Shown one piece after another: positions 1 to 64,000 of a DNA stretch of 64,000 nt (position 1 is its first letter; each line of letters opens with the position of its first letter). The DNA lies in NCBI GenBank assembly GCA_030427245.1, contig JAUHXA010000036.1, positions 1 through 64,000 of the forward strand, written 5' to 3'. The notes under the pieces are model-generated. The model did no database searches. It saw nothing but the letters and a program-made list of their open reading frames with translations, and had not been told where the DNA came from. This DNA comes from Bacteroidia bacterium. GTDB lineage: Bacteria > Bacteroidota > Bacteroidia > Chitinophagales > UBA2359. A program made the position numbers and the translations under genes.

Positions 1-214
1 GCAAAATTCAGGAGTTGGTCAAGGTGAAAAAAATCAAATACAAAATTCAAACACAAATTCAAAAATCATCTGATTCCTAGTTGGTAAAACAATTTGCCTA
101 CTGCAAAGTGTTAGAAATAAAAAGACAGGCATGGATAAAGTTCTTCAAGCATCTTTATTAAAATAATTCTTCTGTCCTCTACTTAGGGTCGTTTTGATGT
201 ATTACATTTGAAAT

Positions 215-1120
215 TTATGGCTGCAATTCCGACACCACCACCTCTTTCTCTACTTCAAAAACATGGTCTTTATTTAGCTGCTCAATATATACCTTGCTGC
301 CATATTTGTTCAAATGCGTATAATCCGCAAAACTTGTAAAATCGGCAATCGCCCTTGTATAGTCATAGACTTTTTGTCCCGTCAATTCTTCCACTTGGGT
401 TTTCCATTCTTCAAGGTTGGTGATTTTGTCTGCATAAGGTGGAAAATAAGGATTGAGAACCAATCGAATATCTGTTCCATACTGCTTTGCCAAAGCCACA
501 ATTTTCTTTAATTCCCGTTGTCTTTCTTCCTTCAATGAAAACGTCACCTTCTCCATGTCCGCCAATTCACCAATCACATTCTCGTTGATTTTTCGGTCCA
601 ATAGCCAAAACTTATCACTTTTATTGAGGTAGTATAGGCTTCTTTGGAAAACTTCGCTATTGTAGCGATACAAATGACTGACTTTGCTTGCCCACCCAAC
701 CGTTGGGTCGTAGTGAAAAATCAGAGAGTCAATCCCTTTTGATTCTTCGGCATGTAGCGCAAAACTGGGTATCAACTTTTCATTACTGTAATCTGCCATA
801 CTCACTTCAAACAATACAAGTTTTGGAGCTTTGTGTCGCTGAAGGTAATCCTCCATCAAGACCCTTGCCAAGCTGATGTGCATACCATTGTAGCTAATAT
901 TGAAGGTTTTGGAGTGGGTCACTTCTTCAATATAAGGTTGGTAGAACACCAATCCTCTCGAATTTCCGACCAATAAGATATCGCTTTCGGCTTTGCTTTG
1001 ATACAAGCGAGAATAGCGAAACTCACTGTTGTCGGTAATAAATTGCAGTATCTTCCCTCCTACTCTATCACCTACAAAAACGAGGGTGATTAAACCAATG
1101 ACCCAAAGTATTTTTTTCAT
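215..1120 (-). CDS. SGNH-like membrane-anchored protein, partner of MBOAT acyltransferase
   Basis: The 301-residue protein has one N-terminal hydrophobic segment (about residues 4-17) and is otherwise predicted to be extracytoplasmic. A block-I-like GNS motif (VGNSRG, Ser54) and a C-terminal D-x-x-H (Asp266, His269) suggest a divergent SGNH/DltD-AlgX-like fold. It is the last gene of a minus-strand polysaccharide cluster, directly after an MBOAT gene. SGNH-like partners of MBOAT proteins typically move acetyl groups onto exported glycans, so a role in O-acetylation of the surface polysaccharide is inferred. The acceptor is unknown, and sequence divergence leaves the enzyme class uncertain. 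Confidence 0.7.
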   Translation of the reverse strand: MKKILWVIGLITLVFVGDRVGGKILQFITDNSEFRYSRLYQSKAESDILLVGNSRGLVFYQPYIEEVTHSKTFNISYNGMHISLARVLMEDYLQRHKAPKLVLFEVSMADYSNEKLIPSFALHAEESKGIDSLIFHYDPTVGWASKVSHLYRYNSEVFQRSLYYLNKSDKFWLLDRKINENVIGELADMEKVTFSLKEERQRELKKIVALAKQYGTDIRLVLNPYFPPYADKITNLEEWKTQVEELTGQKVYDYTRAIADFTSFADYTHLNKYGSKVYIEQLNKDHVFEVEKEVVVSELQP

Positions 1121-1204
1121 TTTGTTATTATTGTCTTATGGCTGTATTGTTTTATTGCTGTATGGCTATATTGTTGAATTGCTGAATTGCAACAGGGGCT
1201 ATAT

Positions 1205-1239
1205 CTCACCTCTCACCTCTCACCTCTCACCTCTCACCT
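1205..1239. repeat. Tandem 7-bp repeat (CTCACCT x5)
   Basis: Five perfect copies of CTCACCT lie between the SGNH-like gene and the 3' end of the MBOAT gene. The adjacent stretch 1134-1198 is a degenerate TTGCTGTATTG-type low-complexity tract related to the octamer repeat at 22301 and the tract at 46430. No function is visible. Confidence 0.9.
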
Positions 1240-2656
1240 AAAACTGAAAATAAATAAATTGCGACTGTCCAAAAGTTCCCAAAAGTGCGATACTCCACAA
1301 AATCAAGGCATAAGAGGCGATTTGAAAAACTGGGCTGCGTTCTGCAATTTCGGGTAAGTCGACTTTGGTATCCACCACTTCTACAATCAATAACATTCCA
1401 ATCAGGAGAAATCCTTGAGCTATCCAAAACATATTGACCAATGAGGTTCCTTCCAGAGCTGCAATACCTGAGATGATTGTATTGGCAGTTGCAAAGTCAG
1501 GGCTTCGGAAATATATCCATGCAAAACAGGTGAGGAAATACACCAAGGCTATTGATAAGGCATTGCTCAACCATTTTGGTACTTGCAGAGCGGTTTCTAC
1601 TTTGGTGACATAAGGACTTGACAATCGCTGTACAATTAGATAGGAACCATGCAGAAAACCCCAAAACACAAATGCCCAGCTTGCTCCATGCCAAAGCCCT
1701 CCTAATAACATCGTAATCATCAAGTTTCGATAAGTGAACAAAGTACCGCCTCTGTTTCCGCCAAGAGAAATGTAGAGGTAGTCTCTCAACCAACTCGACA
1801 ACGAAATGTGCCAACGTGTCCAAAATTCACTAAAGTTTTTGGAGAAGTAAGGTGTCCGAAAATTCATCGGAAAATGAAAACCCATCATCCTCGCCAATCC
1901 AATCGCTATGTCGGAATAGCCCGAAAAATCACAATATATCTGAAAGGAATAAAATATGACCCCTACGACCAAGTTTAAAGACGAGAAACCCGCAGGAGAA
2001 GTAAATATTTGATCTACGACCAAAGCTAAAGAATCAGCTACGGCTACTTTTTTGAAGAAACCTACCAATACTTGTCCCAAGCCCATTTTAAACTCGTTCC
2101 AATCAAATTGATGATCTTTGCGGAATTGTGGCAGCAAATCACTTGCTCTTACAATCGGTCCTGCTACCAACTGCGGAAAGAAGGATATGTAAGTCGCAAA
2201 GCGTATAAAATCGGATTCTACTTCAATTTTTCGCCGATACAAGTCAATCGTATAACTCATGGACTGAAAGGTATAAAACGAAATACCTACGGGTAAAATA
2301 ATGTTGAGTGTATTCCAGGAGGCTTCAATTCCTACTGTATTCATTAAACTCATAAAGGAATCGGTAAAGAAATTGAAGTACTTGAAGAAGGCCAAAACGC
2401 CCAAATTCATGAATACGCTTATCAAGAGCATTTTTTTTCTTTCGGGCTGTTCTTCCGTTTGACTTATTTTCAAGCCCAACACATAGTCAATGACTGTTGA
2501 AAGCATTATCAAACTCAAAAATCGTGCGTCCCACCATCCGTAAAAAAAATAACTTGCTGCCAAACAAAATACAAGTCGTGCCCGCCCCTTGAGTAAAAAA
2601 TAGACAGGTAGAAAGACAGCAATAAATACTAAAAAAGGTAAACTATTGAATAACAT
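1238..2656 (-). CDS. MBOAT family O-acyltransferase (AlgI/PatB-like)
   Basis: This 472-residue polytopic membrane protein has the AlgI-type MBOAT signature. RWHISLS (His283) and LWHGASW (His323, the expected active-site His) are both present, as is the YCDFSGYSDIAIG segment near residue 241. MBOAT proteins of this group transfer acetyl from a cytoplasmic donor across the membrane for O-acetylation of alginate, cellulose, peptidoglycan or capsule. It lies between two SGNH-type genes and downstream of glycosyltransferases, so acetylation of the polysaccharide made by this cluster is the likely job. The length is normal for the family and no defects are seen. Confidence 0.92.
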   Translation of the reverse strand: MLFNSLPFLVFIAVFLPVYFLLKGRARLVFCLAASYFFYGWWDARFLSLIMLSTVIDYVLGLKISQTEEQPERKKMLLISVFMNLGVLAFFKYFNFFTDSFMSLMNTVGIEASWNTLNIILPVGISFYTFQSMSYTIDLYRRKIEVESDFIRFATYISFFPQLVAGPIVRASDLLPQFRKDHQFDWNEFKMGLGQVLVGFFKKVAVADSLALVVDQIFTSPAGFSSLNLVVGVIFYSFQIYCDFSGYSDIAIGLARMMGFHFPMNFRTPYFSKNFSEFWTRWHISLSSWLRDYLYISLGGNRGGTLFTYRNLMITMLLGGLWHGASWAFVFWGFLHGSYLIVQRLSSPYVTKVETALQVPKWLSNALSIALVYFLTCFAWIYFRSPDFATANTIISGIAALEGTSLVNMFWIAQGFLLIGMLLIVEVVDTKVDLPEIAERSPVFQIASYALILWSIALLGTFGQSQFIYFQF

Positions 2657-2816
2657 GGCTTTACTTTAGTTTTCATTTCTTTGAAGGGATGGGGATGCTT
2701 TGGATTCTACGGGGTACTTGGTGGATGTGATGCTTCGTGGATACGATTGATGTTTTGGATTCTAATAACTCTGGGCGCTTGGTGAAATCAGCAGTATAGC
2801 AATATCTACAATGCCT

Positions 2817-3524
2817 TTAATCATCAGTGACCCACCCTTCAACAGCCTCTTTCCAAGCCAAATAAGCCTTCCCATTGATGTGAATACCATCTTGGGTATA
2901 TTCGGTTTTCAAGCGCTGTTGATCATCTGCCATCAATGAGTACAAATCTGCATAAACCAAGCCAAACTTGTCCGACAAGATTTTTATTTTTTGATTTATA
3001 TGCCTAATTGTTTCGTTGGAAATGGGCATTTTCCGAACCTCACTATTGACGGGTAAAATGCTTTGAACAATGATTTGGGTATCAGGCAATTTACTGGTGA
3101 GTTGCTGCAATAGTTTTTCATAGTTTTGCAGCAATTCACTTTCATTGCCATAAATCAAATCATTGACTCCCACCATTAAAAACAAATTATCTGGTTGGGC
3201 TTCAAAAATAGGATGAAGGCGTTTTAAAATGCCTGATGCAGTATCTCCACTGATACCTCTATTCAAAATATTCTCATTTTCAAATAATTCTGACCATTCA
3301 CATTCTGCGGTGATGCTGTCTCCCAAAAAAATGGTTTTCCCTGATGATGTAGGCATGATTTCAAACAAATTTTTGCGGTGTTCGTACATTCCAGTAATGT
3401 TTGCGCCTCCTCGTATTCTAAAAAGCATATAGGAAAATCCGCCTAAGCGATTGATCAACAATGCGAAAAATAATACAAACAACAGATTGAAGAAAATAGA
3501 AAATAGAAAAAGTTTGTTCATCAC
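2817..3524 (-). CDS. SGNH/GDSL hydrolase, membrane anchored
   Basis: The 235-residue protein has an N-terminal hydrophobic helix (about residues 4-24) followed by a canonical SGNH domain. It carries FLGDSI (Ser70, block I), ISGD (Gly93, block II), GVND (Asn121, block III) and DGIH (Asp213/His216, block V). All catalytic residues are present, so it should be an active esterase or acyltransferase working outside the cytoplasmic membrane. Its place between the glycosyltransferases and the MBOAT suggests glycan acetyl or acyl trimming or transfer. The substrate cannot be read from sequence. Confidence 0.85.
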   Translation of the reverse strand: MMNKLFLFSIFFNLLFVLFFALLINRLGGFSYMLFRIRGGANITGMYEHRKNLFEIMPTSSGKTIFLGDSITAECEWSELFENENILNRGISGDTASGILKRLHPIFEAQPDNLFLMVGVNDLIYGNESELLQNYEKLLQQLTSKLPDTQIIVQSILPVNSEVRKMPISNETIRHINQKIKILSDKFGLVYADLYSLMADDQQRLKTEYTQDGIHINGKAYLAWKEAVEGWVTDD

Positions 3525-4251
3525 TGATTATCATTTGTCCTAAAATAAAAAACAGACAAAAGATGTGAGCGAACCCACACCTAATGTCTGACGGTTAAGT
3601 AAACCAGTGGTAAAAAATCGTGGTTTTAAAAGCGGTTGAGAAAATGAATAGGCCTAAAGTAAAACTAAGTTTCAAAGTACAAATTCAAACCCAAAATCTC
3701 TTGGTAAAGAGCTGGTTATTATTGAGTTTGGTCTAATTTGTTTTGAAAGTTTCACTCAGGTTATTCAAAGATTTTTGAAATGCTGTCATGTTGAGCGCAG
3801 ACGGTTCGTTTTGTACAGTCAAGCCCAATCCTATACAGAACTTAGTCGCCTACGCTAAACATAACAGCTCCAAAATTTTCAATATTTAGTCAGGTTAAGT
3901 GCAGACAGGTTGTGTTATATAGCCAAGCCCAATCAACTACATACCTACAACCGCCTGCACCAAACTTGACGATTTGTTTTTTCTTGTCTTGTTTTTTTAT
4001 GAAAATCACAACCCACCTACCAAGTATTGGCAGCTTAAAACAATTGAAAAAGGTAAGCCCAAACCCCTCCAACCGATTGTCCGCATACCAACAAAATGGT
4101 AATTGGTGGGTTGCTTTTTTTCATGGCCTCATGACTTTAAGCATTTAAAAGTCAAGAGTTTTTGAAAAGATTATTTTTCAAAATTTATTTTCTTTGCTTC
4201 ACCAAGAGTTTACGAGTCTTGTCTTGTAAAAACTGGCTTTGAAGCTTATTC
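3525..4251. other. Intergenic region with degenerate direct repeat
   Basis: These 727 bases hold no convincing gene; the short frames at 3890-4148 have no recognisable content. Two diverged direct copies of about 78 bp are visible at 3790-3867 and 3894-3970, sharing the blocks GCAGAC and CAAGCCCAATC and a similar 3' end. The rest is AT-rich. Confidence 0.6.
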
Positions 4252-5490
4252 TTATTCTCCAACATCACTCATGACTTCTTTGATGTTGTATTTCCGATTG
4301 TGTTCCGTATGTTTGAAATTCTTATTTGGGTTGCCCATTTTGAACAAAGCCGTCACTTGTTTTAAGACAAAGAAGGGAATCCCCCACAGTTTGTTCCAAA
4401 CGGCTTTCGGTGCTTTGGACAAATGCAACACCCACATCACATTCAAACCGAATATTCCCAATCCTGTAAACAATACAAATGTTCCAAAAGGTTCAATGAG
4501 TAAGTCCAACATTCCAATAAATCCAGCTAAGAACACCAAAATAAACAGAGGTGGTGTAATTGTAATCATTCCAAACAACCACTGATTGAAGCTAAAATTT
4601 TTGATGCCTCGCCACAGAATATTGAAGGAATTGGGTACATTTTGAAAGTAAGAATACAACCATCGAGTTCTTTGAGTTTCAACCTGTTCGGCCGTTGTCA
4701 CCTTTTCATCATAGACTATCGCATCTTTGCAGTATGCTATTCGTACATTCTTCTTCAACAAGTGGTTTTGCAGAATTTTATCTTCTTGCAGCATCTTCTT
4801 CCACTGTTTTTGCCCTTCTTGAATTTCTTCACTGTTCAGATAATCCCAGTACAAAGTCGTTTCTACTGCCATACCCGAACCTGAAATCACCGCAGACGAA
4901 CCCAACAAATAAGGCACATACCGCTCAATATAGTTCTTGTAAAGCTCTCCTGTTGAATCTGCACAAGCATAGACTGTATCCAAATTTTTGGCTGTTCGCT
5001 GACCTTGCACTGCTTCAAAACCTGCTTGAAAATATCGATTTAATTCTGACAAAAAATTGGGGTGAGCCAAATTATCTGCATCAAAAATAACCGTTGCATC
5101 ATGAGGTCTTTTGAAGTGCTCCATTGCATAAATAATGGACTTTGCCTTTAATCTAAGCGGCGTTTCGGGCTTCAATATCACAACTCTTTCCTCGTCCCAA
5201 TGTTGAGTCGTCTCTAACAAATTGGAAATATCACATTCGTCTGCTACCAAATAGATAAAAAATTTGTTTTCTTCTGTTTGTGCATAATTTTGTTTCAACA
5301 AAGACTCCACTAAAGGTGCTGCAATATCCGCATTTTTATAGGCGGTAATGATGCACCCAAAATCTTTTTGACTTGTCTTTTCAGGTATAATTTCCTTCTT
5401 TCGGAATTGTGCTACCAAAACATTGACAAAAGGCAATGTCAAGAAAACAAACAAAACGATGTGCAACAGTATGTAAACGTACTCCAACAT
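4252..5490 (-). CDS. Membrane glycosyltransferase family 2
   Basis: The 412-residue protein has an N-terminal membrane helix, a cytoplasmic GT2 domain and a C-terminal group of membrane helices, the layout of processive BcsA/HAS-like or NAG-transferase-like enzymes. Visible motifs are the nucleotide-binding start (CIITAYKNAD), the metal-binding DAD (VIFDADN), a GSGMAV segment and an RTRWLYSY motif in the position of Q/RxxRW. It belongs to the polysaccharide cluster and probably elongates the glycan at the membrane. The donor sugar is not predictable. Confidence 0.85.
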   Translation of the reverse strand: MLEYVYILLHIVLFVFLTLPFVNVLVAQFRKKEIIPEKTSQKDFGCIITAYKNADIAAPLVESLLKQNYAQTEENKFFIYLVADECDISNLLETTQHWDEERVVILKPETPLRLKAKSIIYAMEHFKRPHDATVIFDADNLAHPNFLSELNRYFQAGFEAVQGQRTAKNLDTVYACADSTGELYKNYIERYVPYLLGSSAVISGSGMAVETTLYWDYLNSEEIQEGQKQWKKMLQEDKILQNHLLKKNVRIAYCKDAIVYDEKVTTAEQVETQRTRWLYSYFQNVPNSFNILWRGIKNFSFNQWLFGMITITPPLFILVFLAGFIGMLDLLIEPFGTFVLFTGLGIFGLNVMWVLHLSKAPKAVWNKLWGIPFFVLKQVTALFKMGNPNKNFKHTEHNRKYNIKEVMSDVGE

Positions 5491-5665
5491 AATTTATAAG
5501 TTTTTGATAAGTGAGCTTTGGGATTCAAGTGGTAAACTCAAACTTCAGAAGACACTGACCGACAACTAATGATGATTAAAATATTTATTCATTATAATTT
5601 AATATGGTTAAAGGTATTAGTAGTATAAATTTAGAGGCAGCAGGCCCCAGATTTAAAGGCAAAAA

Positions 5666-6595
5666 TCAGCGTAAGCTCAATTTCGCTTCAAAATCTGCTC
5701 CTGATTGATGGTAAAAATTCCACAGGATTCCTTTTACAAAAGCTTTTATGTGTTTGTAATCTCGGTTTAAAGCATAAGAAACCAAGTTTTTAGGAATAGT
5801 GACAAATGCTAAAAAGAGGACAAATGCCAACCATTGAAGGTTAGAAGCATGACGTCGCATAAACAAGATGCGGTTTCGAGTGATATAGTAGGTTTTCAAG
5901 GCACTTAATTTGCCAACCGATAATGATTCTTTGTGGTATATCAATGCATTGGGTTCTACATATATTTCATAACCTCCCTTGCGAATACGTTCACACCAAT
6001 CCAACTCTTCGTAGTACAAAAAGAACGTCTCTGCCATCAATCCTACTTTATCTATCACTTCTCGCTTTACCATCATTGCAGCACCATGAGCATAAGGAGT
6101 AGGCACAGGTTTGGAATATTGTCCTTCGTCCAATTCATGTTCACCAATAGTAGTGTTTCGAGCTGTATAGGGATTGAGGCGTGTAAAACCTACATACTGA
6201 ATACGATTAGGTTCATCGTAATAGCATATTTTGGGGCTGACCATGCCGAGATTGGGGATTTCATCAAAAAGGGCTAAGAGTTGTTCAATAACAGTTTGGG
6301 TCAATTCGGTATCGTTGTTCACGAAAAAGAGATAGTCTCCTTTTGCAGCAGCTACACCCAAATTATTACCGCCTGCAAATCCCAAGTTTTTGTCACTTAG
6401 AATAACCGTAACTTCTGGGAAAAGCGCATTTATCAAAGGCTTAGGATTTTCCTTTGAATTGTTATCTACCACAATCACTTCAAAATTGGAATATTTAATT
6501 TCCTTAATCGATTGAAGTAGTTCGTAAGTAGCCTGAGTTTGGTTGTAGTTAATGGTTATGATGGATACCAATGGCTGAGTACTGTTTTTTTTCAT
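5666..6595 (-). CDS. Glycosyltransferase family 2 (rhamnosyltransferase-like)
   Basis: The 309-residue soluble GT-A transferase has the opening VSIITINYNQ, VVDNNS, the NLGFAGGNN block typical of WbbL-type rhamnosyltransferases, the metal site VNNDTE and YYEELDWCER (catalytic ED region). A hydrophobic stretch near the C-terminus may touch the membrane. It sits between the initiating sugar transferase and the membrane GT2, so it likely adds an early sugar of the lipid-linked repeat unit. The specific sugar is an inference only. Confidence 0.87.
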   Translation of the reverse strand: MKKNSTQPLVSIITINYNQTQATYELLQSIKEIKYSNFEVIVVDNNSKENPKPLINALFPEVTVILSDKNLGFAGGNNLGVAAAKGDYLFFVNNDTELTQTVIEQLLALFDEIPNLGMVSPKICYYDEPNRIQYVGFTRLNPYTARNTTIGEHELDEGQYSKPVPTPYAHGAAMMVKREVIDKVGLMAETFFLYYEELDWCERIRKGGYEIYVEPNALIYHKESLSVGKLSALKTYYITRNRILFMRRHASNLQWLAFVLFLAFVTIPKNLVSYALNRDYKHIKAFVKGILWNFYHQSGADFEAKLSLR

Positions 6596-6742
6596 GACCT
6601 TGATATTGGGAATATATTCAATATTAAAATAAGGTTAAACAATTAAGGTGAATTATAGTGCTTGGGTTTCAATTAGGTAGCATACAGTGTATTATTTGAA
6701 TTACAACAAACAAACCAATAACCGTAGCCCTCATTGCTAAAC

Positions 6743-7873
6743 CTATACCGACTCATGTTGAAGCATTGCAGGAATGGTTTTGAAGATAATCTTCAAATCA
6801 TACCACAGCGAAAACCGCTTTGCATATTCAATGTCCAATTCCATTCGTTCTGTTACCGACATGTTGTCTTTTCCTCTTTTCGTGACTTGCCACAATCCTG
6901 TGATACCAGAAGGTGCTAAAAATCGCTGCGCCCATTCGTCTTTTGTCAATTGTTCGGCTTCATAGAGAGGAAGCGGACGGTTTCCAACGATAGACATATC
7001 ACCTTTCAACACATTGAAAAATTGAGGCAATTCATCCAAACTTGTTTTTCGAATCAATCGTCCGACAAAAGTTACCCTTGGATCGTTCTTCAATTTGACA
7101 AAAGCATTCTCCTCCTCATCACTGTATTGATTCAAATGTGTCAGTTTTTTCAATTCTTTATCTGCACCTTCTCGCATAGAGCGAAACTTATAGAAGTTAA
7201 AGACTTTATATCCACTTCCAATACGCTGGGAGGAATAAAACACTTTGCCTTTGCCTTTTGACTCCAACTTTATCAAAAAAGCTATCAACAACAATAAGGG
7301 GCTGATTAGTAACAATAAAGAAATCGAAAAAGCTAAATCAAAAATGCGTTTTGGCGTAAGGCCTTGTTCTTTATAGTTTTTTTCTTCAGTCAAATTGAGT
7401 TTTAGGCGTTCTGCTTTGAACATCTTCAAAAACCGAATTCGACTTTCAATGTCTTGCCAATTAAAAGGGGCTGCATAAAAATCATCAATACCTCTTTTTA
7501 GGGCACTTATGGAGTCCATCTTAGCAGATTCGTCAGATACAAGTATAAAAGGAATCAAACTGAGTGTTTTGTTACCTTGGATATTCGTCAGGAACAAATA
7601 ATCGTCTTCTTCCAAAAAATTCAAATCACAAATAATGGCACTTGGTAATGTTTTATTGTTCTGAATGTAAATTTCTAACCATCTATATGCTTTAAATGAG
7701 TTGGTAATGTTGGTGATTTGGTATTTGGACTTAGAAATAGAGTGATCGAGTTCTAGTTGGATTTGGGGGTTGTGGATTCCTACAAATAAGATGTCCTCTA
7801 CACCACTCAATACTTTTGGCTTCGGTATATCTTTCTTTATAGTTTTTCGGTATATTATATTCAAATTACTCAT
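6743..7873 (-). CDS. Receiver-like domain fused to undecaprenyl-phosphate sugar transferase
   Basis: Residues about 27-150 form a receiver-like domain with a candidate phospho-acceptor Asp83 (ICDLNF) and Ser113, but the conserved Lys-Pro is replaced by Ala135-Pro136, and the usual acidic pair is absent. Residues about 172-376 are a bacterial sugar transferase (WcaJ/PglC-type): one membrane helix, then FYKFRSMR, KTSLDELPQ, GNRPLP and SGITGLWQV. The enzyme starts lipid-linked glycan assembly by moving a phospho-sugar to undecaprenyl phosphate. The fusion suggests direct allosteric control by signalling. A complete single-domain response regulator lies 13 nt upstream in the same operon. Confidence 0.9.
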   Translation of the reverse strand: MSNLNIIYRKTIKKDIPKPKVLSGVEDILFVGIHNPQIQLELDHSISKSKYQITNITNSFKAYRWLEIYIQNNKTLPSAIICDLNFLEEDDYLFLTNIQGNKTLSLIPFILVSDESAKMDSISALKRGIDDFYAAPFNWQDIESRIRFLKMFKAERLKLNLTEEKNYKEQGLTPKRIFDLAFSISLLLLISPLLLLIAFLIKLESKGKGKVFYSSQRIGSGYKVFNFYKFRSMREGADKELKKLTHLNQYSDEEENAFVKLKNDPRVTFVGRLIRKTSLDELPQFFNVLKGDMSIVGNRPLPLYEAEQLTKDEWAQRFLAPSGITGLWQVTKRGKDNMSVTERMELDIEYAKRFSLWYDLKIIFKTIPAMLQHESV

Positions 7874-7886
7874 AGTTGTGAGGGGT

Positions 7887-8264
7887 TTAAAGAGTCAAAA
7901 CATTTTCGATTTTCTCAAACAGTTCACTCGGTTTGAATGGTTTGCGTACAAAGTCATTAGTGCCGAGTTCGTAAAGTCTTTTCATCGTTTTTTCCCGTTC
8001 GATTCCCGATACGACTATTACAGGTATATCTCTATAGAATCCACTGGCGCGTATATTTTGCAAAAAGTCGGGACCACTTAGCTGTGGCATATTTACGTCT
8101 AGTAAAATCACATCGGGAATGTTGCCATTTCCAAGCCAAGCCATTGCTTCAAGTCCATTTTTTTGGGTAGCAATATTATACATTCGACTAAGCAGACACC
8201 CCAATAACATACGGGTACTTTGGTCATCATCTACAATGAGTACCTGTTTTTTATATTTCATCAC
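7887..8264 (-). CDS. Single-domain response regulator (CheY-like)
   Basis: The 125-residue receiver domain is complete: acidic pocket Asp12-14, phospho-acceptor Asp56 (LLDVNMP), Ser86 and Lys108 in RKPF. It has no output domain. It lies 13 nt before the receiver-sugar transferase gene, so the two are probably co-transcribed and may act together to switch polysaccharide synthesis. No cognate kinase is adjacent. Confidence 0.92.
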   Translation of the reverse strand: MMKYKKQVLIVDDDQSTRMLLGCLLSRMYNIATQKNGLEAMAWLGNGNIPDVILLDVNMPQLSGPDFLQNIRASGFYRDIPVIVVSGIEREKTMKRLYELGTNDFVRKPFKPSELFEKIENVLTL

Positions 8265-8758
8265 TTGTAGTATTTAAAATCAAGAATATTATAAATGACT
8301 ACTTGAAAGGGTGCTTGTATTGAATAGTTGGGTGGGATAGATTATTAACACAATCGGTCTGTTTACTACAAAAACTTTTCCAAAAATGTTTTTTTTACTT
8401 TTTTTTTACATTTTTTTTGAAACTTATTTGCTTTATGCTCGTAGCCTCTATTCAAGCACAAATTACAACTTTTATGACAATAGTGTGACACTTTTAATAT
8501 CGCAGACCTAAAGCTTGCCTACATCAATTTTGCATTATCAATCCAAAAGAGAAAGCAAACATCAAATAATCAATAGTATAAATCGAAAGTAGGAAAGATA
8601 CGTTCCTAAATTAAAAATCAAATTTTACAGTCAAAATACATTCATATTGAATGATTAAAAAAATATTTTAAGTATCAATAGATATAAATTGAGTGTACAA
8701 TAAATTAGACAGAATGTATAGATAAGAAAAATATAATAACCTGCAAAGGTTTTATATA
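8265..8758. other. AT-rich intergenic region
   Basis: These 494 bases lie between lipA and the response regulator. They contain homopolymer T and A runs around 8385-8420 and no frame or hairpin that I can support. The upstream region of the polysaccharide operon must lie here, since that operon reads leftwards from 8264, but no clear TAnnTTTG promoter could be chosen. Confidence 0.5.
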
Positions 8759-9634
8759 CTACAGTAAGTGTCTTTCGGCATGATAAGAAGACCGAACCAA
8801 AGGACCACTTTCTACATAGCGTAGCCCCATTTTCAAGCCTGCTTCTTTGTATTTTGCAAAAACATCGGGATGCACAAACTCTGCTACCTCTAAGTGATGT
8901 TTGGTAGGTTGCAAGTATTGACCAATTGTGACCACGTCACAGCCATGATCTCGCAAGTCCTCCAATAATTGATAGACTTCCTCTTCTTTTTCCCCTAAAC
9001 CCAACATAAAACCAGATTTAGTTCGCAAACCATAATCTTTGGTTCGTTGTATTTGCTCCAGACTTCGCTTGTATTTTGCCTGCGGACGCACCAAACGATA
9101 CAGTCGACTGACCGTTTCCATATTGTGTGACACGACTTCAGGTCGGGTTTCTAATACTCGATAAAGATTATCCCATTTGGCCTTGAAGTCGGGAATCAAC
9201 GTTTCCAAAGTCGTTGTTGGGCTTTGTCGGCGAATTTCTCGAACGGTTTCTGCCCAAATCGTAGACCCACCGTCTTTCAATTCATCTCGATTGACTGAGG
9301 TAATCACACAATGTTTGACTCCCATCAGACGCACTGCATCTGCAACTCTGCGAGGTTCATCCTCATCATACTCGGGCGGACGCCCCGTAGCTACCGCACA
9401 AAACGAACAGGAACGTGTACAGACATTCCCCAGTATCATAAAAGTAGCAGTACCTGCTCCCCAACATTCTCCCATGTTTGGACAATTACCACTCTGGCAA
9501 ATTGTGTGGAGTTTGTGTTCATCCACAATCTTCCGAACATTTTTATACGCCTTTCCAATAGGCAGTTTTACTTTCAGCCAAGAAGGTTTTGGAGTCCGTT
9601 CTCGTTTTTTGGAGACAATTGGTAATTCTATCAT
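8759..9634 (-). CDS. lipA: Lipoyl synthase
   Basis: This 291-residue radical SAM enzyme inserts two sulfurs into protein-bound octanoate to form lipoate. The auxiliary-cluster motif CX4CX5C ([12 protein letters not shown]), the radical SAM motif CX3CX2C (CTRSCSFC) and the C-terminal RSSYHAE carrying the cluster-ligating Ser are all present. The length is normal for bacterial LipA. The gene stands alone, with no lipB seen next to it. Confidence 0.97.
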
Positions 9635-9910
9635 ATCGAATCGAATGCTTGAAAAAGTAAAAGTACAAAGATAAATTATAATGCGGAAACAAGAGGAATT
9701 GAGTAAAGTTCTCTGATCTGATTGCAGTAATAAATAAATCTATTGGAGCGTTTACTTCGTATATATTTTAATAAAAACGCAGTAACTGTTAATTTTAGAG
9801 GTCTTTGCCCTATAAAAATAAACAAACTATGGTATTGTTATTGTGTTAAAACAATGAATACCTAATACCTGAATAAATACCCTAATTGTTAGTTAAAAAT
9901 TACTCTTCCC

Positions 9911-11791
9911 ATGAAATCAAGCAAAACGTTTGTTTCTGTTAAGCCTATTATTGAAGATACTTTTAAAAAGGAATTAAGCCAGGCAATGGAGATTTGTTCT
10001 TCAAATCCAATTGAAGGAATTAAAATTGCAAAAAATGTATATATTAAAGCAAATGAAAATGAAGAAAACATTTCAAAAGGCAAGGCATTGAATGTGATGG
10101 GCTTTGGCTATTATGTTTCAAAAAATTATTCCAAATCATTGCAGCATCTGAACGATGCACTTTCTATTTTTCAGCAAAAAAACCATCCTTACGGTATTGC
10201 TGAATCACAGATTTGGATAGGACTCAATTACCGTGATTTGGGAGAGTTGGACAAAGCCTTAGAAATACATTTGAATTCACTCGCTCTTTCCAAAAGAAAT
10301 GGATATAGTTTTTTAGAAGGTAGGACTTACTCTACTTTGGGGATGATATATTTCAATATGGAAAACAATGCGAAGACAATTGAATGTTTTGAAAAGGCAT
10401 TGGCAGCACCTCAAAATAATAAGGACATTACTCTTTCCAATTTGGCTTCCACTTATATCAAGATGGGGGAACATAAAAAAGCCCTGAAATATTTATTAAA
10501 AGCTTACGACTTGAATAAACCAACAGATAAGTTGTTTTATCGAGCTTTTATTTTGTCCAACTTAGTGACAGTATTCGGTGAACTAGGTAATTATGAAGAA
10601 GCTTTAAATAAGATTAAAGAATTAAATCAGTACAAGGATAGTTTCAAGGATACATACTTCATCAATCAATACCATTCATGTCTGATAGGCATTTATATAA
10701 AATGTAAACTTCAAAAACAAAATGGATTTACAACTAAAATAGTAGCAGAAATACCTATAAAACACATCATAAAAGAACTAAAAAATTCTATCAATCATAC
10801 AGAGAGCTTAAGAATAAAAGCCAATGCGTGTATTCACCTAGTTAATTATTATGAACAAATTAAGAAATGGAAAAAAATGGCTTTTTATCAAGGAAAACTT
10901 ATGGAAATCAATAAGAAGAAGTTTGAAAAGGAAAAAATACAGGCTACTGAGCGTATGTCTATTCTACATGAAGTAGCACAAAAAGAACAACAGATTAAAA
11001 TTCAACAGTTAGAACTGCAAAAGAATGAAATAGAACTGGAAAAAAAGAAGGTACTTGAAGAAATCAACCAACAACTTGAAGAGAAGGTCGCCAAACGCAC
11101 TGCAAAATTGACCATACAAAATCAACAGTTAAGAGAGTTTGCCTTTATAGTTTCCCATGATTTGAGAGAACCCCTCTGCAATATTCATGGAATTATAGAC
11201 TTGTTAGTAGGTGATTCCCAAAAAGAAATGGAGGAGGAGATGAAGTGGCTTTTGAACCAAATGAATGGCTGTGTCAAATCCATGAATCAGTTGTTAAAAG
11301 ATTTACTTCAATATACTACTCTAGACCAAAAGATAGACGAGTCTTTGAACGAGAAAGTTGATTGCTTATTATTAATAAATCAGGTGAAACGCTCTCTAAA
11401 GGCCGAAATTGCTGCAATAAATGCCATTGTAGAATATAAAAACATGCCTGTCTTACAAACTTCAAGACATGCCATTCGATTGATATTTGAGCACCTACTA
11501 TCCAATGCCTTGAAATTTCACTCAAAAGAAAGGGTTTGTGAAATAAGCATTGACTGCGTTGAATTGGCAAATTATTTTCAGTTTTCGGTTTCAGACAATG
11601 GAATTGGAATAAAACAGGAGCAAACAGAGCAGATTTTCAGGGTTTTTCAAAGATTGGAAAAAAAAGGACCTACCAGTACAGGCATTGGATTGGCAATATG
11701 CAAAAAGGCGATTCAATTGATTGAAGGAGAAATATTTCTTGAATCTAAAGTAGGAGAAGGAAGCACTTTTTACTTTACTGTTCCCAAATAA
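9911..11791 (+). CDS. Cytoplasmic TPR sensor histidine kinase
   Basis: The 626-residue protein has TPR repeats (about residues 55-330), a charged coiled coil (about 335-405), a HisKA domain with the phosphorylated His416 in VSHDLREP, and an HATPase domain (SNALKF N box, SDNGIGI, STGIGLAIC). No signal peptide or membrane helix is seen, so it should be cytosolic. TPR-kinases of this type are common in Bacteroidota and are thought to sense through protein contacts. No response regulator is adjacent; the partner may be one of the orphan receivers in this window. Confidence 0.9.
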   Translation: MKSSKTFVSVKPIIEDTFKKELSQAMEICSSNPIEGIKIAKNVYIKANENEENISKGKALNVMGFGYYVSKNYSKSLQHLNDALSIFQQKNHPYGIAESQIWIGLNYRDLGELDKALEIHLNSLALSKRNGYSFLEGRTYSTLGMIYFNMENNAKTIECFEKALAAPQNNKDITLSNLASTYIKMGEHKKALKYLLKAYDLNKPTDKLFYRAFILSNLVTVFGELGNYEEALNKIKELNQYKDSFKDTYFINQYHSCLIGIYIKCKLQKQNGFTTKIVAEIPIKHIIKELKNSINHTESLRIKANACIHLVNYYEQIKKWKKMAFYQGKLMEINKKKFEKEKIQATERMSILHEVAQKEQQIKIQQLELQKNEIELEKKKVLEEINQQLEEKVAKRTAKLTIQNQQLREFAFIVSHDLREPLCNIHGIIDLLVGDSQKEMEEEMKWLLNQMNGCVKSMNQLLKDLLQYTTLDQKIDESLNEKVDCLLLINQVKRSLKAEIAAINAIVEYKNMPVLQTSRHAIRLIFEHLLSNALKFHSKERVCEISIDCVELANYFQFSVSDNGIGIKQEQTEQIFRVFQRLEKKGPTSTGIGLAICKKAIQLIEGEIFLESKVGEGSTFYFTVPK

Positions 11792-11825
11792 AAACCACCT
11801 CAATATTTGTTGTCTTACATTCAAC

Positions 11826-12773
11826 TCAAAAAGGCAACTTCTCCACATCTACATTTCCTCCCGAAAAAATCACCCCAACTTTCTTCCCTTCAAATTTTGG
11901 CTGACCTTTGATAACCGCTGCCAAAGACACCGCACTTGAAGGCTCAATGATGATTTTCATACGTTCCCAGACCATGCGCATTGCCGCAATGATTTCCTCT
12001 TCCGACACACAAATAATTTCCTCCACCAACTCGCTAATCACCGCAAAAGTTTTGTCTCCCAAAGAAGTACGTAAACCATCTGCAATCGTATCAGGATTCT
12101 GAACAGGTACAATATTTCCCGCCTTCAAAGACCGAAAAGCATCGTCTGCATTCATTGGTTCACCTCCAATTACCTTCGTTTTTGGAGAAAGGTAATGAAC
12201 TGCCAAAGCTATTCCCGAAATCAATCCACCACCACCAACAGGCGAAACGATGTAATCCAAGTCTGCCACTTGCTGCAACAGTTCATTCGCACAAGTAGAA
12301 TTGCCAATGATTACATCCCAATCGTTGAAGGGATGCACAAAAGTAGCTCCCGTTTGAGCAACTACTTCCTTTAAGGTGCTCTCCCTTGCCGCCAAATTAG
12401 AAGCACAATCCGTAACCTCTGCACCATATCCCAAGACAGCCGCCTTTTTGACTTTCGGCGAATTTTCGGGCATCACGATGTGTGCTTTGATTCCGTGATT
12501 TTTTGCAGATAGCGCCAAAGCTTGTGCAAAATTGCCCGATGAATGAGTCGCTACGCCTTTTCGTTTGGCTTCTTCGTTCAATGAATCTACGGCATAAGCA
12601 GCACCCCGCATTTTGAATGCGCCCATCTTCTGAAAATTTTCACATTTAAAGTGAAGGTCACAGCCCACGATTTGGTTGAGACTACTGCAAGTCAAAACAG
12701 GGGTTTGGTGAATGAAGGCTGCGATGCGTTGAGGAGCATCTATGATGGTTTCTTTTGAAGGAAAGTTGTTCAT
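11826..12773 (-). CDS. PLP-dependent threonine/serine dehydratase or serine racemase-like enzyme
   Basis: The 315-residue fold-type II PLP enzyme has Lys54 in FKMRGA as Schiff-base lysine, the SSGNFAQ segment near residue 78 that contacts the substrate carboxylate, and the PVGGGGLISG phosphate-binding loop. It lacks the C-terminal ACT-like regulatory domain of biosynthetic IlvA, which fits catabolic threonine dehydratase, serine racemase or hydroxyaspartate ammonia-lyase. These cannot be told apart here. It is 29 nt upstream-to-downstream of the BtpA gene on the same strand, suggesting co-transcription. Confidence 0.85.
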   Translation of the reverse strand: MNNFPSKETIIDAPQRIAAFIHQTPVLTCSSLNQIVGCDLHFKCENFQKMGAFKMRGAAYAVDSLNEEAKRKGVATHSSGNFAQALALSAKNHGIKAHIVMPENSPKVKKAAVLGYGAEVTDCASNLAARESTLKEVVAQTGATFVHPFNDWDVIIGNSTCANELLQQVADLDYIVSPVGGGGLISGIALAVHYLSPKTKVIGGEPMNADDAFRSLKAGNIVPVQNPDTIADGLRTSLGDKTFAVISELVEEIICVSEEEIIAAMRMVWERMKIIIEPSSAVSLAAVIKGQPKFEGKKVGVIFSGGNVDVEKLPF

Positions 12774-12802
12774 TTTAAAAAGATTAACTTGGTTTAGGGT
12801 TA

Positions 12803-13585
12803 TCAGTTGTTTGTAGTCAGTTGTAGCACCCGTTCGACTTCCACTTCATTGTCTGCCTTCCCATCTTTCTTAAAGTAACTGCCTACAATAAACCCATCTG
12901 CATAAGGCTGCAAAATTGGTAAGCTATCGGGAGTCGTACCACTGCCAATTAAAACGGGTACTTTAGAATTTTCCTTCACCACCTTTAAATCCTCTACACT
13001 CGTTGTTTCGCCTGTTCGAGTACCCGACACAATGACCGCATCCACCAATCCACGCTCGGTCAAATCTTTGGTTTCCAAGTCCAGTCCACGTCCTGCAAGC
13101 GGTTTAGCGTGTTTGACTCCAATATCTGCAAAAATCAAAACCTTGGATTGAAGGGCAGCCCGAAGCCGCAAAGTTTCATAGGCTTTTCCTTCAATGATGC
13201 CTTGGTCAGCCACAACTGCGTTGATGTGCACATTTACCCTAATAAACTGCGCTCCAACGGCTGTAGCGATTGCCATTGCAGCACTTGCGTCGTTTCGAAG
13301 CACGTTGATTCCGACAGGTACTTTCACCCGATTGACGACTTCTCGACTGATGGCAGACATGGCGGCAATGGTTTCGGGCGGAACAGAGTGAGGAAAGAAT
13401 GGCGCATCTTTGAAGTTTTCGATGATGATGCCGTCACAATATTGATTGAAAATTTCGGCTTCTGCAATCGCTTGGTCGTAAATAGCCTGTAAGTCACCAT
13501 TGAAGAGAGGAGCGCCAGGAAGAGCTTGCAGGTGAATAACTCCGATGATGGGCTTGGGATTCGGAAAAAGGTGATTGAAGGTCAT
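12803..13585 (-). CDS. BtpA/SgcQ family protein
   Basis: The 260-residue TIM-barrel-like protein matches the BtpA family: GVIHLQALPGAP near the start, IIENFKDAPFF around residue 53, GINVLRNDA, a DVIVSGTRTG-like segment near 185 and a C-terminal phosphate-site motif (VGSYFKKDG). BtpA is named for photosystem I assembly in cyanobacteria, but non-photosynthetic members are thought to have a metabolic role that is not settled. It precedes the PLP dehydratase gene on the same strand. Confidence 0.85.
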   Translation of the reverse strand: MTFNHLFPNPKPIIGVIHLQALPGAPLFNGDLQAIYDQAIAEAEIFNQYCDGIIIENFKDAPFFPHSVPPETIAAMSAISREVVNRVKVPVGINVLRNDASAAMAIATAVGAQFIRVNVHINAVVADQGIIEGKAYETLRLRAALQSKVLIFADIGVKHAKPLAGRGLDLETKDLTERGLVDAVIVSGTRTGETTSVEDLKVVKENSKVPVLIGSGTTPDSLPILQPYADGFIVGSYFKKDGKADNEVEVERVLQLTTNN

Positions 13586-13906
13586 GATAGATATTTTGCA
13601 GCAAAATACGACTTTTGATAATTATTAATTGCCTTCGCTGGTAATTTCTCTCCTATGTTGGTGTTATACTTTTGAAGTTTTTCGTTTTGAAAGGTAAAAA
13701 TTTACTTTACAGCCTTCAAGTCTTTTCCCTATGATCACCTAAATTTTTAAAAACCCCAAGAAGGTTCATTAACTGTATTTCACACAACTAACAATTTAGT
13801 CTTAACTAAAAAATTAGTTGTAATTTTCTACAAAAAATGTTAATATCGCATCTGCTCACAACAATTGCAGCTAAAAATACGTCAAGATAATCAAAGCCAA
13901 TAACCT
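13586..13906 (+). promoter_or_regulatory. Leader region with dyad upstream of propeller sensor
   Basis: This 321-base spacer separates divergent genes. An inverted repeat ACAACTAA (13784-13791) / TTAGTTGT (13814-13821), with further pairing of TTTAG and CTAAA inside it, lies about 85 nt before the propeller gene. It could be an operator or a leader hairpin; no T-run follows, so a terminator is unlikely. No other feature is visible. Confidence 0.4.
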
Positions 13907-16501
13907 ATGCGTTCCCTTTCACTCTTTTTTTTAGCGATTTTCACTTCAATTGACAGACAAAAGTACAAAGTTTTTGCACTGATGATGAGTTGTTTATTTC
14001 TCATTGAAGTAAATGCACAAGAATACAGCATCCAACAATATGGCATTCAAGATGGTCTGGGTTCTTCTACGGTTTATGCGATTTTCCAAGACAGCAAAGG
14101 CTATTTGTGGGTCAGCACTTCGGCAGGAGTAAGTCGTTTTGACGGCAAGGAATTTAAGAATTTTACCAGTCGAGATGGGCTTATTACCGAAAGTGTTCAA
14201 AGTATTCACGAAGACGCACAAGGGAATGTGTGGTTTCGATCCAGTGGCGATGTCAAGCGGGGTAAATTGGCGTATTTTGACGGGCATAAATTTCGGCCAT
14301 TGGTGGATGATAGTTTGAAGGTGTTTGGGCAGGGGCGGATTTTTTTCTACAAAGATGGGGCCGAACCCCTTTGGCTGCAAAGTGGTGAAAAAGACCTTTT
14401 GATGTTGCACAGCACAGGTGATTTGTTGTTGCCGAATGGGTATGAGTTTTTGAAGCACAACCACATTTACAACCTCTACAAAGTCGCTGACAATCATTAC
14501 TATCTGGCGACTCTTTTAGGCTTAATCGAATACAAAGACAGTACTTACACCAACCTCACCAAAGCCGCCAAACGTACAACTCAAGTTTTTCAGATAGACG
14601 ACTTCAATGGACAATATTGGTTGCATACGGATGAAGGCATTATGCACTTCGATGGCAAAAATTTTGACAACAAGGACATCCCTCCTACGCTTCAAAAAAA
14701 CGTCACTCACTCCATGCGAAAAGACCAAAGCGGCAATCTTTGGTTTGCCACTATTCGAGGTTTGTATCAATACGATGGGGAGTCGTTTCTGCACTTCAAC
14801 ACATCGGATGGTCTGCCGAGTAATCGCATAGATTGGGCATTTTTGGATTCTCAAGACCGATTGTGGTTGAGCATCAAAGAAGGATTGGGCGTTTTTGATG
14901 GCAGTTGTTTCCAAAAGATTGAAGAAAACGCAGAAGAAATGGATTTGTGGCGAGATGGCTATCGGATGCGTTATCGGGAAATTTTGGAAGACCACGAAGG
15001 AAATATTTGGTTTAATTCGTTGAACGGTATTTCTCGTTTCCAAACTTTTGCCTTTGAACATTACCACGTCGAAAACCTATTGGAGAGCAGCTATGTGATG
15101 AGTGTATTGGAAGACCGAGCAGGGCGAACTTGGTTTGCCTACCGAAACAAAGGATTGAGTATCTGTGAGAATGGCGAATGTGAACATTTCGACAAAGATA
15201 GCAGTTTGAAAACGGATATGGTATTTGACCTTTTGGAAGGGCAAGATGGTACAATTTGGGTGGCTACGATTAGGGGCGTTTATCAATACCAAAATGGGGA
15301 ATTCGAAAAAGTGATTATCCACCAAAATACGGGTCATGAACCGATTCTTTACCTCGATGAAGATGCCAACGGTAATGTGTGGATGGCTTCTCGTTATGGG
15401 GTAATTCACCAATACGATGGCAAAAAATTTCACCATTATTCTATTAAAGCAGATGAAATGTCCTTCAATGAATTGTCTTTTTTGACAGGATATCCTCGCT
15501 TCAATTTGCAGGAACTCTTGGTCGATCATCAAAATCGGGTATGGGTGGCGATTGACGATGGCGTGTATCGTTTGGACAGTTTGCAGGGAAAATTTCAATT
15601 GGTGGGCAGCAGTCGGTATTTTGATTTGATTGTGGATATGGACGAAGACGAAGCGGGCAATATTTGGATGGTGAAAGCGAATGGCGGTTTGCTGCGATTT
15701 GATGGAAAATACATGATTAATTTTGACGAAATGGATGGCTTGGTCAACAACAATGTGAGTTCGATCCAAATACGAGAGGGCATCGCTTGGTTGGGAACCG
15801 TCAATGGTATTGACCGACTGGACATTGCAGCCTTCAATGCCACCAAAAAAATGCACTTTGAAAACATCGGCAAAGAGAAAGGCTTTTTGCCTTTGGAGTG
15901 TACCAAACTCCGCTGTCATTCTTCCACCGAAAACGGTATATGGTTGGGGACTCGAAAGGGCGTGACCAAATATTCTCCTGATTTGCACCCCCATAGAAGC
16001 GGTAAACCTTTGGTGCGAATGGAAGAAATCAAACTCAACTACGAAAACGTGGATTGGATAGCTTATGCAGATAAAATTGATGCCAAAACCCATTTGCCAC
16101 AAGACCTTCAATTGAAGCACAATGAAAACACACTGACCTTTTCCTTCAATGCCATCAACTTCGCCAACCCACAAGCGATTCGCTACGAATATTTTTTGGA
16201 AGGATTGGAGAAAGAATGGCAATCAGACGATGGCGATGCAATGGTGACTTACAAGCGACTACCTGCAGGCACTTACACTTTTCGGGTTAGAAATCAAACC
16301 TTTGAAGAAAAGTCTTATCAACATGAACTTCAATTTTCGTTTATCGTCCTCTCTCCTATCTGGTATCATCCTAAGTTTATTTTGACGGCGGTTTCTATTT
16401 TAGCTCTTTTGGTATTGACCGTTTGGGGTTTATTGAAGTGGTGGTTTAGGAGGCGTTCATTGAAGCTTGGGCGGCATATTGAGGCATTGGAATTGCGGTG
16501 A
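13907..16501 (+). CDS. Two-component beta-propeller sensor truncated before its kinase domain
   Basis: The 864-residue protein starts with a signal sequence (Met26 at 13982 is an equally good start; cleavage after VNAQ expected). It then has two seven-bladed regulator propellers built of repeats such as GNVWFRS and DGLPSNRI, a Y_Y_Y domain (about 735-815) and one membrane helix (about 820-842). It ends 20 residues later with HIEALELR. In full-length relatives that position leads straight into a LytS-type kinase (the next residues are usually a MNPHFIFN block), so the output domain is missing. It may be a broken sensor or may act through another kinase. Confidence 0.88.
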   Translation: MRSLSLFFLAIFTSIDRQKYKVFALMMSCLFLIEVNAQEYSIQQYGIQDGLGSSTVYAIFQDSKGYLWVSTSAGVSRFDGKEFKNFTSRDGLITESVQSIHEDAQGNVWFRSSGDVKRGKLAYFDGHKFRPLVDDSLKVFGQGRIFFYKDGAEPLWLQSGEKDLLMLHSTGDLLLPNGYEFLKHNHIYNLYKVADNHYYLATLLGLIEYKDSTYTNLTKAAKRTTQVFQIDDFNGQYWLHTDEGIMHFDGKNFDNKDIPPTLQKNVTHSMRKDQSGNLWFATIRGLYQYDGESFLHFNTSDGLPSNRIDWAFLDSQDRLWLSIKEGLGVFDGSCFQKIEENAEEMDLWRDGYRMRYREILEDHEGNIWFNSLNGISRFQTFAFEHYHVENLLESSYVMSVLEDRAGRTWFAYRNKGLSICENGECEHFDKDSSLKTDMVFDLLEGQDGTIWVATIRGVYQYQNGEFEKVIIHQNTGHEPILYLDEDANGNVWMASRYGVIHQYDGKKFHHYSIKADEMSFNELSFLTGYPRFNLQELLVDHQNRVWVAIDDGVYRLDSLQGKFQLVGSSRYFDLIVDMDEDEAGNIWMVKANGGLLRFDGKYMINFDEMDGLVNNNVSSIQIREGIAWLGTVNGIDRLDIAAFNATKKMHFENIGKEKGFLPLECTKLRCHSSTENGIWLGTRKGVTKYSPDLHPHRSGKPLVRMEEIKLNYENVDWIAYADKIDAKTHLPQDLQLKHNENTLTFSFNAINFANPQAIRYEYFLEGLEKEWQSDDGDAMVTYKRLPAGTYTFRVRNQTFEEKSYQHELQFSFIVLSPIWYHPKFILTAVSILALLVLTVWGLLKWWFRRRSLKLGRHIEALELR

Positions 16502-16585
16502 TGGAAACTAAACTTTTGGTATCTTGTGACTGTCTTATGATAGATATATATTTTCCAATCTACTTCCAAAAACCAATAAATCATT

Positions 16586-17617
16586 ATGAAGTTACCTAAT
16601 TTCCTATTAACAGTCTTCCTGATGTGCCTAACTATCAGCACATTTGCCCAAAATAAAGACGAAAAAATCTTTGAACCCAATGCTGTAAACGACACTTTGG
16701 TGATTCAGCGAACCGTCCCCGAATTGTTCAATGTTTTGGTGAACGATTACGAATCTTATGATTACAAAATCAACAAGTTGACCATTGTAGAAGAACCCAA
16801 AGGCATCATTCGAGTGGAGCGACACAAGGGCGTAGATTTGGTATTGTATCACGCCAATTATTTGGGTGACGAACCTGACCAGTTCACTTATGAAATATGT
16901 GATGAAGCGGGAAAATGCGACCGTGCTACGGTTTTTATTGTGAAGTGCAAACCTTCTGCAAACGATTTTCCGAGAGTGGAAAAAGTGTTTATCCAAGAAG
17001 GTGATATGTTGCCGTTTGCTTATCCCGACAAAAAAATTCGCATTTCTAAAGCTCCTATTCATGGACGACTCGAAATGTCTGCCGACAGTAGTACCGCCAT
17101 TTACCATCCAAAAATCGGCTACAACGGAGAAGAAAAATTCAACTTTACGGTCTACGAAAACCAAGGATTGTGTGGCATACGCTACTATGAAGGGGTCAAC
17201 AATGTGGTGTATATTTTGCCCTCTGATGAAAAAAATCAGCCTCCCGTAGCAGTAACGGATGAAGTAGAAACTTATGGTGGGATTGTTCGCATTGAAGTAC
17301 TGGAAAATGACTACGATCCCGAAAACACCTTGGATAGACGTATTGCTTCGATGACTCCTGCAAAGAATGGAAAGGTAAGACGAACTACCAAAGTAGTGAC
17401 CTACATTCCCAAAAGTGGTTTTATAGGTACGGATGAAATGACGTATGAGATTTGTGACTACAATAAGTCTTGTGTGGAGGGAAAAATCATTGTTCATGTT
17501 CTTGACCGCAATGCTCCAAAGGATTACGACAAGAAGGCTAAAGAGGAAAGTGGAGACAATGATGAAGGGGGCAAGGATTCGGGTAAAAAGAAGAAGAAGA
17601 AAAAAAAGAAGAAGTGA
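16586..17617 (+). CDS. Secreted cadherin/Big_9-like repeat protein with poly-lysine tail
   Basis: The 343-residue protein has a signal peptide ending near TFAQ and three tandem Ig/cadherin-like modules. The modules share the pattern VNDTLVI...LVNDYE and DEMTYEICD (TYEICD occurs twice), like the cadherin-like domains in large Bacteroidota surface proteins. The C-terminus is acidic/glycine-rich and then ends in about eleven lysines. No type IX sorting domain is evident. It follows the truncated propeller gene by 84 nt on the same strand. Function unknown; adhesion or matrix binding is a guess. Confidence 0.75.
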   Translation: MKLPNFLLTVFLMCLTISTFAQNKDEKIFEPNAVNDTLVIQRTVPELFNVLVNDYESYDYKINKLTIVEEPKGIIRVERHKGVDLVLYHANYLGDEPDQFTYEICDEAGKCDRATVFIVKCKPSANDFPRVEKVFIQEGDMLPFAYPDKKIRISKAPIHGRLEMSADSSTAIYHPKIGYNGEEKFNFTVYENQGLCGIRYYEGVNNVVYILPSDEKNQPPVAVTDEVETYGGIVRIEVLENDYDPENTLDRRIASMTPAKNGKVRRTTKVVTYIPKSGFIGTDEMTYEICDYNKSCVEGKIIVHVLDRNAPKDYDKKAKEESGDNDEGGKDSGKKKKKKKKKK

Positions 17618-17638
17618 GGCGTGAGGTACAAAATATAA

Positions 17639-20600
17639 CTACTGACCTATCGGTAATTCTATCTTAAATTCGGTAAATTCACCTTCTTTGGAGTTCACCG
17701 ATAATTTGCCCTGATGAATTTGTACCACAATATCGTAGGTAAGCGACAGGCCCAAACCTGTGCCAACTCCCGCAGGTTTGGTGGTGAAAAAAGGATTGAA
17801 GATTTGTTCTCGAATATCGGCAGGAATCCCCAAGCCATTGTCTTTTATTGTAATAACTACTTTTGAATCCGCCATTTTTGAGCTTATCCAAATAGTTGGG
17901 TAATAATCAACTGCGTTCTCTCCTTCTTTGAGGTGTTTGGCTTTTCTTTGTAGAGCATAAAGCGCATTGTTGATGATGTTGAGCAGTGCACGTCCAATGT
18001 CCTGCTGTATCAAGCGAATACTCTTTATGTTATCATCTAAGTCCAGTTTCAGATCCGCCGTAAAATTCTTGTGCTTGGCTCTGAAACCGTGGTAAGAAAG
18101 TTGTAAGTATTGTTTGATGAGTGCATTGATATCCACCGAATTTTTGCCGCCACTATCGGCTCTCGAATGTCTCAACATGTTTTTGATGATGCTGTCAATT
18201 CGCTTTCCATGCTTGTCTATCGTCAGTACATTCTCCTGCAATTCACCTATCAGTTCGGTGATGTTTTCCATCTTATCCTCTTCGATACAGTTTTTTTGTT
18301 CCGCCATGTCTTCTTTCAAATCTTCCAATAATTCCTCCGAAAGCTGAGCAAAATTATTAATGAAGTTGAGCGGATTTTGAATTTCATGGGCAATTCCAGC
18401 CGTCAGTTGCCCCAACGAAGCCAACTTTTCTTGAACGACCAATTGATTTTGGGTGTCCTTCAATTCTCTAAGCGAACTGTTCAACTTTTGGGTACGTTCA
18501 TCTACCATCGTTTGAAGGCGTTGTTGCTGCCCTACAAGGTGACGCACTCTCAAATTGAAGATGATAAACACTGCTCCAATGAACCAAACCGCATATAACA
18601 AAAACGCCCACCAAGTTTTGTACCAAGGAGTTAGGATATGAAATTCATAGATTGCTTCTGGACTGACAGCTCCATAGACATTTTTGGAGCGCACTCTAAA
18701 TTGGTAATTCCCGGGAGATAAGTTGGTGTAATCCTTTCGGTTTTCGTAGCTCCAAGCCGACCAATTATCGTCAAAATTTTCCAGTAAATATTGGTATTGA
18801 TTTTCTGAAGGATTGTCGTAGCTGGTGGAGGTATAGGTAAATCGAAGGCTATTGTTGTTGTATGCCAATCGAGGTTTTTGGAAATCCAATTGTTCTAAGG
18901 ATGCTCCTTCATGAACATTTTCGAAGGCTCCTCTAAAGATGATAGAATCGGCTATCGAAACACTTCTAATCACCGTATTGAAGCTCGCTTTGTAAATCTG
19001 TTTGGTACGGTTGTCGTGTCTAACCAAGCCATTAATGCCCCCAAACCATATCATGTCATTGGGTTCTGAATAAATGGCGTGAATATCTGATTTGGGTAGG
19101 CGATTCAAAGGGGCTTCTTGCCAAAGATAGGTACTGTCTTTTTGTAGAGTCAAAACTCCGTTGATCTGCTTGGCATGAATCCATATATTGCCTTTGTAGT
19201 CCTCATTGAGGTAATTGACTCGGTAATTACCTTCCGAAAACTGAACACCATATTGCAGTTCGTATTTAAATTCTTGCTCTTTTTCATCAAAATACATCAA
19301 GCCATTTTCAGTCGTAAAAACGATTCCTCGGCTGAGATTGAAGACTTTGTTGTTGCGGGTTGAAGGCAATCCATCCCGCACATCAAATCGCTTCACTGGA
19401 TTTTCGTCAACAGGCAGAGAACTCTTCAATATGCCTCGAAAGTCTGTCCCCAACCACATTTCACCGCTTTTAGTGATGGCAATACTACGGATAGATTCTT
19501 TGATGCTGGCCACTTGCCCCAAAAAACGCCAGTTGTTTTCTTCCCACTTCAAAATTCCCAAACCGCTTTGCATCCCTACATACACAGTATTTTCATCTAA
19601 AGGAGAAGGATAAAAACAATAGGCTGCCGAACCTTCAATAAGTGGAGTAGGTTGCCAATCTTTCAAACTGTAAATTCCTCCACTTGTAGCAACCAACATT
19701 TTTTTTTCTTTGGAGTACAAATCCCAACATTCGGTACGAAATTCGGAAATGTTCTTCAATTGGGGTTGGTTCGGTTTGTTAGACAGAAAAGAATAGACCG
19801 TATCGCTGGGTTGCAGAAAATACACTCCCTGTGAAGTTGCCAAGTAAATCTGTTCTTGATATCGGGTAATCGCATTGATATTGCCGATGGATTCACTTCC
19901 TTTGTAGGTAGATAAGGTTGAAGCTGTTTCTATTCTCGCCAAACCGTTGTCGAGTGCGACCCACAGACCGTTTTGGTGGTCTTTGAACACATAGTAGGCC
20001 TGATCGTTGGGAAGTCCATCCTCCTGATTGATTACCTGTTGAAGATAGCCTTCTTGGTCAATAATAACAATACCCGCTTGAAGAGTTGCCAGAGCATATT
20101 GACCTTTTTCTAATGCACACCCATGAAACAATTGATTTTCTCGTAAAAAATCATCTGCTTGTGTGTAAAGCGGAAAACATCGGTCGTTCTCACAAACAAA
20201 CAAGCCTTTTTTGCGTGTTCCCATCAAGATTTGATTGTAGGGAGTCGCTACCATTGCATACAAATGATCGTCTGCAAATGCACGCCCTCCGGGTACAGGC
20301 TTCAATTGGTCATCTTCCAAAATAACCAAACCTTTGTCTTCTTGAATCAAATACAATTCCTCGTTCACATAAAATCCGTATTGCGGATTCAAAGGGAAGT
20401 CATAGGTTTTGACCTTCATGGTTTGGCCATCCCATTGAAAGACTTTCTCACGGGTTAGAAAAAAAGTACCTTTGGTGGTGCAGTAGGTTTTCCAGACATT
20501 ACCAAACTCGCTGTCTTTCTCATCAATATAATCATTCAGCGATTCGTATTGAAGCAGTCCTGTGCTATCGGGACTTAGATAACCTACTTCGCCTTGTGCG

Positions 20601-20905
20601 CCCACAAAAATTTGACCTGCTTCATTGACATCCAAAGATTGGACAATAGAACTTTTGGGGGTAGGGATGAGTCGCCAGGAAGTGCCATCGTATTCCAAGA
20701 CACCATTGGTATTTCCAAAATACATAAACCCTCTCTTGCCTTGTGTAATTGCCCAATTTTGAGGATGAGCGTCATACGTTTTGGGACTAAAGTAGGTGAT
20801 ATAGGGCATACCATACTCTCTATCCTGAATAGTCTGAGCTTCTGAAGGATAAAAAAAATAGGAAAGGAATAAAAAGGAGAATACAAGGTACTTCATGGCA
20901 GCCAT
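17639..20905 (-). CDS. Two-component beta-propeller sensor histidine kinase
   Basis: The 1088-residue protein has a signal sequence (Met4 is an alternative start), regulator propeller repeats to about residue 690, a Y_Y_Y domain (about 690-760), one membrane helix (about 770-790), a coiled coil, HisKA with His840 in [11 protein letters not shown], and HATPase ([22 protein letters not shown]). All catalytic boxes are intact. The upstream response regulator gene ends 2 nt before this start, so they form an operon and a likely pair. Such proteins in Bacteroidota often sense glycans or envelope state; the ligand here is unknown. Confidence 0.93.
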
Positions 20906-20907
20906 TT

Positions 20908-21309
20908 CTAAACCGCTTCTTCGAGCAATTCGTTTACCATTTCATTTGCCTTTTCGAAGGCATCATCGTCTTTGATAATGTAGTAATACGCTCCTTCAAT
21001 GAGGGTTTGTGCTGCTACGCCATATCGGTGTTGAGCAGAAAGCATGATAACGGGCATATCTGGATACTCGTCTTTTATTTTCTTGAGAATCTCCAAACCA
21101 TTTGCAGCATCTTCTTCTACATTATCTAAAAAATAATCAAGAATAATGGCATCAGGCTTTTGGCTTAATTGCTCTAAACAATCCTCTCCCGACAAAAAAC
21201 CCATCACATTGAAGTGCGTGTTGTTCTCTGCAAGGTGGTCTTTGAGCATGCTTTGAAACATGGGGTCGTCATCTACTACAAAAATGAGCTTTTGCTGCTT
21301 TTCGTCCAT
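20908..21309 (-). CDS. Response regulator receiver protein
   Basis: The 133-residue receiver domain has the acidic triad Asp13-15, phospho-acceptor Asp58 (ILDYF), Ser91 and Lys113. Pro after Lys is replaced by Asp, and a short acidic insert (NVEEDAAN) follows the phospho-acceptor loop. No output domain is present. It is the first gene of the two-gene operon with the propeller histidine kinase and is the probable phosphorylation target. Confidence 0.92.
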   Translation of the reverse strand: MDEKQQKLIFVVDDDPMFQSMLKDHLAENNTHFNVMGFLSGEDCLEQLSQKPDAIILDYFLDNVEEDAANGLEILKKIKDEYPDMPVIMLSAQHRYGVAAQTLIEGAYYYIIKDDDAFEKANEMVNELLEEAV

Positions 21310-21391
21310 GATAATTCTGGTTTTGGTGATTTAATTGGTAATTGAAATGGAAAGATAGCATAAATTGTTGACATCTGTGAAGAAAAAAAAG

Positions 21392-22261
21392 CTAATTTGT
21401 GATATTCAATAAATACCCCAATACGCCCTTTACTACTTCCGCCATTTTGTTAAAATCAAGCGTATCTATTGTGTCTGTAACCTTGTGATAGTGGGGATTT
21501 CGGAAAAATGCGGTGTCGCTAATCATCGCTGCATTATAACCATATTTCCAATAGTTTCGATGATCTGACATCCCTCCAAAGCTTTCATCACTGGGAAAAA
21601 AAATAAACTCGACCGTTAAGTTAGATGCGTGTTTATCTACCTGATGATAAACGCTTTGCAGAAAATCATATTGGTCTTCTAAACCTACTACAATCGCAAA
21701 ATTGCCTTTGGTCGGGTAAATAGACTCCAAAACGGTATCGGGAAAATATTGAGAGTCCTCTGCTTCCGAGAAATAACCAATCATTTCGCAGCAAATCATC
21801 GCTTTTACCTCCACTTTTTCTTCAAATAAACGTTTAGCATGAATCGCACTGCCCATGTTTTCGGTTTCGTAATAGGGGATTTCCTTCAAACTGTAGGCCA
21901 CAAAATCCACTCTATACTTCAATGTTTCCTTCTGTTCATTCAGCAATCGAGCCATCTCCAAAATGCCCGCTATACCACTCGCATTTCCATCTGCTCCCGC
22001 CGTATCTTCAAAGACATCATAATGCGCTCCTACAATGATGCGCTCCCCTTCTACCCGACCATAAGAAGCAATCACATTTTTGTATACTTCACCATCTACC
22101 TCAAATTCCTGCACTTCTACTCGTCCTCCTACTGCTTCAAATTCCGACTTTATATAAGCTGCGATGGTATTCAAAGAGGCAACATTGCGGTAGTTCCGAG
22201 CAGGTTGTATCCCACTAATGAAAGCAATATCTTTTTCTAATCGGGTTTTGTCGGGGTTCAT
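21392..22261 (-). CDS. M28 family zinc metallopeptidase
   Basis: The 289-residue protein shows the M28 co-catalytic zinc pattern: GAHYDVF (His ligand), GADGNASG (bridging Asp) and a C-terminal HYHKVTDTID segment with the last His ligand. It begins without a signal peptide (MNPDKTRLEKD), so a cytoplasmic location or a misplaced start is possible. The family includes aminopeptidases and glutaminyl cyclase-like enzymes; an aminopeptidase is the plain reading. Confidence 0.85.
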   Translation of the reverse strand: MNPDKTRLEKDIAFISGIQPARNYRNVASLNTIAAYIKSEFEAVGGRVEVQEFEVDGEVYKNVIASYGRVEGERIIVGAHYDVFEDTAGADGNASGIAGILEMARLLNEQKETLKYRVDFVAYSLKEIPYYETENMGSAIHAKRLFEEKVEVKAMICCEMIGYFSEAEDSQYFPDTVLESIYPTKGNFAIVVGLEDQYDFLQSVYHQVDKHASNLTVEFIFFPSDESFGGMSDHRNYWKYGYNAAMISDTAFFRNPHYHKVTDTIDTLDFNKMAEVVKGVLGYLLNITN

Positions 22262-22300
22262 AATCTATAGAAATGGTATGATGGGAATATTGTGATACTG

Positions 22301-22380
22301 TTGTATGGTTGTATGGTTGTATGGTTGTATGGTTGTATGGTTGTATGGTTGTATGGTTGTATGGTTGTATGGTTGTATGG
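22301..22380. repeat. Perfect 8-bp tandem repeat (TTGTATGG x10)
   Basis: Ten uninterrupted copies of TTGTATGG fill 80 bases just upstream of the M28 peptidase start codon (22261, minus strand). A uniform perfect octamer tract of this kind is expected to change length by slippage, so it could tune the distance between promoter and gene. Related degenerate tracts occur at 1134-1198 and 46430-46508. Confidence 0.97.
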
Positions 22381-22522
22381 TTAAAAAAAAGAAAAACTTT
22401 TGAAACAGTGTATTAAGTAAAAAAGAAAAAATAACTTCCCGACCGATATTCCCCTTTTGAAAGGGGGTGGGGTATGTTAGCAAAAGAAAACGGGGAGTTA
22501 TTTTTTTACCGTTACTAAATAC

Positions 22523-23167
22523 TTAATCCTCTATTTCCAATTGCTCAATAATAGGGTCTATATCGTCAAAAGCTCGCAACCCCACTTTATCCTCCGTTCC
22601 CCCTGCTACATTCAAAGCAAAGGGTTGAATCTGTTCTACAATTTCCAATACATTTTCGGGTGTAAAAGGCAGATGTAAGATAATCGGATAATTTTCACAC
22701 CAATCCTTCAATTTCTCAGGCGAAAAATATGGGTGAGTTTGAAGCTCTTGCCAAGAATAGGACATTTGAGTGAAATCCAAAACAAAATAGGCCACTTTTC
22801 CGCTGTTTGCCATTAAAATACTCTCCAACCGACTGTCATCCAAATCCTTATCCACTTCAATGTGTTTCATCACCGTAGAAATCATTGAATCCAATTCCCC
22901 AAAATTCAAATCCAAATCACTCTGAATCGTATCCAACTTCAAAGCTCTACAAACGGCATTGATGTACTCAACATCCTGCTTTCCAAACTCTGCTACAATT
23001 CGGGGACCCGCCAACCAACCAATGATTTCTTTCGCTTTATCCAAGGACACATAACTGGGGGATTCGGGGCTAAAATTGAAGCCTATCCACTCCGCAAATG
23101 TCGAAAAATAACGGGCATCTGACAGATTATTTATTTTACTTGCCTTTATTTTGGTTATCAATTCCAT
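22523..23167 (-). CDS. TrpF-like protein lacking the catalytic cysteine
   Basis: The 214-residue TIM barrel aligns with phosphoribosylanthranilate isomerase: INNLSDARYF and IGFNFSPESPSYVS match the first strands and FALNVAGGTED the phosphate-binding end. The catalytic Cys of the KICG motif is Ser10 here, and the Arg of the RY(I/V)S block is Ser (PSYVS). Isomerase activity is therefore doubtful. No other trp gene is nearby. It may be a TrpF paralogue kept for another role; such proteins are easily misannotated as TrpF. Confidence 0.75.
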   Translation of the reverse strand: MELITKIKASKINNLSDARYFSTFAEWIGFNFSPESPSYVSLDKAKEIIGWLAGPRIVAEFGKQDVEYINAVCRALKLDTIQSDLDLNFGELDSMISTVMKHIEVDKDLDDSRLESILMANSGKVAYFVLDFTQMSYSWQELQTHPYFSPEKLKDWCENYPIILHLPFTPENVLEIVEQIQPFALNVAGGTEDKVGLRAFDDIDPIIEQLEIED

Positions 23168-23362
23168 GAAAAAAATTTGAGTTGTTTTTCACTGCAAAGG
23201 TAAAATTTATCCATCCAAATAAAATTTTTTAACACAACTTCACTCATTCATTGCCCTTCAAGTACTAACTTTGAATCCAAGTATCGAGCAACCATCTATT
23301 TCCCAATTAAAATACGTGATAAGTTTTTATTTTTATGTGATTTTATCTAAACCCGTTTCCCT

Positions 23363-23689
23363 ATGACCTTCTACGAAAAAGTATTTCAAGTGGCTCTACT
23401 CATACCTTACGGTCGAGCGACTTCTTATGGTGCAATCGCCCGTTATCTCGGGGCAGCCCGCTCAGCTCGCATGGTCGGTTGGGCAATGAACAATTCCCAC
23501 ATTCAACCCGAAAATGTACCCGCTCACCGAGTCGTCAATCGCAATGGCATATTGACGGGTAAACATCATTTTGGAGAAGCCAACACCATGCAGCAACTAT
23601 TGGAGAATGAAGGAATTGTGGTAATAGACGACAAAATTCAAAATTTTAAAGAAGTATTTTGGGATCCATCTATTGAATTGGAACTTTAA
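23363..23689 (+). CDS. Alkyltransferase-like protein (MGMT family, Cys replaced by Ala)
   Basis: The 108-residue protein has the MGMT C-terminal fold with the helix-turn-helix region (RATSYGAIARYLG) and Arg finger region (ARSARMVGWAM). The PCHRV active-site motif reads PAHRV, with Ala54 in place of the alkyl-accepting Cys. This defines an ATL-type protein: it binds O6-alkylguanine in DNA without repairing it directly and may hand lesions to nucleotide excision repair. It is complete and stands as a single gene. Confidence 0.9.
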   Translation: MTFYEKVFQVALLIPYGRATSYGAIARYLGAARSARMVGWAMNNSHIQPENVPAHRVVNRNGILTGKHHFGEANTMQQLLENEGIVVIDDKIQNFKEVFWDPSIELEL

Positions 23690-23749
23690 CCACATAGGTT
23701 ATAAAAAGAGAATATTGAACACACCATCACACCATCACACCATCACATC

Positions 23750-24358
23750 ATGAAATCAGCCTTAATCATTTTCATCAAAAACCCCATCAAAGGAACGGTC
23801 AAAACTCGATTGGCTAAAGATGCTGGAGACGATAAAGCCCTCGAAATCTACCAAAAGCTTTTGGCGCATACCCGACAAATCACATCAACTTTGGTAAGTG
23901 ACAAATTGCTGTATTACAGCAAAAGTCTAGAAGAAAATGACGAGTGGACAAATGATATTTACCAAAAAAACGTTCAAGTAGAAGGAGGTTTGGGTGAAAA
24001 GATGGCGGCTGCTTTTGAAGATGCTTTTGAAGCAGGTTACCAAAAAGCGCTTATTATTGGAAGCGACTGCATTGCACTTAGCAGCAACCTATTGAAGAAA
24101 GCCTTTGAGCAATTAGAGACGCACGACTTTGTGGTTGGCCCTACCTTCGATGGCGGCTATTATTTGATAGGAATGAAAAAACTACTTCCTACCATTTTCA
24201 ATCAAAAAAAATGGAGTACGGAATCGGTTTTTCCTGATACCATTGAAGACCTTCAAAAAGCACAGAAAAGCTATTTTTTACTCCCTCAACTCAACGATAT
24301 AGACCATTTGAAAGATTGGCAAGACCACCTTGCAGAAATTCAAAAAACAAAAACATGA
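23750..24358 (+). CDS. TIGR04282/DUF2064 family glycosyltransferase-like protein
   Basis: The 202-residue nucleotidyl/glycosyl-transferase-like fold has the family start IIFIKNPIKGTVKTRLA, a GSDC metal-binding motif (IGSDCIAL) and a GPTFDGGYYLIGM block. The family is annotated as arsenosugar-biosynthesis-associated transferase or DUF2064. Its stop codon overlaps the ATG of the next gene (ATGA), indicating translational coupling. A CACACCATC-type short repeat lies just before the start at 23720-23748. No arsenic gene is adjacent, so that role is not supported here. Confidence 0.87.
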   Translation: MKSALIIFIKNPIKGTVKTRLAKDAGDDKALEIYQKLLAHTRQITSTLVSDKLLYYSKSLEENDEWTNDIYQKNVQVEGGLGEKMAAAFEDAFEAGYQKALIIGSDCIALSSNLLKKAFEQLETHDFVVGPTFDGGYYLIGMKKLLPTIFNQKKWSTESVFPDTIEDLQKAQKSYFLLPQLNDIDHLKDWQDHLAEIQKTKT

Positions 24359-25332
24359 ACATGAATAATACTTTTACACTATTTTTAATTTCCATAGTTT
24401 TTATCGTTTTATTTGAGGAAAATATGTATGCCCAAACAACAGGGTTACGCATTGATTATTTCACCGATCATCATCTCAATCCTATTTTCTACAACCCAGC
24501 ATTTGCAGGAGAAGAAAACCATCCAATGATTGGATTGTCAGGCAGAAGGATGAAAAATGGCGTATCCGATCCTTCCTCTTTTCAAGGATTTATACAGGGA
24601 CAAATTGAAGCCATCAACAGTGGTGTGGGTTTTATGGTCAATTATCACAGCTTTGGAGATATTTATAAGCGGCGACAGATGAAAGTAGGATTACTGTATA
24701 GTTACACGATACATGCAGGTGAACAAGGGCGATTCAAATTGGGCTTAAATACCTCACTGCTTCACTACAATTCTGATTTCGTTCCCAATTCAAATTCAGG
24801 CAGTGTAGATGTCGTCAAAACCAATGAAAACTTTTTCAAATTTAATTTGGATGGCAGTGTATTGTACCTCAATGGTAATTTTTATATGGGTGTAACCGTA
24901 TTTCACACCAACGAACCCAGTTTTGAGTTTTACAATATAGGCAGTGTCAGCCGCTTCCAAAAAGAAGCCTATCTCAGCATGGGCACACAAATCACTGTAA
25001 ATGAATTCATCACCTTGCATCCTGCTGTAATGGCAAACTTTAGTCTCAATCAGTTTTCTGCTTCTTTCAACAATCAAGGATATTTTGACTTCTCCGTATT
25101 GGCAAAATTTCACGATAGATACTTGGTTGGAACAAGCTACAAGCTCAATCAAACGCCCTACAAATTCGCCTTGACTGCGGGCATCAAGCTCGCCGAAAAA
25201 TACCAATTGGCAGCTACTTACCACCTCAAACAATCGGCTAACTACCTCAATCGAAACCGAATTGGAGTGACGCTCAATTATTTTTTGACCAAAATGGAGT
25301 CAATCGAAGAAGGCGAAGGAAGTGAGATGTGA
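24355..25332 (+). CDS. PorP/SprF family type IX secretion-associated membrane protein
   Basis: Start chosen at 24355 because it overlaps the preceding stop codon and gives a clean signal peptide (ending near YAQ), leaving about 325 residues. The mature protein begins with the PorP/SprF signature (HHLNPIFYNPAFAG) and continues as an outer-membrane beta-barrel with alternating aromatic strands. PorP/SprF proteins support type IX secretion or surface attachment of particular cargo. Here it is coupled to the DUF2064 gene rather than to a giant adhesin, which is unusual. The last ten residues are acidic. Confidence 0.87.
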   Translation: MNMNNTFTLFLISIVFIVLFEENMYAQTTGLRIDYFTDHHLNPIFYNPAFAGEENHPMIGLSGRRMKNGVSDPSSFQGFIQGQIEAINSGVGFMVNYHSFGDIYKRRQMKVGLLYSYTIHAGEQGRFKLGLNTSLLHYNSDFVPNSNSGSVDVVKTNENFFKFNLDGSVLYLNGNFYMGVTVFHTNEPSFEFYNIGSVSRFQKEAYLSMGTQITVNEFITLHPAVMANFSLNQFSASFNNQGYFDFSVLAKFHDRYLVGTSYKLNQTPYKFALTAGIKLAEKYQLAATYHLKQSANYLNRNRIGVTLNYFLTKMESIEEGEGSEM

Positions 25333-25418
25333 TTCAAGAAGTATTTCTTGACTTTCTCCAAAGCTTTTACAAAGTCTTTTTTTACAGATAATTAGTTTTG
25401 TATGAATTTTCAAAAATC

Positions 25419-25433
25419 AAACCTATAAGGTTT
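25419..25433. repeat. Near-palindromic 15-mer AAACCTATAAGGTTT
   Basis: This imperfect palindrome lies in the 244-base gap between the convergent PorP-like and GT2 genes. The same 15-mer, or its reverse complement, occurs at 54822-54836 and 54887-54901. It may act as a bidirectional terminator arm; function is inferred only. Confidence 0.6.
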
Positions 25434-25576
25434 TATTCTGTAAACATACTTTGGTCCCGTACTTAGAATTATAGCACAAAAGACACAAAGAAAAAAAGCA
25501 TAATATACGAAGTATCGTACATATTTTGTGCTCTTTTGATACTTTTGTGATTCAAAAAAAGTACAATGAAATATAG

Positions 25577-27064
25577 CTATCCCTTCAATTTCAAATGACA
25601 CAAGGTAAAAAAGAAAATGGCTCCATAACCAACCATTAACAAGAGATGAAACGCTAAAAACATAGTGTTTTGTAAGTAAACTCCTGCAATAGAGGCAACC
25701 AAAAAGTAGAGTGCCATAAAGCCTTCTAAAAAAGTGGTCATAGGAATTTTAGTGGCTAAATATTTGCGTTTTTGAACAGTGTCGGTCAGCACTTTGATGT
25801 TGAATTTGGGTGTACGTACAAAAGGGGATTTTTTGCCGATGAATCCTTGAAAGACTGCAAAGGTGTTATGTAACGACAAGCCCATAGAGAGTGCCAGAAA
25901 AAGAGGAAACAATACGATGAATTTAAAGAGCATTTTCAAGTAGGGTTCTTTCTTCAATTCGGCTTGAACGTTGGCTACATAATAAATGGAAATGATGGAC
26001 ATCCAACCGATTAGAAAAACAGCAAAGATATTTGCATCAATTCCCAAAGCAGGTACAATGTGAATCAAAGGAACGCTGAATACGCCCAAAATAAACACAA
26101 ATACAAAAACGCTGCTCGCCAATAAGTGCATAGTGGTGTGAACTTTTTTCATAAACGGTAGATCGGATTTCCAAACCGTTGGCAACATTTTGCGGGCGGT
26201 TTCTGCGCCTCCTTTCATCCACCGAAATTGCTGTGATTTTAAGCCGTTCATTTCTACGGGGAGTTCGGCAGGAGAGCCCACTTTTTCGAGGTAAACGATT
26301 TGCCATCCTTTCAACTGGGTTCGGATGCTGAGGTCAAGGTCTTCGGTGAGGGTGTCGGCTTCCCATCCTCCTGCATCTTCGATGGTTTTTTTGCGCCATA
26401 CCCCTGCCGTTCCATTGAATTGTAGCATACAATTTCCCGCTTTTCGACCTTGTTGTTCGACTGTAAAGTGAACATTCAATTGTAGGGCTTGAAGACGAGT
26501 GATGAGGGAATAATTCTGGTTGATGTGTTGCCATCGGGTTTGTACGACTCCTACTTTTGGGTTTTTGAAGTGAGGAATCGTACGACGTAAAAAATCAGGG
26601 TGAGGTAAAAAGTCAGCATCAAATATGGCCAAAAATTCTCCTTTTGCATGAACCGTTCCTTCCTTCAATGCGCCTGCTTTGAAGCCTTTTCGGATAGGTC
26701 GAATGATTTGTTCGATTTGAAAACCTTTGGCTCTGTATTCCTCCACTTTTCGGCGGGTGATTTCTACGGTTTCGTCGGTCGAATCGTCCAAAATATGAAT
26801 TTCAAAGCGGTCTTTGGGATAGTCGAATTTGGTGATGTTGTCTATCAAGCGTTCTACCACATACATCTCATTGAAGATGGGGAGTTGAATGGTGACAAAT
26901 GGAAGTTCTTCTTTCTCAAATGTTTCGGGAGATAGGCCGTTTTTGTTTTTCCAATAGTACCGTTTGTAGTTGAACAGCAGATGGAACTGGAAAAGGCAAT
27001 AGATGGTGATATAAATCAGCGCAAGTATATAAATCGTTAATATAGTGTAATATAGAATAGTCAT
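25577..27064 (-). CDS. Membrane glycosyltransferase family 2 (cellulose synthase-like)
   Basis: Start placed at 27064 (MTILYYT), because the longer frame would run into the upstream gene and adds only non-conserved residues. The 495-residue protein has an N-terminal membrane helix, a GT2 domain with DDSTDET, DADF, the TEDLDLS acceptor motif and the QFRWMKGG processivity motif, and several C-terminal membrane helices. It resembles CsLA-type/BcsA-like enzymes that make glucan or mannan. It follows a polyprenol-phosphate sugar synthase-like gene by 28 nt, so the pair probably builds one envelope glycan or glycolipid. Confidence 0.9.
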   Translation of the reverse strand: MTILYYTILTIYILALIYITIYCLFQFHLLFNYKRYYWKNKNGLSPETFEKEELPFVTIQLPIFNEMYVVERLIDNITKFDYPKDRFEIHILDDSTDETVEITRRKVEEYRAKGFQIEQIIRPIRKGFKAGALKEGTVHAKGEFLAIFDADFLPHPDFLRRTIPHFKNPKVGVVQTRWQHINQNYSLITRLQALQLNVHFTVEQQGRKAGNCMLQFNGTAGVWRKKTIEDAGGWEADTLTEDLDLSIRTQLKGWQIVYLEKVGSPAELPVEMNGLKSQQFRWMKGGAETARKMLPTVWKSDLPFMKKVHTTMHLLASSVFVFVFILGVFSVPLIHIVPALGIDANIFAVFLIGWMSIISIYYVANVQAELKKEPYLKMLFKFIVLFPLFLALSMGLSLHNTFAVFQGFIGKKSPFVRTPKFNIKVLTDTVQKRKYLATKIPMTTFLEGFMALYFLVASIAGVYLQNTMFLAFHLLLMVGYGAIFFFTLCHLKLKG

Positions 27065-27092
27065 TGGGGAATGGAAATTAAAATGAAAAACT

Positions 27093-27782
27093 TTACAAAA
27101 GTTTGAATATCGTCCACAGTATTTTGTGTCCTGCAAGTATTGTTCCTTTGAGAGTCCCTGATATTTTGGAGGCTCCAATACGCTTCCGATAAGTTACAGG
27201 TACTTCGGTGCATCTAAATTTCATTTTGGCGGCTTTGACCTGCATTTCTACTGTCCAACCAAAATCGGGGTCTTCCATCTTGAGTTCTATCAATTTGTCG
27301 TATTTGATGGCTCGAAAAGGCCCTAAGTCGGTAAAATCGTAACGGTAAAAAAGACTTATCAAATTTGTTGCCAACCAATTACCAAATATTTGTTGAGGGG
27401 TCATGGAACCTGCTTCAAGATCACCTAAAGCACGAGAACCAATCACCATATCCATGTCTTTCTCCAAAATCGGGCGAATCAGTGTTGCCAATTCTTCGGG
27501 ATGGTCAGAATAATCGGCATCCAAAAATACTACTATATCGGGCTTGACAATCTTGTTTTGCAGATATTCAATACCTTTCAAGCAAGCGCTTCCATAGCCT
27601 TTTTGAGTTTGAAGGACAACTGTTGCGCCTGCTTTTTGAGCTACTTCTGCTGTGCGGTCTTTGCTTGCATTGTTGCAGACCACGACTTCTCGAACCAAAT
27701 TGTGTGGTATGTCGCCGAGTACCAAAGAAATAGATTCTTCCTCGTTGTAGGCAGGTATGATAATATCAATTATTTCGTTCAT
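27093..27782 (-). CDS. Polyprenyl-phosphate mannose/glucose synthase-like GT2
   Basis: The 229-residue GT2 has IIIPAYNEEESI at the start, FLDADYSDHPEE as the metal site, GSRALGD and KRIGASKISGT near the C-terminus, a pattern typical of dolichol/undecaprenyl-phosphate mannosyl- or glucosyltransferases. It lacks C-terminal membrane helices, like the soluble DPM1 class. It is the first gene of a two-gene unit with the cellulose synthase-like enzyme. Confidence 0.9.
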   Translation of the reverse strand: MNEIIDIIIPAYNEEESISLVLGDIPHNLVREVVVCNNASKDRTAEVAQKAGATVVLQTQKGYGSACLKGIEYLQNKIVKPDIVVFLDADYSDHPEELATLIRPILEKDMDMVIGSRALGDLEAGSMTPQQIFGNWLATNLISLFYRYDFTDLGPFRAIKYDKLIELKMEDPDFGWTVEMQVKAAKMKFRCTEVPVTYRKRIGASKISGTLKGTILAGHKILWTIFKLL

Positions 27783-28006
27783 GTATTTATTTTAGACAAT
27801 GATTAGGTGAGTTATGACAGGTAATGGGTACTCAAACTTTGACTTTAGGCAAATTCAAATTAAAAACTCAAATGCAAAACTTGTCCCGCATTTTAATCGG
27901 GATTCAAACAATACTTTGTAAGCGAGCAAAGTAAATTGCAGAAATGCCTAATTTAATATTTTAGTTTGCCTTACTACCTAACCTGACAAAACCAGTACCA
28001 TAAAAT

Positions 28007-28282
28007 TCAAATCAAAAGTGGTCTGTCGCTAAGGTGAAGGTTTTTTTTGAAGGTATTGATCTCTTTAAAGACATTTCGCCAACTTTCTTCAAAGTTTGCC
28101 AAAAGTTCGGAGTTTGGAGGAAGTTCATTGGTGGGTTTGCAGCAGGGAAAGTAGGCATTGATACCGATGAGACCCAGGTATTTCCAAAAATCAACTTCTT
28201 GGTAATTGGCAGCATAATTGAGTTTTCCTTGATAAATTGTTCACACTTCTTCAATCAAATTTATCCAAGATTTATTGATAAC
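28007..28282 (-). pseudogene. Decayed fragment of a GH113-like TIM-barrel glycosidase
   Basis: Reading the minus strand from 28282 gives a short frame SWINLIEEV, an in-frame TGA at about 28243, then GKLNYAANYQEVDFW and LGLIGINAYFP before a natural stop at 28007. These blocks match the C-terminal part of GH113/GTA-type glycosidases (usual pattern KLTYAANW...FWD.LDYIGI.AYFP). There is no start and the upstream part of the gene is absent, so this is a remnant. The glycosyltransferase pair downstream suggests it once belonged to a glycan locus. Overlapping plus-strand frames here are artefacts of this remnant. Confidence 0.7.
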
Positions 28283-28290
28283 CACAAAAA

Positions 28291-28321
28291 AACCACAAGC
28301 AGTCCCTTACTACTTGTGGTT
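28291..28321 (-). terminator. Intrinsic terminator of the MFS gene
   Basis: A 13-bp arm with one mismatch (AACCACAAG.AGT, 28291-28303, against 28309-28321) encloses a five-base loop. On the minus strand it is followed by a run of seven T, as expected for a rho-independent terminator downstream of the minus-strand MFS gene ending at 28480. T/A runs on both sides make it possibly bidirectional. Confidence 0.75.
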
Positions 28322-28479
28322 AAAAAAAAATTAATTCCCGCGCTTTTTCTATTATCCTTTCACAATCGCCTTTGTACCTTTTAGTTTACTTTGAGTTGAA
28401 ATATGCAGCGCCTTAGAGATTTAGTTTATCATAACACCATTTTTGTATGTTATTTGCGTCTAAATATAACGTGACCCGC

Positions 28480-29784
28480 TCACTTCAAAATGTGACTTGT
28501 TTTTTCTTCAAATTCAATTTTTCTTAAAAAAATCAACATTAACACAAAAACAAATGAAAAAACATAGAATATCTGAGGAAAGGAAAACCAAGTATTAAGT
28601 GGAGCATAAATAGAAGCACCCAAAGAAAGCCCTACGTTGCTGATAGACATATAAATAGCAAATTGAGTGGCGGCAACGGGCTTCCAACAAATAAGCATAC
28701 AAGCCGTAAAAAGCGCAATCAGCAGAAGGGTGCGAAGCATATAGTAAGAAAAAATGAATGCCTGAATCATCCAAGTTTCGCCCCACAAAAACGAACAAAG
28801 TCCCATCCCTATTCCTAAACCCATCATACTCAGCGCAAAAAACTTCACTCCCCGTATCAAGCCCCACCTATCGAGGATTGGACTTGCGATAAACATCCCT
28901 GAAATGCCTGCTGCCAAGCCTGCACTTGCGACCAAGCCTGAATAGGACGTATCCAACCAAGCTAATTCTTGGACTGCCAAGACAGGAAGATAAGTTTGAA
29001 AGAGTCCCGCAGTGATTCCATGCAGAAAGCAAATGAGTGCTAAAGTAATGCTTGAAGGTAGAAAAATAACCTTAAAAAGGTTTTTAATAATTTCTCCCCA
29101 ACTATTCGTTTGGATTTGAAGTGATACCTCGGAGGCTTGCCCTTTTGACCAAGGAAAGAACCTTTCTTCCTTTCGTTCTCTCAACAAAATAGGGAACAAC
29201 GCCAATACACCTACTGTAAACGCAATCAAGAACATAGTCATAGAAAAACCGTAATAACTCATCAGTATTGAGGCGATTGCTGTTGTGGTCGCAAAACCAA
29301 TCACATTTCCACCTGTCATATAGGCATTGGCTTTGGAATATTCGTTATCTTCAATGATGTCCACCGCCAGACCATCAATCGCCACATCCATAAAAGCTGT
29401 CGCTATACTCACCACTAAACCTGCTGCCATTAAAACGGAGAGGTTGTTCAATGGGTCTTTCACTAAACCCATTGCGACATATCCCAACAATGCGCCCAAC
29501 ATCCCAACAATCACCCACGGTCGTCGTCTGCCCATTGGTAAAAAACTGAACCTATCCATCACAGGCGCACTGATAATTTTCAGTGACCAAGGCAGCAGCA
29601 ATACCCCAATAAATCCACCAATTACTGATGCTTCCAATCCTTGCTGTGCCATGTAAGCAGGTATGGCTGTAAACAACAAACCTGACTGTATTCCTTGAGC
29701 AAAATACATAGCAGCAACGGTAATCAATCGTAGTAAAGAATTTTCGCTGAGAGCAGGGAGGTGATGTAGTGATATATTCCTCAT
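28480..29784 (-). CDS. MFS transporter (AmpG/PAT-like)
   Basis: The 434-residue protein has about twelve membrane helices. The PVMDRFSF...MGRRRPWV segment between helices 2 and 3 matches the MFS loop signature of AmpG and acetyl-CoA transporter-like permeases. AmpG imports anhydromuropeptides; close relatives carry other substrates, so the cargo is undecided. It follows lptF/G-like on the same strand with a 59-nt gap and ends in a clear terminator. Confidence 0.85.
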   Translation of the reverse strand: MRNISLHHLPALSENSLLRLITVAAMYFAQGIQSGLLFTAIPAYMAQQGLEASVIGGFIGVLLLPWSLKIISAPVMDRFSFLPMGRRRPWVIVGMLGALLGYVAMGLVKDPLNNLSVLMAAGLVVSIATAFMDVAIDGLAVDIIEDNEYSKANAYMTGGNVIGFATTTAIASILMSYYGFSMTMFLIAFTVGVLALFPILLRERKEERFFPWSKGQASEVSLQIQTNSWGEIIKNLFKVIFLPSSITLALICFLHGITAGLFQTYLPVLAVQELAWLDTSYSGLVASAGLAAGISGMFIASPILDRWGLIRGVKFFALSMMGLGIGMGLCSFLWGETWMIQAFIFSYYMLRTLLLIALFTACMLICWKPVAATQFAIYMSISNVGLSLGASIYAPLNTWFSFPQIFYVFSFVFVLMLIFLRKIEFEEKTSHILK

Positions 29785-29843
29785 AAGAAACTTGCATTTT
29801 GAATATTATGAATCAAATTCATGCTTACATTCAAGTCATTTTG

Positions 29844-30932
29844 TTATTTCGGTGCCCTTATCAACATCCAAACTGCAATGACTCCAAAAATAATATTGGG
29901 CATCCATGCCCCCAAAAGTGGATTCAAATTGCCATTGGTAGCGAAAGTTGTGGAAAATTGAAGGGTGACAATATATAAAGCACTCAAGGCAATTCCCACA
30001 AAAACGTGAAACCCCATTCCTCCTCTTGCTTTGCGAGAAGCAACAGCTAAGGCTATGATAGAGAGGATGTAAGTAGAAAAAGGGACGGAGGTACGACGAT
30101 GTTTTTCGACTTGGTAAAACTCCAAATTAGGTGTACCTCGCTGTCGTTCTTTCGTAATGTAATCGTTGAGTTCGGTGCGGGTCATGGCATCTTTGAAGCG
30201 TTTTTCTCGAGCAAAATCCTTGGGGTGAAAATTCAAAGTAGTGTCCATTTTAGTACCTGTCGTGATTATTTCTTTCAACCCTTCAATGTGTCTTTCATTA
30301 TAATTACTCAATTCCCATTTACCTTTTTCACCATTCCATTTTGCTCGGGCAGCGTGGAGTTTATAAATCATATTTTGGTTGGAATCTATCTGTTCTAAGG
30401 TGAATTTTCGTCCCGAACTATCGCTGAGAAGAAAGGTTTCAAAATAGATGTAGGAATCAGGTGCTATTTGAAGGTGAATGTCTTTGTCTTTGTTCACTAT
30501 CTGCCCTCTCATGTATTGATACTCAAACTTCAAACGCTCCTTATTTGCCTCAGGCACCCAATAATGACTCCCATACAATTGCAGAGCTACCAAAAGCGTG
30601 GCGGCAAAGAAATAGGGACCAAAGAGGATGCGGTAAAAACTAATGCCACTCGCCAAAATTGCAATAATTTCGGTGCGATAAGCCATACGTGAGGTAAAAA
30701 AAATGACCGATACAAAAATAAATAATGGACTCAAAGTCAATACTGTATGCGGTATAAAATTGGCATAGTATTGAAAAATCACCAAATTGACTGGTGCATC
30801 GTTCTCCAAAAAATCGTCTATGCGCTCCGACAAATCTATCACCACAATCACTACACACAGCAATATGACGGTGAATAAGAATGTGCCCAAAAATTTGCCC
30901 ACAATGTATTTATCCAATTTTTTCATCGCCAC
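29844..30932 (-). CDS. LptF/LptG family LPS export permease
   Basis: The 362-residue protein has the LptF/G layout: two N-terminal helices with LDKYIVGKFLGTF at the start, a periplasmic beta-jellyroll (about 110-260) and a C-terminal membrane bundle containing RKARGGMGFHVFVGI. It forms the membrane part of the LptB2FG exporter that moves LPS to the outer membrane. Bacteroidota genomes commonly encode such genes apart from lptB, as here. No neighbouring lpt gene is visible. Confidence 0.92.
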   Translation of the reverse strand: MAMKKLDKYIVGKFLGTFLFTVILLCVVIVVIDLSERIDDFLENDAPVNLVIFQYYANFIPHTVLTLSPLFIFVSVIFFTSRMAYRTEIIAILASGISFYRILFGPYFFAATLLVALQLYGSHYWVPEANKERLKFEYQYMRGQIVNKDKDIHLQIAPDSYIYFETFLLSDSSGRKFTLEQIDSNQNMIYKLHAARAKWNGEKGKWELSNYNERHIEGLKEIITTGTKMDTTLNFHPKDFAREKRFKDAMTRTELNDYITKERQRGTPNLEFYQVEKHRRTSVPFSTYILSIIALAVASRKARGGMGFHVFVGIALSALYIVTLQFSTTFATNGNLNPLLGAWMPNIIFGVIAVWMLIRAPK

Positions 30933-31178
30933 AATTTTACGAAATTTTTGCCATTATGGAAACGTAATAATGCTGCAAAGGGTGGGGAGTTTTTTACCTC
31001 TATCTGATAGGTTTCCAAAAATCTTGATTTGAGTCAAGGTTTGGTGTTTATAAATCAAGGAACTTTGTGGTATTGAAGGGTGGAAGGTAACATCTTTGAG
31101 AAATCGGCACAAGCTCTTTTCATACTTCAAAAGACGACACCTTACCATCTCATTGAATCACCAAAAAAATGACTTGAA

Positions 31179-31748
31179 ATGAAAACATCCAACGAATTAC
31201 TGATTGAAGACCTCATCAATCGAACCAAAGATGTCCTCAACGAGGCGAATCTTCTTCTGCAATTGAAAACCAATCAATTGAATTGGAAAGCATCTGAAAA
31301 CGAATGGAGCATTTTGGAGTGTATCGAACACCTAAACCGTTATGGAGATTTTTATATCCCCGAAATTACCCAACGCATTGCAGCAGCCGAGCAAAAAGGG
31401 GAAAGTTTGATTTTCAAAAGCGGTTTGTTAGGGAATTACTTCGCTGAAAGTATGCTGCCCAAAGAGAAACTCAACAAAATAAATACTTTCAAATCTATGA
31501 ATCCTTTGGGCAGCAATTTGGACAAATCTACTTTGGAAAAATTCATTGCTCAACAAAAACAGATGCTCGACCTACTTCAAAAGGCAAGGAAGATTGACCT
31601 CAATAAAATCAAAACGTCTATCAGCATCTCCAAACTCATCAAATTGAAGTTGGGCGATACTTTCAGAGTGGTGATTTACCACAATCAACGTCATATTGTT
31701 CAGGCTAAAAGAGTACAAGAAAGAATGTATGAAAAAGAGGGCGTGTAA
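31179..31748 (+). CDS. DinB family protein
   Basis: The 189-residue four-helix protein matches the DinB/YfiT-like family: NWKASENEWSILECIEHLNRY provides the first metal His (EHL) and VVIYHNQRHIVQAKR the two C-terminal His ligands. These proteins bind a divalent metal and often act as thiol-dependent transferases or hydrolases. The specific substrate is unknown. It is a single gene. Confidence 0.87.
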   Translation: MKTSNELLIEDLINRTKDVLNEANLLLQLKTNQLNWKASENEWSILECIEHLNRYGDFYIPEITQRIAAAEQKGESLIFKSGLLGNYFAESMLPKEKLNKINTFKSMNPLGSNLDKSTLEKFIAQQKQMLDLLQKARKIDLNKIKTSISISKLIKLKLGDTFRVVIYHNQRHIVQAKRVQERMYEKEGV

Positions 31749-31830
31749 TTTTGAAAAAATCTCGTGACTAAACTTCTACAAATAGGTTCATTTAAGTCTG
31801 ACTTCTCGCTTCTCACCTCTGCCCTCTCAA

Positions 31831-32286
31831 TTAAGGATGAACGTGAAAACTAACCGTTTCGGTAGTGATATCGGGGTCGGTATCACGATTCTCTACATCT
31901 ACTGTTGGACCTCCGTGGTCGTGATTCCAGGCGGATACTTCCAAAGTCAAATTGCTGTGCTGATTTACGGTGAGGTTAATGTCACCATGAAATTCGAGCG
32001 TACCTTCGGCATGAGCATGTTCTGAATAGACCGAACCTTCAATTTCCTCGCCTGTATCAGCGTCCAAAATTCGGTAGCCAATATTGTGAATAATGTCTGT
32101 GTTGACCGCAGTGAAAACGATGTGGGTATGAATATCTGCTCCACTTTCAAAATTTGCATCCGCTTGAGGAGACATGATTTGTATGGCATACACCTTTTCT
32201 TCGGGTGTAGGGTCGTCATCGTCTTTGCAGGAACTAAAACCAAATAAAAGCGATGTAATGGTTAATACTAAAAGTAAATTTTTCAT
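31831..32286 (-). CDS. Histidine-rich lipoprotein
   Basis: The 151-residue protein has a lipoprotein signal with lipobox FSSC (Cys20), followed by an acidic KDDDD stretch that could act as an export or retention signal. The mature part contains eleven His, including HTH, HAH, HDH and HVH pairs, in an Ig-like beta-rich domain. Metal binding is suggested by composition and by the Cys-rich neighbour; this is inference. It is in a three-gene minus-strand group with an outer-membrane protein and a small Cys-containing membrane protein. Confidence 0.75.
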   Translation of the reverse strand: MKNLLLVLTITSLLFGFSSCKDDDDPTPEEKVYAIQIMSPQADANFESGADIHTHIVFTAVNTDIIHNIGYRILDADTGEEIEGSVYSEHAHAEGTLEFHGDINLTVNQHSNLTLEVSAWNHDHGGPTVDVENRDTDPDITTETVSFHVHP

Positions 32287-32320
32287 ATGTTAAAATATTT
32301 AAAAATGAGTCATAAAAATG

Positions 32321-33223
32321 TTAAAATAAATAAGCAATAGAGAGCGTGCTTCGTCCTTTTGCATCAATCTCATCGTCTGCATAAGATTGATACAGAGGGT
32401 GATAGTAATAAACACTTACAGAAAATTGATTTAGATTGGCTTCCATTCCGAGCAAACCAAAAATACCTTTTCCATTCGTGCCATGTTGCTCAAAACCTTT
32501 GCGTTGGTCGTAATCCATGTATTCTACGTTCACACCTGCAAAGGGTAGCAACTGCACATTTTTGAGTTGTTGTTCTAATGAAAATGCAAGAGAAGCATTG
32601 AACTGTGTGCCGTAGCGATATTCATCCGAATTGGTAGTTGGGATTTGAAGTAAGGTATTGAAGTTGATACCCATTTTTCGTTTTCGGTAGTTATAAACGG
32701 CATTGAACAGCCAACTCGTAGAACCTGTTCCGAGTTGAAAAGTATTAGGAGTATTCGGGTCTGTAGCGACATCCACATATTTTCCCGTTCCCAACTTTAC
32801 ACCTCCACCGAGTTGCAAAACATGGCGGTTGAGGCGAGTTATATCTTTTCCTATAGTTGATTGCCAAACAGTATAATTTGCCAAAAATCGCACATCACCC
32901 AAGCCCTTCAATTGGGTATTTTGTTCTCCAATCGCTCGGTTGAAAAAATTGTAGGGTACAAAGGCAGAGAGCTGTATTCGAGGAGATAGGGTGTATCGCA
33001 TCCACAATTCTGCTTGTTGATATTGTTCTTCAATGGGCAACCCATTGTCAAAGTGTGTAGCAGTGAAGCCACTGTGTATCCACCGAATGCCTACAAGATT
33101 CTTATCGGCATAAAACAACCCTCCTAATCCTCCACCTGCGGTACTACAACCACAGGAATCACAGGCATTTGCAGGGGGCAAATAACACAGTACTGCTACT
33201 AAAACTAGTAGCTTTTTGAACAT
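32321..33223 (-). CDS. Outer-membrane beta-barrel protein with N-terminal CxxCxC motif
   Basis: The 300-residue protein has a signal peptide ending at ANA, then CDSCGCSTAGGG right at the mature N-terminus, then a beta-barrel-like sequence ending in the outer-membrane C-terminal pattern (SIAYLF). The Cys cluster could bind a soft metal such as copper. It lies 34 nt from the His-rich lipoprotein and near a small protein with CNGKCHLK, so a metal uptake or export role is a reasonable guess. I do not recognise an exact family. Confidence 0.7.
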   Translation of the reverse strand: MFKKLLVLVAVLCYLPPANACDSCGCSTAGGGLGGLFYADKNLVGIRWIHSGFTATHFDNGLPIEEQYQQAELWMRYTLSPRIQLSAFVPYNFFNRAIGEQNTQLKGLGDVRFLANYTVWQSTIGKDITRLNRHVLQLGGGVKLGTGKYVDVATDPNTPNTFQLGTGSTSWLFNAVYNYRKRKMGINFNTLLQIPTTNSDEYRYGTQFNASLAFSLEQQLKNVQLLPFAGVNVEYMDYDQRKGFEQHGTNGKGIFGLLGMEANLNQFSVSVYYYHPLYQSYADDEIDAKGRSTLSIAYLF

Positions 33224-33368
33224 GATGTTTGTTTTGTGTTAATTATTGAATCAATTGCAGGTACTCCATTTACTCTTATCGAATGGAATAGCTATACTAT
33301 TCCCAAATTAGGGGTTTAGACATAGACATTGTAAATGAAAATGCAATTGTTAAAAAAGGATGGAAGTA

Positions 33369-33770
33369 TTATCCTTTTATCGGAGGATGGAAAATGTCGA
33401 AAATAAAACATTGGTCTTCTTTTAGGAAGTTGGGGCGTGTTAATGTTTTATGCAAAGGAAGATTGTTAAAACTAAAAGAAGGGCTGGATTGAATCAGCCA
33501 ATTGATGGTAATTCGTTCCGTATTCTCTGTGGGGTCTGAAGGCAGCTCCTGTTTTGAAGCCTGTTTTTTCAACATTTGCTTCAAATGGCATTTTCCGTTG
33601 CACTTCAATTCGGGGCGACTTTTGTTGATACACAAGACATTCGCTATATAATCCTTGTTCAGTTGATACACCACATAAGGAGTCACATCTTGCCATTGCA
33701 GCAAGATGAAGCTGATAAGGAGTAATATGGTAATGAATCGGTTCAACAAAATTCTATTAATTTCAAGCAC
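33369..33770 (-). CDS. Small membrane protein with CNGKCHL motif
   Basis: The 133-residue protein has an N-terminal membrane helix (about 10-27) and a periplasmic part with three Cys in the pattern VLCINKSR...CNGKCHLKQ. Similar small proteins occur in Bacteroidota next to metal-related outer-membrane genes. It heads the three-gene group ending in the His-rich lipoprotein. Function unknown; metal handling is inferred from neighbours and Cys/His content. Confidence 0.65.
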   Translation of the reverse strand: MLEINRILLNRFITILLLISFILLQWQDVTPYVVYQLNKDYIANVLCINKSRPELKCNGKCHLKQMLKKQASKQELPSDPTENTERITINWLIQSSPSFSFNNLPLHKTLTRPNFLKEDQCFIFDIFHPPIKG

Positions 33771-33853
33771 AAAATTATAACATAAAATGGAATTCCACTA
33801 CTAAAAGTTGGCTGTATTTTGACAAATTGGTATTGAAAGAAGGATTAATGTTG

Positions 33854-34912
33854 CTAAATGAGCATTTCATACCGCCGAATATCTACCTCTTTCTGCAATA
33901 CCTCCTCACTCTCCAAATACGCTGCAAAATGATGGGCAAAATAAGGACTCAATGACACGCCTTTAGTTCCCAAACCGTTGAAAATGCCCATATTGGGATA
34001 TTGAGGATGCAAACCCAAAAAGGGTCGTCGGTCTTTGGCAGAAGGGCGGATACCTGCTTGGTGGTCAAGGATTTTGTATGGAATTTGGAGGGTGTTATCG
34101 AGTTGGATAAGGAGGTCTTGGCGGGCTTTTGAAGTGGGGATTTCGTTGAGTTCCTTCCATTCGTAAGTTGAACCAACCCAATAGCGGTCATTGCCCAATG
34201 GTAGGAGGGTGATTTTATTTTTGATGATTTGTTGTGCTTTCTCCAAGTCCAAATCTTTGGCTTCTACTATGAGAAACTCTCCCTTTGCAGGCACGAAAGG
34301 CAGCCAATTGAAGTAGGGATTGAAGCGGCTTTGGTGTCCTTCACAAAAAATAATGTTCTTCGCTTCAATGCCTTGCCAAGTCACGCTTTTTTCATTCAAA
34401 ATCAAATCATTGTAATCAAATTTTGCTTCAATAAGTCCCTTTTTTTTCTGCAAATGTTGACGATAAGAAGATAATAGTTGGGGAGTATTGACAAACATTG
34501 CCCCGCTGATTTCACCAAACCCAACCTCATTTTTGAAGGCGGGGTGAAAGGCTTCGTTTTGAATATTTTTGAAGTATTTGTCGTAGCCTTCCTCTCCACT
34601 TCTCGCCCAAAAAGTGTTCAATTCTTTGACATTTGAGAGCAGCCAAACCATTGTGCGGTCATAACAAAAACGAGTTTGCAGCAAGTCTTCCAATTCACGA
34701 TAATGCGTTTTTGCAAAAGGAAATAAGGTTTCTGCTCTCCAAGACTTGACCAATTTTCTCCCCGTTATCGGATTCATCAATCCCGACGAAACCCTTGACG
34801 CAGCCAATGGATGTGCATCGTCTATGAGCAGTATTTTTTTGTTTTTTTGCAGTAGAAAATAACTTAGCCAAGTGCCTGCAAGACCTTGACCGATGATTAG
34901 GTAATCGTGCAT
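33854..34912 (-). CDS. FAD-dependent oxidoreductase (DAO family)
   Basis: The 352-residue protein starts with a dinucleotide-binding GxGxAG motif (IIGQGLAGTWLSYFLL) and has the DAO fold with SGLMNPITGR near residue 64, like the oxidase domain of MnmC and glycine oxidase-like enzymes. The C-terminal AGIRPSAKDRRPFLG block binds the FAD ribityl end. The amine substrate is unknown. Alone in its orientation group, it follows the acyltransferase gene. Confidence 0.85.
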   Translation of the reverse strand: MHDYLIIGQGLAGTWLSYFLLQKNKKILLIDDAHPLAASRVSSGLMNPITGRKLVKSWRAETLFPFAKTHYRELEDLLQTRFCYDRTMVWLLSNVKELNTFWARSGEEGYDKYFKNIQNEAFHPAFKNEVGFGEISGAMFVNTPQLLSSYRQHLQKKKGLIEAKFDYNDLILNEKSVTWQGIEAKNIIFCEGHQSRFNPYFNWLPFVPAKGEFLIVEAKDLDLEKAQQIIKNKITLLPLGNDRYWVGSTYEWKELNEIPTSKARQDLLIQLDNTLQIPYKILDHQAGIRPSAKDRRPFLGLHPQYPNMGIFNGLGTKGVSLSPYFAHHFAAYLESEEVLQKEVDIRRYEMLI

Positions 34913-34973
34913 TTAAATTATAGGTTTATTTTAGATGACAAGGTGTAATCTTTTTTGGAGAGAAACGGAGAAA

Positions 34974-35053
34974 AATAGCTTGTGCCGACTTCTCGGTATG
35001 ACATCTTGCCATCGGTTTTGAGATTACATACCGAGTTCTCGGTACAAGCTATT
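34974..35053. repeat. Long imperfect inverted repeat (27-nt arms)
   Basis: Arms at 34974-35000 and 35027-35053 pair over most of their length (about 22 of 27) around a 26-base spacer. They share AATAGCTTGT/ACAAGCTATT ends and a CTCGGTATG/CATACCGAG core. The repeat fills the gap between two minus-strand genes and lacks a T-run, so an mRNA-stabilising or protein-binding dyad is more likely than a terminator. Confidence 0.8.
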
Positions 35054-35074
35054 CTTTGCTTCGCTTTGAAGATG

Positions 35075-36436
35075 TCACCTCAAAACCTTAAACATTTTTT
35101 GTTTTAATTCCTGCAATTCCTTCCATTTCAATGGCTTCTTCTTTTTCACCGATTTTCTTTGAAGCTCCAATCTCCAATTTTCAACTTCTTCTTCCAACCA
35201 CAAATATACGCCTCCAGCAATCAAAACACTCCCCAAATACAGACCTGCAATTGCAGTACTTTGAGCGGAAATACCCACTAAAAGCGTTTGCAGTAAATAA
35301 AAAAGTAGGATGAACAACAATCCAAAACCTAATTTCATAGAAGCAAAAAAGCTGGGGTCTTTGAACATTTTGTAGGTCAAGTATTGGGTGAGTTTGCAGG
35401 GCACAAAGTGATTGATGTAACCATACAAACCAATTGGAGCGAGTAAAATCACCTTCATTTTCTCAGCAAAAGTAGGAGCTTGAAAATCATCGGCAATGGC
35501 TTTGGGTGATAAGTTCAATTGTTTCAATAGTTTACAATATTCTTTTACCTTACCATCCAATTCCTGCATTTTTTCGGGTTGGGTGGCAGCGAGTTCTTCA
35601 AGATTTTGCAGAGTATTTTTTTGAAGATTGAATATACTAGGTAAAACCTTGCCAATCGAAGATGCCGAAGAAGTCGGTACACCTTCAAACTTTGGCAACG
35701 GTTGAAGCCAAGCCGAAAAAGACTTTGGAAAACATTCACTTACAAACTTGAAGGAGTCATAGTGAGCGGTATTACCGATATGGACGACCTCTTTTTGGAG
35801 TTGATTTTGCAGTTCTTTTCGTAGTTGATTCATTGCCTGTTGAGGCTGTTCTTGGTAGAGGCTTTGCATATCTGTGACCGTCATAGGTTCACCAAATCTC
35901 AAATACAAATCTCCTCTAAATTGGGTGGTTTGGCTGTAATTGATGCCTACGGGAATGATTTGCAGGTTCATATTGAAGTCTTGGCTCTCTTCGGCTCTGA
36001 AAACGATACGGCTGAATCCCTTACTCAATGGGCGCACTTTTTTGATGACATTCTGACTGCCTTCTGGAAAAATCAACACGCTCTGATTGTGCTGCAATAA
36101 GTCCACACAATGGTCAAAAGTGGCTTCGTTCTTGGCGAGGTTTTGAATACCGTTGCGGATGCGGTAAATGGGCATCATGTTGAGTTTTTTTAAAATCCAC
36201 GCTATTGCAGGTTTTTCAAAAACAAGCGCACGGGTCACAGAATGAACGGGTTGCGGTACAGCACATGCCACTACAATGGCATCCATAAATGCACTTTGAT
36301 GATTGGGGGTGAACAGGATAGGCGTATCTTTTGGAACGTTTTCCAAACCCTCTACTTCTATGCGACGAAAGAAGATTTTCAAGCATAGCTTGATAAATGG
36401 TTTGATAAAATGATAAAACAAAGAAGAATGGTTCAT
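35075..36436 (-). CDS. PlsC-like lysophospholipid acyltransferase
   Basis: The 453-residue protein has the acyltransferase motif FTPNHQSAFMD (His46/Asp52, HX5D spacing seen in this Bacteroidota subgroup) and block III IFPEGSQN near residue 125. A C-terminal part has two membrane helices and a lysine-rich tail (RKSVKKKKPLK). It is longer than standard PlsC because of the extra region. Probable role: acylation of lyso-phospholipids or related membrane lipids; the acceptor is not known. Confidence 0.87.
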   Translation of the reverse strand: MNHSSLFYHFIKPFIKLCLKIFFRRIEVEGLENVPKDTPILFTPNHQSAFMDAIVVACAVPQPVHSVTRALVFEKPAIAWILKKLNMMPIYRIRNGIQNLAKNEATFDHCVDLLQHNQSVLIFPEGSQNVIKKVRPLSKGFSRIVFRAEESQDFNMNLQIIPVGINYSQTTQFRGDLYLRFGEPMTVTDMQSLYQEQPQQAMNQLRKELQNQLQKEVVHIGNTAHYDSFKFVSECFPKSFSAWLQPLPKFEGVPTSSASSIGKVLPSIFNLQKNTLQNLEELAATQPEKMQELDGKVKEYCKLLKQLNLSPKAIADDFQAPTFAEKMKVILLAPIGLYGYINHFVPCKLTQYLTYKMFKDPSFFASMKLGFGLLFILLFYLLQTLLVGISAQSTAIAGLYLGSVLIAGGVYLWLEEEVENWRLELQRKSVKKKKPLKWKELQELKQKMFKVLR

Positions 36437-36704
36437 TTCGTACTAATGGATTAGAGGGTGATTCTGCTGTCACTAGGGACTCTTTCTTTCGTCTAAAAGT
36501 AAGAAAAGTTGTGGAAGATGAGGATAAATAGGGCAATGAAATTATTTAGTCGCTTTACAAATTTGTTTTTTATCCGTTTTATTTTCTCTATTTTCCAATA
36601 AAAATTATCTTTGTAGTCCTAAAAATACAACACTGCCTAATTTACCCCTTTTAACCAAGTCTATATTTATCACTTTATTTTTTAGCATTTCTGAACTGCA
36701 ATAA

Positions 36705-37472
36705 ATGAAATTTTTAAACTCCCTTCAATACACATTCTTATTTTTGTTACTTATCAGTTTATCTTCTACCGACATTTTTGCTCAAGGCTTTGAAAACAGT
36801 CAGCTTCAATATTCGCGTGTTCGCACTGCAAAAATGGATAAGGAGTACAAACTTCAGCAAAAATTTGCCGCAAGAAATTTACCTTACCCCCCTACTGAGG
36901 TCTATTTCAGAGCCTTCAAAAAAGAAGGTATATTGGAGATTTGGGTGAAAGGATGGGACGGTCGTTTCAAGAAGTTTGACGACTATACTTCCTGTGCCTC
37001 TTCGGGTGATTTGGGGCCTAAGCGTCGGCAAGGAGACGAGCAAGTTCCAGAGGGTTTTTACTACATCAATCGTTTTAATCCACAGAGCAATTATTACCTA
37101 TCTTTGGGCATTGACTACCCAAATCAATCGGACAGAATCAAAAGCACTTATAGCCGTTTGGGAGGAAGTATTTATATACATGGAAGTTGCAAAACAATAG
37201 GCTGCATACCTTTGACCAATGAAAAAATCAAGGAGGTATATCTATTAGCAGTCAAGGCGAAAAACAGCGGTCAAGGGAAAATCCCCATCCACATTTTCCC
37301 CTTCAAGTTTAACAATGTTTTATACGCTCAAAAGGAAAAACAAAAACGCTCTTACGATTATCCTTTGTTGAGTTTTTGGGAAAACTTGAGGCAGGGCTAT
37401 GATTACTTTGAAAATAACAAGGTCGTTCCAAGAGTAGCGGTGAATTCGGACGGGTCTTATGCGTTTTATTGA
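36705..37472 (+). CDS. L,D-transpeptidase family protein (YafK-like)
   Basis: The 255-residue exported protein has a signal peptide ending near IFAQ and a YkuD-type catalytic domain with IYIHGSCKTIGCIPL (His159, Cys167). The active-site pattern is that of the YafK/YcfS group that forms or hydrolyses meso-DAP crosslinks or attaches proteins to peptidoglycan. All key residues are present. It converges on the next gene across a strong hairpin. Confidence 0.9.
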   Translation: MKFLNSLQYTFLFLLLISLSSTDIFAQGFENSQLQYSRVRTAKMDKEYKLQQKFAARNLPYPPTEVYFRAFKKEGILEIWVKGWDGRFKKFDDYTSCASSGDLGPKRRQGDEQVPEGFYYINRFNPQSNYYLSLGIDYPNQSDRIKSTYSRLGGSIYIHGSCKTIGCIPLTNEKIKEVYLLAVKAKNSGQGKIPIHIFPFKFNNVLYAQKEKQKRSYDYPLLSFWENLRQGYDYFENNKVVPRVAVNSDGSYAFY

Positions 37473-37494
37473 TTTGGTGGGGTTCACCACAAAT

Positions 37495-37524
37495 CCCATT
37501 CATAGCTCTTGGGCTATGAATGGG
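37495..37524 (+). terminator. Hairpin between convergent genes
   Basis: A perfect 12-bp stem CCCATTCATAGC (37495-37506) / GCTATGAATGGG (37513-37524) with a six-base loop lies between the L,D-transpeptidase (plus) and the WGR-like gene (minus). Flanking T/A tracts are weak on both sides, so it probably serves as a bidirectional transcription stop. Strand assignment is nominal. Confidence 0.7.
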
Positions 37525-37533
37525 GAATAAAAT

Positions 37534-38517
37534 TTATCCCACCCACTCCTTCACCAAAGGCAAAATCTCCGCCTCCAAGTCCATCTGAAATTTACTCAAA
37601 ACAGCTCGTTCTCCACCTTCAAAAAAACATTCAATTTGATACAAATTTTGATTGTTTACTTGAATCTCTTGTGTCTCCATTGCAGTCTGTTTCTCCAAAA
37701 TAGTGTATGTTTTCTCCTTCAACTGGACTCCATCACCATTATACGCCTCCGCTTCTTTTATCTTTTCACCTAACAATTTCACCTCCCGAAAACCCCACTT
37801 CAAGGCATCCCATTTTTTGGAGTTCAAAACCAACCGAACTGCGTCCACATCTTTCGGCAAATCCCAACTAAAAGTATAACCTGCACTTTTGGTCAGCAAC
37901 AAATAACCGTCCACCTGCTTTCCATTTACTTCAAAAGTAGCCTTTTGTTGTACTATTTTTTCCGCTTCAAAAAAGCCCATTTTGCAGCCCGTCATTTTCT
38001 TATCGAAGTAGTCCGCAAACTTTTGCCGAGTCTTCAAAGGCAATCTTTTGTCAGTTGCCTCCACAAAACCTTTTTCTTTTTGCAGTTCTAAAAAGGAGTT
38101 GGCAATCAGCATCATTTTTCGATTTGTGTCATAGTTTTTTTCTTCAAAAACTCCCGTTGCGCCCACCTTTCCTTCTTCCATAATGAAAGTCTTGTCATTT
38201 GCAGCCATTGCCCAGAAAGAATCGCCTTTTTCGAAGTAGAGATTGAGGGTGTCTTTTGTGTCGATTGATAGGTAATATATTTTATACTTACCTGGCTGTC
38301 TATACCCCCAAGTATTTCGATGCTTCTTGTAGAGGTAGTCCATGCCCTGCGAAACCTGTCTTTGGGCAGCACTGTAGCCTTGACTTCGGAGGCGATTTTT
38401 GACCTCCAAAGTTGTGGTTTCATTGTTGAGCGTCATCAAATATTCGGCTGCTTCTTTTGTAGCTGCTTCGGTGAGCATTTTTAAGGATGGTTGATTCATA
38501 AAATGTATGTTATCCAA
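37534..38517 (-). CDS. Protein with N-terminal helical domain and degenerate WGR-like domain
   Basis: The 327-residue protein is cytosolic by sequence. Residues about 98-155 resemble a WGR domain: FWAMAANDK, then GKVGATG in the place of GR(I/V)GxxG, then ELQKEKGF in the place of KxxKGY. The same order is seen in the PARP protein encoded 1.2 kb upstream (GRVGSRG...RKGY). Residues 1-75 look like a small helix-rich, possibly winged-helix, domain (LEVKNRLRSQGYSAAQRQVS). The C-terminal part is mixed alpha/beta and unassigned. WGR domains bind nucleic-acid ends, so it may belong with the PARP/SWIM cluster. The call rests on weak motifs. Confidence 0.6.
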   Translation of the reverse strand: MDNIHFMNQPSLKMLTEAATKEAAEYLMTLNNETTTLEVKNRLRSQGYSAAQRQVSQGMDYLYKKHRNTWGYRQPGKYKIYYLSIDTKDTLNLYFEKGDSFWAMAANDKTFIMEEGKVGATGVFEEKNYDTNRKMMLIANSFLELQKEKGFVEATDKRLPLKTRQKFADYFDKKMTGCKMGFFEAEKIVQQKATFEVNGKQVDGYLLLTKSAGYTFSWDLPKDVDAVRLVLNSKKWDALKWGFREVKLLGEKIKEAEAYNGDGVQLKEKTYTILEKQTAMETQEIQVNNQNLYQIECFFEGGERAVLSKFQMDLEAEILPLVKEWVG

Positions 38518-38643
38518 TTAATTGTTGTTTTCCTAAAATAAAACAAGAATTTGAGTATTCATAAGAATCTGCTCCTAAAACCATATTCTTGTGAATCCAA
38601 AAATTCTTGTTGTCTTACTTCAATATTTAATCAATAATAAAAA

Positions 38644-39342
38644 CTAACGTTTTTTATTGACACGTTCTGTTTGTGATTGGTACAAGGTTTCGCTGGTTTC
38701 TTGCCCCGCCTTATCTTGTTTCACATATTCTACTTCAATTTTGGAGAAATTAAGGCTAATTTGATCTACAGGAACTACATCCCCACTCGAACCGCCTGTT
38801 TGATAGCTCGAAACCAGTACATCCTTCAATTTGATGACATAGTATTCCTGGCGGTTGTCGTTGTTATCGTATTTGACAATTTTCACCCTAGGGATAGGTT
38901 GGTTGTTTTGCGTCAAGTTTGCCAACAAAGGAGTAGATTTATCCATTGATTTCACTACTACCACATCACCTAATGTCGTTTCACCTTTGGTGCGTGCAGT
39001 GGCAGCGACTTCATTGGGTTCAAACACAAAAACAGCCAATGCATGCCATCCTTTGTGATTTTTATCGTTGGATTCTCCTGCAATACCTTCAATTTTCATA
39101 AAAGCCGCAGCTTGTCCCGTTGAAGGGCTTGGATTAACATTTGAAAAAGAGAGCAAATTGATCCAGTCTTTGTGTTTAGCATCTGTAGACTCTCCTTTGA
39201 TGTCACCAATTTTGATATAACCTGTTGCAGCCCTTTGATTGTCTTTATTGTTTTGAATGGTTTCAGATTGAGCAACACTATTCTGATAAGCACCCAATAC
39301 AAGTATCAGTGCAAAAACAAATAATACTTTAAGATTTTTCAT
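38644..39342 (-). CDS. Exported Hcp-like protein
   Basis: The 232-residue protein has a signal peptide ending near SVAQ, then an Hcp/DUF796-like domain. The motif IKIGDIKGESTDAKHKDW (about 43-60) is repeated as MKIEGIAGESNDKNHKGW (about 82-99), followed by DVVVVKSMDKSTPLLA and a C-terminal LNFSKIEVEYV strand. Classical Hcp tube proteins of type VI secretion are not exported by Sec and are shorter (about 160 residues). A signal peptide plus a duplicated first motif suggests an Hcp-fold surface or periplasmic protein. No other T6SS gene is present. Confidence 0.8.
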   Translation of the reverse strand: MKNLKVLFVFALILVLGAYQNSVAQSETIQNNKDNQRAATGYIKIGDIKGESTDAKHKDWINLLSFSNVNPSPSTGQAAAFMKIEGIAGESNDKNHKGWHALAVFVFEPNEVAATARTKGETTLGDVVVVKSMDKSTPLLANLTQNNQPIPRVKIVKYDNNDNRQEYYVIKLKDVLVSSYQTGGSSGDVVPVDQISLNFSKIEVEYVKQDKAGQETSETLYQSQTERVNKKR

Positions 39343-39483
39343 TCTAAGAAGGTTTAAAAGTTAAGAAAATCAAGAAAAGGGCTGCATACAATAATTATCA
39401 ATAACCTTCTAATTTAAGCAAAAATCACGAGATTTGAAAATGTTTTTTGCTTATTATCAGCAAACTAAAATATTGAATTTACA

Positions 39484-39594
39484 TTACTCTCCTTGATAAA
39501 ACACTTGTTGTGTTTTCTCTTCTTCTTCGTTCCTTTCTGTATAAGTCACTTTGATTTCTTCAAAAATCAATAAAAATACTTTGAAATCTTTCAT
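39484..39594 (-). pseudogene. Internally deleted paralogue of the Hcp-like gene
   Basis: A 36-codon minus-strand frame starts MKDFKVFLL, like the Hcp-like signal start MKNLKVLFV, and jumps directly to FEEIKVTYTERNEEE and a QQVFYQGE tail, like the C-terminal FSKIEVEYV...ETLYQSQ of the neighbour. The sequence just before its ATG also resembles that before the Hcp-like gene. The middle 170 residues are missing, so it is best read as a duplicate with a large internal deletion. Translation of the short peptide is possible but unsupported. Confidence 0.7.
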
Positions 39595-39692
39595 CTTGAA
39601 AAGGTTTTTGAAATTTAAAAATGTAAAAAATGAATTGTCGCTTTCCATAGATGAAGCTCTTTTTTACATTTGGAACATAAACCTAAAAAGAA

Positions 39693-40973
39693 TTAAACCA
39701 CCTCCACCAAATACCGTACCGTACACTGTTTTTCATTGTAAACAATATACTCATTGTTCACCAAATCTGCCCCACCTTCTGCAAAAAGAGAATCGTACTG
39801 AGCACCTTTTTTCTTCAAGTTGGTTTCATTCAGTTCATAGCACCAAGATTCGTGTTTTTGAATGTGAAACTGATTGCCCGTATGCACATCAAACAAAGCC
39901 AAAAAGCCTTTTGATTGCGTTCCTTTTGCCCAATAAGAGCCACGCAAAGAAGTGTAATTCAGTGATTTTTGAAATTTGTCGGCAAAGTAGGTGCCATAAC
40001 CAAACATCTTGCCCGTCACCACCGCATTTGCAGGACGAAGTACCAAACCCGTTTCCAAAATCGACAGCCAATTTTCATTGCGGCTTCCGTGCCAAAACAG
40101 GTGTTTTTGTTGATTCTTCTTAGAGCCAATCCAATCGTCAAATCCTCTTTGCGTTTTGAGGTTTTTAACCGCAAAAGCTTTGGAGAATTGATTTGCATTG
40201 GGGCCCATTTTGCTCTTAATCAATTCAATCGTACTCGAATCCGTCACCGATTCAATCTGCAAACCTATTCCCTCCAACAAGTTCAATTCTTTCTTCTCTA
40301 CTTTCACATCTGCCTCCAAACTATTCACTTTCACCTGTCCACGCATGACATCCAAAGTCGCCTGTTCTTCCACTAACTTCTCTCTAATCGCCTCCAAATC
40401 CTCTTCATTACTCGGTCTTTCAATCAGATGTTCGCCTACTTTGGTCATTTTTCGAGGAATCACCTGATACAATTCGAGCAATACACTATTGAATCGTTTG
40501 GTATTCACACCAGTTTTGCGATTGTTTCCATCCACCCAAAGCCCCGTTTTCAACTGTGCCACCAAACTATCCAGCAAGGTTTGTGCTTCTTCGACTTGTC
40601 GCTGTGTCACCTGATTTGCAGACACCGTATAGTTGTGACTAATAGATTTGGTTGCATACGCCATGAGTTCGGTAATCAATCGCTGCACCAGTTCATCGTC
40701 CACATCTACCAACTCCAATTTCGGTTCACCCGTTCCCGCTACAGCAAACAAATGCGTTTGGTCTTTGTAACCTTTTCGCACCTTCTCATTGTACTTTTTG
40801 TTCCATTGCGAAACAGGATAACGTTGAGCAGTACCACGGCTACCAACTCGACCATAGGTGACGGTAAATGTGCCATCACCATTCTCCGACATTTCGTAGA
40901 ACTTGTTGTTGTTATTTGGAGTCACCATGATGAGTTTGGCTGTGCGATTGATGACGGTTGATGTATCTTTCAT
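39693..40973 (-). CDS. Bacterial WGR-PARP (poly/mono-ADP-ribosyltransferase)
   Basis: The 426-residue protein has an N-terminal WGR domain (about 12-75; YGRVGSRG at 40-47, KGYKD at 67-71), a helical PARP regulatory-like domain (about 90-255) and a C-terminal PARP catalytic domain. The H-Y-E triad is complete: His295 (FWHGSR), Tyr329 (GYGTYFADK) and Glu408 (NNEYIVYN), as in eukaryotic PARP1-3, so NAD-dependent ADP-ribosylation with chain extension is plausible. WGR domains in PARPs sense nucleic-acid ends. Such full PARPs are rare in bacteria. It lies downstream of the SWIM and helical-repeat genes on the same strand. Confidence 0.93.
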   Translation of the reverse strand: MKDTSTVINRTAKLIMVTPNNNNKFYEMSENGDGTFTVTYGRVGSRGTAQRYPVSQWNKKYNEKVRKGYKDQTHLFAVAGTGEPKLELVDVDDELVQRLITELMAYATKSISHNYTVSANQVTQRQVEEAQTLLDSLVAQLKTGLWVDGNNRKTGVNTKRFNSVLLELYQVIPRKMTKVGEHLIERPSNEEDLEAIREKLVEEQATLDVMRGQVKVNSLEADVKVEKKELNLLEGIGLQIESVTDSSTIELIKSKMGPNANQFSKAFAVKNLKTQRGFDDWIGSKKNQQKHLFWHGSRNENWLSILETGLVLRPANAVVTGKMFGYGTYFADKFQKSLNYTSLRGSYWAKGTQSKGFLALFDVHTGNQFHIQKHESWCYELNETNLKKKGAQYDSLFAEGGADLVNNEYIVYNEKQCTVRYLVEVV

Positions 40974-41370
40974 TTTAAGAAATTGGGTTTGATTGTTTTA
41001 AAATTTTTTTTGAAAATGTATGAAAGGGCAAGAGCCGTTTGTAAGTAAAACTTTGTCAACAGTCGCAGACTTTGACAACAGTTGAACGTTTAACAACCCG
41101 TTTTGACACACTTCCCCTACATCAAGGAAGGTAAATTTGCCCTTTCATACATTGTTATCACGAAATGAAATGTTGTTATTTTTTTGAAAGAGTTCTACGT
41201 TTCCGAGCCTCTGTGTTCATTTCCTTTTCAACTGTTGCCAAGGTTTTCAACCGTTGACAAAGTTTCCACTAAATCCTCCGCGTCTCTCTGTCTCTCTGTC
41301 TCTCCGTTCAATTTCCAAAGTCGAGTAAGTCAAAATTGAATTTGTATTTGAGCCTTGAATTTGAAGTTAT
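40974..41370. repeat. Intergenic inverted repeat between PARP and SWIM genes
   Basis: This 397-base spacer contains diverged 39-nt inverted arms at 41048-41086 and 41227-41265, with the shared cores CTTTGTCAAC and GTTGACAAAG and ends CAACAGTTGAA/TTCAACTGTTG. A related TTTGACAACAGTTGAA block occurs at 50277. Around 41280-41305 there is a TCTCTCTG tandem tract. No gene is visible. It resembles a dispersed intergenic repeat family. Confidence 0.75.
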
Positions 41371-43020
41371 TTAACTTCTCGCCCCAGTAAGCGTAGTCGC
41401 CATGATATGAGCACAAGGTCCTTGACGCAATTTGTTACGACGGAAAAAACCACAAGTACACTCCGCATATTTCACCCGACCATCCGCATCCACACGCACC
41501 ACAGGTTTGAAAGTTTTGTCTGCTTTATCACTGACAACCTCCGCTTTATACTCCGTCACCTTTTTATCATCCGTTGATTTCTCCACGATTTTCACCTTGC
41601 CATCCTTCATCAAGCTTATCGCAAACTTCAATCGTTTGTCATCCTCAGGCTCTTCAATCACGATTTCTTTCGGTAAAAGTTTTCGCCAGCGATATGTTTC
41701 CGTGAGATGGTCGTACATCGCCTGACCATTCTTGCAAAGCTCTTGCAGGGCAGCAGCAGCCGTTTGTTGTGGGAGTGAAAGCCAAGCTGCAAATTCAATA
41801 GGCGTTCCCGCCAATTTCTGAATCAAAGCCTTTTCGATGTTCTTCACATCCTCTTCCTTTGGCTTCGTAGTCGCTGCCAACAAGTCGAAATTGCCTTTTT
41901 GTGACCAATCGTTGGAAGTCCAACCCGACAAACCCACATCAAAACGGTGTCCGTCAATTGTTACCGACCAATAATGCGGCATTCCCGTTCCCAACAATTT
42001 CACCTGAACACTGTCCGAATATGCCAAAAGTGACTTCAATACCATCAAACGCCTCCGCCCCCAAATCCGCACTTCGCCTTCCATATTGCCCTTATAGACA
42101 AACTCATGTTCTTGAATCTCAATGCCCCAAGGGTCAATCACGATTTTCGGCTTTTCGCCTTTTTTCAGCACAAATCGAATCGAACGAGGGCTCTCCTTTT
42201 CTTTTCGCTGCTCCAAAACCGACAGGATTTCGTTCATCGTTGCAGAAGAAATGTTCAAATCTACGCCAGGCATCGTTGAAGCCGATTGCACTTGCAGAAA
42301 ACCTCGCACCCAAGATTCGGGCAGGTCGATTTTCTTTTCCACACGACTGCCTGCGCTGGTCGACAATTGCACTTGCTCATAAGCAACTTTGAGCCAAGCA
42401 GCTCGGTAAGAACGGACTCTATATATTTCATCCGCTAATCCTTGACTGAAATCAATGTTGGTCGTGCCATATTTGGGTTCACCATACATCTCCAAATTTT
42501 CGACAGGCACACTTACTCGCCCATAACTCGACTCGTCCAACGAAAATGCTTCAAAAATCACACAATCGGGATGCACACTAATAACAGGGTCATACGCATA
42601 CCATTTTTCCTTGTCGTATTTGCGGAGATAAGCATAATAATCCCATTTCACCCGCTGCATTTCCTTGCGAATCGGCTGTATAATCTTGTTTACCTCGCTT
42701 ATTTTTCCCTTCAAAATGTTTTTCTCCCCCAACAATTTCACCTTTTCGGCTTCAATATGTCCGTAGTGATTCGGCACTTCTTTGAGGTATTCTTGATAGA
42801 CCCATTCTTGGTATTGAGTGTAATCTTTGATCTTAGAACGCCAATCACCTGTCACAATTTCACGCAATGCCAACATGATTTTTCCATAAGCCAAACTGTT
42901 GTGAATCATTGCATGAAGCGATACAGGAGGTCGGGACAATTCGGGAGATAGATTGAAGTGCATCCCGTCTTTGTCCGTTTTTGCCGTACTTGGTTTTGCG
43001 TAAGATTGTGTAATTTGCAT
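41371..43020 (-). CDS. SWIM zinc-finger protein
   Basis: The 549-residue protein ends in a SWIM zinc finger, CxCx12CxH, at Cys521, Cys523, Cys536 and His538 (ECTCGFFRR...GPCAHIM). SWIM fingers bind DNA or protein and occur in bacteria with SNF2 helicases and in multi-gene conflict-type clusters. The rest of the protein has no domain I can name: a coiled-coil-like segment (about 85-130), a beta-rich middle and a short winged-helix-like segment near residue 410 (FAAWLSLPQQTAAAALQEL). It lies between the helical-repeat and PARP genes on one strand. Confidence 0.85.
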   Translation of the reverse strand: MQITQSYAKPSTAKTDKDGMHFNLSPELSRPPVSLHAMIHNSLAYGKIMLALREIVTGDWRSKIKDYTQYQEWVYQEYLKEVPNHYGHIEAEKVKLLGEKNILKGKISEVNKIIQPIRKEMQRVKWDYYAYLRKYDKEKWYAYDPVISVHPDCVIFEAFSLDESSYGRVSVPVENLEMYGEPKYGTTNIDFSQGLADEIYRVRSYRAAWLKVAYEQVQLSTSAGSRVEKKIDLPESWVRGFLQVQSASTMPGVDLNISSATMNEILSVLEQRKEKESPRSIRFVLKKGEKPKIVIDPWGIEIQEHEFVYKGNMEGEVRIWGRRRLMVLKSLLAYSDSVQVKLLGTGMPHYWSVTIDGHRFDVGLSGWTSNDWSQKGNFDLLAATTKPKEEDVKNIEKALIQKLAGTPIEFAAWLSLPQQTAAAALQELCKNGQAMYDHLTETYRWRKLLPKEIVIEEPEDDKRLKFAISLMKDGKVKIVEKSTDDKKVTEYKAEVVSDKADKTFKPVVRVDADGRVKYAECTCGFFRRNKLRQGPCAHIMATTLTGARS

Positions 43021-43381
43021 GATATATTGATTTATTATTCTATTTCTGAATTGTTATGTTATTTTGGCTTGTATAGTGCAATGGTAACAAGAATTAGGGT
43101 TTCGGAGGAATATCACTCGTATGAATATTGGTTTTGTATATTTTGTAAATTTATCCCACTTCAACGATTTGTGATATTCCGCAACAAGATTCTTACAGAA
43201 AGACAGATAAGGAGGAAACTGTCATTTTGAAAAAAATCTGTGGCTAAATTTCTAAAAGATTGATTCATAGGTGAATAATCCAAATAAAACCAAAGTTAAA
43301 ATTCCTCCGAAACCTTAATTCTTGTTCCAATCCCCACACACCACAAGAAAATTCCTCCGAATCCTCAAATTCCTGTTGCTC
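43021..43381. repeat. Intergenic triplicated inverted/direct repeat
   Basis: In the 361-base gap between the helical-repeat and SWIM genes, a 28-29 nt unit (GGTTTCGGAGGAAT core) lies at 43083-43111. Its inverted copy is at 43301-43328 (ATTCCTCCGAAACC), and a third, more diverged inverted copy is at 43351-43379, directly at the end of the 952-residue gene. The first pair matches at about 26 of 28 positions. No gene is present. Confidence 0.85.
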
Positions 43382-46240
43382 TTATCCAATAGCAAACCCC
43401 TCAACTTCTTCCCCCGCCAAAGCCATCTTCGTCAATTGCTCAATCGCCCATTCTCTGTCCTTCGTATTGCGGCTTCGAGCCAATTCCATGAGCGTTTTCG
43501 TGTCCACATTTTCAGCATCTAAGTCTTGCAGGCGAGACTTAACCAACTCCTTGACCTTGCGCCCTTTGTTGCGGCTTCTCAACACCGATTTGTCGAAATA
43601 CTGAACAAAATCTTCTTTTGCCTCTTTCTTTTCCGCCAAAGATTTCGCTACAAATTCTTGGATTCGTACATCCGTATGTTCTGCAAGAGAAGCTATCGCA
43701 ATGTCGTTTTTCTTCAAGTTTTCTTTACGGGTTTCAAAATATTTCAGCCCATAGCCACGAACTACACCTTGTGGACTGTCACACAGTGCCAATACATATT
43801 CGACTTCATCTTTGTCACCCATCGGCACATTTTCAAAATATTCTCTGCCTTTGTGGAAAGTTTCGGGCATTCCAGCCTCCATCATTCGCAGGGCAAAAGG
43901 AATGGTGATTCCCACTTTATCGGCTTGTGCAAAACCCCACTTTCTGATTTTTGGGTCTTTGTGAATCACCGTTTTGAACAAACCATCCGAATTAGAACCG
44001 AACATATCCAAATGTTGCTGAATCCATTCGTAGAGCATTTTGGCATAAATCGGCTGGTGATTGTCCAAAACTTCCACATTGTCGGTTTGGTAAAACAATT
44101 GAAGCATTTCCTCATCTTCAATCGTGCGATTTTGCAGCGTAGTTGTGGTTTCATTGGGGATTGCAGCCAAAATTTGCGACCACATTGAAGGGTTTTTTTC
44201 AATAAATTTCAGTAAATGAGAACGAATTGAAGTCCAGTCATTTTCCGAAACGGTTTTGATTAAATCCAATGCTGTATTTTGATTCAGCAAGTCGACTACA
44301 TATTCAAAAATTGGTATCAAACGGTTGATTAATTCGGGTTTGCCTTCAATAATTGCAGGCAATATATCGAAGAAAAGGCTTTTTACTTTTTCGTTGTCGG
44401 TATTCATCATCAACTCGATGAAATTCTTAGAAGTATCTATTTCAACATGTTGAAGGTTGACCGTGATGAGTTCGGTAAATTTGGCTTCGTTGAGGCATTT
44501 CTCAACCAAGAGTTGCCAAGAAATTTCTTTCATCCATTCGTTTGGATTCACCAAAGCATAGATGAAAGCACGTCCATTCAGATGACTGGCACCAACACCA
44601 TTTTTGAGGTTCAAATAAATGATATCTCGCTCTTCCTCCAATTCTGCAATGAAGGGCAACCAGCCTAAAAAATTGTGCGCTCTTGCATTTTGGTAAAAAA
44701 GTGGTTTTAAGGCTTCTTTGAGACGAGGAAGTGCATTTTTATAAATAAAAATAAAATTTTGTTTGTACCACATCACCCAATTCAATTGGTTTTTGGAGTG
44801 CTTCAATAACAGGTCCACACCGTATTCCGACTGAATGAAATTTAGTAGGTTGGTGCTTTGACCATAGTTGTAATAGTGTCTACCCCAAAATCGCTGCGTA
44901 AATCGAGCCTGTTGCGACCATTTGCTGACCAAATGCCAACCAAAATCGGCAATTGAAAATTCTTGATGAAAAACAAATCCTTCCAATTCGTTCCATGTCA
45001 AATTCTTCACATCCATTTTGCGGATGAATAAAGTTTGTAAGCGTTCACGTATGGCAGATTTTTCGGAAGGAACGGCGGTTAGCCAAGTCATAATATTGCT
45101 GCCTGCTACCTGATCTGCCACTGCAAAAGCCAATTCGTGTAATCGCTCGTCTTGTGCTTGAAAAATGGTTTGGATGTGTTTATTGACAACCGTAAACGAC
45201 ACATACTCTTTGAGTTTGAGTATCAAATTCATTATGTCTTTCAATCGTCGTTTAGAAACGGCTTGTTCATTTTGGCTGAAGAAAATGTGGGCAATATTTG
45301 CAGTGAAAGTACGGTACCAAGTTTGGGTGTTTTTTGGAGAAGGCGTTGAAGCTTGTTCGTTCATTCCCAAAGCAGACCGCACCATTTTTCCGAACCATGA
45401 AGCATTTGCAGAGGAACTTGAGGTATTGTTTTTTGTATTTCCTTCAATGATTTCTTTGATTTCGGAGAAAAGTGTTTGACGAATATTGGCAGGAGAATAG
45501 AAGTAAGTATAAGCCAATAGTTGAGGGTCTTGCAATTGTCCGTTTTTGAATTGTTGATAGGCTTGATGGGCTGCAATGATTTGAAGCCAAACGGAATCGG
45601 ATTCAAAAAAGGTTTTCAATTGCGCTTGACTCAAATGAGGGATTTCTACACGATTTGCAGAAAGTGTTTTTGCAGCAAATGCGTAAATGACTGGATTCAA
45701 ATCTTTTTTCTGCAATAATTGAGCGACAAAATCTGGATTGTCTGCCCAAATCTGAGGTGCTGCACTTTCAATTCGAGCAATGTTTGCAGTATTTTCTAAA
45801 CGTATATAAGCTCCTCTTCCATGTCGTTTTTGCTCGTATTGTTTGGAAGTGCCAAACAGCATTTTTACCATCACCCATTGATTCACAAAATCAATCTCGT
45901 CTCTTTGATTCTCCAATAAATCGCTACAAATATCGAAATAAAGTTGAGGATTGTTTTTGGCAGCATTTCGCAAAAAACGATTGGCTCGGCGTTTCATATA
46001 GCCCAATGTTGCCTTTGTCGGAAATTTGCTTTTTAAATCCGAAAATTTAGCTTTGTCCAATTTGTTGATTAACAAAGTGAGCAATTCCACATTGGGATTG
46101 GCTTCCAATTGTTTGTAAAACCCCTTTATAACCTGCCAATGATCTTCGGCAAGCGGTGCGGCTTCCAAATAGGTCGCTGCTGCTTGGATTTCTTCGGCAG
46201 TTTCGGGAAATTTAGTTAGGAGTTCGGTATATGCTTGCAT
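43382..46240 (-). CDS. Large helical-repeat (HEAT-like) protein of the PARP/SWIM cluster
   Basis: The 952-residue protein is almost wholly alpha-helical, with helix-pair repeats of HEAT/ARM type. Clear units are near 780-900 (KDPKIRKWGFAQADKVG, GVVRGYGLKYFETRKEN, TDVRIQEFVAKSLAEKKE, NTKDREWAIEQLTKMA). A basic motif GYMKRRANRFLRN lies near residue 83, and a Ser/Asn-rich linker near 270. There is no signal peptide, membrane helix or recognisable catalytic motif. It is probably a scaffold or nucleic-acid-binding protein, transcribed towards the SWIM and PARP genes. Its start codon faces the RNA array at 46519 on the opposite strand. I cannot assign a named family. Confidence 0.75.
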   Translation of the reverse strand: MQAYTELLTKFPETAEEIQAAATYLEAAPLAEDHWQVIKGFYKQLEANPNVELLTLLINKLDKAKFSDLKSKFPTKATLGYMKRRANRFLRNAAKNNPQLYFDICSDLLENQRDEIDFVNQWVMVKMLFGTSKQYEQKRHGRGAYIRLENTANIARIESAAPQIWADNPDFVAQLLQKKDLNPVIYAFAAKTLSANRVEIPHLSQAQLKTFFESDSVWLQIIAAHQAYQQFKNGQLQDPQLLAYTYFYSPANIRQTLFSEIKEIIEGNTKNNTSSSSANASWFGKMVRSALGMNEQASTPSPKNTQTWYRTFTANIAHIFFSQNEQAVSKRRLKDIMNLILKLKEYVSFTVVNKHIQTIFQAQDERLHELAFAVADQVAGSNIMTWLTAVPSEKSAIRERLQTLFIRKMDVKNLTWNELEGFVFHQEFSIADFGWHLVSKWSQQARFTQRFWGRHYYNYGQSTNLLNFIQSEYGVDLLLKHSKNQLNWVMWYKQNFIFIYKNALPRLKEALKPLFYQNARAHNFLGWLPFIAELEEERDIIYLNLKNGVGASHLNGRAFIYALVNPNEWMKEISWQLLVEKCLNEAKFTELITVNLQHVEIDTSKNFIELMMNTDNEKVKSLFFDILPAIIEGKPELINRLIPIFEYVVDLLNQNTALDLIKTVSENDWTSIRSHLLKFIEKNPSMWSQILAAIPNETTTTLQNRTIEDEEMLQLFYQTDNVEVLDNHQPIYAKMLYEWIQQHLDMFGSNSDGLFKTVIHKDPKIRKWGFAQADKVGITIPFALRMMEAGMPETFHKGREYFENVPMGDKDEVEYVLALCDSPQGVVRGYGLKYFETRKENLKKNDIAIASLAEHTDVRIQEFVAKSLAEKKEAKEDFVQYFDKSVLRSRNKGRKVKELVKSRLQDLDAENVDTKTLMELARSRNTKDREWAIEQLTKMALAGEEVEGFAIG

Positions 46241-46349
46241 GATATTACTGTTGATTCTTAATTGATGCTATGGATTTTTTGGTTGATTTTATAGATACTT
46301 TGGATTCTATTGATTTTATGGATACTCCTAGCATCTATTGAGTATAAAA

Positions 46350-46374
46350 GCTCGCAAGCCAACCACTTGCGAGC
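46350..46374 (-). terminator. Terminator-like hairpin between RNA array and helical-repeat gene
   Basis: A perfect 9-bp stem GCTCGCAAG (46350-46358) / CTTGCGAGC (46366-46374) with a seven-base loop is followed on the minus strand by TTTTATA. It lies 110 nt before the start of the 952-residue gene. It could be an attenuator in that gene's leader or a stop for antisense transcription of the array. Confidence 0.55.
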
Positions 46375-46429
46375 CTGAAAAACCTAAAAATATAAAACGG
46401 TTATTTGCCACTAACCTATTACATTGTTG

Positions 46430-46508
46430 TATTGCTATATGGTCATACTGCTTCATTTCCATTATTGAATTGAGAAAAGCAATATGACAATACAACCATA
46501 TAGCAATA
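46430..46508. repeat. Imperfect inverted repeat before the RNA array
   Basis: A left arm at 46430-46452 (ATTGCTATATGGTCATACTG region) pairs with 46477-46508 apart from one bulge of about eight bases. The composition resembles the TTGTATGG tracts at 1134 and 22301. It ends about ten bases before the first RNA element. Confidence 0.65.
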
Positions 46509-46518
46509 AAATAAATTC

Positions 46519-46744
46519 CTGTTACTAATCTTGCTGAGGACTGACAGCAATACTGTAGGCGGCTGGAGCATTGGTAGGCCTTGGTTTTAATAATTGGCGT
46601 GAGCAATGCTTATTCAGCGTAGAAAGTTGAAAACCAAGGCCTACCAATGTGGAAGACGCTGATTGTCGTTGGTGTTCAGTGAAGTATGTTGAACTTTACT
46701 GCTACTAGGGCGAATCGCCTTAGCTGTTTTATATATGCTAACAG
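46519..46744 (+). ncRNA. Structured RNA element, array copy 1
   Basis: Closing helix P1: CTGTTA (46519-46524) / TAACAG (46739-46744). P2: TTGCTG (46531-46536) / CAGCAA (46545-46550) with loop AGGACTGA. The conserved TACTGTAGGCGGCT follows. The copy-specific helix P3 is 20 bp perfect (46569-46588 / 46630-46649), enclosing a 41-nt loop that contains TCAGCGT (46614-46620), complementary to ACGCTGA (46656-46662) just after P3, which gives a pseudoknot. P4: CAGTGAAG (46677-46684) / CTTTACTG (46694-46701), with one G-U. P5: CTAGGGCG (46705-46712) / CGCCTTAG (46716-46723). Eight T follow at 46751. Plus-strand orientation is favoured by the G-U pairs. Confidence 0.85.
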
Positions 46745-46841
46745 AAACCATTTTTTTTGAAGTAGGAGGTAGGAAGAGAGAAGTAGGATTATTTATCTCA
46801 TTTCTTGCTTCATACATCTTACATCTTGCTTCTCGAAGAAA

Positions 46842-47072
46842 GGTTTTGATTACTAAACTGGCTTAGGACTGGAGCCAATACTGTAGGCGGCTATCAGTAA
46901 GTATGTACGTCTAAAAATGGATGAAGTGGGCGACTGTCTATTCAGCGTGAAAGAGAGTAGTAGACGTACATACTTACTTAGAGACGCTGATTGTCGTTGG
47001 CTTTCGGTGAAGTATGTCGAACTTTACCATGACTGCGGCGAATCACCGCAGCTTGTGATGCTAACAAAAACC
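46842..47072 (+). ncRNA. Structured RNA element, array copy 2
   Basis: P1: 46842-46852 / 47062-47072 (9 of 11 paired). P2 is TGGCT (46859-46863) / AGCCA (46873-46877), different bases from the other copies but still paired, with the same AGGACTG loop core. P3 is 18 bp perfect (46896-46913 / 46961-46978) and unrelated in sequence to the other copies; its loop is 47 nt. Pseudoknot strands are TCAGCGT (46942-46948) and ACGCTGA (46984-46990). P4: GGTGAAG (47006-47012) / CTTTACC (47022-47028), a compensated A-U to G-C change. P5: CTGCGGCG (47033-47040) / CACCGCAG (47044-47051), with one C-A mismatch. Confidence 0.85.
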
Positions 47073-47096
47073 TTCTTTACTTAATAAAAATTAAAA

Positions 47097-47325
47097 ATTT
47101 CGTTACTAACTTGCTGAGGACTGGCAGCAATACTGTAGGCGGCTGGCACCATAGGGGTGCGGTTTTAATTCTACCGCAGTGGACAACGTCTATTCAGCGT
47201 GGAGGGGCATTAAAACCGCACCCCTATGGTAGAAGACGCTGATTGTCGTTGATGTTCAGTGAAGTATATCGAACTTTACTGCTTACTACGGCGAAACACC
47301 GCAGCTTTTACATTGCTAACGAAAT
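47097..47325 (+). ncRNA. Structured RNA element, array copy 3
   Basis: P1 is 9 bp perfect: ATTTCGTTA (47097-47105) / TAACGAAAT (47317-47325). P2: TTGCTG (47111-47116) / CAGCAA (47125-47130). P3 is 22 bp perfect (47148-47169 / 47209-47230), with a 39-nt loop. Pseudoknot strands: TCAGCGT (47194-47200) / ACGCTGA (47236-47242). P4: CAGTGAAG (47257-47264) / CTTTACTG (47274-47281). P5: 47286-47293 / 47297-47304. The loop-proximal end of P3 (GGTTTTAAT) is shared in part with copy 1; the rest of the helix differs. Confidence 0.85.
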
Positions 47326-47416
47326 ATTTTTGTGATTGAAAAATCAATCAATTTATTCTAAAATCAAAGAACAAAACAAATATACACTAAAAAAAGAAAT
47401 GTAAACAAAAATAATA

Positions 47417-47650
47417 AATTTCGTTACTAAACTTGCTGAGGACTGACAGCAATACTGTAGGCATCTGGAACACGGCGCTGGTAAATTTAGGGTTGAATTT
47501 GTGGACTACGTTTTTCTCAGCGAAAAACAGCCCAAAATTTACCAGCGCCATAGTGGAGGATGCTGATTGTCGTTGTTGTTTGGTGAAGTATGTGGAACTT
47601 TACCGTTGGCTGCGGTGAAACACCGAAGTTGATATTTTGCTAATGAAATT
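47417..47650 (+). ncRNA. Structured RNA element, array copy 4
   Basis: P1 is 10 bp, AATTTCGTTA (47417-47426) / TAATGAAATT (47641-47650), with one G-U. P2: TTGCTG (47433-47438) / CAGCAA (47447-47452). P3: 47474-47495 / 47528-47549, 22 positions with one A-A mismatch and one U-G. Pseudoknot strands: TCAGCG (47517-47522) / TGCTGA (47561-47566), again with G-U. P4: GGTGAAG (47582-47588) / CTTTACC (47598-47604). P5: CTGCGGTG (47610-47617) / CACCGAAG (47621-47628), where a U-A pair replaces the C-A of other copies. A 61-codon frame inside it is incidental. Confidence 0.85.
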
Positions 47651-47686
47651 AACTAATAATGGGAAACTTTTAGGAACTTCAATTTT

Positions 47687-47737
47687 AAATTTCAAACTCA
47701 ACTTCAAAAAAATGAGTTTGAAATTTGGTTTTTTTTT
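47687..47737 (+). terminator. Intrinsic terminator of the RNA array
   Basis: A perfect 14-bp stem AAATTTCAAACTCA (47687-47700) / TGAGTTTGAAATTT (47713-47726) is followed by GG and nine T (47729-47737). No T-run follows on the minus strand. It lies 36 nt after copy 4, so it should end plus-strand transcription of the array and separates it from metG. Confidence 0.85.
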
Positions 47738-48120
47738 ATTCATTGAAGTGAATAAAATTACTAAAATAAATAGTATTTTTATTTAGAAAAGGGGGAGCAT
47801 TAGAAAAGTGTATTTGTTGAAGCATAAATATTTATTTTATGTTGCTTATCAATTACTTGATTAATTATTGATGTATCATTCACTGTTCATATAGTACAAC
47901 CAAAACAGGGGGGCATTAGTTCCAAATTCGCTATTTTTTTTAGTATTTTTTTATTCTTTTTTAGCAATGCCCTATAAGTCCATGATTTTGTGAAGCTTGT
48001 TATTGAAGGCTACTAAGAAAAAAGTCTCTTTTCTCACTTCCCACATCTGACCTTTATTTTTTCACCAATACTAACTGGCGATTTCTTACTTTTGCAGTTG
48101 GTTAGATTAAAAGAAAAGAC
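47738..48120 (+). promoter_or_regulatory. metG upstream region with candidate promoter
   Basis: The AT-rich spacer holds no gene. TACTTTTGC at 48087-48095 fits the Bacteroidota -7 consensus TAnnTTTG and lies 26 nt before the metG start; no convincing -33 TTTG was found at the right distance. No T-box or other leader fold is evident. Confidence 0.45.
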
Positions 48121-50190
48121 ATGACTTCAAATCCTAAAAGATATTTAATTACGGCTGCCTTGCCTTATGCAAACGGTCCTTTACACATTGGGCATTTAGC
48201 AGGAGCCTATATTCCCGCTGATATTTATGTTCGTTATTTACGGCTTACAGGAGCGGATGTTTGTTTTGTGTGTGGTTCTGACGAACATGGTGCAGCAATT
48301 ACCTTAAGAGCTAAAAAAGAAGGAATTACAGCACAGGATATTGTGGACAGATACCATCCAATTATCAAAGATAGCTTTGAAAAATTTGGCATTGACTTCG
48401 ACATTTACCATCGAACCTCTGCCCAACTTCATCACGAAACCTCTCAGGAAATTTTCAAAAACCTCTACGACAAGGGGATTTTCAATGAAAAAACAAGCGA
48501 GCAATACTACGACGAAGAGTTCCAACAGTTTTTGGCGGATCGGTATATAAAAGGTACTTGTCCAAAGTGTGGGTATGAAGAAGCCTATGGCGATCAATGC
48601 GAAAAATGTGGTTCTGCTTTGAGTCCTACAGAATTGATTGACCCAAAATCTACTTTGAGCGATTCTACACCTGTATTGAAGGAAACAACGCATTGGTATC
48701 TACCAATGAATGACTTTCAAGAATGGGTAAAAAACTGGATTGAAGAGGCACAAGAAACCGAATCTTGGAAAAAACACGTTTTGGGGCAGTGTCGTTCTTG
48801 GGTCGAAGGCGGGCTGCATGAGCGATCCATGACCCGCGATTTAGACTGGGGCGTGAAAGTGCCTTTGGAGGGTGCGGATGGCAAGGTCTTGTATGTGTGG
48901 TTGGATGCGCCGATTGGCTACATTTCTGCTACCAAAGCTTTGCGAGAAGATTGGAAAGACTATTGGCAAGATGAGGACACCAAGTTGGTGCATTTTATCG
49001 GCAAGGATAACATTGTGTTTCATTGTATCATTTTCCCGATTATTTTGCACGCTGCTGGTGAATATATATTGCCAACGAATGTGCCTGCTAATCAATTTTT
49101 GAATTTGGAAGGTGATAAATTGTCGACTTCCCGAAATTGGGCAGTTTGGTTACATGAATACTTAGAGGATTTCCCTGGGCAAGAGGACGTTTTGCGTTAT
49201 ACATTGACCGTCAATATGCCCGAAACGAAAGACAGCGAATTTACTTGGCAAGACTTTAAAGAACGTAACAACAAAGAGTTGGTGGGTTTATTAGGCAATT
49301 TTGTCAATCGTGCTTTGGTTTTATTGCACAAATACTTCGATGGAATCATTCCTTCGAGCGATTCGGAGGTCGAGGGGGCAGATGAAATTGACCGTTTATT
49401 GCAGGAAACGCCCAAAGAATTGGATGATTTCATTCATCAATATGAATTCAGAAAGGCGCTGGATGTCGTAATGAACTTGGCGGCTGTCGGGAACAAATTT
49501 TTACAAGATCACGAACCGTGGCATTTGATTAAAACAGATAAGGATAAAACAGCAGCAGTTTTGGCGTATTCGCTGAAGTTGGTGACTTGGCTTTCGGTCT
49601 ATCTCGAACCGTTTTTGCCTCAATCTGCACCCAAAATTCAGGCTTTGCTCAATTTGACGGGTGCACAACGCTCGGCGGTTTTGACGGGTAAATATCCGCT
49701 TGAAGCAGGTCATATTACTGCAAAACCCTCTCTCCTTTTTCCTAAAATTGACGACAAAATAATTGAAGTTCAATTGGAGAAATTGCGTCAGAACAAGGCA
49801 TCGAAAGAAGCGGACGCTGATGTGGAAGAAGAAGGAACTGCAATTGAATATGTGCCTTTGAAGGATACTATTCAGTTCGATGATTTTGCAAAACTGGATA
49901 TCCGAACGGGTACGATTTTGGAGGCGGAAAAGGTGAAGAAAACCAAGAAGCTGTTGAAATTGAAGGTCAACATTGGTTTGGAGGAACGCACTGTTGTTTC
50001 AGGTATTGCAGAACACTATGCGCCTGAAGACATCATTGGTCAAAAGGTGCTTTTACTTGCCAATCTTGCGCCTCGAAAACTTCGGGGAATTGAGAGTCAA
50101 GGGATGATTTTGATGGCGACAAATGCTGCTGGGAAATTGGTTTTTGCAGGAGCTGGTGAAGAAGGTGGTGAGGGTAGTCTGGTGAGTTAG
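48121..50190 (+). CDS. metG: Methionyl-tRNA synthetase
   Basis: The 689-residue enzyme charges tRNA-Met. It has the HIGH motif (PLHIGHLAGAY, about 20-30), zinc-knuckle Cys pairs (CPKCG...CEKCG near 147-168), the KMSKS-equivalent KLSTSRN (about 334-340), the anticodon-binding helical domain and a C-terminal OB-fold tRNA-binding domain (DFAKLDIRTGTILEAE, about 583-689). Length and domain order match dimeric bacterial MetRS with the EMAPII-like extension. It is transcribed away from the RNA array, across a terminator. Confidence 0.97.
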   Translation: MTSNPKRYLITAALPYANGPLHIGHLAGAYIPADIYVRYLRLTGADVCFVCGSDEHGAAITLRAKKEGITAQDIVDRYHPIIKDSFEKFGIDFDIYHRTSAQLHHETSQEIFKNLYDKGIFNEKTSEQYYDEEFQQFLADRYIKGTCPKCGYEEAYGDQCEKCGSALSPTELIDPKSTLSDSTPVLKETTHWYLPMNDFQEWVKNWIEEAQETESWKKHVLGQCRSWVEGGLHERSMTRDLDWGVKVPLEGADGKVLYVWLDAPIGYISATKALREDWKDYWQDEDTKLVHFIGKDNIVFHCIIFPIILHAAGEYILPTNVPANQFLNLEGDKLSTSRNWAVWLHEYLEDFPGQEDVLRYTLTVNMPETKDSEFTWQDFKERNNKELVGLLGNFVNRALVLLHKYFDGIIPSSDSEVEGADEIDRLLQETPKELDDFIHQYEFRKALDVVMNLAAVGNKFLQDHEPWHLIKTDKDKTAAVLAYSLKLVTWLSVYLEPFLPQSAPKIQALLNLTGAQRSAVLTGKYPLEAGHITAKPSLLFPKIDDKIIEVQLEKLRQNKASKEADADVEEEGTAIEYVPLKDTIQFDDFAKLDIRTGTILEAEKVKKTKKLLKLKVNIGLEERTVVSGIAEHYAPEDIIGQKVLLLANLAPRKLRGIESQGMILMATNAAGKLVFAGAGEEGGEGSLVS

Positions 50191-50321
50191 AGCACTGATG
50201 TAATAGATGATACTGATTTTCGCAGATGTCCAATTGACGTGAAAATTTGAACGATAAGGTGTGAAGCTGCTTGAAGATTTTGACAACAGTTGAAGTGCGA
50301 CAAATACAGACATTTATCATG

Positions 50322-50369
50322 GCTCATTGATGGAGACAACAACACACTTCTCTATCAATGGGCTTTTTT
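50322..50369 (+). terminator. metG intrinsic terminator
   Basis: A 14-bp stem (50322-50335 / 50350-50363, two G-U pairs) with a 14-base loop is followed by six T at 50364-50369, about 130 nt after the metG stop codon. Confidence 0.8.
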
Positions 50370-50404
50370 GATGAAGAGGGTAATCAGCAAACGTCCTAAT
50401 TTTA

Positions 50405-52624
50405 TCACCGAATCAAGGTAACAAATCCTTGATTCACCACTACTTCATCCCTACACATAGATTCAATGTAATAGGCATAAACCCCCATTGGTTGCGGTTC
50501 AAAATCAACAAAACCATCCCATTTTTCAGTCGCATCAGAAGTTGTAAATACAGGATTTCCCCAACGATTGTAAATCATGAAGACCTTTAAATCCTCGACA
50601 GGAATTGCAATCCCAAATTCATCGTTTACCGAATCATTGTTGGGTGAAAAAGCAGAAGGCATGTGAATATCTCCACAGTTGAAAATCAGGGTGACGGATT
50701 TTGTTGTGCTACAACCATTTGGACTATAAGCAGTTGCTTCAACTGTAGCCAACGCCTCCACCAATACTTCAATGGAACTACCTGTTTCACCCGTTTGCCA
50801 TTCGATAGAATCAAAATTGCCCATTGCAGTCACTGTCACCAAACTGCCATCAGGAGTTAAAGTAGGGTTGCTGGTCATTAACGTCAAAGTAGGAGGTTGT
50901 TCTATACTAATCACCGTTTCACTACGGGTTTCGCAGCCATTCTCACATTCGAGTAGTGCAAGGTAAAGTGTTGTTTCAGTTGGAGATACAAAAGGACATT
51001 CACTGCAAGGTTCAGAAAAAATAGAGGATTCAATCTCTTTGAAATAGGATACCTCGCAAGGAACGCTTTCGTCCGAAAATACCAACTCCAGTTCAATTTC
51101 CTCCTCTCCACAAGTCACTCTAAAATCAGTCGCAAACATTACTTCAAAATCATTGACATACTCAATTTGAATCTGTTCGCTGTCTCCTTCCGCATTGCTA
51201 ATTGTATAAGTATCAATCTCAAGATTGGGAATGATTCCGACTATTTTACCATTTTCTTCAATCACCTCAGTAGGCGCAGGGTCGAAACTAAAAGGCCCAC
51301 AGCCTTCAATATCAATCGGCAATACACTCAAAGGTTCGGCAATGCAATAAGTATAATCGGTAGTCTCCATCGAAATATTCTGCGTTACTCTTATCTGATA
51401 GGTTTGTGTCAATTGAGAAAAAGTAGGGCAGGCATCGTCTCGAATCCGAAAAAGTACATTGTGTAAACCCAAATCACCTACTGTTGGAGTCCATTCAAAA
51501 ACAGCCGTCAAAGGACTACTGCCTACATTATTGGTCAAAGTCGCTCCTTCAAACTGATTCAACATATCCGTAGTCACTTGCAGCAAATCCTCCACATCAT
51601 CGTCCAAAACTTCAATCTCCAAACGTGCCGTTTCATTCGGGCATACTTCAATGCTTTTATCTGCATCTTCTGCCACTTTTACCTGCGTATTTTCGCAATC
51701 AATCACAATAAACTGCAAATCACGCATCACCGAACCAATTGTCAGCCCTGTCAATAAATCTCGTTCTTCAATGACTACAGTAATGACTGCATTTTGGGCT
51801 TCCATAGCCGTAAAAATAATTTCCCCCGTTCCCAAACCAAAGTCAAAATTGGTGCTCGACATCGGATTCCCCAAACTCAAGCCATCTACATAAGGAATCG
51901 GCAAGCCTCCTGCTCCCATTGGCGGCACCAACCGAAAAGCCAAGCCATTTCCGTCAGGTTCAATGATTCCTTGGTCAAATACTGCCTCCAAATTGATACA
52001 ATAATAGGGCACAGATAAAGGCGAAGTAGTAGGAATTTGGTAAGGAATAGGAATTTGTGCGAAGGCAGGAGAGTTGTTGCAGCGACCGCCTTGATTGTTG
52101 ATAGTCGCTTCAATATAAAGAGCGTGGTCAGCTGGGTTTTGAAGATTGGTAATGGATTCGTTTCGAGCCACATCCCCCAAACTGATTGTCCAATCATCTG
52201 ACTGACAAGGCAAGGTCAAAAAACCAAAAGGGCTTTCGATGTTGGTGTATTGGTATTGTAGCACTCCAGGGAAGCGATTGTTGTGACAAGTACTGCTGTC
52301 TGTCCACACCTCACAAAGTGGCGTTACTTCAATGCCGTTCAAATTTTTTCGAGGCAACTGAAACGTAAAACTCTCGCCACAAGCTCCCGATTCTACCAAC
52401 AGTTGCAGCTCGGCACCAGGAGTAGGAGGGTCTTCATTCTTGCAGAGATAATACAAATTCACCACAAATTCATACTGACTATTTCCATTTACATCTTGTC
52501 CCACACAACTGTAGCTAATGTCTGCCCCCATTGTAGAGACATTTGCAGAAGCAGAGGCTGAAAAAGCAAACAACAAACACAAAATAAGGAGGGTATAGCT
52601 TTTTGGACATTTCATATTGAACAT
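50405..52624 (-). CDS. Secreted protein with gliding-motility C-terminal domain
   Basis: The 739-residue protein has a signal peptide ending near SASA, a large beta-rich extracellular part with many Cys, an Ig-like region (about 590-650), and a C-terminal CHU_C/gliding-motility domain: MPSAFSPNNDSVNDEF, MIYNRWGNPVF, EKWDG and PMGVYAYYIE, ending in LIR. This C-terminus is a type B type IX secretion signal, so the protein should be exported to the surface. Such proteins serve as adhesins or matrix components. It ends facing metG in a convergent pair. Confidence 0.9.
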   Translation of the reverse strand: MFNMKCPKSYTLLILCLLFAFSASASANVSTMGADISYSCVGQDVNGNSQYEFVVNLYYLCKNEDPPTPGAELQLLVESGACGESFTFQLPRKNLNGIEVTPLCEVWTDSSTCHNNRFPGVLQYQYTNIESPFGFLTLPCQSDDWTISLGDVARNESITNLQNPADHALYIEATINNQGGRCNNSPAFAQIPIPYQIPTTSPLSVPYYCINLEAVFDQGIIEPDGNGLAFRLVPPMGAGGLPIPYVDGLSLGNPMSSTNFDFGLGTGEIIFTAMEAQNAVITVVIEERDLLTGLTIGSVMRDLQFIVIDCENTQVKVAEDADKSIEVCPNETARLEIEVLDDDVEDLLQVTTDMLNQFEGATLTNNVGSSPLTAVFEWTPTVGDLGLHNVLFRIRDDACPTFSQLTQTYQIRVTQNISMETTDYTYCIAEPLSVLPIDIEGCGPFSFDPAPTEVIEENGKIVGIIPNLEIDTYTISNAEGDSEQIQIEYVNDFEVMFATDFRVTCGEEEIELELVFSDESVPCEVSYFKEIESSIFSEPCSECPFVSPTETTLYLALLECENGCETRSETVISIEQPPTLTLMTSNPTLTPDGSLVTVTAMGNFDSIEWQTGETGSSIEVLVEALATVEATAYSPNGCSTTKSVTLIFNCGDIHMPSAFSPNNDSVNDEFGIAIPVEDLKVFMIYNRWGNPVFTTSDATEKWDGFVDFEPQPMGVYAYYIESMCRDEVVVNQGFVTLIR

Positions 52625-52760
52625 ACTTGAAGATGTAAAAAACAGTAAAGTTACTTAACTGAGATAATAAACCAAAACCCATAAGTATTTATCGAAACCT
52701 GACTCCGTACACTGTTTCAGAAATTTATTTACATTAAACAATGACTAAAATTCTCAAATC

Positions 52761-52841
52761 ACATCCCCCTAAATCCCCCTTCAAAGGGGGACTTGCCTCA
52801 CTATCAGTGAATTCCCCCTTTGAAGGGGGCGAGGGGGATGT
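52761..52841. repeat. CCCCCT-type inverted repeat
   Basis: The element at 52761-52791 (with its own internal CCCCCTT/AAGGGGG dyad) is inverted at 52813-52841. A shorter relative lies at 22449-22476. It occupies the gap upstream of the gliding-domain gene and downstream of the ATP-grasp gene, and looks like a dispersed intergenic repeat family that folds into strong hairpins. Confidence 0.85.
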
Positions 52842-52892
52842 TACGTCAGTCTTAAGTCATCATTAAATTACTTATGAAACACGGTACTCCGT

Positions 52893-53843
52893 TTAGCAAA
52901 AAATAAACAATTCCTTCAATATCAAACCTGCCATGTCGTGTGTTCTCACTTCGGAGAAAGTATGGTGCATCCAATCTGCTCGTGCGTTGATTTCCAAAAC
53001 CCACGCATTTTTGTTTGGATTTTTAGTAAAATCACTTGTTATAATGTCCAAACCGAAGTAGGACGTTTGGAGGTAACTCGTCAAAGAATGTACCCAATCG
53101 TGGTAAGTAGGATGAATCGAATCAGTCACATCCGTAGCAATTCCTCCTTGCGCCATATTAGACACATATTTCAATTGAACCTTTTGTTTGTCGACAGGAA
53201 TGTCGGTCAAAGTGAGCTTTTGTTGAAGCAGCAAAGACTTAGTAGCCTCGTCTATCTCCAAAAAATTCTGCGGATTTTGAGTACGCATTACCTCACGTCG
53301 TTTTTCAATCAGCTCTTGCAGACTGTCTCTTCCATTTCCCATCACAAAAGCAGGCTCTCTAATACAAGCGGCTACTATTTTGCCACCCAAAACGTGTATT
53401 CGCAAATCTGCTCCTTCAATCTGCTCTTCCAACATAAACAAAGAACCAAGGTGTTTATGGGCTTCAAAATAGGCTTTGACCTCCTCCAAACTGCAAATAT
53501 CCAGTATCACGCCTATTCCATTGGTCGCATCCAATGGTTTGCAGACGTATTTTCGCCCTTTTGTGAAAAAAGCTTCAAGTCCTTCAAGTTGGGCATCCTT
53601 GAAGGGGATGCTTTTGGGATATGGAATGTTGAGTGTTTCATAAGCCAATTTGGTTAATTGTTTGTTGTCACAATAATACTGACTTCTCACATTTATCCAA
53701 GAAGTCGGCACGCCTTCGTTGACGAGTTCTGACTGACCTTGATAGTCTAGAATTGCAGAATCTTTTTGCATCAACGAACTCACATCCGTCACCTTTACTC
53801 CCAATTTTTTTGCCCTTTCAATGAGTTGATTGTGTTGGTACAT
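52893..53843 (-). CDS. ATP-grasp ligase (RimK/cyanophycin synthetase-like), second of pair
   Basis: The 316-residue ATP-grasp protein has KYVCKPLDATNGIGV as the ATP-binding strand-loop, MLEEQIEGADLRIHVLGGKIVAA as the phosphate/metal strands, and EINARADWMHHTF as the C-terminal Mg-binding acidic/Asn residues. Members join a carboxylate to an amine or thiol-containing acceptor using ATP. It starts 10 nt after the neighbouring ATP-grasp gene, so the two are co-transcribed. Nearby OvoA-like enzyme suggests a peptide-like or thiohistidine-derived product, which is an inference. Confidence 0.87.
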   Translation of the reverse strand: MYQHNQLIERAKKLGVKVTDVSSLMQKDSAILDYQGQSELVNEGVPTSWINVRSQYYCDNKQLTKLAYETLNIPYPKSIPFKDAQLEGLEAFFTKGRKYVCKPLDATNGIGVILDICSLEEVKAYFEAHKHLGSLFMLEEQIEGADLRIHVLGGKIVAACIREPAFVMGNGRDSLQELIEKRREVMRTQNPQNFLEIDEATKSLLLQQKLTLTDIPVDKQKVQLKYVSNMAQGGIATDVTDSIHPTYHDWVHSLTSYLQTSYFGLDIITSDFTKNPNKNAWVLEINARADWMHHTFSEVRTHDMAGLILKELFIFC

Positions 53844-53853
53844 TTTTAGTCAT

Positions 53854-54771
53854 TTAGAAAAGCATTTTAAAAAACAGTTCGGCAATCGGGATATTCATTT
53901 TTTCGATAAAATCGAAGTAAATGCCTGGTGAACAATTGATGTCCACGACTTTGTAGCCCTCTGTGGTTTTAATAAAATCCAAGCCAAAACAATTTGCGCC
54001 TACAATTTCACCAATTTTTATAGAAATGGCTTCAATTTCCTCATTCGGTTTCACATATACTGTTTCTCCCCCAAGGCTTTTTTCATCGTATATTTTCCAG
54101 CCCGATATTTTGCTGCTTTTCTTGCGGAAACCGTACAGCACTGTACCGTTTATGACCGTCACTCCTGTCCATTCATTCAGGTCGTTTTCGTAAAACTTTT
54201 CTAAGTAATAATGCTTTTGACGGTGGTATTCTGCGGTGTCCCGAAATTGATTGTAGCTGTTGAGTTTCACGATTCCCTGTCCAAATGAAGAACGTCGGGG
54301 CTTCAATAAAAAAGACGATTCTTCAAAAAGAGGCTTCAATGAGGATAGATTGTCTGGACTGACCAAATACAGTTCTGGAAGTGGTATATTGTGCTGATGC
54401 AAAAGGCTGAAAGCAGTAAACTTATCCGTTGCTACACTGAAAAACGAATAAGAGTGATGTACCTTGACCGACTGCTCCAATACCCTCAACACCTCTAAGT
54501 GATAACTGCCTATGCTTCTGTCTATCATCCCTATCCACACAAAATGGTCTAAATCACTCAAGCAAAAATCGTTTATAAAAACCTCATTATTTTTGATGAG
54601 TGCTTTTCTGAAATCCAAATCCTCAAAATAATCAACTTCTCTTTCCTTCAAATAGGCTATAAAACGGGTATAAATACGAGCGTCAATGTGTGCAGGATTT
54701 TCTAAAGTGATGGATTCATTGAGATTTTTTCTGGCAGGAATCCACAAACCTACTTTTATCGTTTGAGTCAT
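53854..54771 (-). CDS. ATP-grasp ligase, first of pair
   Basis: The 305-residue ATP-grasp protein has SFLLKPRRSSFGQGIV as the ATP-binding loop, a YLEKFYENDLNEWTGVTVING core strand, and FGLDFIKTTEGYKVVDINCSPGIYFD as the metal-binding end (Asp/Asn). It has diverged clearly from its neighbour, so the pair probably catalyses two successive ligations. The upstream gene on the same strand is the OvoA-like enzyme, across a 180-nt gap that contains two near-palindromic 15-mers (54822-54836, 54887-54901) and may separate the transcripts. Confidence 0.85.
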   Translation of the reverse strand: MTQTIKVGLWIPARKNLNESITLENPAHIDARIYTRFIAYLKEREVDYFEDLDFRKALIKNNEVFINDFCLSDLDHFVWIGMIDRSIGSYHLEVLRVLEQSVKVHHSYSFFSVATDKFTAFSLLHQHNIPLPELYLVSPDNLSSLKPLFEESSFLLKPRRSSFGQGIVKLNSYNQFRDTAEYHRQKHYYLEKFYENDLNEWTGVTVINGTVLYGFRKKSSKISGWKIYDEKSLGGETVYVKPNEEIEAISIKIGEIVGANCFGLDFIKTTEGYKVVDINCSPGIYFDFIEKMNIPIAELFFKMLF

Positions 54772-54821
54772 TTTATTTTTTGAACTTTGAAGTAACAGCT
54801 TCCAAATGAATTGGTTTGATT

Positions 54822-54901
54822 AAACCTTATAGGTTTGTTTCTGTAAATTTTGTACAAATTTAATTTTTCGGGAAAAACTCAATGAAAAACCTATAAGGTT
54901 T
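54822..54901. repeat. Inverted pair of near-palindromic 15-mers
   Basis: AAACCTTATAGGTTT (54822-54836) and its reverse complement AAACCTATAAGGTTT (54887-54901) can form two small hairpins or one large one. The same 15-mer occurs at 25419-25433. No T-run follows the right arm. Confidence 0.8.
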
Positions 54902-54951
54902 GAGGTTCAAATCAATCAAATGTTTTGTCTCGTACTGAAATCAAGAAGTTA

Positions 54952-56307
54952 TCAGATACTTTTCGCCAATCGGAAACCCGCATGTTGGAAAAAATGTCTC
55001 CTAAACCAAAGTCGGTAATATTTTGAAGCTGCTGTGCCAGTCGTTGCCCAAGCTCCGCCCGCCATCATGCTGTGGTCTTTGTCCATATAAGGCTCCGAAA
55101 ATTCCACATACCAAGGATGCACTTTGAAGCCCTGCAATGGATAAAAATCATCTTGAAGCCAATCCCAAACATTGCCGTATAAGTCATTGAAGCCAGAAAG
55201 GCTTGCACCGTTTTTCATATACCCAACAGGGGTTGGAGAACCATAGGCAAAATCCAAATTGTGGTCGTTGGAGAACAAAGAGTCGTCTTTTTCACCCATA
55301 CCTTCACGAGCTATGAGCAAAAATTCTGCTTCTGACAACAATCGAGAGCCATCGTTTTTCCATGCACAATACGCCCAAGCCTCATGTGCATTGACTTCTA
55401 CGGGCCAATCCATAGGCATCGGCATTTCGTCAAACATGGCTCGGTAAACGAATGAATCGCTTTTACGCACCCAAAACTTGGGATGCTGTGTATTGGTACG
55501 GTTCTTCCACTCCCAACCTTCTTTGCTCCAAAGTTCTTGGTTCTCATAGCCGCCTTCTGATACAAAATCCCAAAACTCGGTATTGGTAATCAAGTTTTTG
55601 GTAGCTTTGAAAGGTTTGACAGTCACCTCTAAAGAACCAAACTCATTGTCCCATCCATAAATATCCGAATCTTTCGGTTTGCCAATATGAATATTTCCTC
55701 CTTTCACTTCAATCCACTCATTTTTAGGAGGGTTTCCCAAAGTCGGCGCATATTCCCACGCATCAGGGCGCTTCACCAAACTGACATCCAATTGGCGAAT
55801 CAATACCGAGGAGGTTTCAAAGTGAATACGGTCATGTTCAAATCCCATCAACAATGCCCACAATGGATTTTCTTCTCTAATCGGCAAATCACTCAAATCT
55901 GCATGGTCAATGACTTGATGGACAATATTGTAAATCGTTTTGCGGTAATTCTGAACTTCTTCAATACTGGGCCAATAATCCGACACATCCAAACTTTCGG
56001 GCAAATCGGGGTCTACTCCTACTGCAAACAATCTGTCCCATTCTTCATTGACTCCTTTCTCAATCAAACCCGCCATTTTGAATTTGTTAACATAAAAAGC
56101 GGCAGTATGTCCCAAATAAAACACCAGAGGATTCCGCAAAGGATCGGGACTTTGGTAGAGGGTATCTTCTGATTGGATAGACGAAAACAACATTTCATAC
56201 AGTTCCCATGTATTGTCAAAATACTCCTTCAATTCTACTTTTTTCACCCTATTCAGTTTGAGTGGCTTCAAACTCTTCAATTGAGTTTGTGATTCTGTAA
56301 TAAGCAT
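54952..56307 (-). CDS. OvoA/EgtB-type sulfoxide synthase without methyltransferase domain
   Basis: The 451-residue protein has an N-terminal DinB-like iron site: NPLVFYLGHTAAFYVNK (His67) and GFEHDRIHFETSSVL (His158, His162, Glu164), plus a C-terminal formylglycine-type domain (GNVWDWLQDDFYP, GGAWATTG, FRRHFFQHAGFRL). The phrase around His158 and FAVGVD near residue 94 fit OvoA (5-histidylcysteine sulfoxide synthase) better than EgtB. OvoA usually carries a fused C-terminal SAM methyltransferase, which is absent. No C-S lyase gene is adjacent. Two ATP-grasp genes follow. Confidence 0.85.
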   Translation of the reverse strand: MLITESQTQLKSLKPLKLNRVKKVELKEYFDNTWELYEMLFSSIQSEDTLYQSPDPLRNPLVFYLGHTAAFYVNKFKMAGLIEKGVNEEWDRLFAVGVDPDLPESLDVSDYWPSIEEVQNYRKTIYNIVHQVIDHADLSDLPIREENPLWALLMGFEHDRIHFETSSVLIRQLDVSLVKRPDAWEYAPTLGNPPKNEWIEVKGGNIHIGKPKDSDIYGWDNEFGSLEVTVKPFKATKNLITNTEFWDFVSEGGYENQELWSKEGWEWKNRTNTQHPKFWVRKSDSFVYRAMFDEMPMPMDWPVEVNAHEAWAYCAWKNDGSRLLSEAEFLLIAREGMGEKDDSLFSNDHNLDFAYGSPTPVGYMKNGASLSGFNDLYGNVWDWLQDDFYPLQGFKVHPWYVEFSEPYMDKDHSMMAGGAWATTGTAASKYYRLWFRRHFFQHAGFRLAKSI

Positions 56308-56537
56308 TTTTTGCGATTTAAGTTTTGATTAACAAATTAGCTACTTCTGTATAAACAATTTCACTTCGATTGGTTCAAATTGTTTTTTAAATTTCTGTCG
56401 CAAAAATATTCTAAACCATCAATTGTAGGATTTTGAAGATATCTCATGTAACAGATTTTGTCGTAGAACCTATTTTTTGTGTAAATTGCTCCAAAAATCA
56501 CTTCAAAACGCAAGTGAGAAATCCAAACTTTGCAAAT

Positions 56538-57581
56538 ATGCCCCACGAAAAATTTATGCAACGAGCCCTCCAAATCGCTCAAAAAGGACTTGGAAATGTC
56601 GCTCCTAATCCAATGGTTGGAGCAGTCATTGTTCACCAAAACCGCATCATTGGCGAAGGTTGGCATGAGCGATATGGAGAAGGTCATGCGGAGGTAAATG
56701 CCATTGCATCCGTCAAAAAAGAAGACCGCCCCCTTCTCCCCCACTCCACCATATACGTCACCTTAGAGCCTTGCGCTCATTACGGCAAAACTCCGCCTTG
56801 TGCCGAACTCTTGGTCAAACATCAAATCAAACAAGTCGTGATTGGCTGTTTAGATCCCACACCCAAAGTCCACAAGCGAGGCATTGCGATTTTAGAAGCT
56901 GCGGGAATTGAAGTCATTACAGGCATTGAAGCCGAAAAATGCCGAAAAGTCGCTCGCCGATTTATGACCTTTCACCAACAAAATCGCCCCTACATCCTCT
57001 TGAAGTGGGCAGAAACGGCTGACGGTTTTTTCGCTCCAAAATTCGGCAAACAGCAGTGGATCAGCAATGGCATTGCCAAGCGATTGTCGCATCGTTGGCG
57101 GGCAGAAGAAGCGGCTATTTTGGTGGGACGAAAAACGGTTGAAATAGACAATCCACAATTAACCCCAAGGCTTTGGCGTGGAAAAAGTCCGCTTCGTTTG
57201 ATGATTGATCAACACCTTCAATTGAAGAAAAAAAACTTCCACCTTTTTGATCAATCTACACCCACCGTCGTTTTTACTTCAAAAAAAGCTCCTTCCCTTC
57301 AAAACCTCACCTACCAAACGGTAGATTTTTCTGTAAAAAACATCGTTCCCCAAATTCTTCAATATTTGCATGAGAATCAAATCAATTCTCTAATTGTAGA
57401 AGGCGGTAAGCAAGTCCTTCAATCTTTTATTGACTTGGAGCTTTGGGACGAAGCGAGAATATTTGTGAGTAATTCTTATTGGGGTGAAGGAATTTCTGCT
57501 CCGATATTGAAGTCCATAGAAAATGTACAGAATGAACCGATTGGAGATAATATATTGAAGGTAATTTATCGGAAAACTTGA
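56538..57581 (+). CDS. ribD: Bifunctional riboflavin deaminase/reductase
   Basis: Start placed at 56538 (MPHEKFMQRAL), since residues encoded upstream from 56433 are not conserved; the product is then 347 residues. The deaminase domain has zinc motif HAEV (His50, Glu52) and CAHYGKTPPC (Cys79, Cys88). The reductase domain has KWAETADGFFAP and VEGGKQVLQSFID. It performs the second and third steps of riboflavin synthesis. It is divergent from the OvoA-like gene and has no other rib gene beside it. Confidence 0.95.
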   Translation: MPHEKFMQRALQIAQKGLGNVAPNPMVGAVIVHQNRIIGEGWHERYGEGHAEVNAIASVKKEDRPLLPHSTIYVTLEPCAHYGKTPPCAELLVKHQIKQVVIGCLDPTPKVHKRGIAILEAAGIEVITGIEAEKCRKVARRFMTFHQQNRPYILLKWAETADGFFAPKFGKQQWISNGIAKRLSHRWRAEEAAILVGRKTVEIDNPQLTPRLWRGKSPLRLMIDQHLQLKKKNFHLFDQSTPTVVFTSKKAPSLQNLTYQTVDFSVKNIVPQILQYLHENQINSLIVEGGKQVLQSFIDLELWDEARIFVSNSYWGEGISAPILKSIENVQNEPIGDNILKVIYRKT

Positions 57582-57860
57582 AAAAATGTCTTTTTTTTCT
57601 ATTTGCCCTTTTCTTATCTTGTGGGTATCTCTGAAAATGTCAGCGAAATAGCTTTATTGAGGAGTCTTTAACCAAGGTTATTCATCGAAAAAACGCTACA
57701 AACCAACCCTTTAACAAATATTTCGCAAATAACAATTTTAATATTTGTTAATTCAATTATACTACAAAGCAGCAAATCGGCTTTGTAATAGTGTCTATGT
57801 ATCAAAACCTTGTGGACTGTACCCAATCGTCTATACAATCATCCCCTAAACAGATATGTT

Positions 57861-60800
57861 ATGTCTCAAAAAATGGCTTTTCATCTATCGCTCCTTACAT
57901 TATTCCTATTCCTTCTCAACTCTCTGTCTGCCAACAACAACAACTGCTATGAAATATGTGCGCCCAACCATGTGAGTTCGACCACTGTATGCTCAGAAGA
58001 TCTACAACTCGACCCCGTACAATTTCCATCTTACAGCGACCCTGTGATTCGCTATTACCCCGATTATCAAATAGGAAAACTGTATGTAAAAGTCAAAGAC
58101 AACACAAATATATCATTGGAATACGATGCCAACAATTCTCGCAGATACAACCGACAATTGAGGCCCCTCATTGAAGGTTACGATATTTACCAAATCGAAA
58201 AAGCCTTCAAACGATTGCCCGAAATGAAGCAGTATTACCGCTTGCATTTTAGAGCGACTAAAAAAACTTCTGCACTCATTGAAGACCTTCAAAAACTACC
58301 TTTTGTAGCATTTGCAGAACAAGTACCTTTGTATCGAAAATTTTTGACCCCCAATGATTTACATCCTAATCAATGGAATCTGAAAAAAGTAGAAGCGGAG
58401 GGGGCTTGGGATTTTACGACAGGCAATGCCGACATTTGGGTCGCAATGGTAGACGATGCCGTTTTGACGACTCACGAAGATTTGGCGGCAAATATTTGGC
58501 GAAACGACAACGAAATTCCCGACAATAATATAGATGATGATGGCAATGGATATGTGGACGATGTGATGGGATGGGACACAGCCAACAACGATAACAATCC
58601 GAATCCTCCCAATACGGGTGATGATAGCTTTTCACATGGAACACACTGTGCGGGAATCGTTTCGGCAGCTACCGACAATGGTGTAGAGATTGCAGCGATG
58701 GGCTTCAACCTCACAATTATTCCCGTCAAAATAGCCGATGAGAATACAGCTGCTTTGACAGGTGCTATTGAAGGAGTTGAGTATGCGATTGCAGCAGGCG
58801 CACACGTTATCAGTATGTCGTGGGGCGGCGGACCTGAATCTCAAACCGACCAAGCTATTTTTAATGTAGCTCACAATAGGAGAATAACTTTGGTAGCCGC
58901 AGCAGGCAACAACGATACAGATACGCCTATGTTTCCCGCTTCTTATGACCACGTTATCAGCGTAGGTGCAAGCGACCCTGATGACAATAAAGCGAGTTTT
59001 TCCAATTATGGCACTACGATTGATGTCATGGCTCCAGGTGTGCAAATTTACAGCACTACGGCTGTCACCGAAAACTCTTACGACTCTTGGGATGGAACTT
59101 CAATGGCTTGTCCTTTGGTTTCTGGGCTTGCAGGATTGATGTTGTCCTTAGACCCTTCTTTGCATCCCGATAGCATTGAAGCTTGTTTGAAGCGAACTGC
59201 CGATAATATTGACAATTTAAACCCTAATTATACAGGTCAGTTGGGGGCAGGTCGAGTCAATGCACGTAAAGTAATGGATTGTATTTCAAAGGAACCGTCC
59301 GCCAATTTCGATACCGATTTTACGGCTACCGCTTGTGTAGGCCAAAGCATTACCTTCCAAAATTTTAGCGGTGGTTTAGACCCCAAAACTTATGAATGGG
59401 AATTTTCGGGTGGTACACCTGCTACTTCTACCGACAAAAATCCAACGGTTACTTATTCTTCAAACGGTACTTATCAAGTCACTCTTAGAATAACCAATGA
59501 CTGGGGAACAGATGAAATCACCAAATCCATTGTCATAGCAGCTCCAACAGCAAATTTGGTAACTTCTGATACCCTGATTTTTGCGGGTTTCCCTGCTCAG
59601 TTAGAAGTTCATTTCACAGGAACTCCACCGTGGAGATTCACCTATCTTGCTGACGGGGCATTTGCAGGCACAGTTACGGATATTTATACCAATCCTTATA
59701 TCATTGAGGTTTTTCCGAGTCAAGAAACGACTTACACTTTGGCAAATACACAGGACAATTTCTGCAATGGAGATGTTATGGGTAGTACCAAGGTGAGCCT
59801 TGATGATGATACAGATTGTCTGACTTGTCCTTATTACTTAGTCGAAGAAGTCTTGACAGGTGGCGGTTGCTTGGTGGTTGAAAATGTTATTTATAGGGGT
59901 GCTCCAGAGGCTTTGGGTTATTTCAAAAAAACCAACAATATGGACATCGGTTTTGGAGAGGGTATCTTGTTGATGACGGGTGAACTAAATAATATCTATG
60001 GTCCCAACAATGATACAGGACCTATAAATGATACGGATTTTAATCGGCCAGGAGACGACGATTTGGAAGCCTTGATTCCACCTGATCCTTTTGGCAATTC
60101 AATTCCTACTTATGATGCAGCCGTATTGGAGTTTGATTTTGTACCAACTTCTGAAGTTTTGACCTTCAACTATGTGTTTGCTTCGGATGAATATCCAGAA
60201 TATGTTTGCAGTGACTACAACGATGTATTCGCCTTTTTCATCAGCGGTCCAGGCATTGTAGGCACCCGAAACATCGCATTGATTCCCAACACCAATGTTC
60301 CTGTAGCCATCAATTCGGTGAACAATGGTCAAGAAGGTACAAATGCAAGTTTTCCTCCTAACTGTACGAGTTTGAACAATTTCCAATATTACGTAACCAA
60401 TAATCCTGGGAGTCCTCGCTCTCAATTCGATGGTTATACTGTTCCTTTGACGGCTACGGCAACGGATTTGATTCCTTGCGAGACTTATCACATCAAACTC
60501 GCTTTGGCAGATACAGGAGATGGCATTTTTGACTCGGCGGTATTTTTGGAGGCAAACAGCTTTAGTGCGGGGAGTGAGATAGATGTCGCTTCGGTTGGTT
60601 CTATCAACGGCACTCGAAATGTTTTGGAAGGTTGTCAAACAGGACAGTTTGTGTTCAGGCGTGTGAATTACACTACTTTGGACAATCCTTACGAAATTGA
60701 ATACACCATTAGCGGAACGGCTATAAACGGCATTGATTATACGGGCTTGTCGGGGCAAATCATCATTCCACCTGGTGATACAAGTATTGTAGTGACCATT

Positions 60801-62084
60801 GAAGCGATCAACGACAATATTGAAGAAGAGGTGGAATCCATCACTTTGACCATCGAAAACGTTCAGTGTGAGTGTACCTTCGTTCCGCTTTCGGCTTCTC
60901 TCCTATTGTTTGACAATACGAATGTGACTGCTGGCGAAAACCAAGTGATTTGTGAAGGAGAATCGGCTCAATTGGAGGCAAGCGGTGGCAGCAATCACGT
61001 TTGGAGTCCTGCCGAAAGTTTGAGTGATGCGACCATTATCAACCCTGTGGCAAACCCAACTGTCAGCACTTGGTATACGGTCATTGCAGAAGATGAACTG
61101 GGCTGTACGGTGGTGGATTCAGTTAGAGTCTATGTGGAGGCACTTCCCTACTTACCTGATACGGTAATCAATTTGGTACTTTGTTTTGACGAAGTACAGG
61201 AAATTCAACTGACCGATTACAACAAGATTTCCAATTATACCTACAACTGGACTCCTACAACGGGGCTGAACAATCCAAGAATCCCCAACCCAATCGCGAC
61301 CATTTCGGAAAGCATCACCTATACTTTGACTGTCGAAAACCTTCAAGGCTGTCAAACCACACAAGTTTTTGATATTTTGGTGGACAATATTGGCAGTCAA
61401 ATCGAATTGCAAGACGCTCGTTTGTGTCCCAATAAAACCACTCTTTTGGATGCAGGTGAAGGATATAGTGATTATTTGTGGTCGACTGGCGAAACGACTC
61501 AAATCATAGAAGTGAGTGAAGCAGGCATATTTTCTGTTGAAGCTACGGACACTACTGGCTGTCAGTCTAATGGCAGCGCAGAAGTTGTTTTTGAAGAAGC
61601 AGCAGAACCTGTTATTTCAGGTGTATTGCAGTTTGTAGGTGGTGGTGGAAATACTACAATTGGCACGGGTATTTTTAGTGATTATCTTTGGTCGAATGGT
61701 CAGACGGGGGCAGATATTTTGGTGACCGAATCGGGAGAGTATGCGGTGACTGTCACCAATGCCGTTGGATGTACAGGAGTTGCCAACGTGTTTGTGGAAG
61801 AGGTATTGGTCGATGGATTTTTGATTCCCAATGCTTTTTCGCCTAATCAAGATGGGGTGAACGATACTTGGGGCGTTTTGGGGCCGAATATAGTTTCTAT
61901 TGAAGTCAAAGTATTTAACCGTTGGGGCAAAGAGATTTTTCGTTCGCAAGACCTCACCGAAAGATGGGATGGAACGTACAACTTTGAAAAACAGCCGATT
62001 GGCACCTATGTGTATGTGGGCGAATTGACGCTCTTGAATGGTGATGTAAAACCCTTCAAAGGGAATATTACCTTGATACGGTGA
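57861..62084 (+). CDS. Secreted subtilisin-like protease with gliding-motility C-terminus
   Basis: Start chosen at 57861, giving a signal peptide (cleavage near LSAN) and about 1407 residues. Domains in order: propeptide-like region; S8 catalytic domain with Asp198 (AMVDDAV), His259 (SHGTHCAG) and Ser414 (DGTSMACP); PKD domain (about 480-560); choice-of-anchor L domain (about 655-900, FVFASDEYPEYVC); Calx-beta (about 920-1010); several Ig-like segments; and a CHU_C type IX sorting domain (FSPNQDGVNDTWG, FNRWGKEIF, ERWDGTY). The triad is complete, so it should be an active surface or secreted protease. A 22-bp palindrome follows the stop by two bases. Confidence 0.93.
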   Translation: MSQKMAFHLSLLTLFLFLLNSLSANNNNCYEICAPNHVSSTTVCSEDLQLDPVQFPSYSDPVIRYYPDYQIGKLYVKVKDNTNISLEYDANNSRRYNRQLRPLIEGYDIYQIEKAFKRLPEMKQYYRLHFRATKKTSALIEDLQKLPFVAFAEQVPLYRKFLTPNDLHPNQWNLKKVEAEGAWDFTTGNADIWVAMVDDAVLTTHEDLAANIWRNDNEIPDNNIDDDGNGYVDDVMGWDTANNDNNPNPPNTGDDSFSHGTHCAGIVSAATDNGVEIAAMGFNLTIIPVKIADENTAALTGAIEGVEYAIAAGAHVISMSWGGGPESQTDQAIFNVAHNRRITLVAAAGNNDTDTPMFPASYDHVISVGASDPDDNKASFSNYGTTIDVMAPGVQIYSTTAVTENSYDSWDGTSMACPLVSGLAGLMLSLDPSLHPDSIEACLKRTADNIDNLNPNYTGQLGAGRVNARKVMDCISKEPSANFDTDFTATACVGQSITFQNFSGGLDPKTYEWEFSGGTPATSTDKNPTVTYSSNGTYQVTLRITNDWGTDEITKSIVIAAPTANLVTSDTLIFAGFPAQLEVHFTGTPPWRFTYLADGAFAGTVTDIYTNPYIIEVFPSQETTYTLANTQDNFCNGDVMGSTKVSLDDDTDCLTCPYYLVEEVLTGGGCLVVENVIYRGAPEALGYFKKTNNMDIGFGEGILLMTGELNNIYGPNNDTGPINDTDFNRPGDDDLEALIPPDPFGNSIPTYDAAVLEFDFVPTSEVLTFNYVFASDEYPEYVCSDYNDVFAFFISGPGIVGTRNIALIPNTNVPVAINSVNNGQEGTNASFPPNCTSLNNFQYYVTNNPGSPRSQFDGYTVPLTATATDLIPCETYHIKLALADTGDGIFDSAVFLEANSFSAGSEIDVASVGSINGTRNVLEGCQTGQFVFRRVNYTTLDNPYEIEYTISGTAINGIDYTGLSGQIIIPPGDTSIVVTIEAINDNIEEEVESITLTIENVQCECTFVPLSASLLLFDNTNVTAGENQVICEGESAQLEASGGSNHVWSPAESLSDATIINPVANPTVSTWYTVIAEDELGCTVVDSVRVYVEALPYLPDTVINLVLCFDEVQEIQLTDYNKISNYTYNWTPTTGLNNPRIPNPIATISESITYTLTVENLQGCQTTQVFDILVDNIGSQIELQDARLCPNKTTLLDAGEGYSDYLWSTGETTQIIEVSEAGIFSVEATDTTGCQSNGSAEVVFEEAAEPVISGVLQFVGGGGNTTIGTGIFSDYLWSNGQTGADILVTESGEYAVTVTNAVGCTGVANVFVEEVLVDGFLIPNAFSPNQDGVNDTWGVLGPNIVSIEVKVFNRWGKEIFRSQDLTERWDGTYNFEKQPIGTYVYVGELTLLNGDVKPFKGNITLIR

Positions 62085-62085
62085 T

Positions 62086-62143
62086 TAGATTCGTTCAAAC
62101 GTTGGCAAACTTTTCGAGTGCTGCCAACGTTTGAACGAATCTA
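62086..62143 (+). terminator. Perfect 22-bp inverted repeat after the subtilase gene
   Basis: Arms 62086-62107 and 62122-62143 are exact reverse complements around a 14-base spacer, starting two bases after the subtilase stop codon. The arm core TCGTTCAAACGTTG recurs alone at 62217-62230. There is no T-run, but the position between convergent genes favours a transcription-ending or mRNA 3'-end hairpin. Confidence 0.7.
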
Positions 62144-62261
62144 AATGAAACCTGCCAACAATTTCCAAACTCCGAGTTCTCTGAGCAGGCTTTGGCAGCG
62201 TTTGAGTGGCGTTTGTTCGTTCAAACGTTGACGAATCTTTCAGATGTCGTCAAGTTTTCAC

Positions 62262-63989
62262 TCAATCTTCTACCATCAACTTCCCACTCTTCAATGTCCT
62301 TCCCTCACTCACCAACCGATACAAATACATCCCACTCTCCAAACCCTCAATATCCAATACCTCATTATCTTCACCAATATCTAATATCCAATATCTCATT
62401 ATCCTTCCCTGCAAATCATACAACTCCAATCGCCCTTCCTTCGGCAAATCATACTCCACCCGAAGCTGCCCATTCGTCACAGGATTGGGGTACAATTTAA
62501 AAGAAAAAGCGGGCAAAGAGTTCTCCAAATTTTCAATCCCCACAATTTCTTCCCCTGCCACCACCTTAATATCCATTATCGAAGTATCCGAACAAACTAC
62601 TGCGGTCAAAGTCACGATATAAGATTCGCCTTTCTCCACAAAAGTATGACTCGGATGCAGTTGCTCCGAAGTCGTGCCGTCTCCAAAATCCCACAAAAAA
62701 TGTCCTCCGTCTATGCTGTCGGGATAGACGTATTGGCTGTGATTGGTAAAGTGATAGGTGAGGGTGTTTTCGGGGTCTTGTTCGGCGGAGAAGGAGGTTT
62801 GAGGTTCGGTGAGCAGACCGAGGCAGTTGGATTTGACGAGATAGACATTGGCACCAGGTTCGGGTAAACTCTCGGTGCGACCACTGATGACAAAGCCCTC
62901 TAATCCATCTGATTGATTGTTGGCGGTGATGATGTCGTAGCCATAATCGTCATCGTCTCCTCCGTAAAAGCGTTGCCACAATATATTGCCCTCTGAATCA
63001 ATCTTAGATATTTCTAAATCCAAATCATTGGAATTTGGGAAGTTCCATTTAGAACCTGTCAAAACAAAACTACCATCCTCTAACTCTAAGAAAGTTCCCG
63101 TAGCACTGTTGAAAAACAATTGGTCATTTATTTCCCATTCGACTTCTCCCAAACTATCTACTTTCATCAGATAAGGATAGAGTCCTGGACGAGTATAACC
63201 ACTGATTAAAAAACCACTATCCTGTGTGCGAATCATCATTTGCGCCCTGTCTTCCCCTCCCCAATCATAGAGTTTTTCCCATATTTTATTGCCTTCTACA
63301 TCCAATTTCATCAGCAATAAATCTCCTGTATCTAATGCCCAGTGAACCGTAGCCAAAGCATAGTAAACTTGATTGGAGTGGTCGGTGATAATTTTTCTAA
63401 AGGAACAGTAATAGGGATACTGATATTCCTTGTACCACTCATAATCTCCAGATTCACTAACTTTGGCAAGAAATAGATTGCTAAAACTAACATTGGGGTC
63501 TCCTTCCAAAATCTCCCCCGCAAAAATAAAACCTTCATCAATAGCCTTGTCAATACTAAAGGCTGCATTAATAACCTCTAAATTATTTTTTTTTAGTCCC
63601 TCCAAGTTACCTGTCGCAGAAGTTTGTAAAAAAAGAGTCTGAGTAGGAGTTTCATCTTGAAGTGGACGACAAAATCCAGATAAAATATATTGTTCATTAT
63701 ACCTTATTGCGTCTCTAAAACCAATTCCTTCATTTTCTAAAAAATATTCTGTTGTATCTATATGATTTCCCCATTTGTCAATAGTCATCATATATGCTCC
63801 CCAATTATTAATTGTTTGGTTTTTCACTCCTCCGTTGATAAGGTATTTTCCTTCTCCTAAGCTAAAAATCCTATCTCCATTTTGAATAAATTGCCAACCA
63901 TAATCATTAACAAAATATTTTGAGTCTTGTGCTAAACAAATATAGCAAATGAAAAGTAAGGTACTGTATATTATTTTGTATTTGCTCAT
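62262..63989 (-). CDS. Secreted propeller-like protein with PKD and T9SS sorting domain
   Basis: The 575-residue protein has a signal peptide (ending near CLAQ), a repeat region of propeller-like blades (DWGGEDRAQMMIRTQDSGFLISGY and related GFIFAGE, GFVISGR units), a PKD domain (HFLWDFGDGTTSE, about 430-480) and a C-terminal type A T9SS sorting domain (LYPNPVTNG ... YDLQGR ... GMYLYRL). It should be secreted to the surface through the type IX system. No catalytic motif is seen. The gene starts 12 nt from the right edge and is complete. Confidence 0.9.
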   Translation of the reverse strand: MSKYKIIYSTLLFICYICLAQDSKYFVNDYGWQFIQNGDRIFSLGEGKYLINGGVKNQTINNWGAYMMTIDKWGNHIDTTEYFLENEGIGFRDAIRYNEQYILSGFCRPLQDETPTQTLFLQTSATGNLEGLKKNNLEVINAAFSIDKAIDEGFIFAGEILEGDPNVSFSNLFLAKVSESGDYEWYKEYQYPYYCSFRKIITDHSNQVYYALATVHWALDTGDLLLMKLDVEGNKIWEKLYDWGGEDRAQMMIRTQDSGFLISGYTRPGLYPYLMKVDSLGEVEWEINDQLFFNSATGTFLELEDGSFVLTGSKWNFPNSNDLDLEISKIDSEGNILWQRFYGGDDDDYGYDIITANNQSDGLEGFVISGRTESLPEPGANVYLVKSNCLGLLTEPQTSFSAEQDPENTLTYHFTNHSQYVYPDSIDGGHFLWDFGDGTTSEQLHPSHTFVEKGESYIVTLTAVVCSDTSIMDIKVVAGEEIVGIENLENSLPAFSFKLYPNPVTNGQLRVEYDLPKEGRLELYDLQGRIMRYWILDIGEDNEVLDIEGLESGMYLYRLVSEGRTLKSGKLMVED

Positions 63990-64000
63990 TTTATTAAAAT

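What the first reader, a model, noticed from the sequence alone, without database searches (positions are those of the whole stretch)
46519..47650. Array of four structured RNAs with conserved scaffold and copy-specific long helices
Four tandem ~230-nt elements share a scaffold (P1 closing helix, AGGACTG-loop hairpin, TACTGTAGGCGGCT, P4, P5). Each inserts a different, almost perfect 18-22 bp helix (P3) at the same place. P3 differs in sequence between copies but keeps full complementarity, while neighbouring unpaired bases are conserved. That pattern means both arms change together, as in a programmable or rapidly evolving hairpin. I cannot name an Rfam family for it. Possible roles: guide-like or decoy RNA, retron-like template, or a family of small scaffold RNAs bound by the adjacent proteins.
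Basis: seen in the sequence. Interest (0 to 1): 0.96.

Follow-up and report, generated by a model that had tools for sequence, protein, structure and literature searches.

The report
Four-fold retron DNA-sensor array
What looked like four odd RNAs is a bacterial anti-virus element (a retron) read on the wrong strand: it carries four copies of its DNA-making RNA, each with a different hairpin, so one defence system may make a panel of different DNA sensors.

Summary
On the minus strand the four ~230-nt units are tandem retron msr-msd RNAs. They lie upstream of, and on the strand of, HEAT/ARM and SWIM genes that match PADLOC's retron type XIII effectors. The genome's only type XIII reverse transcriptase lies on another contig. 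A covariance model built only from other type XIII retrons finds three of the four copies in register. Tandem arrays (2-6 copies) recur in Bacteroidota and in one Acidobacteriota locus. In the window array scaffolds are 70-73% identical, but the stems are no more alike than shuffled sequence. Between species, matched stems are conserved, and 79 of 89 changed positions changed on both arms. The stems nearly lack G-U pairs, as expected of DNA. Most likely the units make parallel msDNA sensors of one abortive-infection system. The retron identity is well supported; the multi-sensor role is inferred. The SWIM effector models as a PCNA-like clamp. It is a new variant of a known kind.

The parts
46517..46750 (-). 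msr-msd copy 1 (nearest the effector gene); msd arms 46630-46649 / 46569-46588
   Evidence: R2 (no window sequence in training) E=0.0028
46845..47073 (-). msr-msd copy 2; msd arms 46961-46987 / 46887-46913
   Evidence: R2 E=0.022
47098..47328 (-). msr-msd copy 3; msd arms 47209-47239 / 47139-47169
   Evidence: R2 E=1.7e-4
47419..47652 (-). msr-msd copy 4 (farthest upstream); msd arms 47523-47549 / 47474-47500
   Evidence: not reached by R2 at E<=1
43382..46240 (-). HEAT/ARM-repeat protein, 952 aa, putative retron XIII accessory or effector
   Evidence: PADLOC HEAT-ARM_XIII PDLC02921 E=8.8e-24; no Pfam family at E<=0.001
41371..43020 (-). SWIM zinc-finger protein, 549 aa, retron XIII component; residues 34-369 model as a PCNA-like clamp
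   Evidence: PADLOC SWIM_XIII PDLC02972 E=3.7e-168; homologue model
47377..47408 (-). possible Bacteroidota-type promoter TTG-N21-TATATTTG upstream of copy 3 (consensus recalled)
   Evidence: 10 such matches on this strand in 64 kb, so weak

Best explanation
A type XIII retron whose ncRNA gene has been multiplied into an array of four self-contained msr-msd units, with its reverse transcriptase encoded in trans. SHOWN by sequence: four units with self-complementary a1/a2, TTAGC, an msr hairpin and a private msd hairpin; type XIII HEAT/ARM and SWIM genes downstream on the same strand; one open type XIII RT elsewhere in the genome; the same kind of array in other type XIII retrons; msd stems kept paired, nearly free of G-U pairs, and matched slot by slot in some species pairs. 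INFERRED: the trans RT primes from the G of TTAGC and copies each msd, giving four msDNAs with different DNA stems; RT-msDNA complexes hold the HEAT/ARM-SWIM effectors inactive; a phage product that modifies, cleaves or strips a stem frees the effectors and the cell aborts infection; different stems widen or tune the set of triggers. My confidence is about 0.95 for the retron msr-msd identity, 0.8 for the trans RT being the partner, and 0.45 for the multi-sensor role.
For: Identity: SWIM_XIII 3.7e-168 and HEAT-ARM_XIII 8.8e-24; the RT at G000:C26:6456-7841 is RT_XIII 4.9e-161 and 65% identical to G005's RT, which lies 3' of SWIM on the same strand; it shows NAEPH, YADD and VTG. Homology: R2, built from 15 ncRNAs outside the window's family, finds 3 of 4 window copies and 11 of 11 copies of G005, G015 and G007 at E<=0.022. 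Covariation: double changes in 33 of 42 pairs and in 37 of 48, 17 of 28 of them outside the msd. Self-containment: a1 binds its own a2 best in 10 of 12 copies of three arrays, 4 of 4 in the window. Arrays elsewhere: G005 6, G015 4 plus a second array of 4, G010 4, G191 3 plus one without stem, an Acidobacteria locus 4. Stem as DNA: G-U in 43 of 2,120 standard pairs of stem cores against 213 of 978 in msr hairpins, same scoring, 113 copies. Slots: L044 and L047 share three of four stems, one identical in both arms with a scaffold of 86%. Trigger logic in other retrons: PMC13158370, part 1 of 2 of the text.
Against: No transcript, msDNA or phage data. R2 misses copy 4, and the window E-values are modest. 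The RT is unlinked; its use of these ncRNAs is not shown. Most sampled type XIII loci have one ncRNA: of 62 with RT in cis, 53 have one and 9 have two or more. In some arrays the stems are still related (arm identity 0.85 for one L063 pair, 0.61-0.87 in L103, 0.71 in L113). Gene conversion of scaffolds could make stems look relatively diverse. No stem of the window matches a stem of its family relatives, so slot conservation is shown only in other branches.
Confidence: 0.6

Rival explanations
1. Same retron, but the array only raises dosage: the stem must be a DNA duplex of any sequence. Copies drift apart, and both arms change together because quasi-palindrome template switching (recalled) copies one arm into the other.
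For: Double changes almost without one-sided intermediates (79 double, 10 single of 456 positions in 16 pairs) are what template-switch repair of a hairpin would give. [quoted passage not shown] Window stems match no stem of relatives G005, G015 or G007.
Against: Slot-matched stems are conserved between species, one more than its scaffold. At scaffold identity 0.7-0.8, array paralogues have arm identity 0.42 (19 pairs) against 0.61 (147 pairs) for single-copy loci of different genomes. Stems keep preferred words, such as TACTA in 14 of 39 R2-family arms against 1.7 expected.
Confidence: 0.3
2. Guide or decoy RNAs aimed at particular mobile elements.
For: Copy-specific variable segments in a fixed scaffold.
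Against: No exact 19-20-nt match to the four stems in viral contigs; retron anatomy and neighbours; each segment pairs with itself.
Confidence: 0.04
3. A decaying retron: the RT gene was lost from the locus, the C26 RT serves something else, and the array is no longer used.
For: RT absent in cis; neither R1 nor R2 finds an ncRNA in the 16 kb taken around the lone RT; a unit without its stem exists in L049/L054.
Against: All four window units keep TTAGC, an a1/a2 pair and the stem; the HEAT, SWIM and RT frames are open; five cyanobacterial genomes have their type XIII RT away from SWIM.
Confidence: 0.1

Closest known systems
Retron type XIII (PADLOC models RT_XIII, HEAT-ARM_XIII or WGR_XIII, SWIM_XIII)
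   Same: Effector genes, RT family and ncRNA plan; R2 hits 76 of 80 type XIII loci, and in 59 of 62 with RT in cis the last unit ends within 1.2 kb before the RT
   Different: Four ncRNA units instead of the usual one; RT on another contig; array upstream of the HEAT gene rather than next to the RT
Retrons Ec86, Ec83 and Eco8 as described in PMC13158370
   Same: Inverted repeats around msr and msd, a priming G, an msDNA hairpin that gates an effector
   Different: One ncRNA each (recalled) and other effectors
Engineered retron arrays for multi-site editing (title seen in a reference list; paper not read)
   Same: By its title, several retron units in one array
   Different: Built for editing; here the array is natural and the stems differ
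PCNA and 9-1-1 sliding clamps
   Same: SWIM residues 34-369 of the window protein: Z 16.4, rmsd 3.2, 218 of 245 residues; L113 homologue: Z 21.4, rmsd 2.7, 232 of 244
   Different: 7-14% identity in the rows shown; long helical insertion and C-terminal SWIM domain; ring formation untested

Membership tests
Retron ncRNA (msr-msd) | inverted repeats a1/a2 closing the unit | tested here: met
   own-partner pairing strongest in 4 of 4 window copies; double changes in 6 of 8 a1/a2 pairs of 14 copies
Retron ncRNA (msr-msd) | priming guanosine next to a1 | tested here: inconclusive
   TTAGC in 4 of 4 window copies and 12 of 14 family copies (one CTAGC, one lacks it); that the G primes is inferred, and TTAGC in Ec86 is recalled
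Retron ncRNA (msr-msd) | msd hairpin acting as DNA | tested here: inconclusive
   near absence of G-U pairs; no msDNA seen
Retron type XIII | type XIII RT with NAXXH and VTG in the same genome | tested here: met
   RT_XIII 4.9e-161; NAEPH, YADD, VTG in the sequence; NAXXH from a passage of PMC6868368; VTG recalled
Retron type XIII | SWIM and HEAT/ARM or WGR partner genes | tested here: met
Retron type XIII | RT encoded beside the ncRNA (usual layout; not part of the biochemical definition) | tested here: not met
   the only two RVT_1 genes found are on C131 and C26, none on C116; the RT is also away from SWIM in the 5 cyanobacterial genomes chosen for lacking it in cis, and in cis in the sixth, L089
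Retron type XIII | makes msDNA and protects against phage | not testable with these tools
   needs experiment
PCNA-type sliding clamp (SWIM protein) | two-domain clamp fold | tested here: met
   predicted models only: window protein pLDDT 64.7, pTM 0.40; L113 homologue pLDDT 77.0, pTM 0.75; Z 16.4 and 21.4
PCNA-type sliding clamp (SWIM protein) | closed ring around DNA, partner-peptide binding | not testable with these tools
   no oligomer prediction offered

The most novel reading that the evidence does not exclude
A natural multiplexed retron: one RT, acting in trans, makes a panel of msDNAs whose duplex stems have diverged by slot into distinct phage sensors, and a PCNA-like SWIM clamp encircles or is parked on those DNA stems until a phage enzyme alters one of them. 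Sensor specificity would then be written in the msd stem and be exchangeable slot by slot.
Probability: 0.2. Interest if true: 0.95.

Novelty: new variant of a known kind. Interest (0 to 1): 0.82.

Why it matters
A 2026 commentary calls the relation between msDNA sequence and what it recognises still unclear (PMC13158370). A natural array in which the scaffold is held while the stem differs is a ready-made experiment on that question. The split RT implies that surveys starting from RT neighbourhoods would miss such systems and leave lone RTs unexplained. A PCNA-like fold would be an unexpected effector part for a retron.

Tried and rejected
Rfam at gathering threshold: none in the window, none in L044, L047, L049. 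A permissive scan of 46400-47800 gave only sub-threshold matches. tRNA/tmRNA: none.

Guide idea: one arm of each stem against viral contigs gave 0 exact matches for 19-20-mers.

Type XIII SWIM in phage records: no match at E<=1e-10. Plasmid records with a type XIII RT query: 6 matches, of which only Methylobacterium bullatum (52%, 92% covered) looks like type XIII; not followed.

The other RT of the genome (C131) was rejected as partner: its best PADLOC models are generic RT and UG17, not retron.

Literature: the rows listed show no paper on natural multi-ncRNA retrons, split retrons or type XIII function. Several of these searches listed only part of what they matched (25 of 546, 20 of 63), and I saw titles and abstract starts only. 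The founding classification (NAR gkaa1149, recalled) is not held, so earlier mention cannot be excluded. Passages seen: PMC11953036, a type XIII retron in Variovorax by PADLOC; PMC6868368; PMC12405507, reference list only; PMC8628076, where 'wgr' is an index, not the domain. PMC12548924: none of the terms occur.

Rows dropped: 5 of the 98 hits (three cut by a contig end, two with E above 0.01), where L048 and L049 were also left out as the same records as L131 and L054. 3 of 120 copies with under 13 stem pairs were dropped. Five one-copy loci were set aside as incomplete or special. One of 15 family copies (L041 3927) was left out of A9. One search counted 8 of the 16 matched pairs printed; one search counted all 16. 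Those pairs were picked for similar stems, share copies, and their arms were found by a pairing score, so the counts lean towards paired positions. The 80 loci are the best 80 of at least 559 and lean towards relatives of the query. A first G-U count used unequal scoring and was redone.

Full report
OBSERVATION. The four units are real, and no other place in the genome was found. Their scaffolds align at 70-73% identity, while the two arms of the long helix are no more similar between copies than shuffled sequence (0.45/0.44 against 0.42, 6 pairs).

STRAND AND IDENTITY. The two genes on the minus strand next to the array match PADLOC's retron type XIII components: SWIM_XIII at 3.7e-168 and HEAT-ARM_XIII at 8.8e-24. 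Read on that strand each unit has the plan of a retron ncRNA: a1 ending in TTA, then GC, an msr hairpin, a long msd hairpin, and a2. A commentary gives that plan, with inverted repeats and a priming G (PMC13158370). The a1/a2 arms differ between copies and pair best with their own partner in four of four window copies, three of four in L047 and three of four in L044, so each unit looks self-contained.

WHERE THE RT IS. Two RVT_1 genes were found in the genome, both off this contig. The one on contig C26 is RT_XIII at 4.9e-161. It is 65% identical to the RT that follows SWIM in relative G005 and carries NAXXH (passage in PMC6868368), YADD and VTG. Neither model finds an ncRNA in the 16 kb taken around it. 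The split is not unique. Of the 80 named loci, 18 showed no RT, many of them on short contigs. For six of them about 8 kb of downstream sequence was at hand; five of those genomes were held and searched, with L089 (RT in cis) beside them. In all five, all cyanobacteria, the type XIII RT is elsewhere: in Moorena bouillonii on the same 8.26-Mb replicon but megabases away, in ESFC-1 about 1.1 Mb away (there R2 finds no ncRNA beside SWIM either), in another Moorena 27 kb away, and in two on other contigs. R2 finds no ncRNA in the 10.6-19 kb taken around those lone RTs at E below 0.9.

HOMOLOGY AND ARRAYS. Model R1 (window copies) finds 6 copies in G005, 4 in G015 and 1 in G007, on the strand of the HEAT gene and upstream of it; in G007 the copy overlaps the longest reading of the HEAT frame. 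In other branches the ncRNA sits before the RT: the last unit ends within 1.2 kb of it in 59 of 62 loci, usually between SWIM and RT, in some loci ahead of an RT-first operon (L046, L073, L103). Several of these are arrays: G010 4, G015's second system 4, G191 3 plus one that lost its stem. Model R2 was built from 15 of these ncRNAs, with no window-family sequence. It finds three of four window copies (E 1.7e-4, 0.0028, 0.022) and 11 of 11 copies of G005, G015 and G007. Over the 80 named loci R2 gave 98 hits at E<=0.1, in 76 loci; 13 loci have two or more hits, some cut or weak. Of the 62 loci with RT in cis, 9 carry two or more units with a stem of 13 pairs or more: L054, L057, L058, L059, L063, L094 (Acidobacteria), L103, L113, L124; 53 carry one. 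In 298 genomes of the order, 11 have an R2 match at E<=1e-4, and 4 of those have three or more; the window genome itself is below that cut.

STRUCTURE. Double changes that keep pairing occur in 33 of 42 pairs of the R2 set and in 37 of 48 pairs of 14 window-family copies, 17 of 28 outside the msd. The two families share the order a1, msr hairpin, a short pairing that begins at a conserved CAC and closes on the far side of the msd, msd stem, a2.

WHAT THE STEM IS. With one scoring for both, stem cores have 2,077 Watson-Crick, 43 G-U and 127 mismatched pairs, and msr hairpins 765, 213 and 44 (113 copies). A stem that has fewer G-U pairs than mismatches looks selected as DNA, as msDNA is. In 16 matched stem pairs between genomes, 367 of 456 positions are unchanged, 10 changed on one side and 79 on both; 77 of those 79 are paired in both genomes. 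Selection for a DNA duplex, or template-switch repair of imperfect palindromes (recalled), could each produce it, and the arm finder favours paired positions.

WHY FOUR. At scaffold identity 0.7-0.8, arm identity is 0.42 between array paralogues (19 pairs from 7 arrays) and 0.61 between single-copy loci (147 pairs); at 0.8-0.9 it is 0.51 (21) and 0.66 (87). Pairs are not independent, and gene conversion of scaffolds would push the same way. Arrays differ: over 38 pairs of other arrays the arms average 0.48 against 0.40 shuffled, and in L063, L103, L113 and L124 some stems are plainly related. Against pure drift, L044 and L047 (RTs 87% identical) share three of four stems in permuted order, one identical in both arms with a scaffold of 86%, and the fourth stem differs. 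So in that pair a stem belongs to its slot and is kept while slots differ, the pattern expected of several distinct sensors. For the window family no such match was found; its relatives may be too far. Known retrons are triggered through the msDNA: a Dcm-like methyltransferase for Ec86, degradation for Ec83, SSB for Eco8. I therefore favour parallel sensors at about 0.45, with dosage plus drift at 0.3.

EFFECTOR. AlphaFold models of the window SWIM protein (pLDDT 64.7, pTM 0.40) and of the L113 homologue (33% identical; pLDDT 77.0, pTM 0.75) both match PCNA clamps: Z 16.4, rmsd 3.2 over 218 residues, and Z 21.4, rmsd 2.7 over 232. A shared fold shows no function. Stems with arms of 15-36 nt (113 of the 120 copies; window 20-31) would be long enough for a ring, which is speculation.

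LIMITS. No expression, msDNA or phage data. The founding type XIII paper is not held, so novelty in print is judged only from the searches listed. It shares its order with G167, whose contig has the same length and SWIM place as the Chitinophaga tropicalis record L131.

Noticed in passing
46420-46514: Another imperfect inverted repeat between copy 1 and the HEAT gene start, not matched by R1 or R2; perhaps a relic unit or a terminator-like element.
   Followed up: no
41371-43020: Retron XIII SWIM protein models as a PCNA-like two-domain clamp plus SWIM zinc finger.
   Followed up: partly
39693-40973 and 37534-38517: A WGR-PARP protein and a second protein with a weak WGR match (E 0.059) follow SWIM on the same strand, where G005 and G007 have the RT; an Hcp-like gene (38644-39342) lies between.
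   Followed up: no
L042 and L047 (G015): One genome (78% complete, 3% contamination) carries two distinct type XIII systems, each with a four-unit array.
   Followed up: partly
L049:7811-8018 / L054:10826-11033: A fourth unit keeps the scaffold but its long stem is gone (7 bp left): an array member in decay.
   Followed up: no
msd loops of the window family (e.g. 47170-47208): CGCTG in the msd loop recurs in 14 of 15 family copies and is complementary to CAGCG just before the stem in most: a possible loop-flank contact.
   Followed up: partly
msd arms of 53 dissimilar stems: Words TACTA, GGTAC, AGGGG, CCCTA, ATAGG are over-represented (TACTA 16 of 53 against 2.6 expected); meaning unknown, and some relatedness remains among the arms.
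   Followed up: partly
L268, L269, L270, L271, L272: Lone type XIII RTs in cyanobacteria with no ncRNA found nearby and no SWIM or WGR match in the stretch taken.
   Followed up: yes
L052:6652-7758 (G000:C131): A second, non-retron RT in the same genome, best PADLOC models generic RT and UG17.
   Followed up: no
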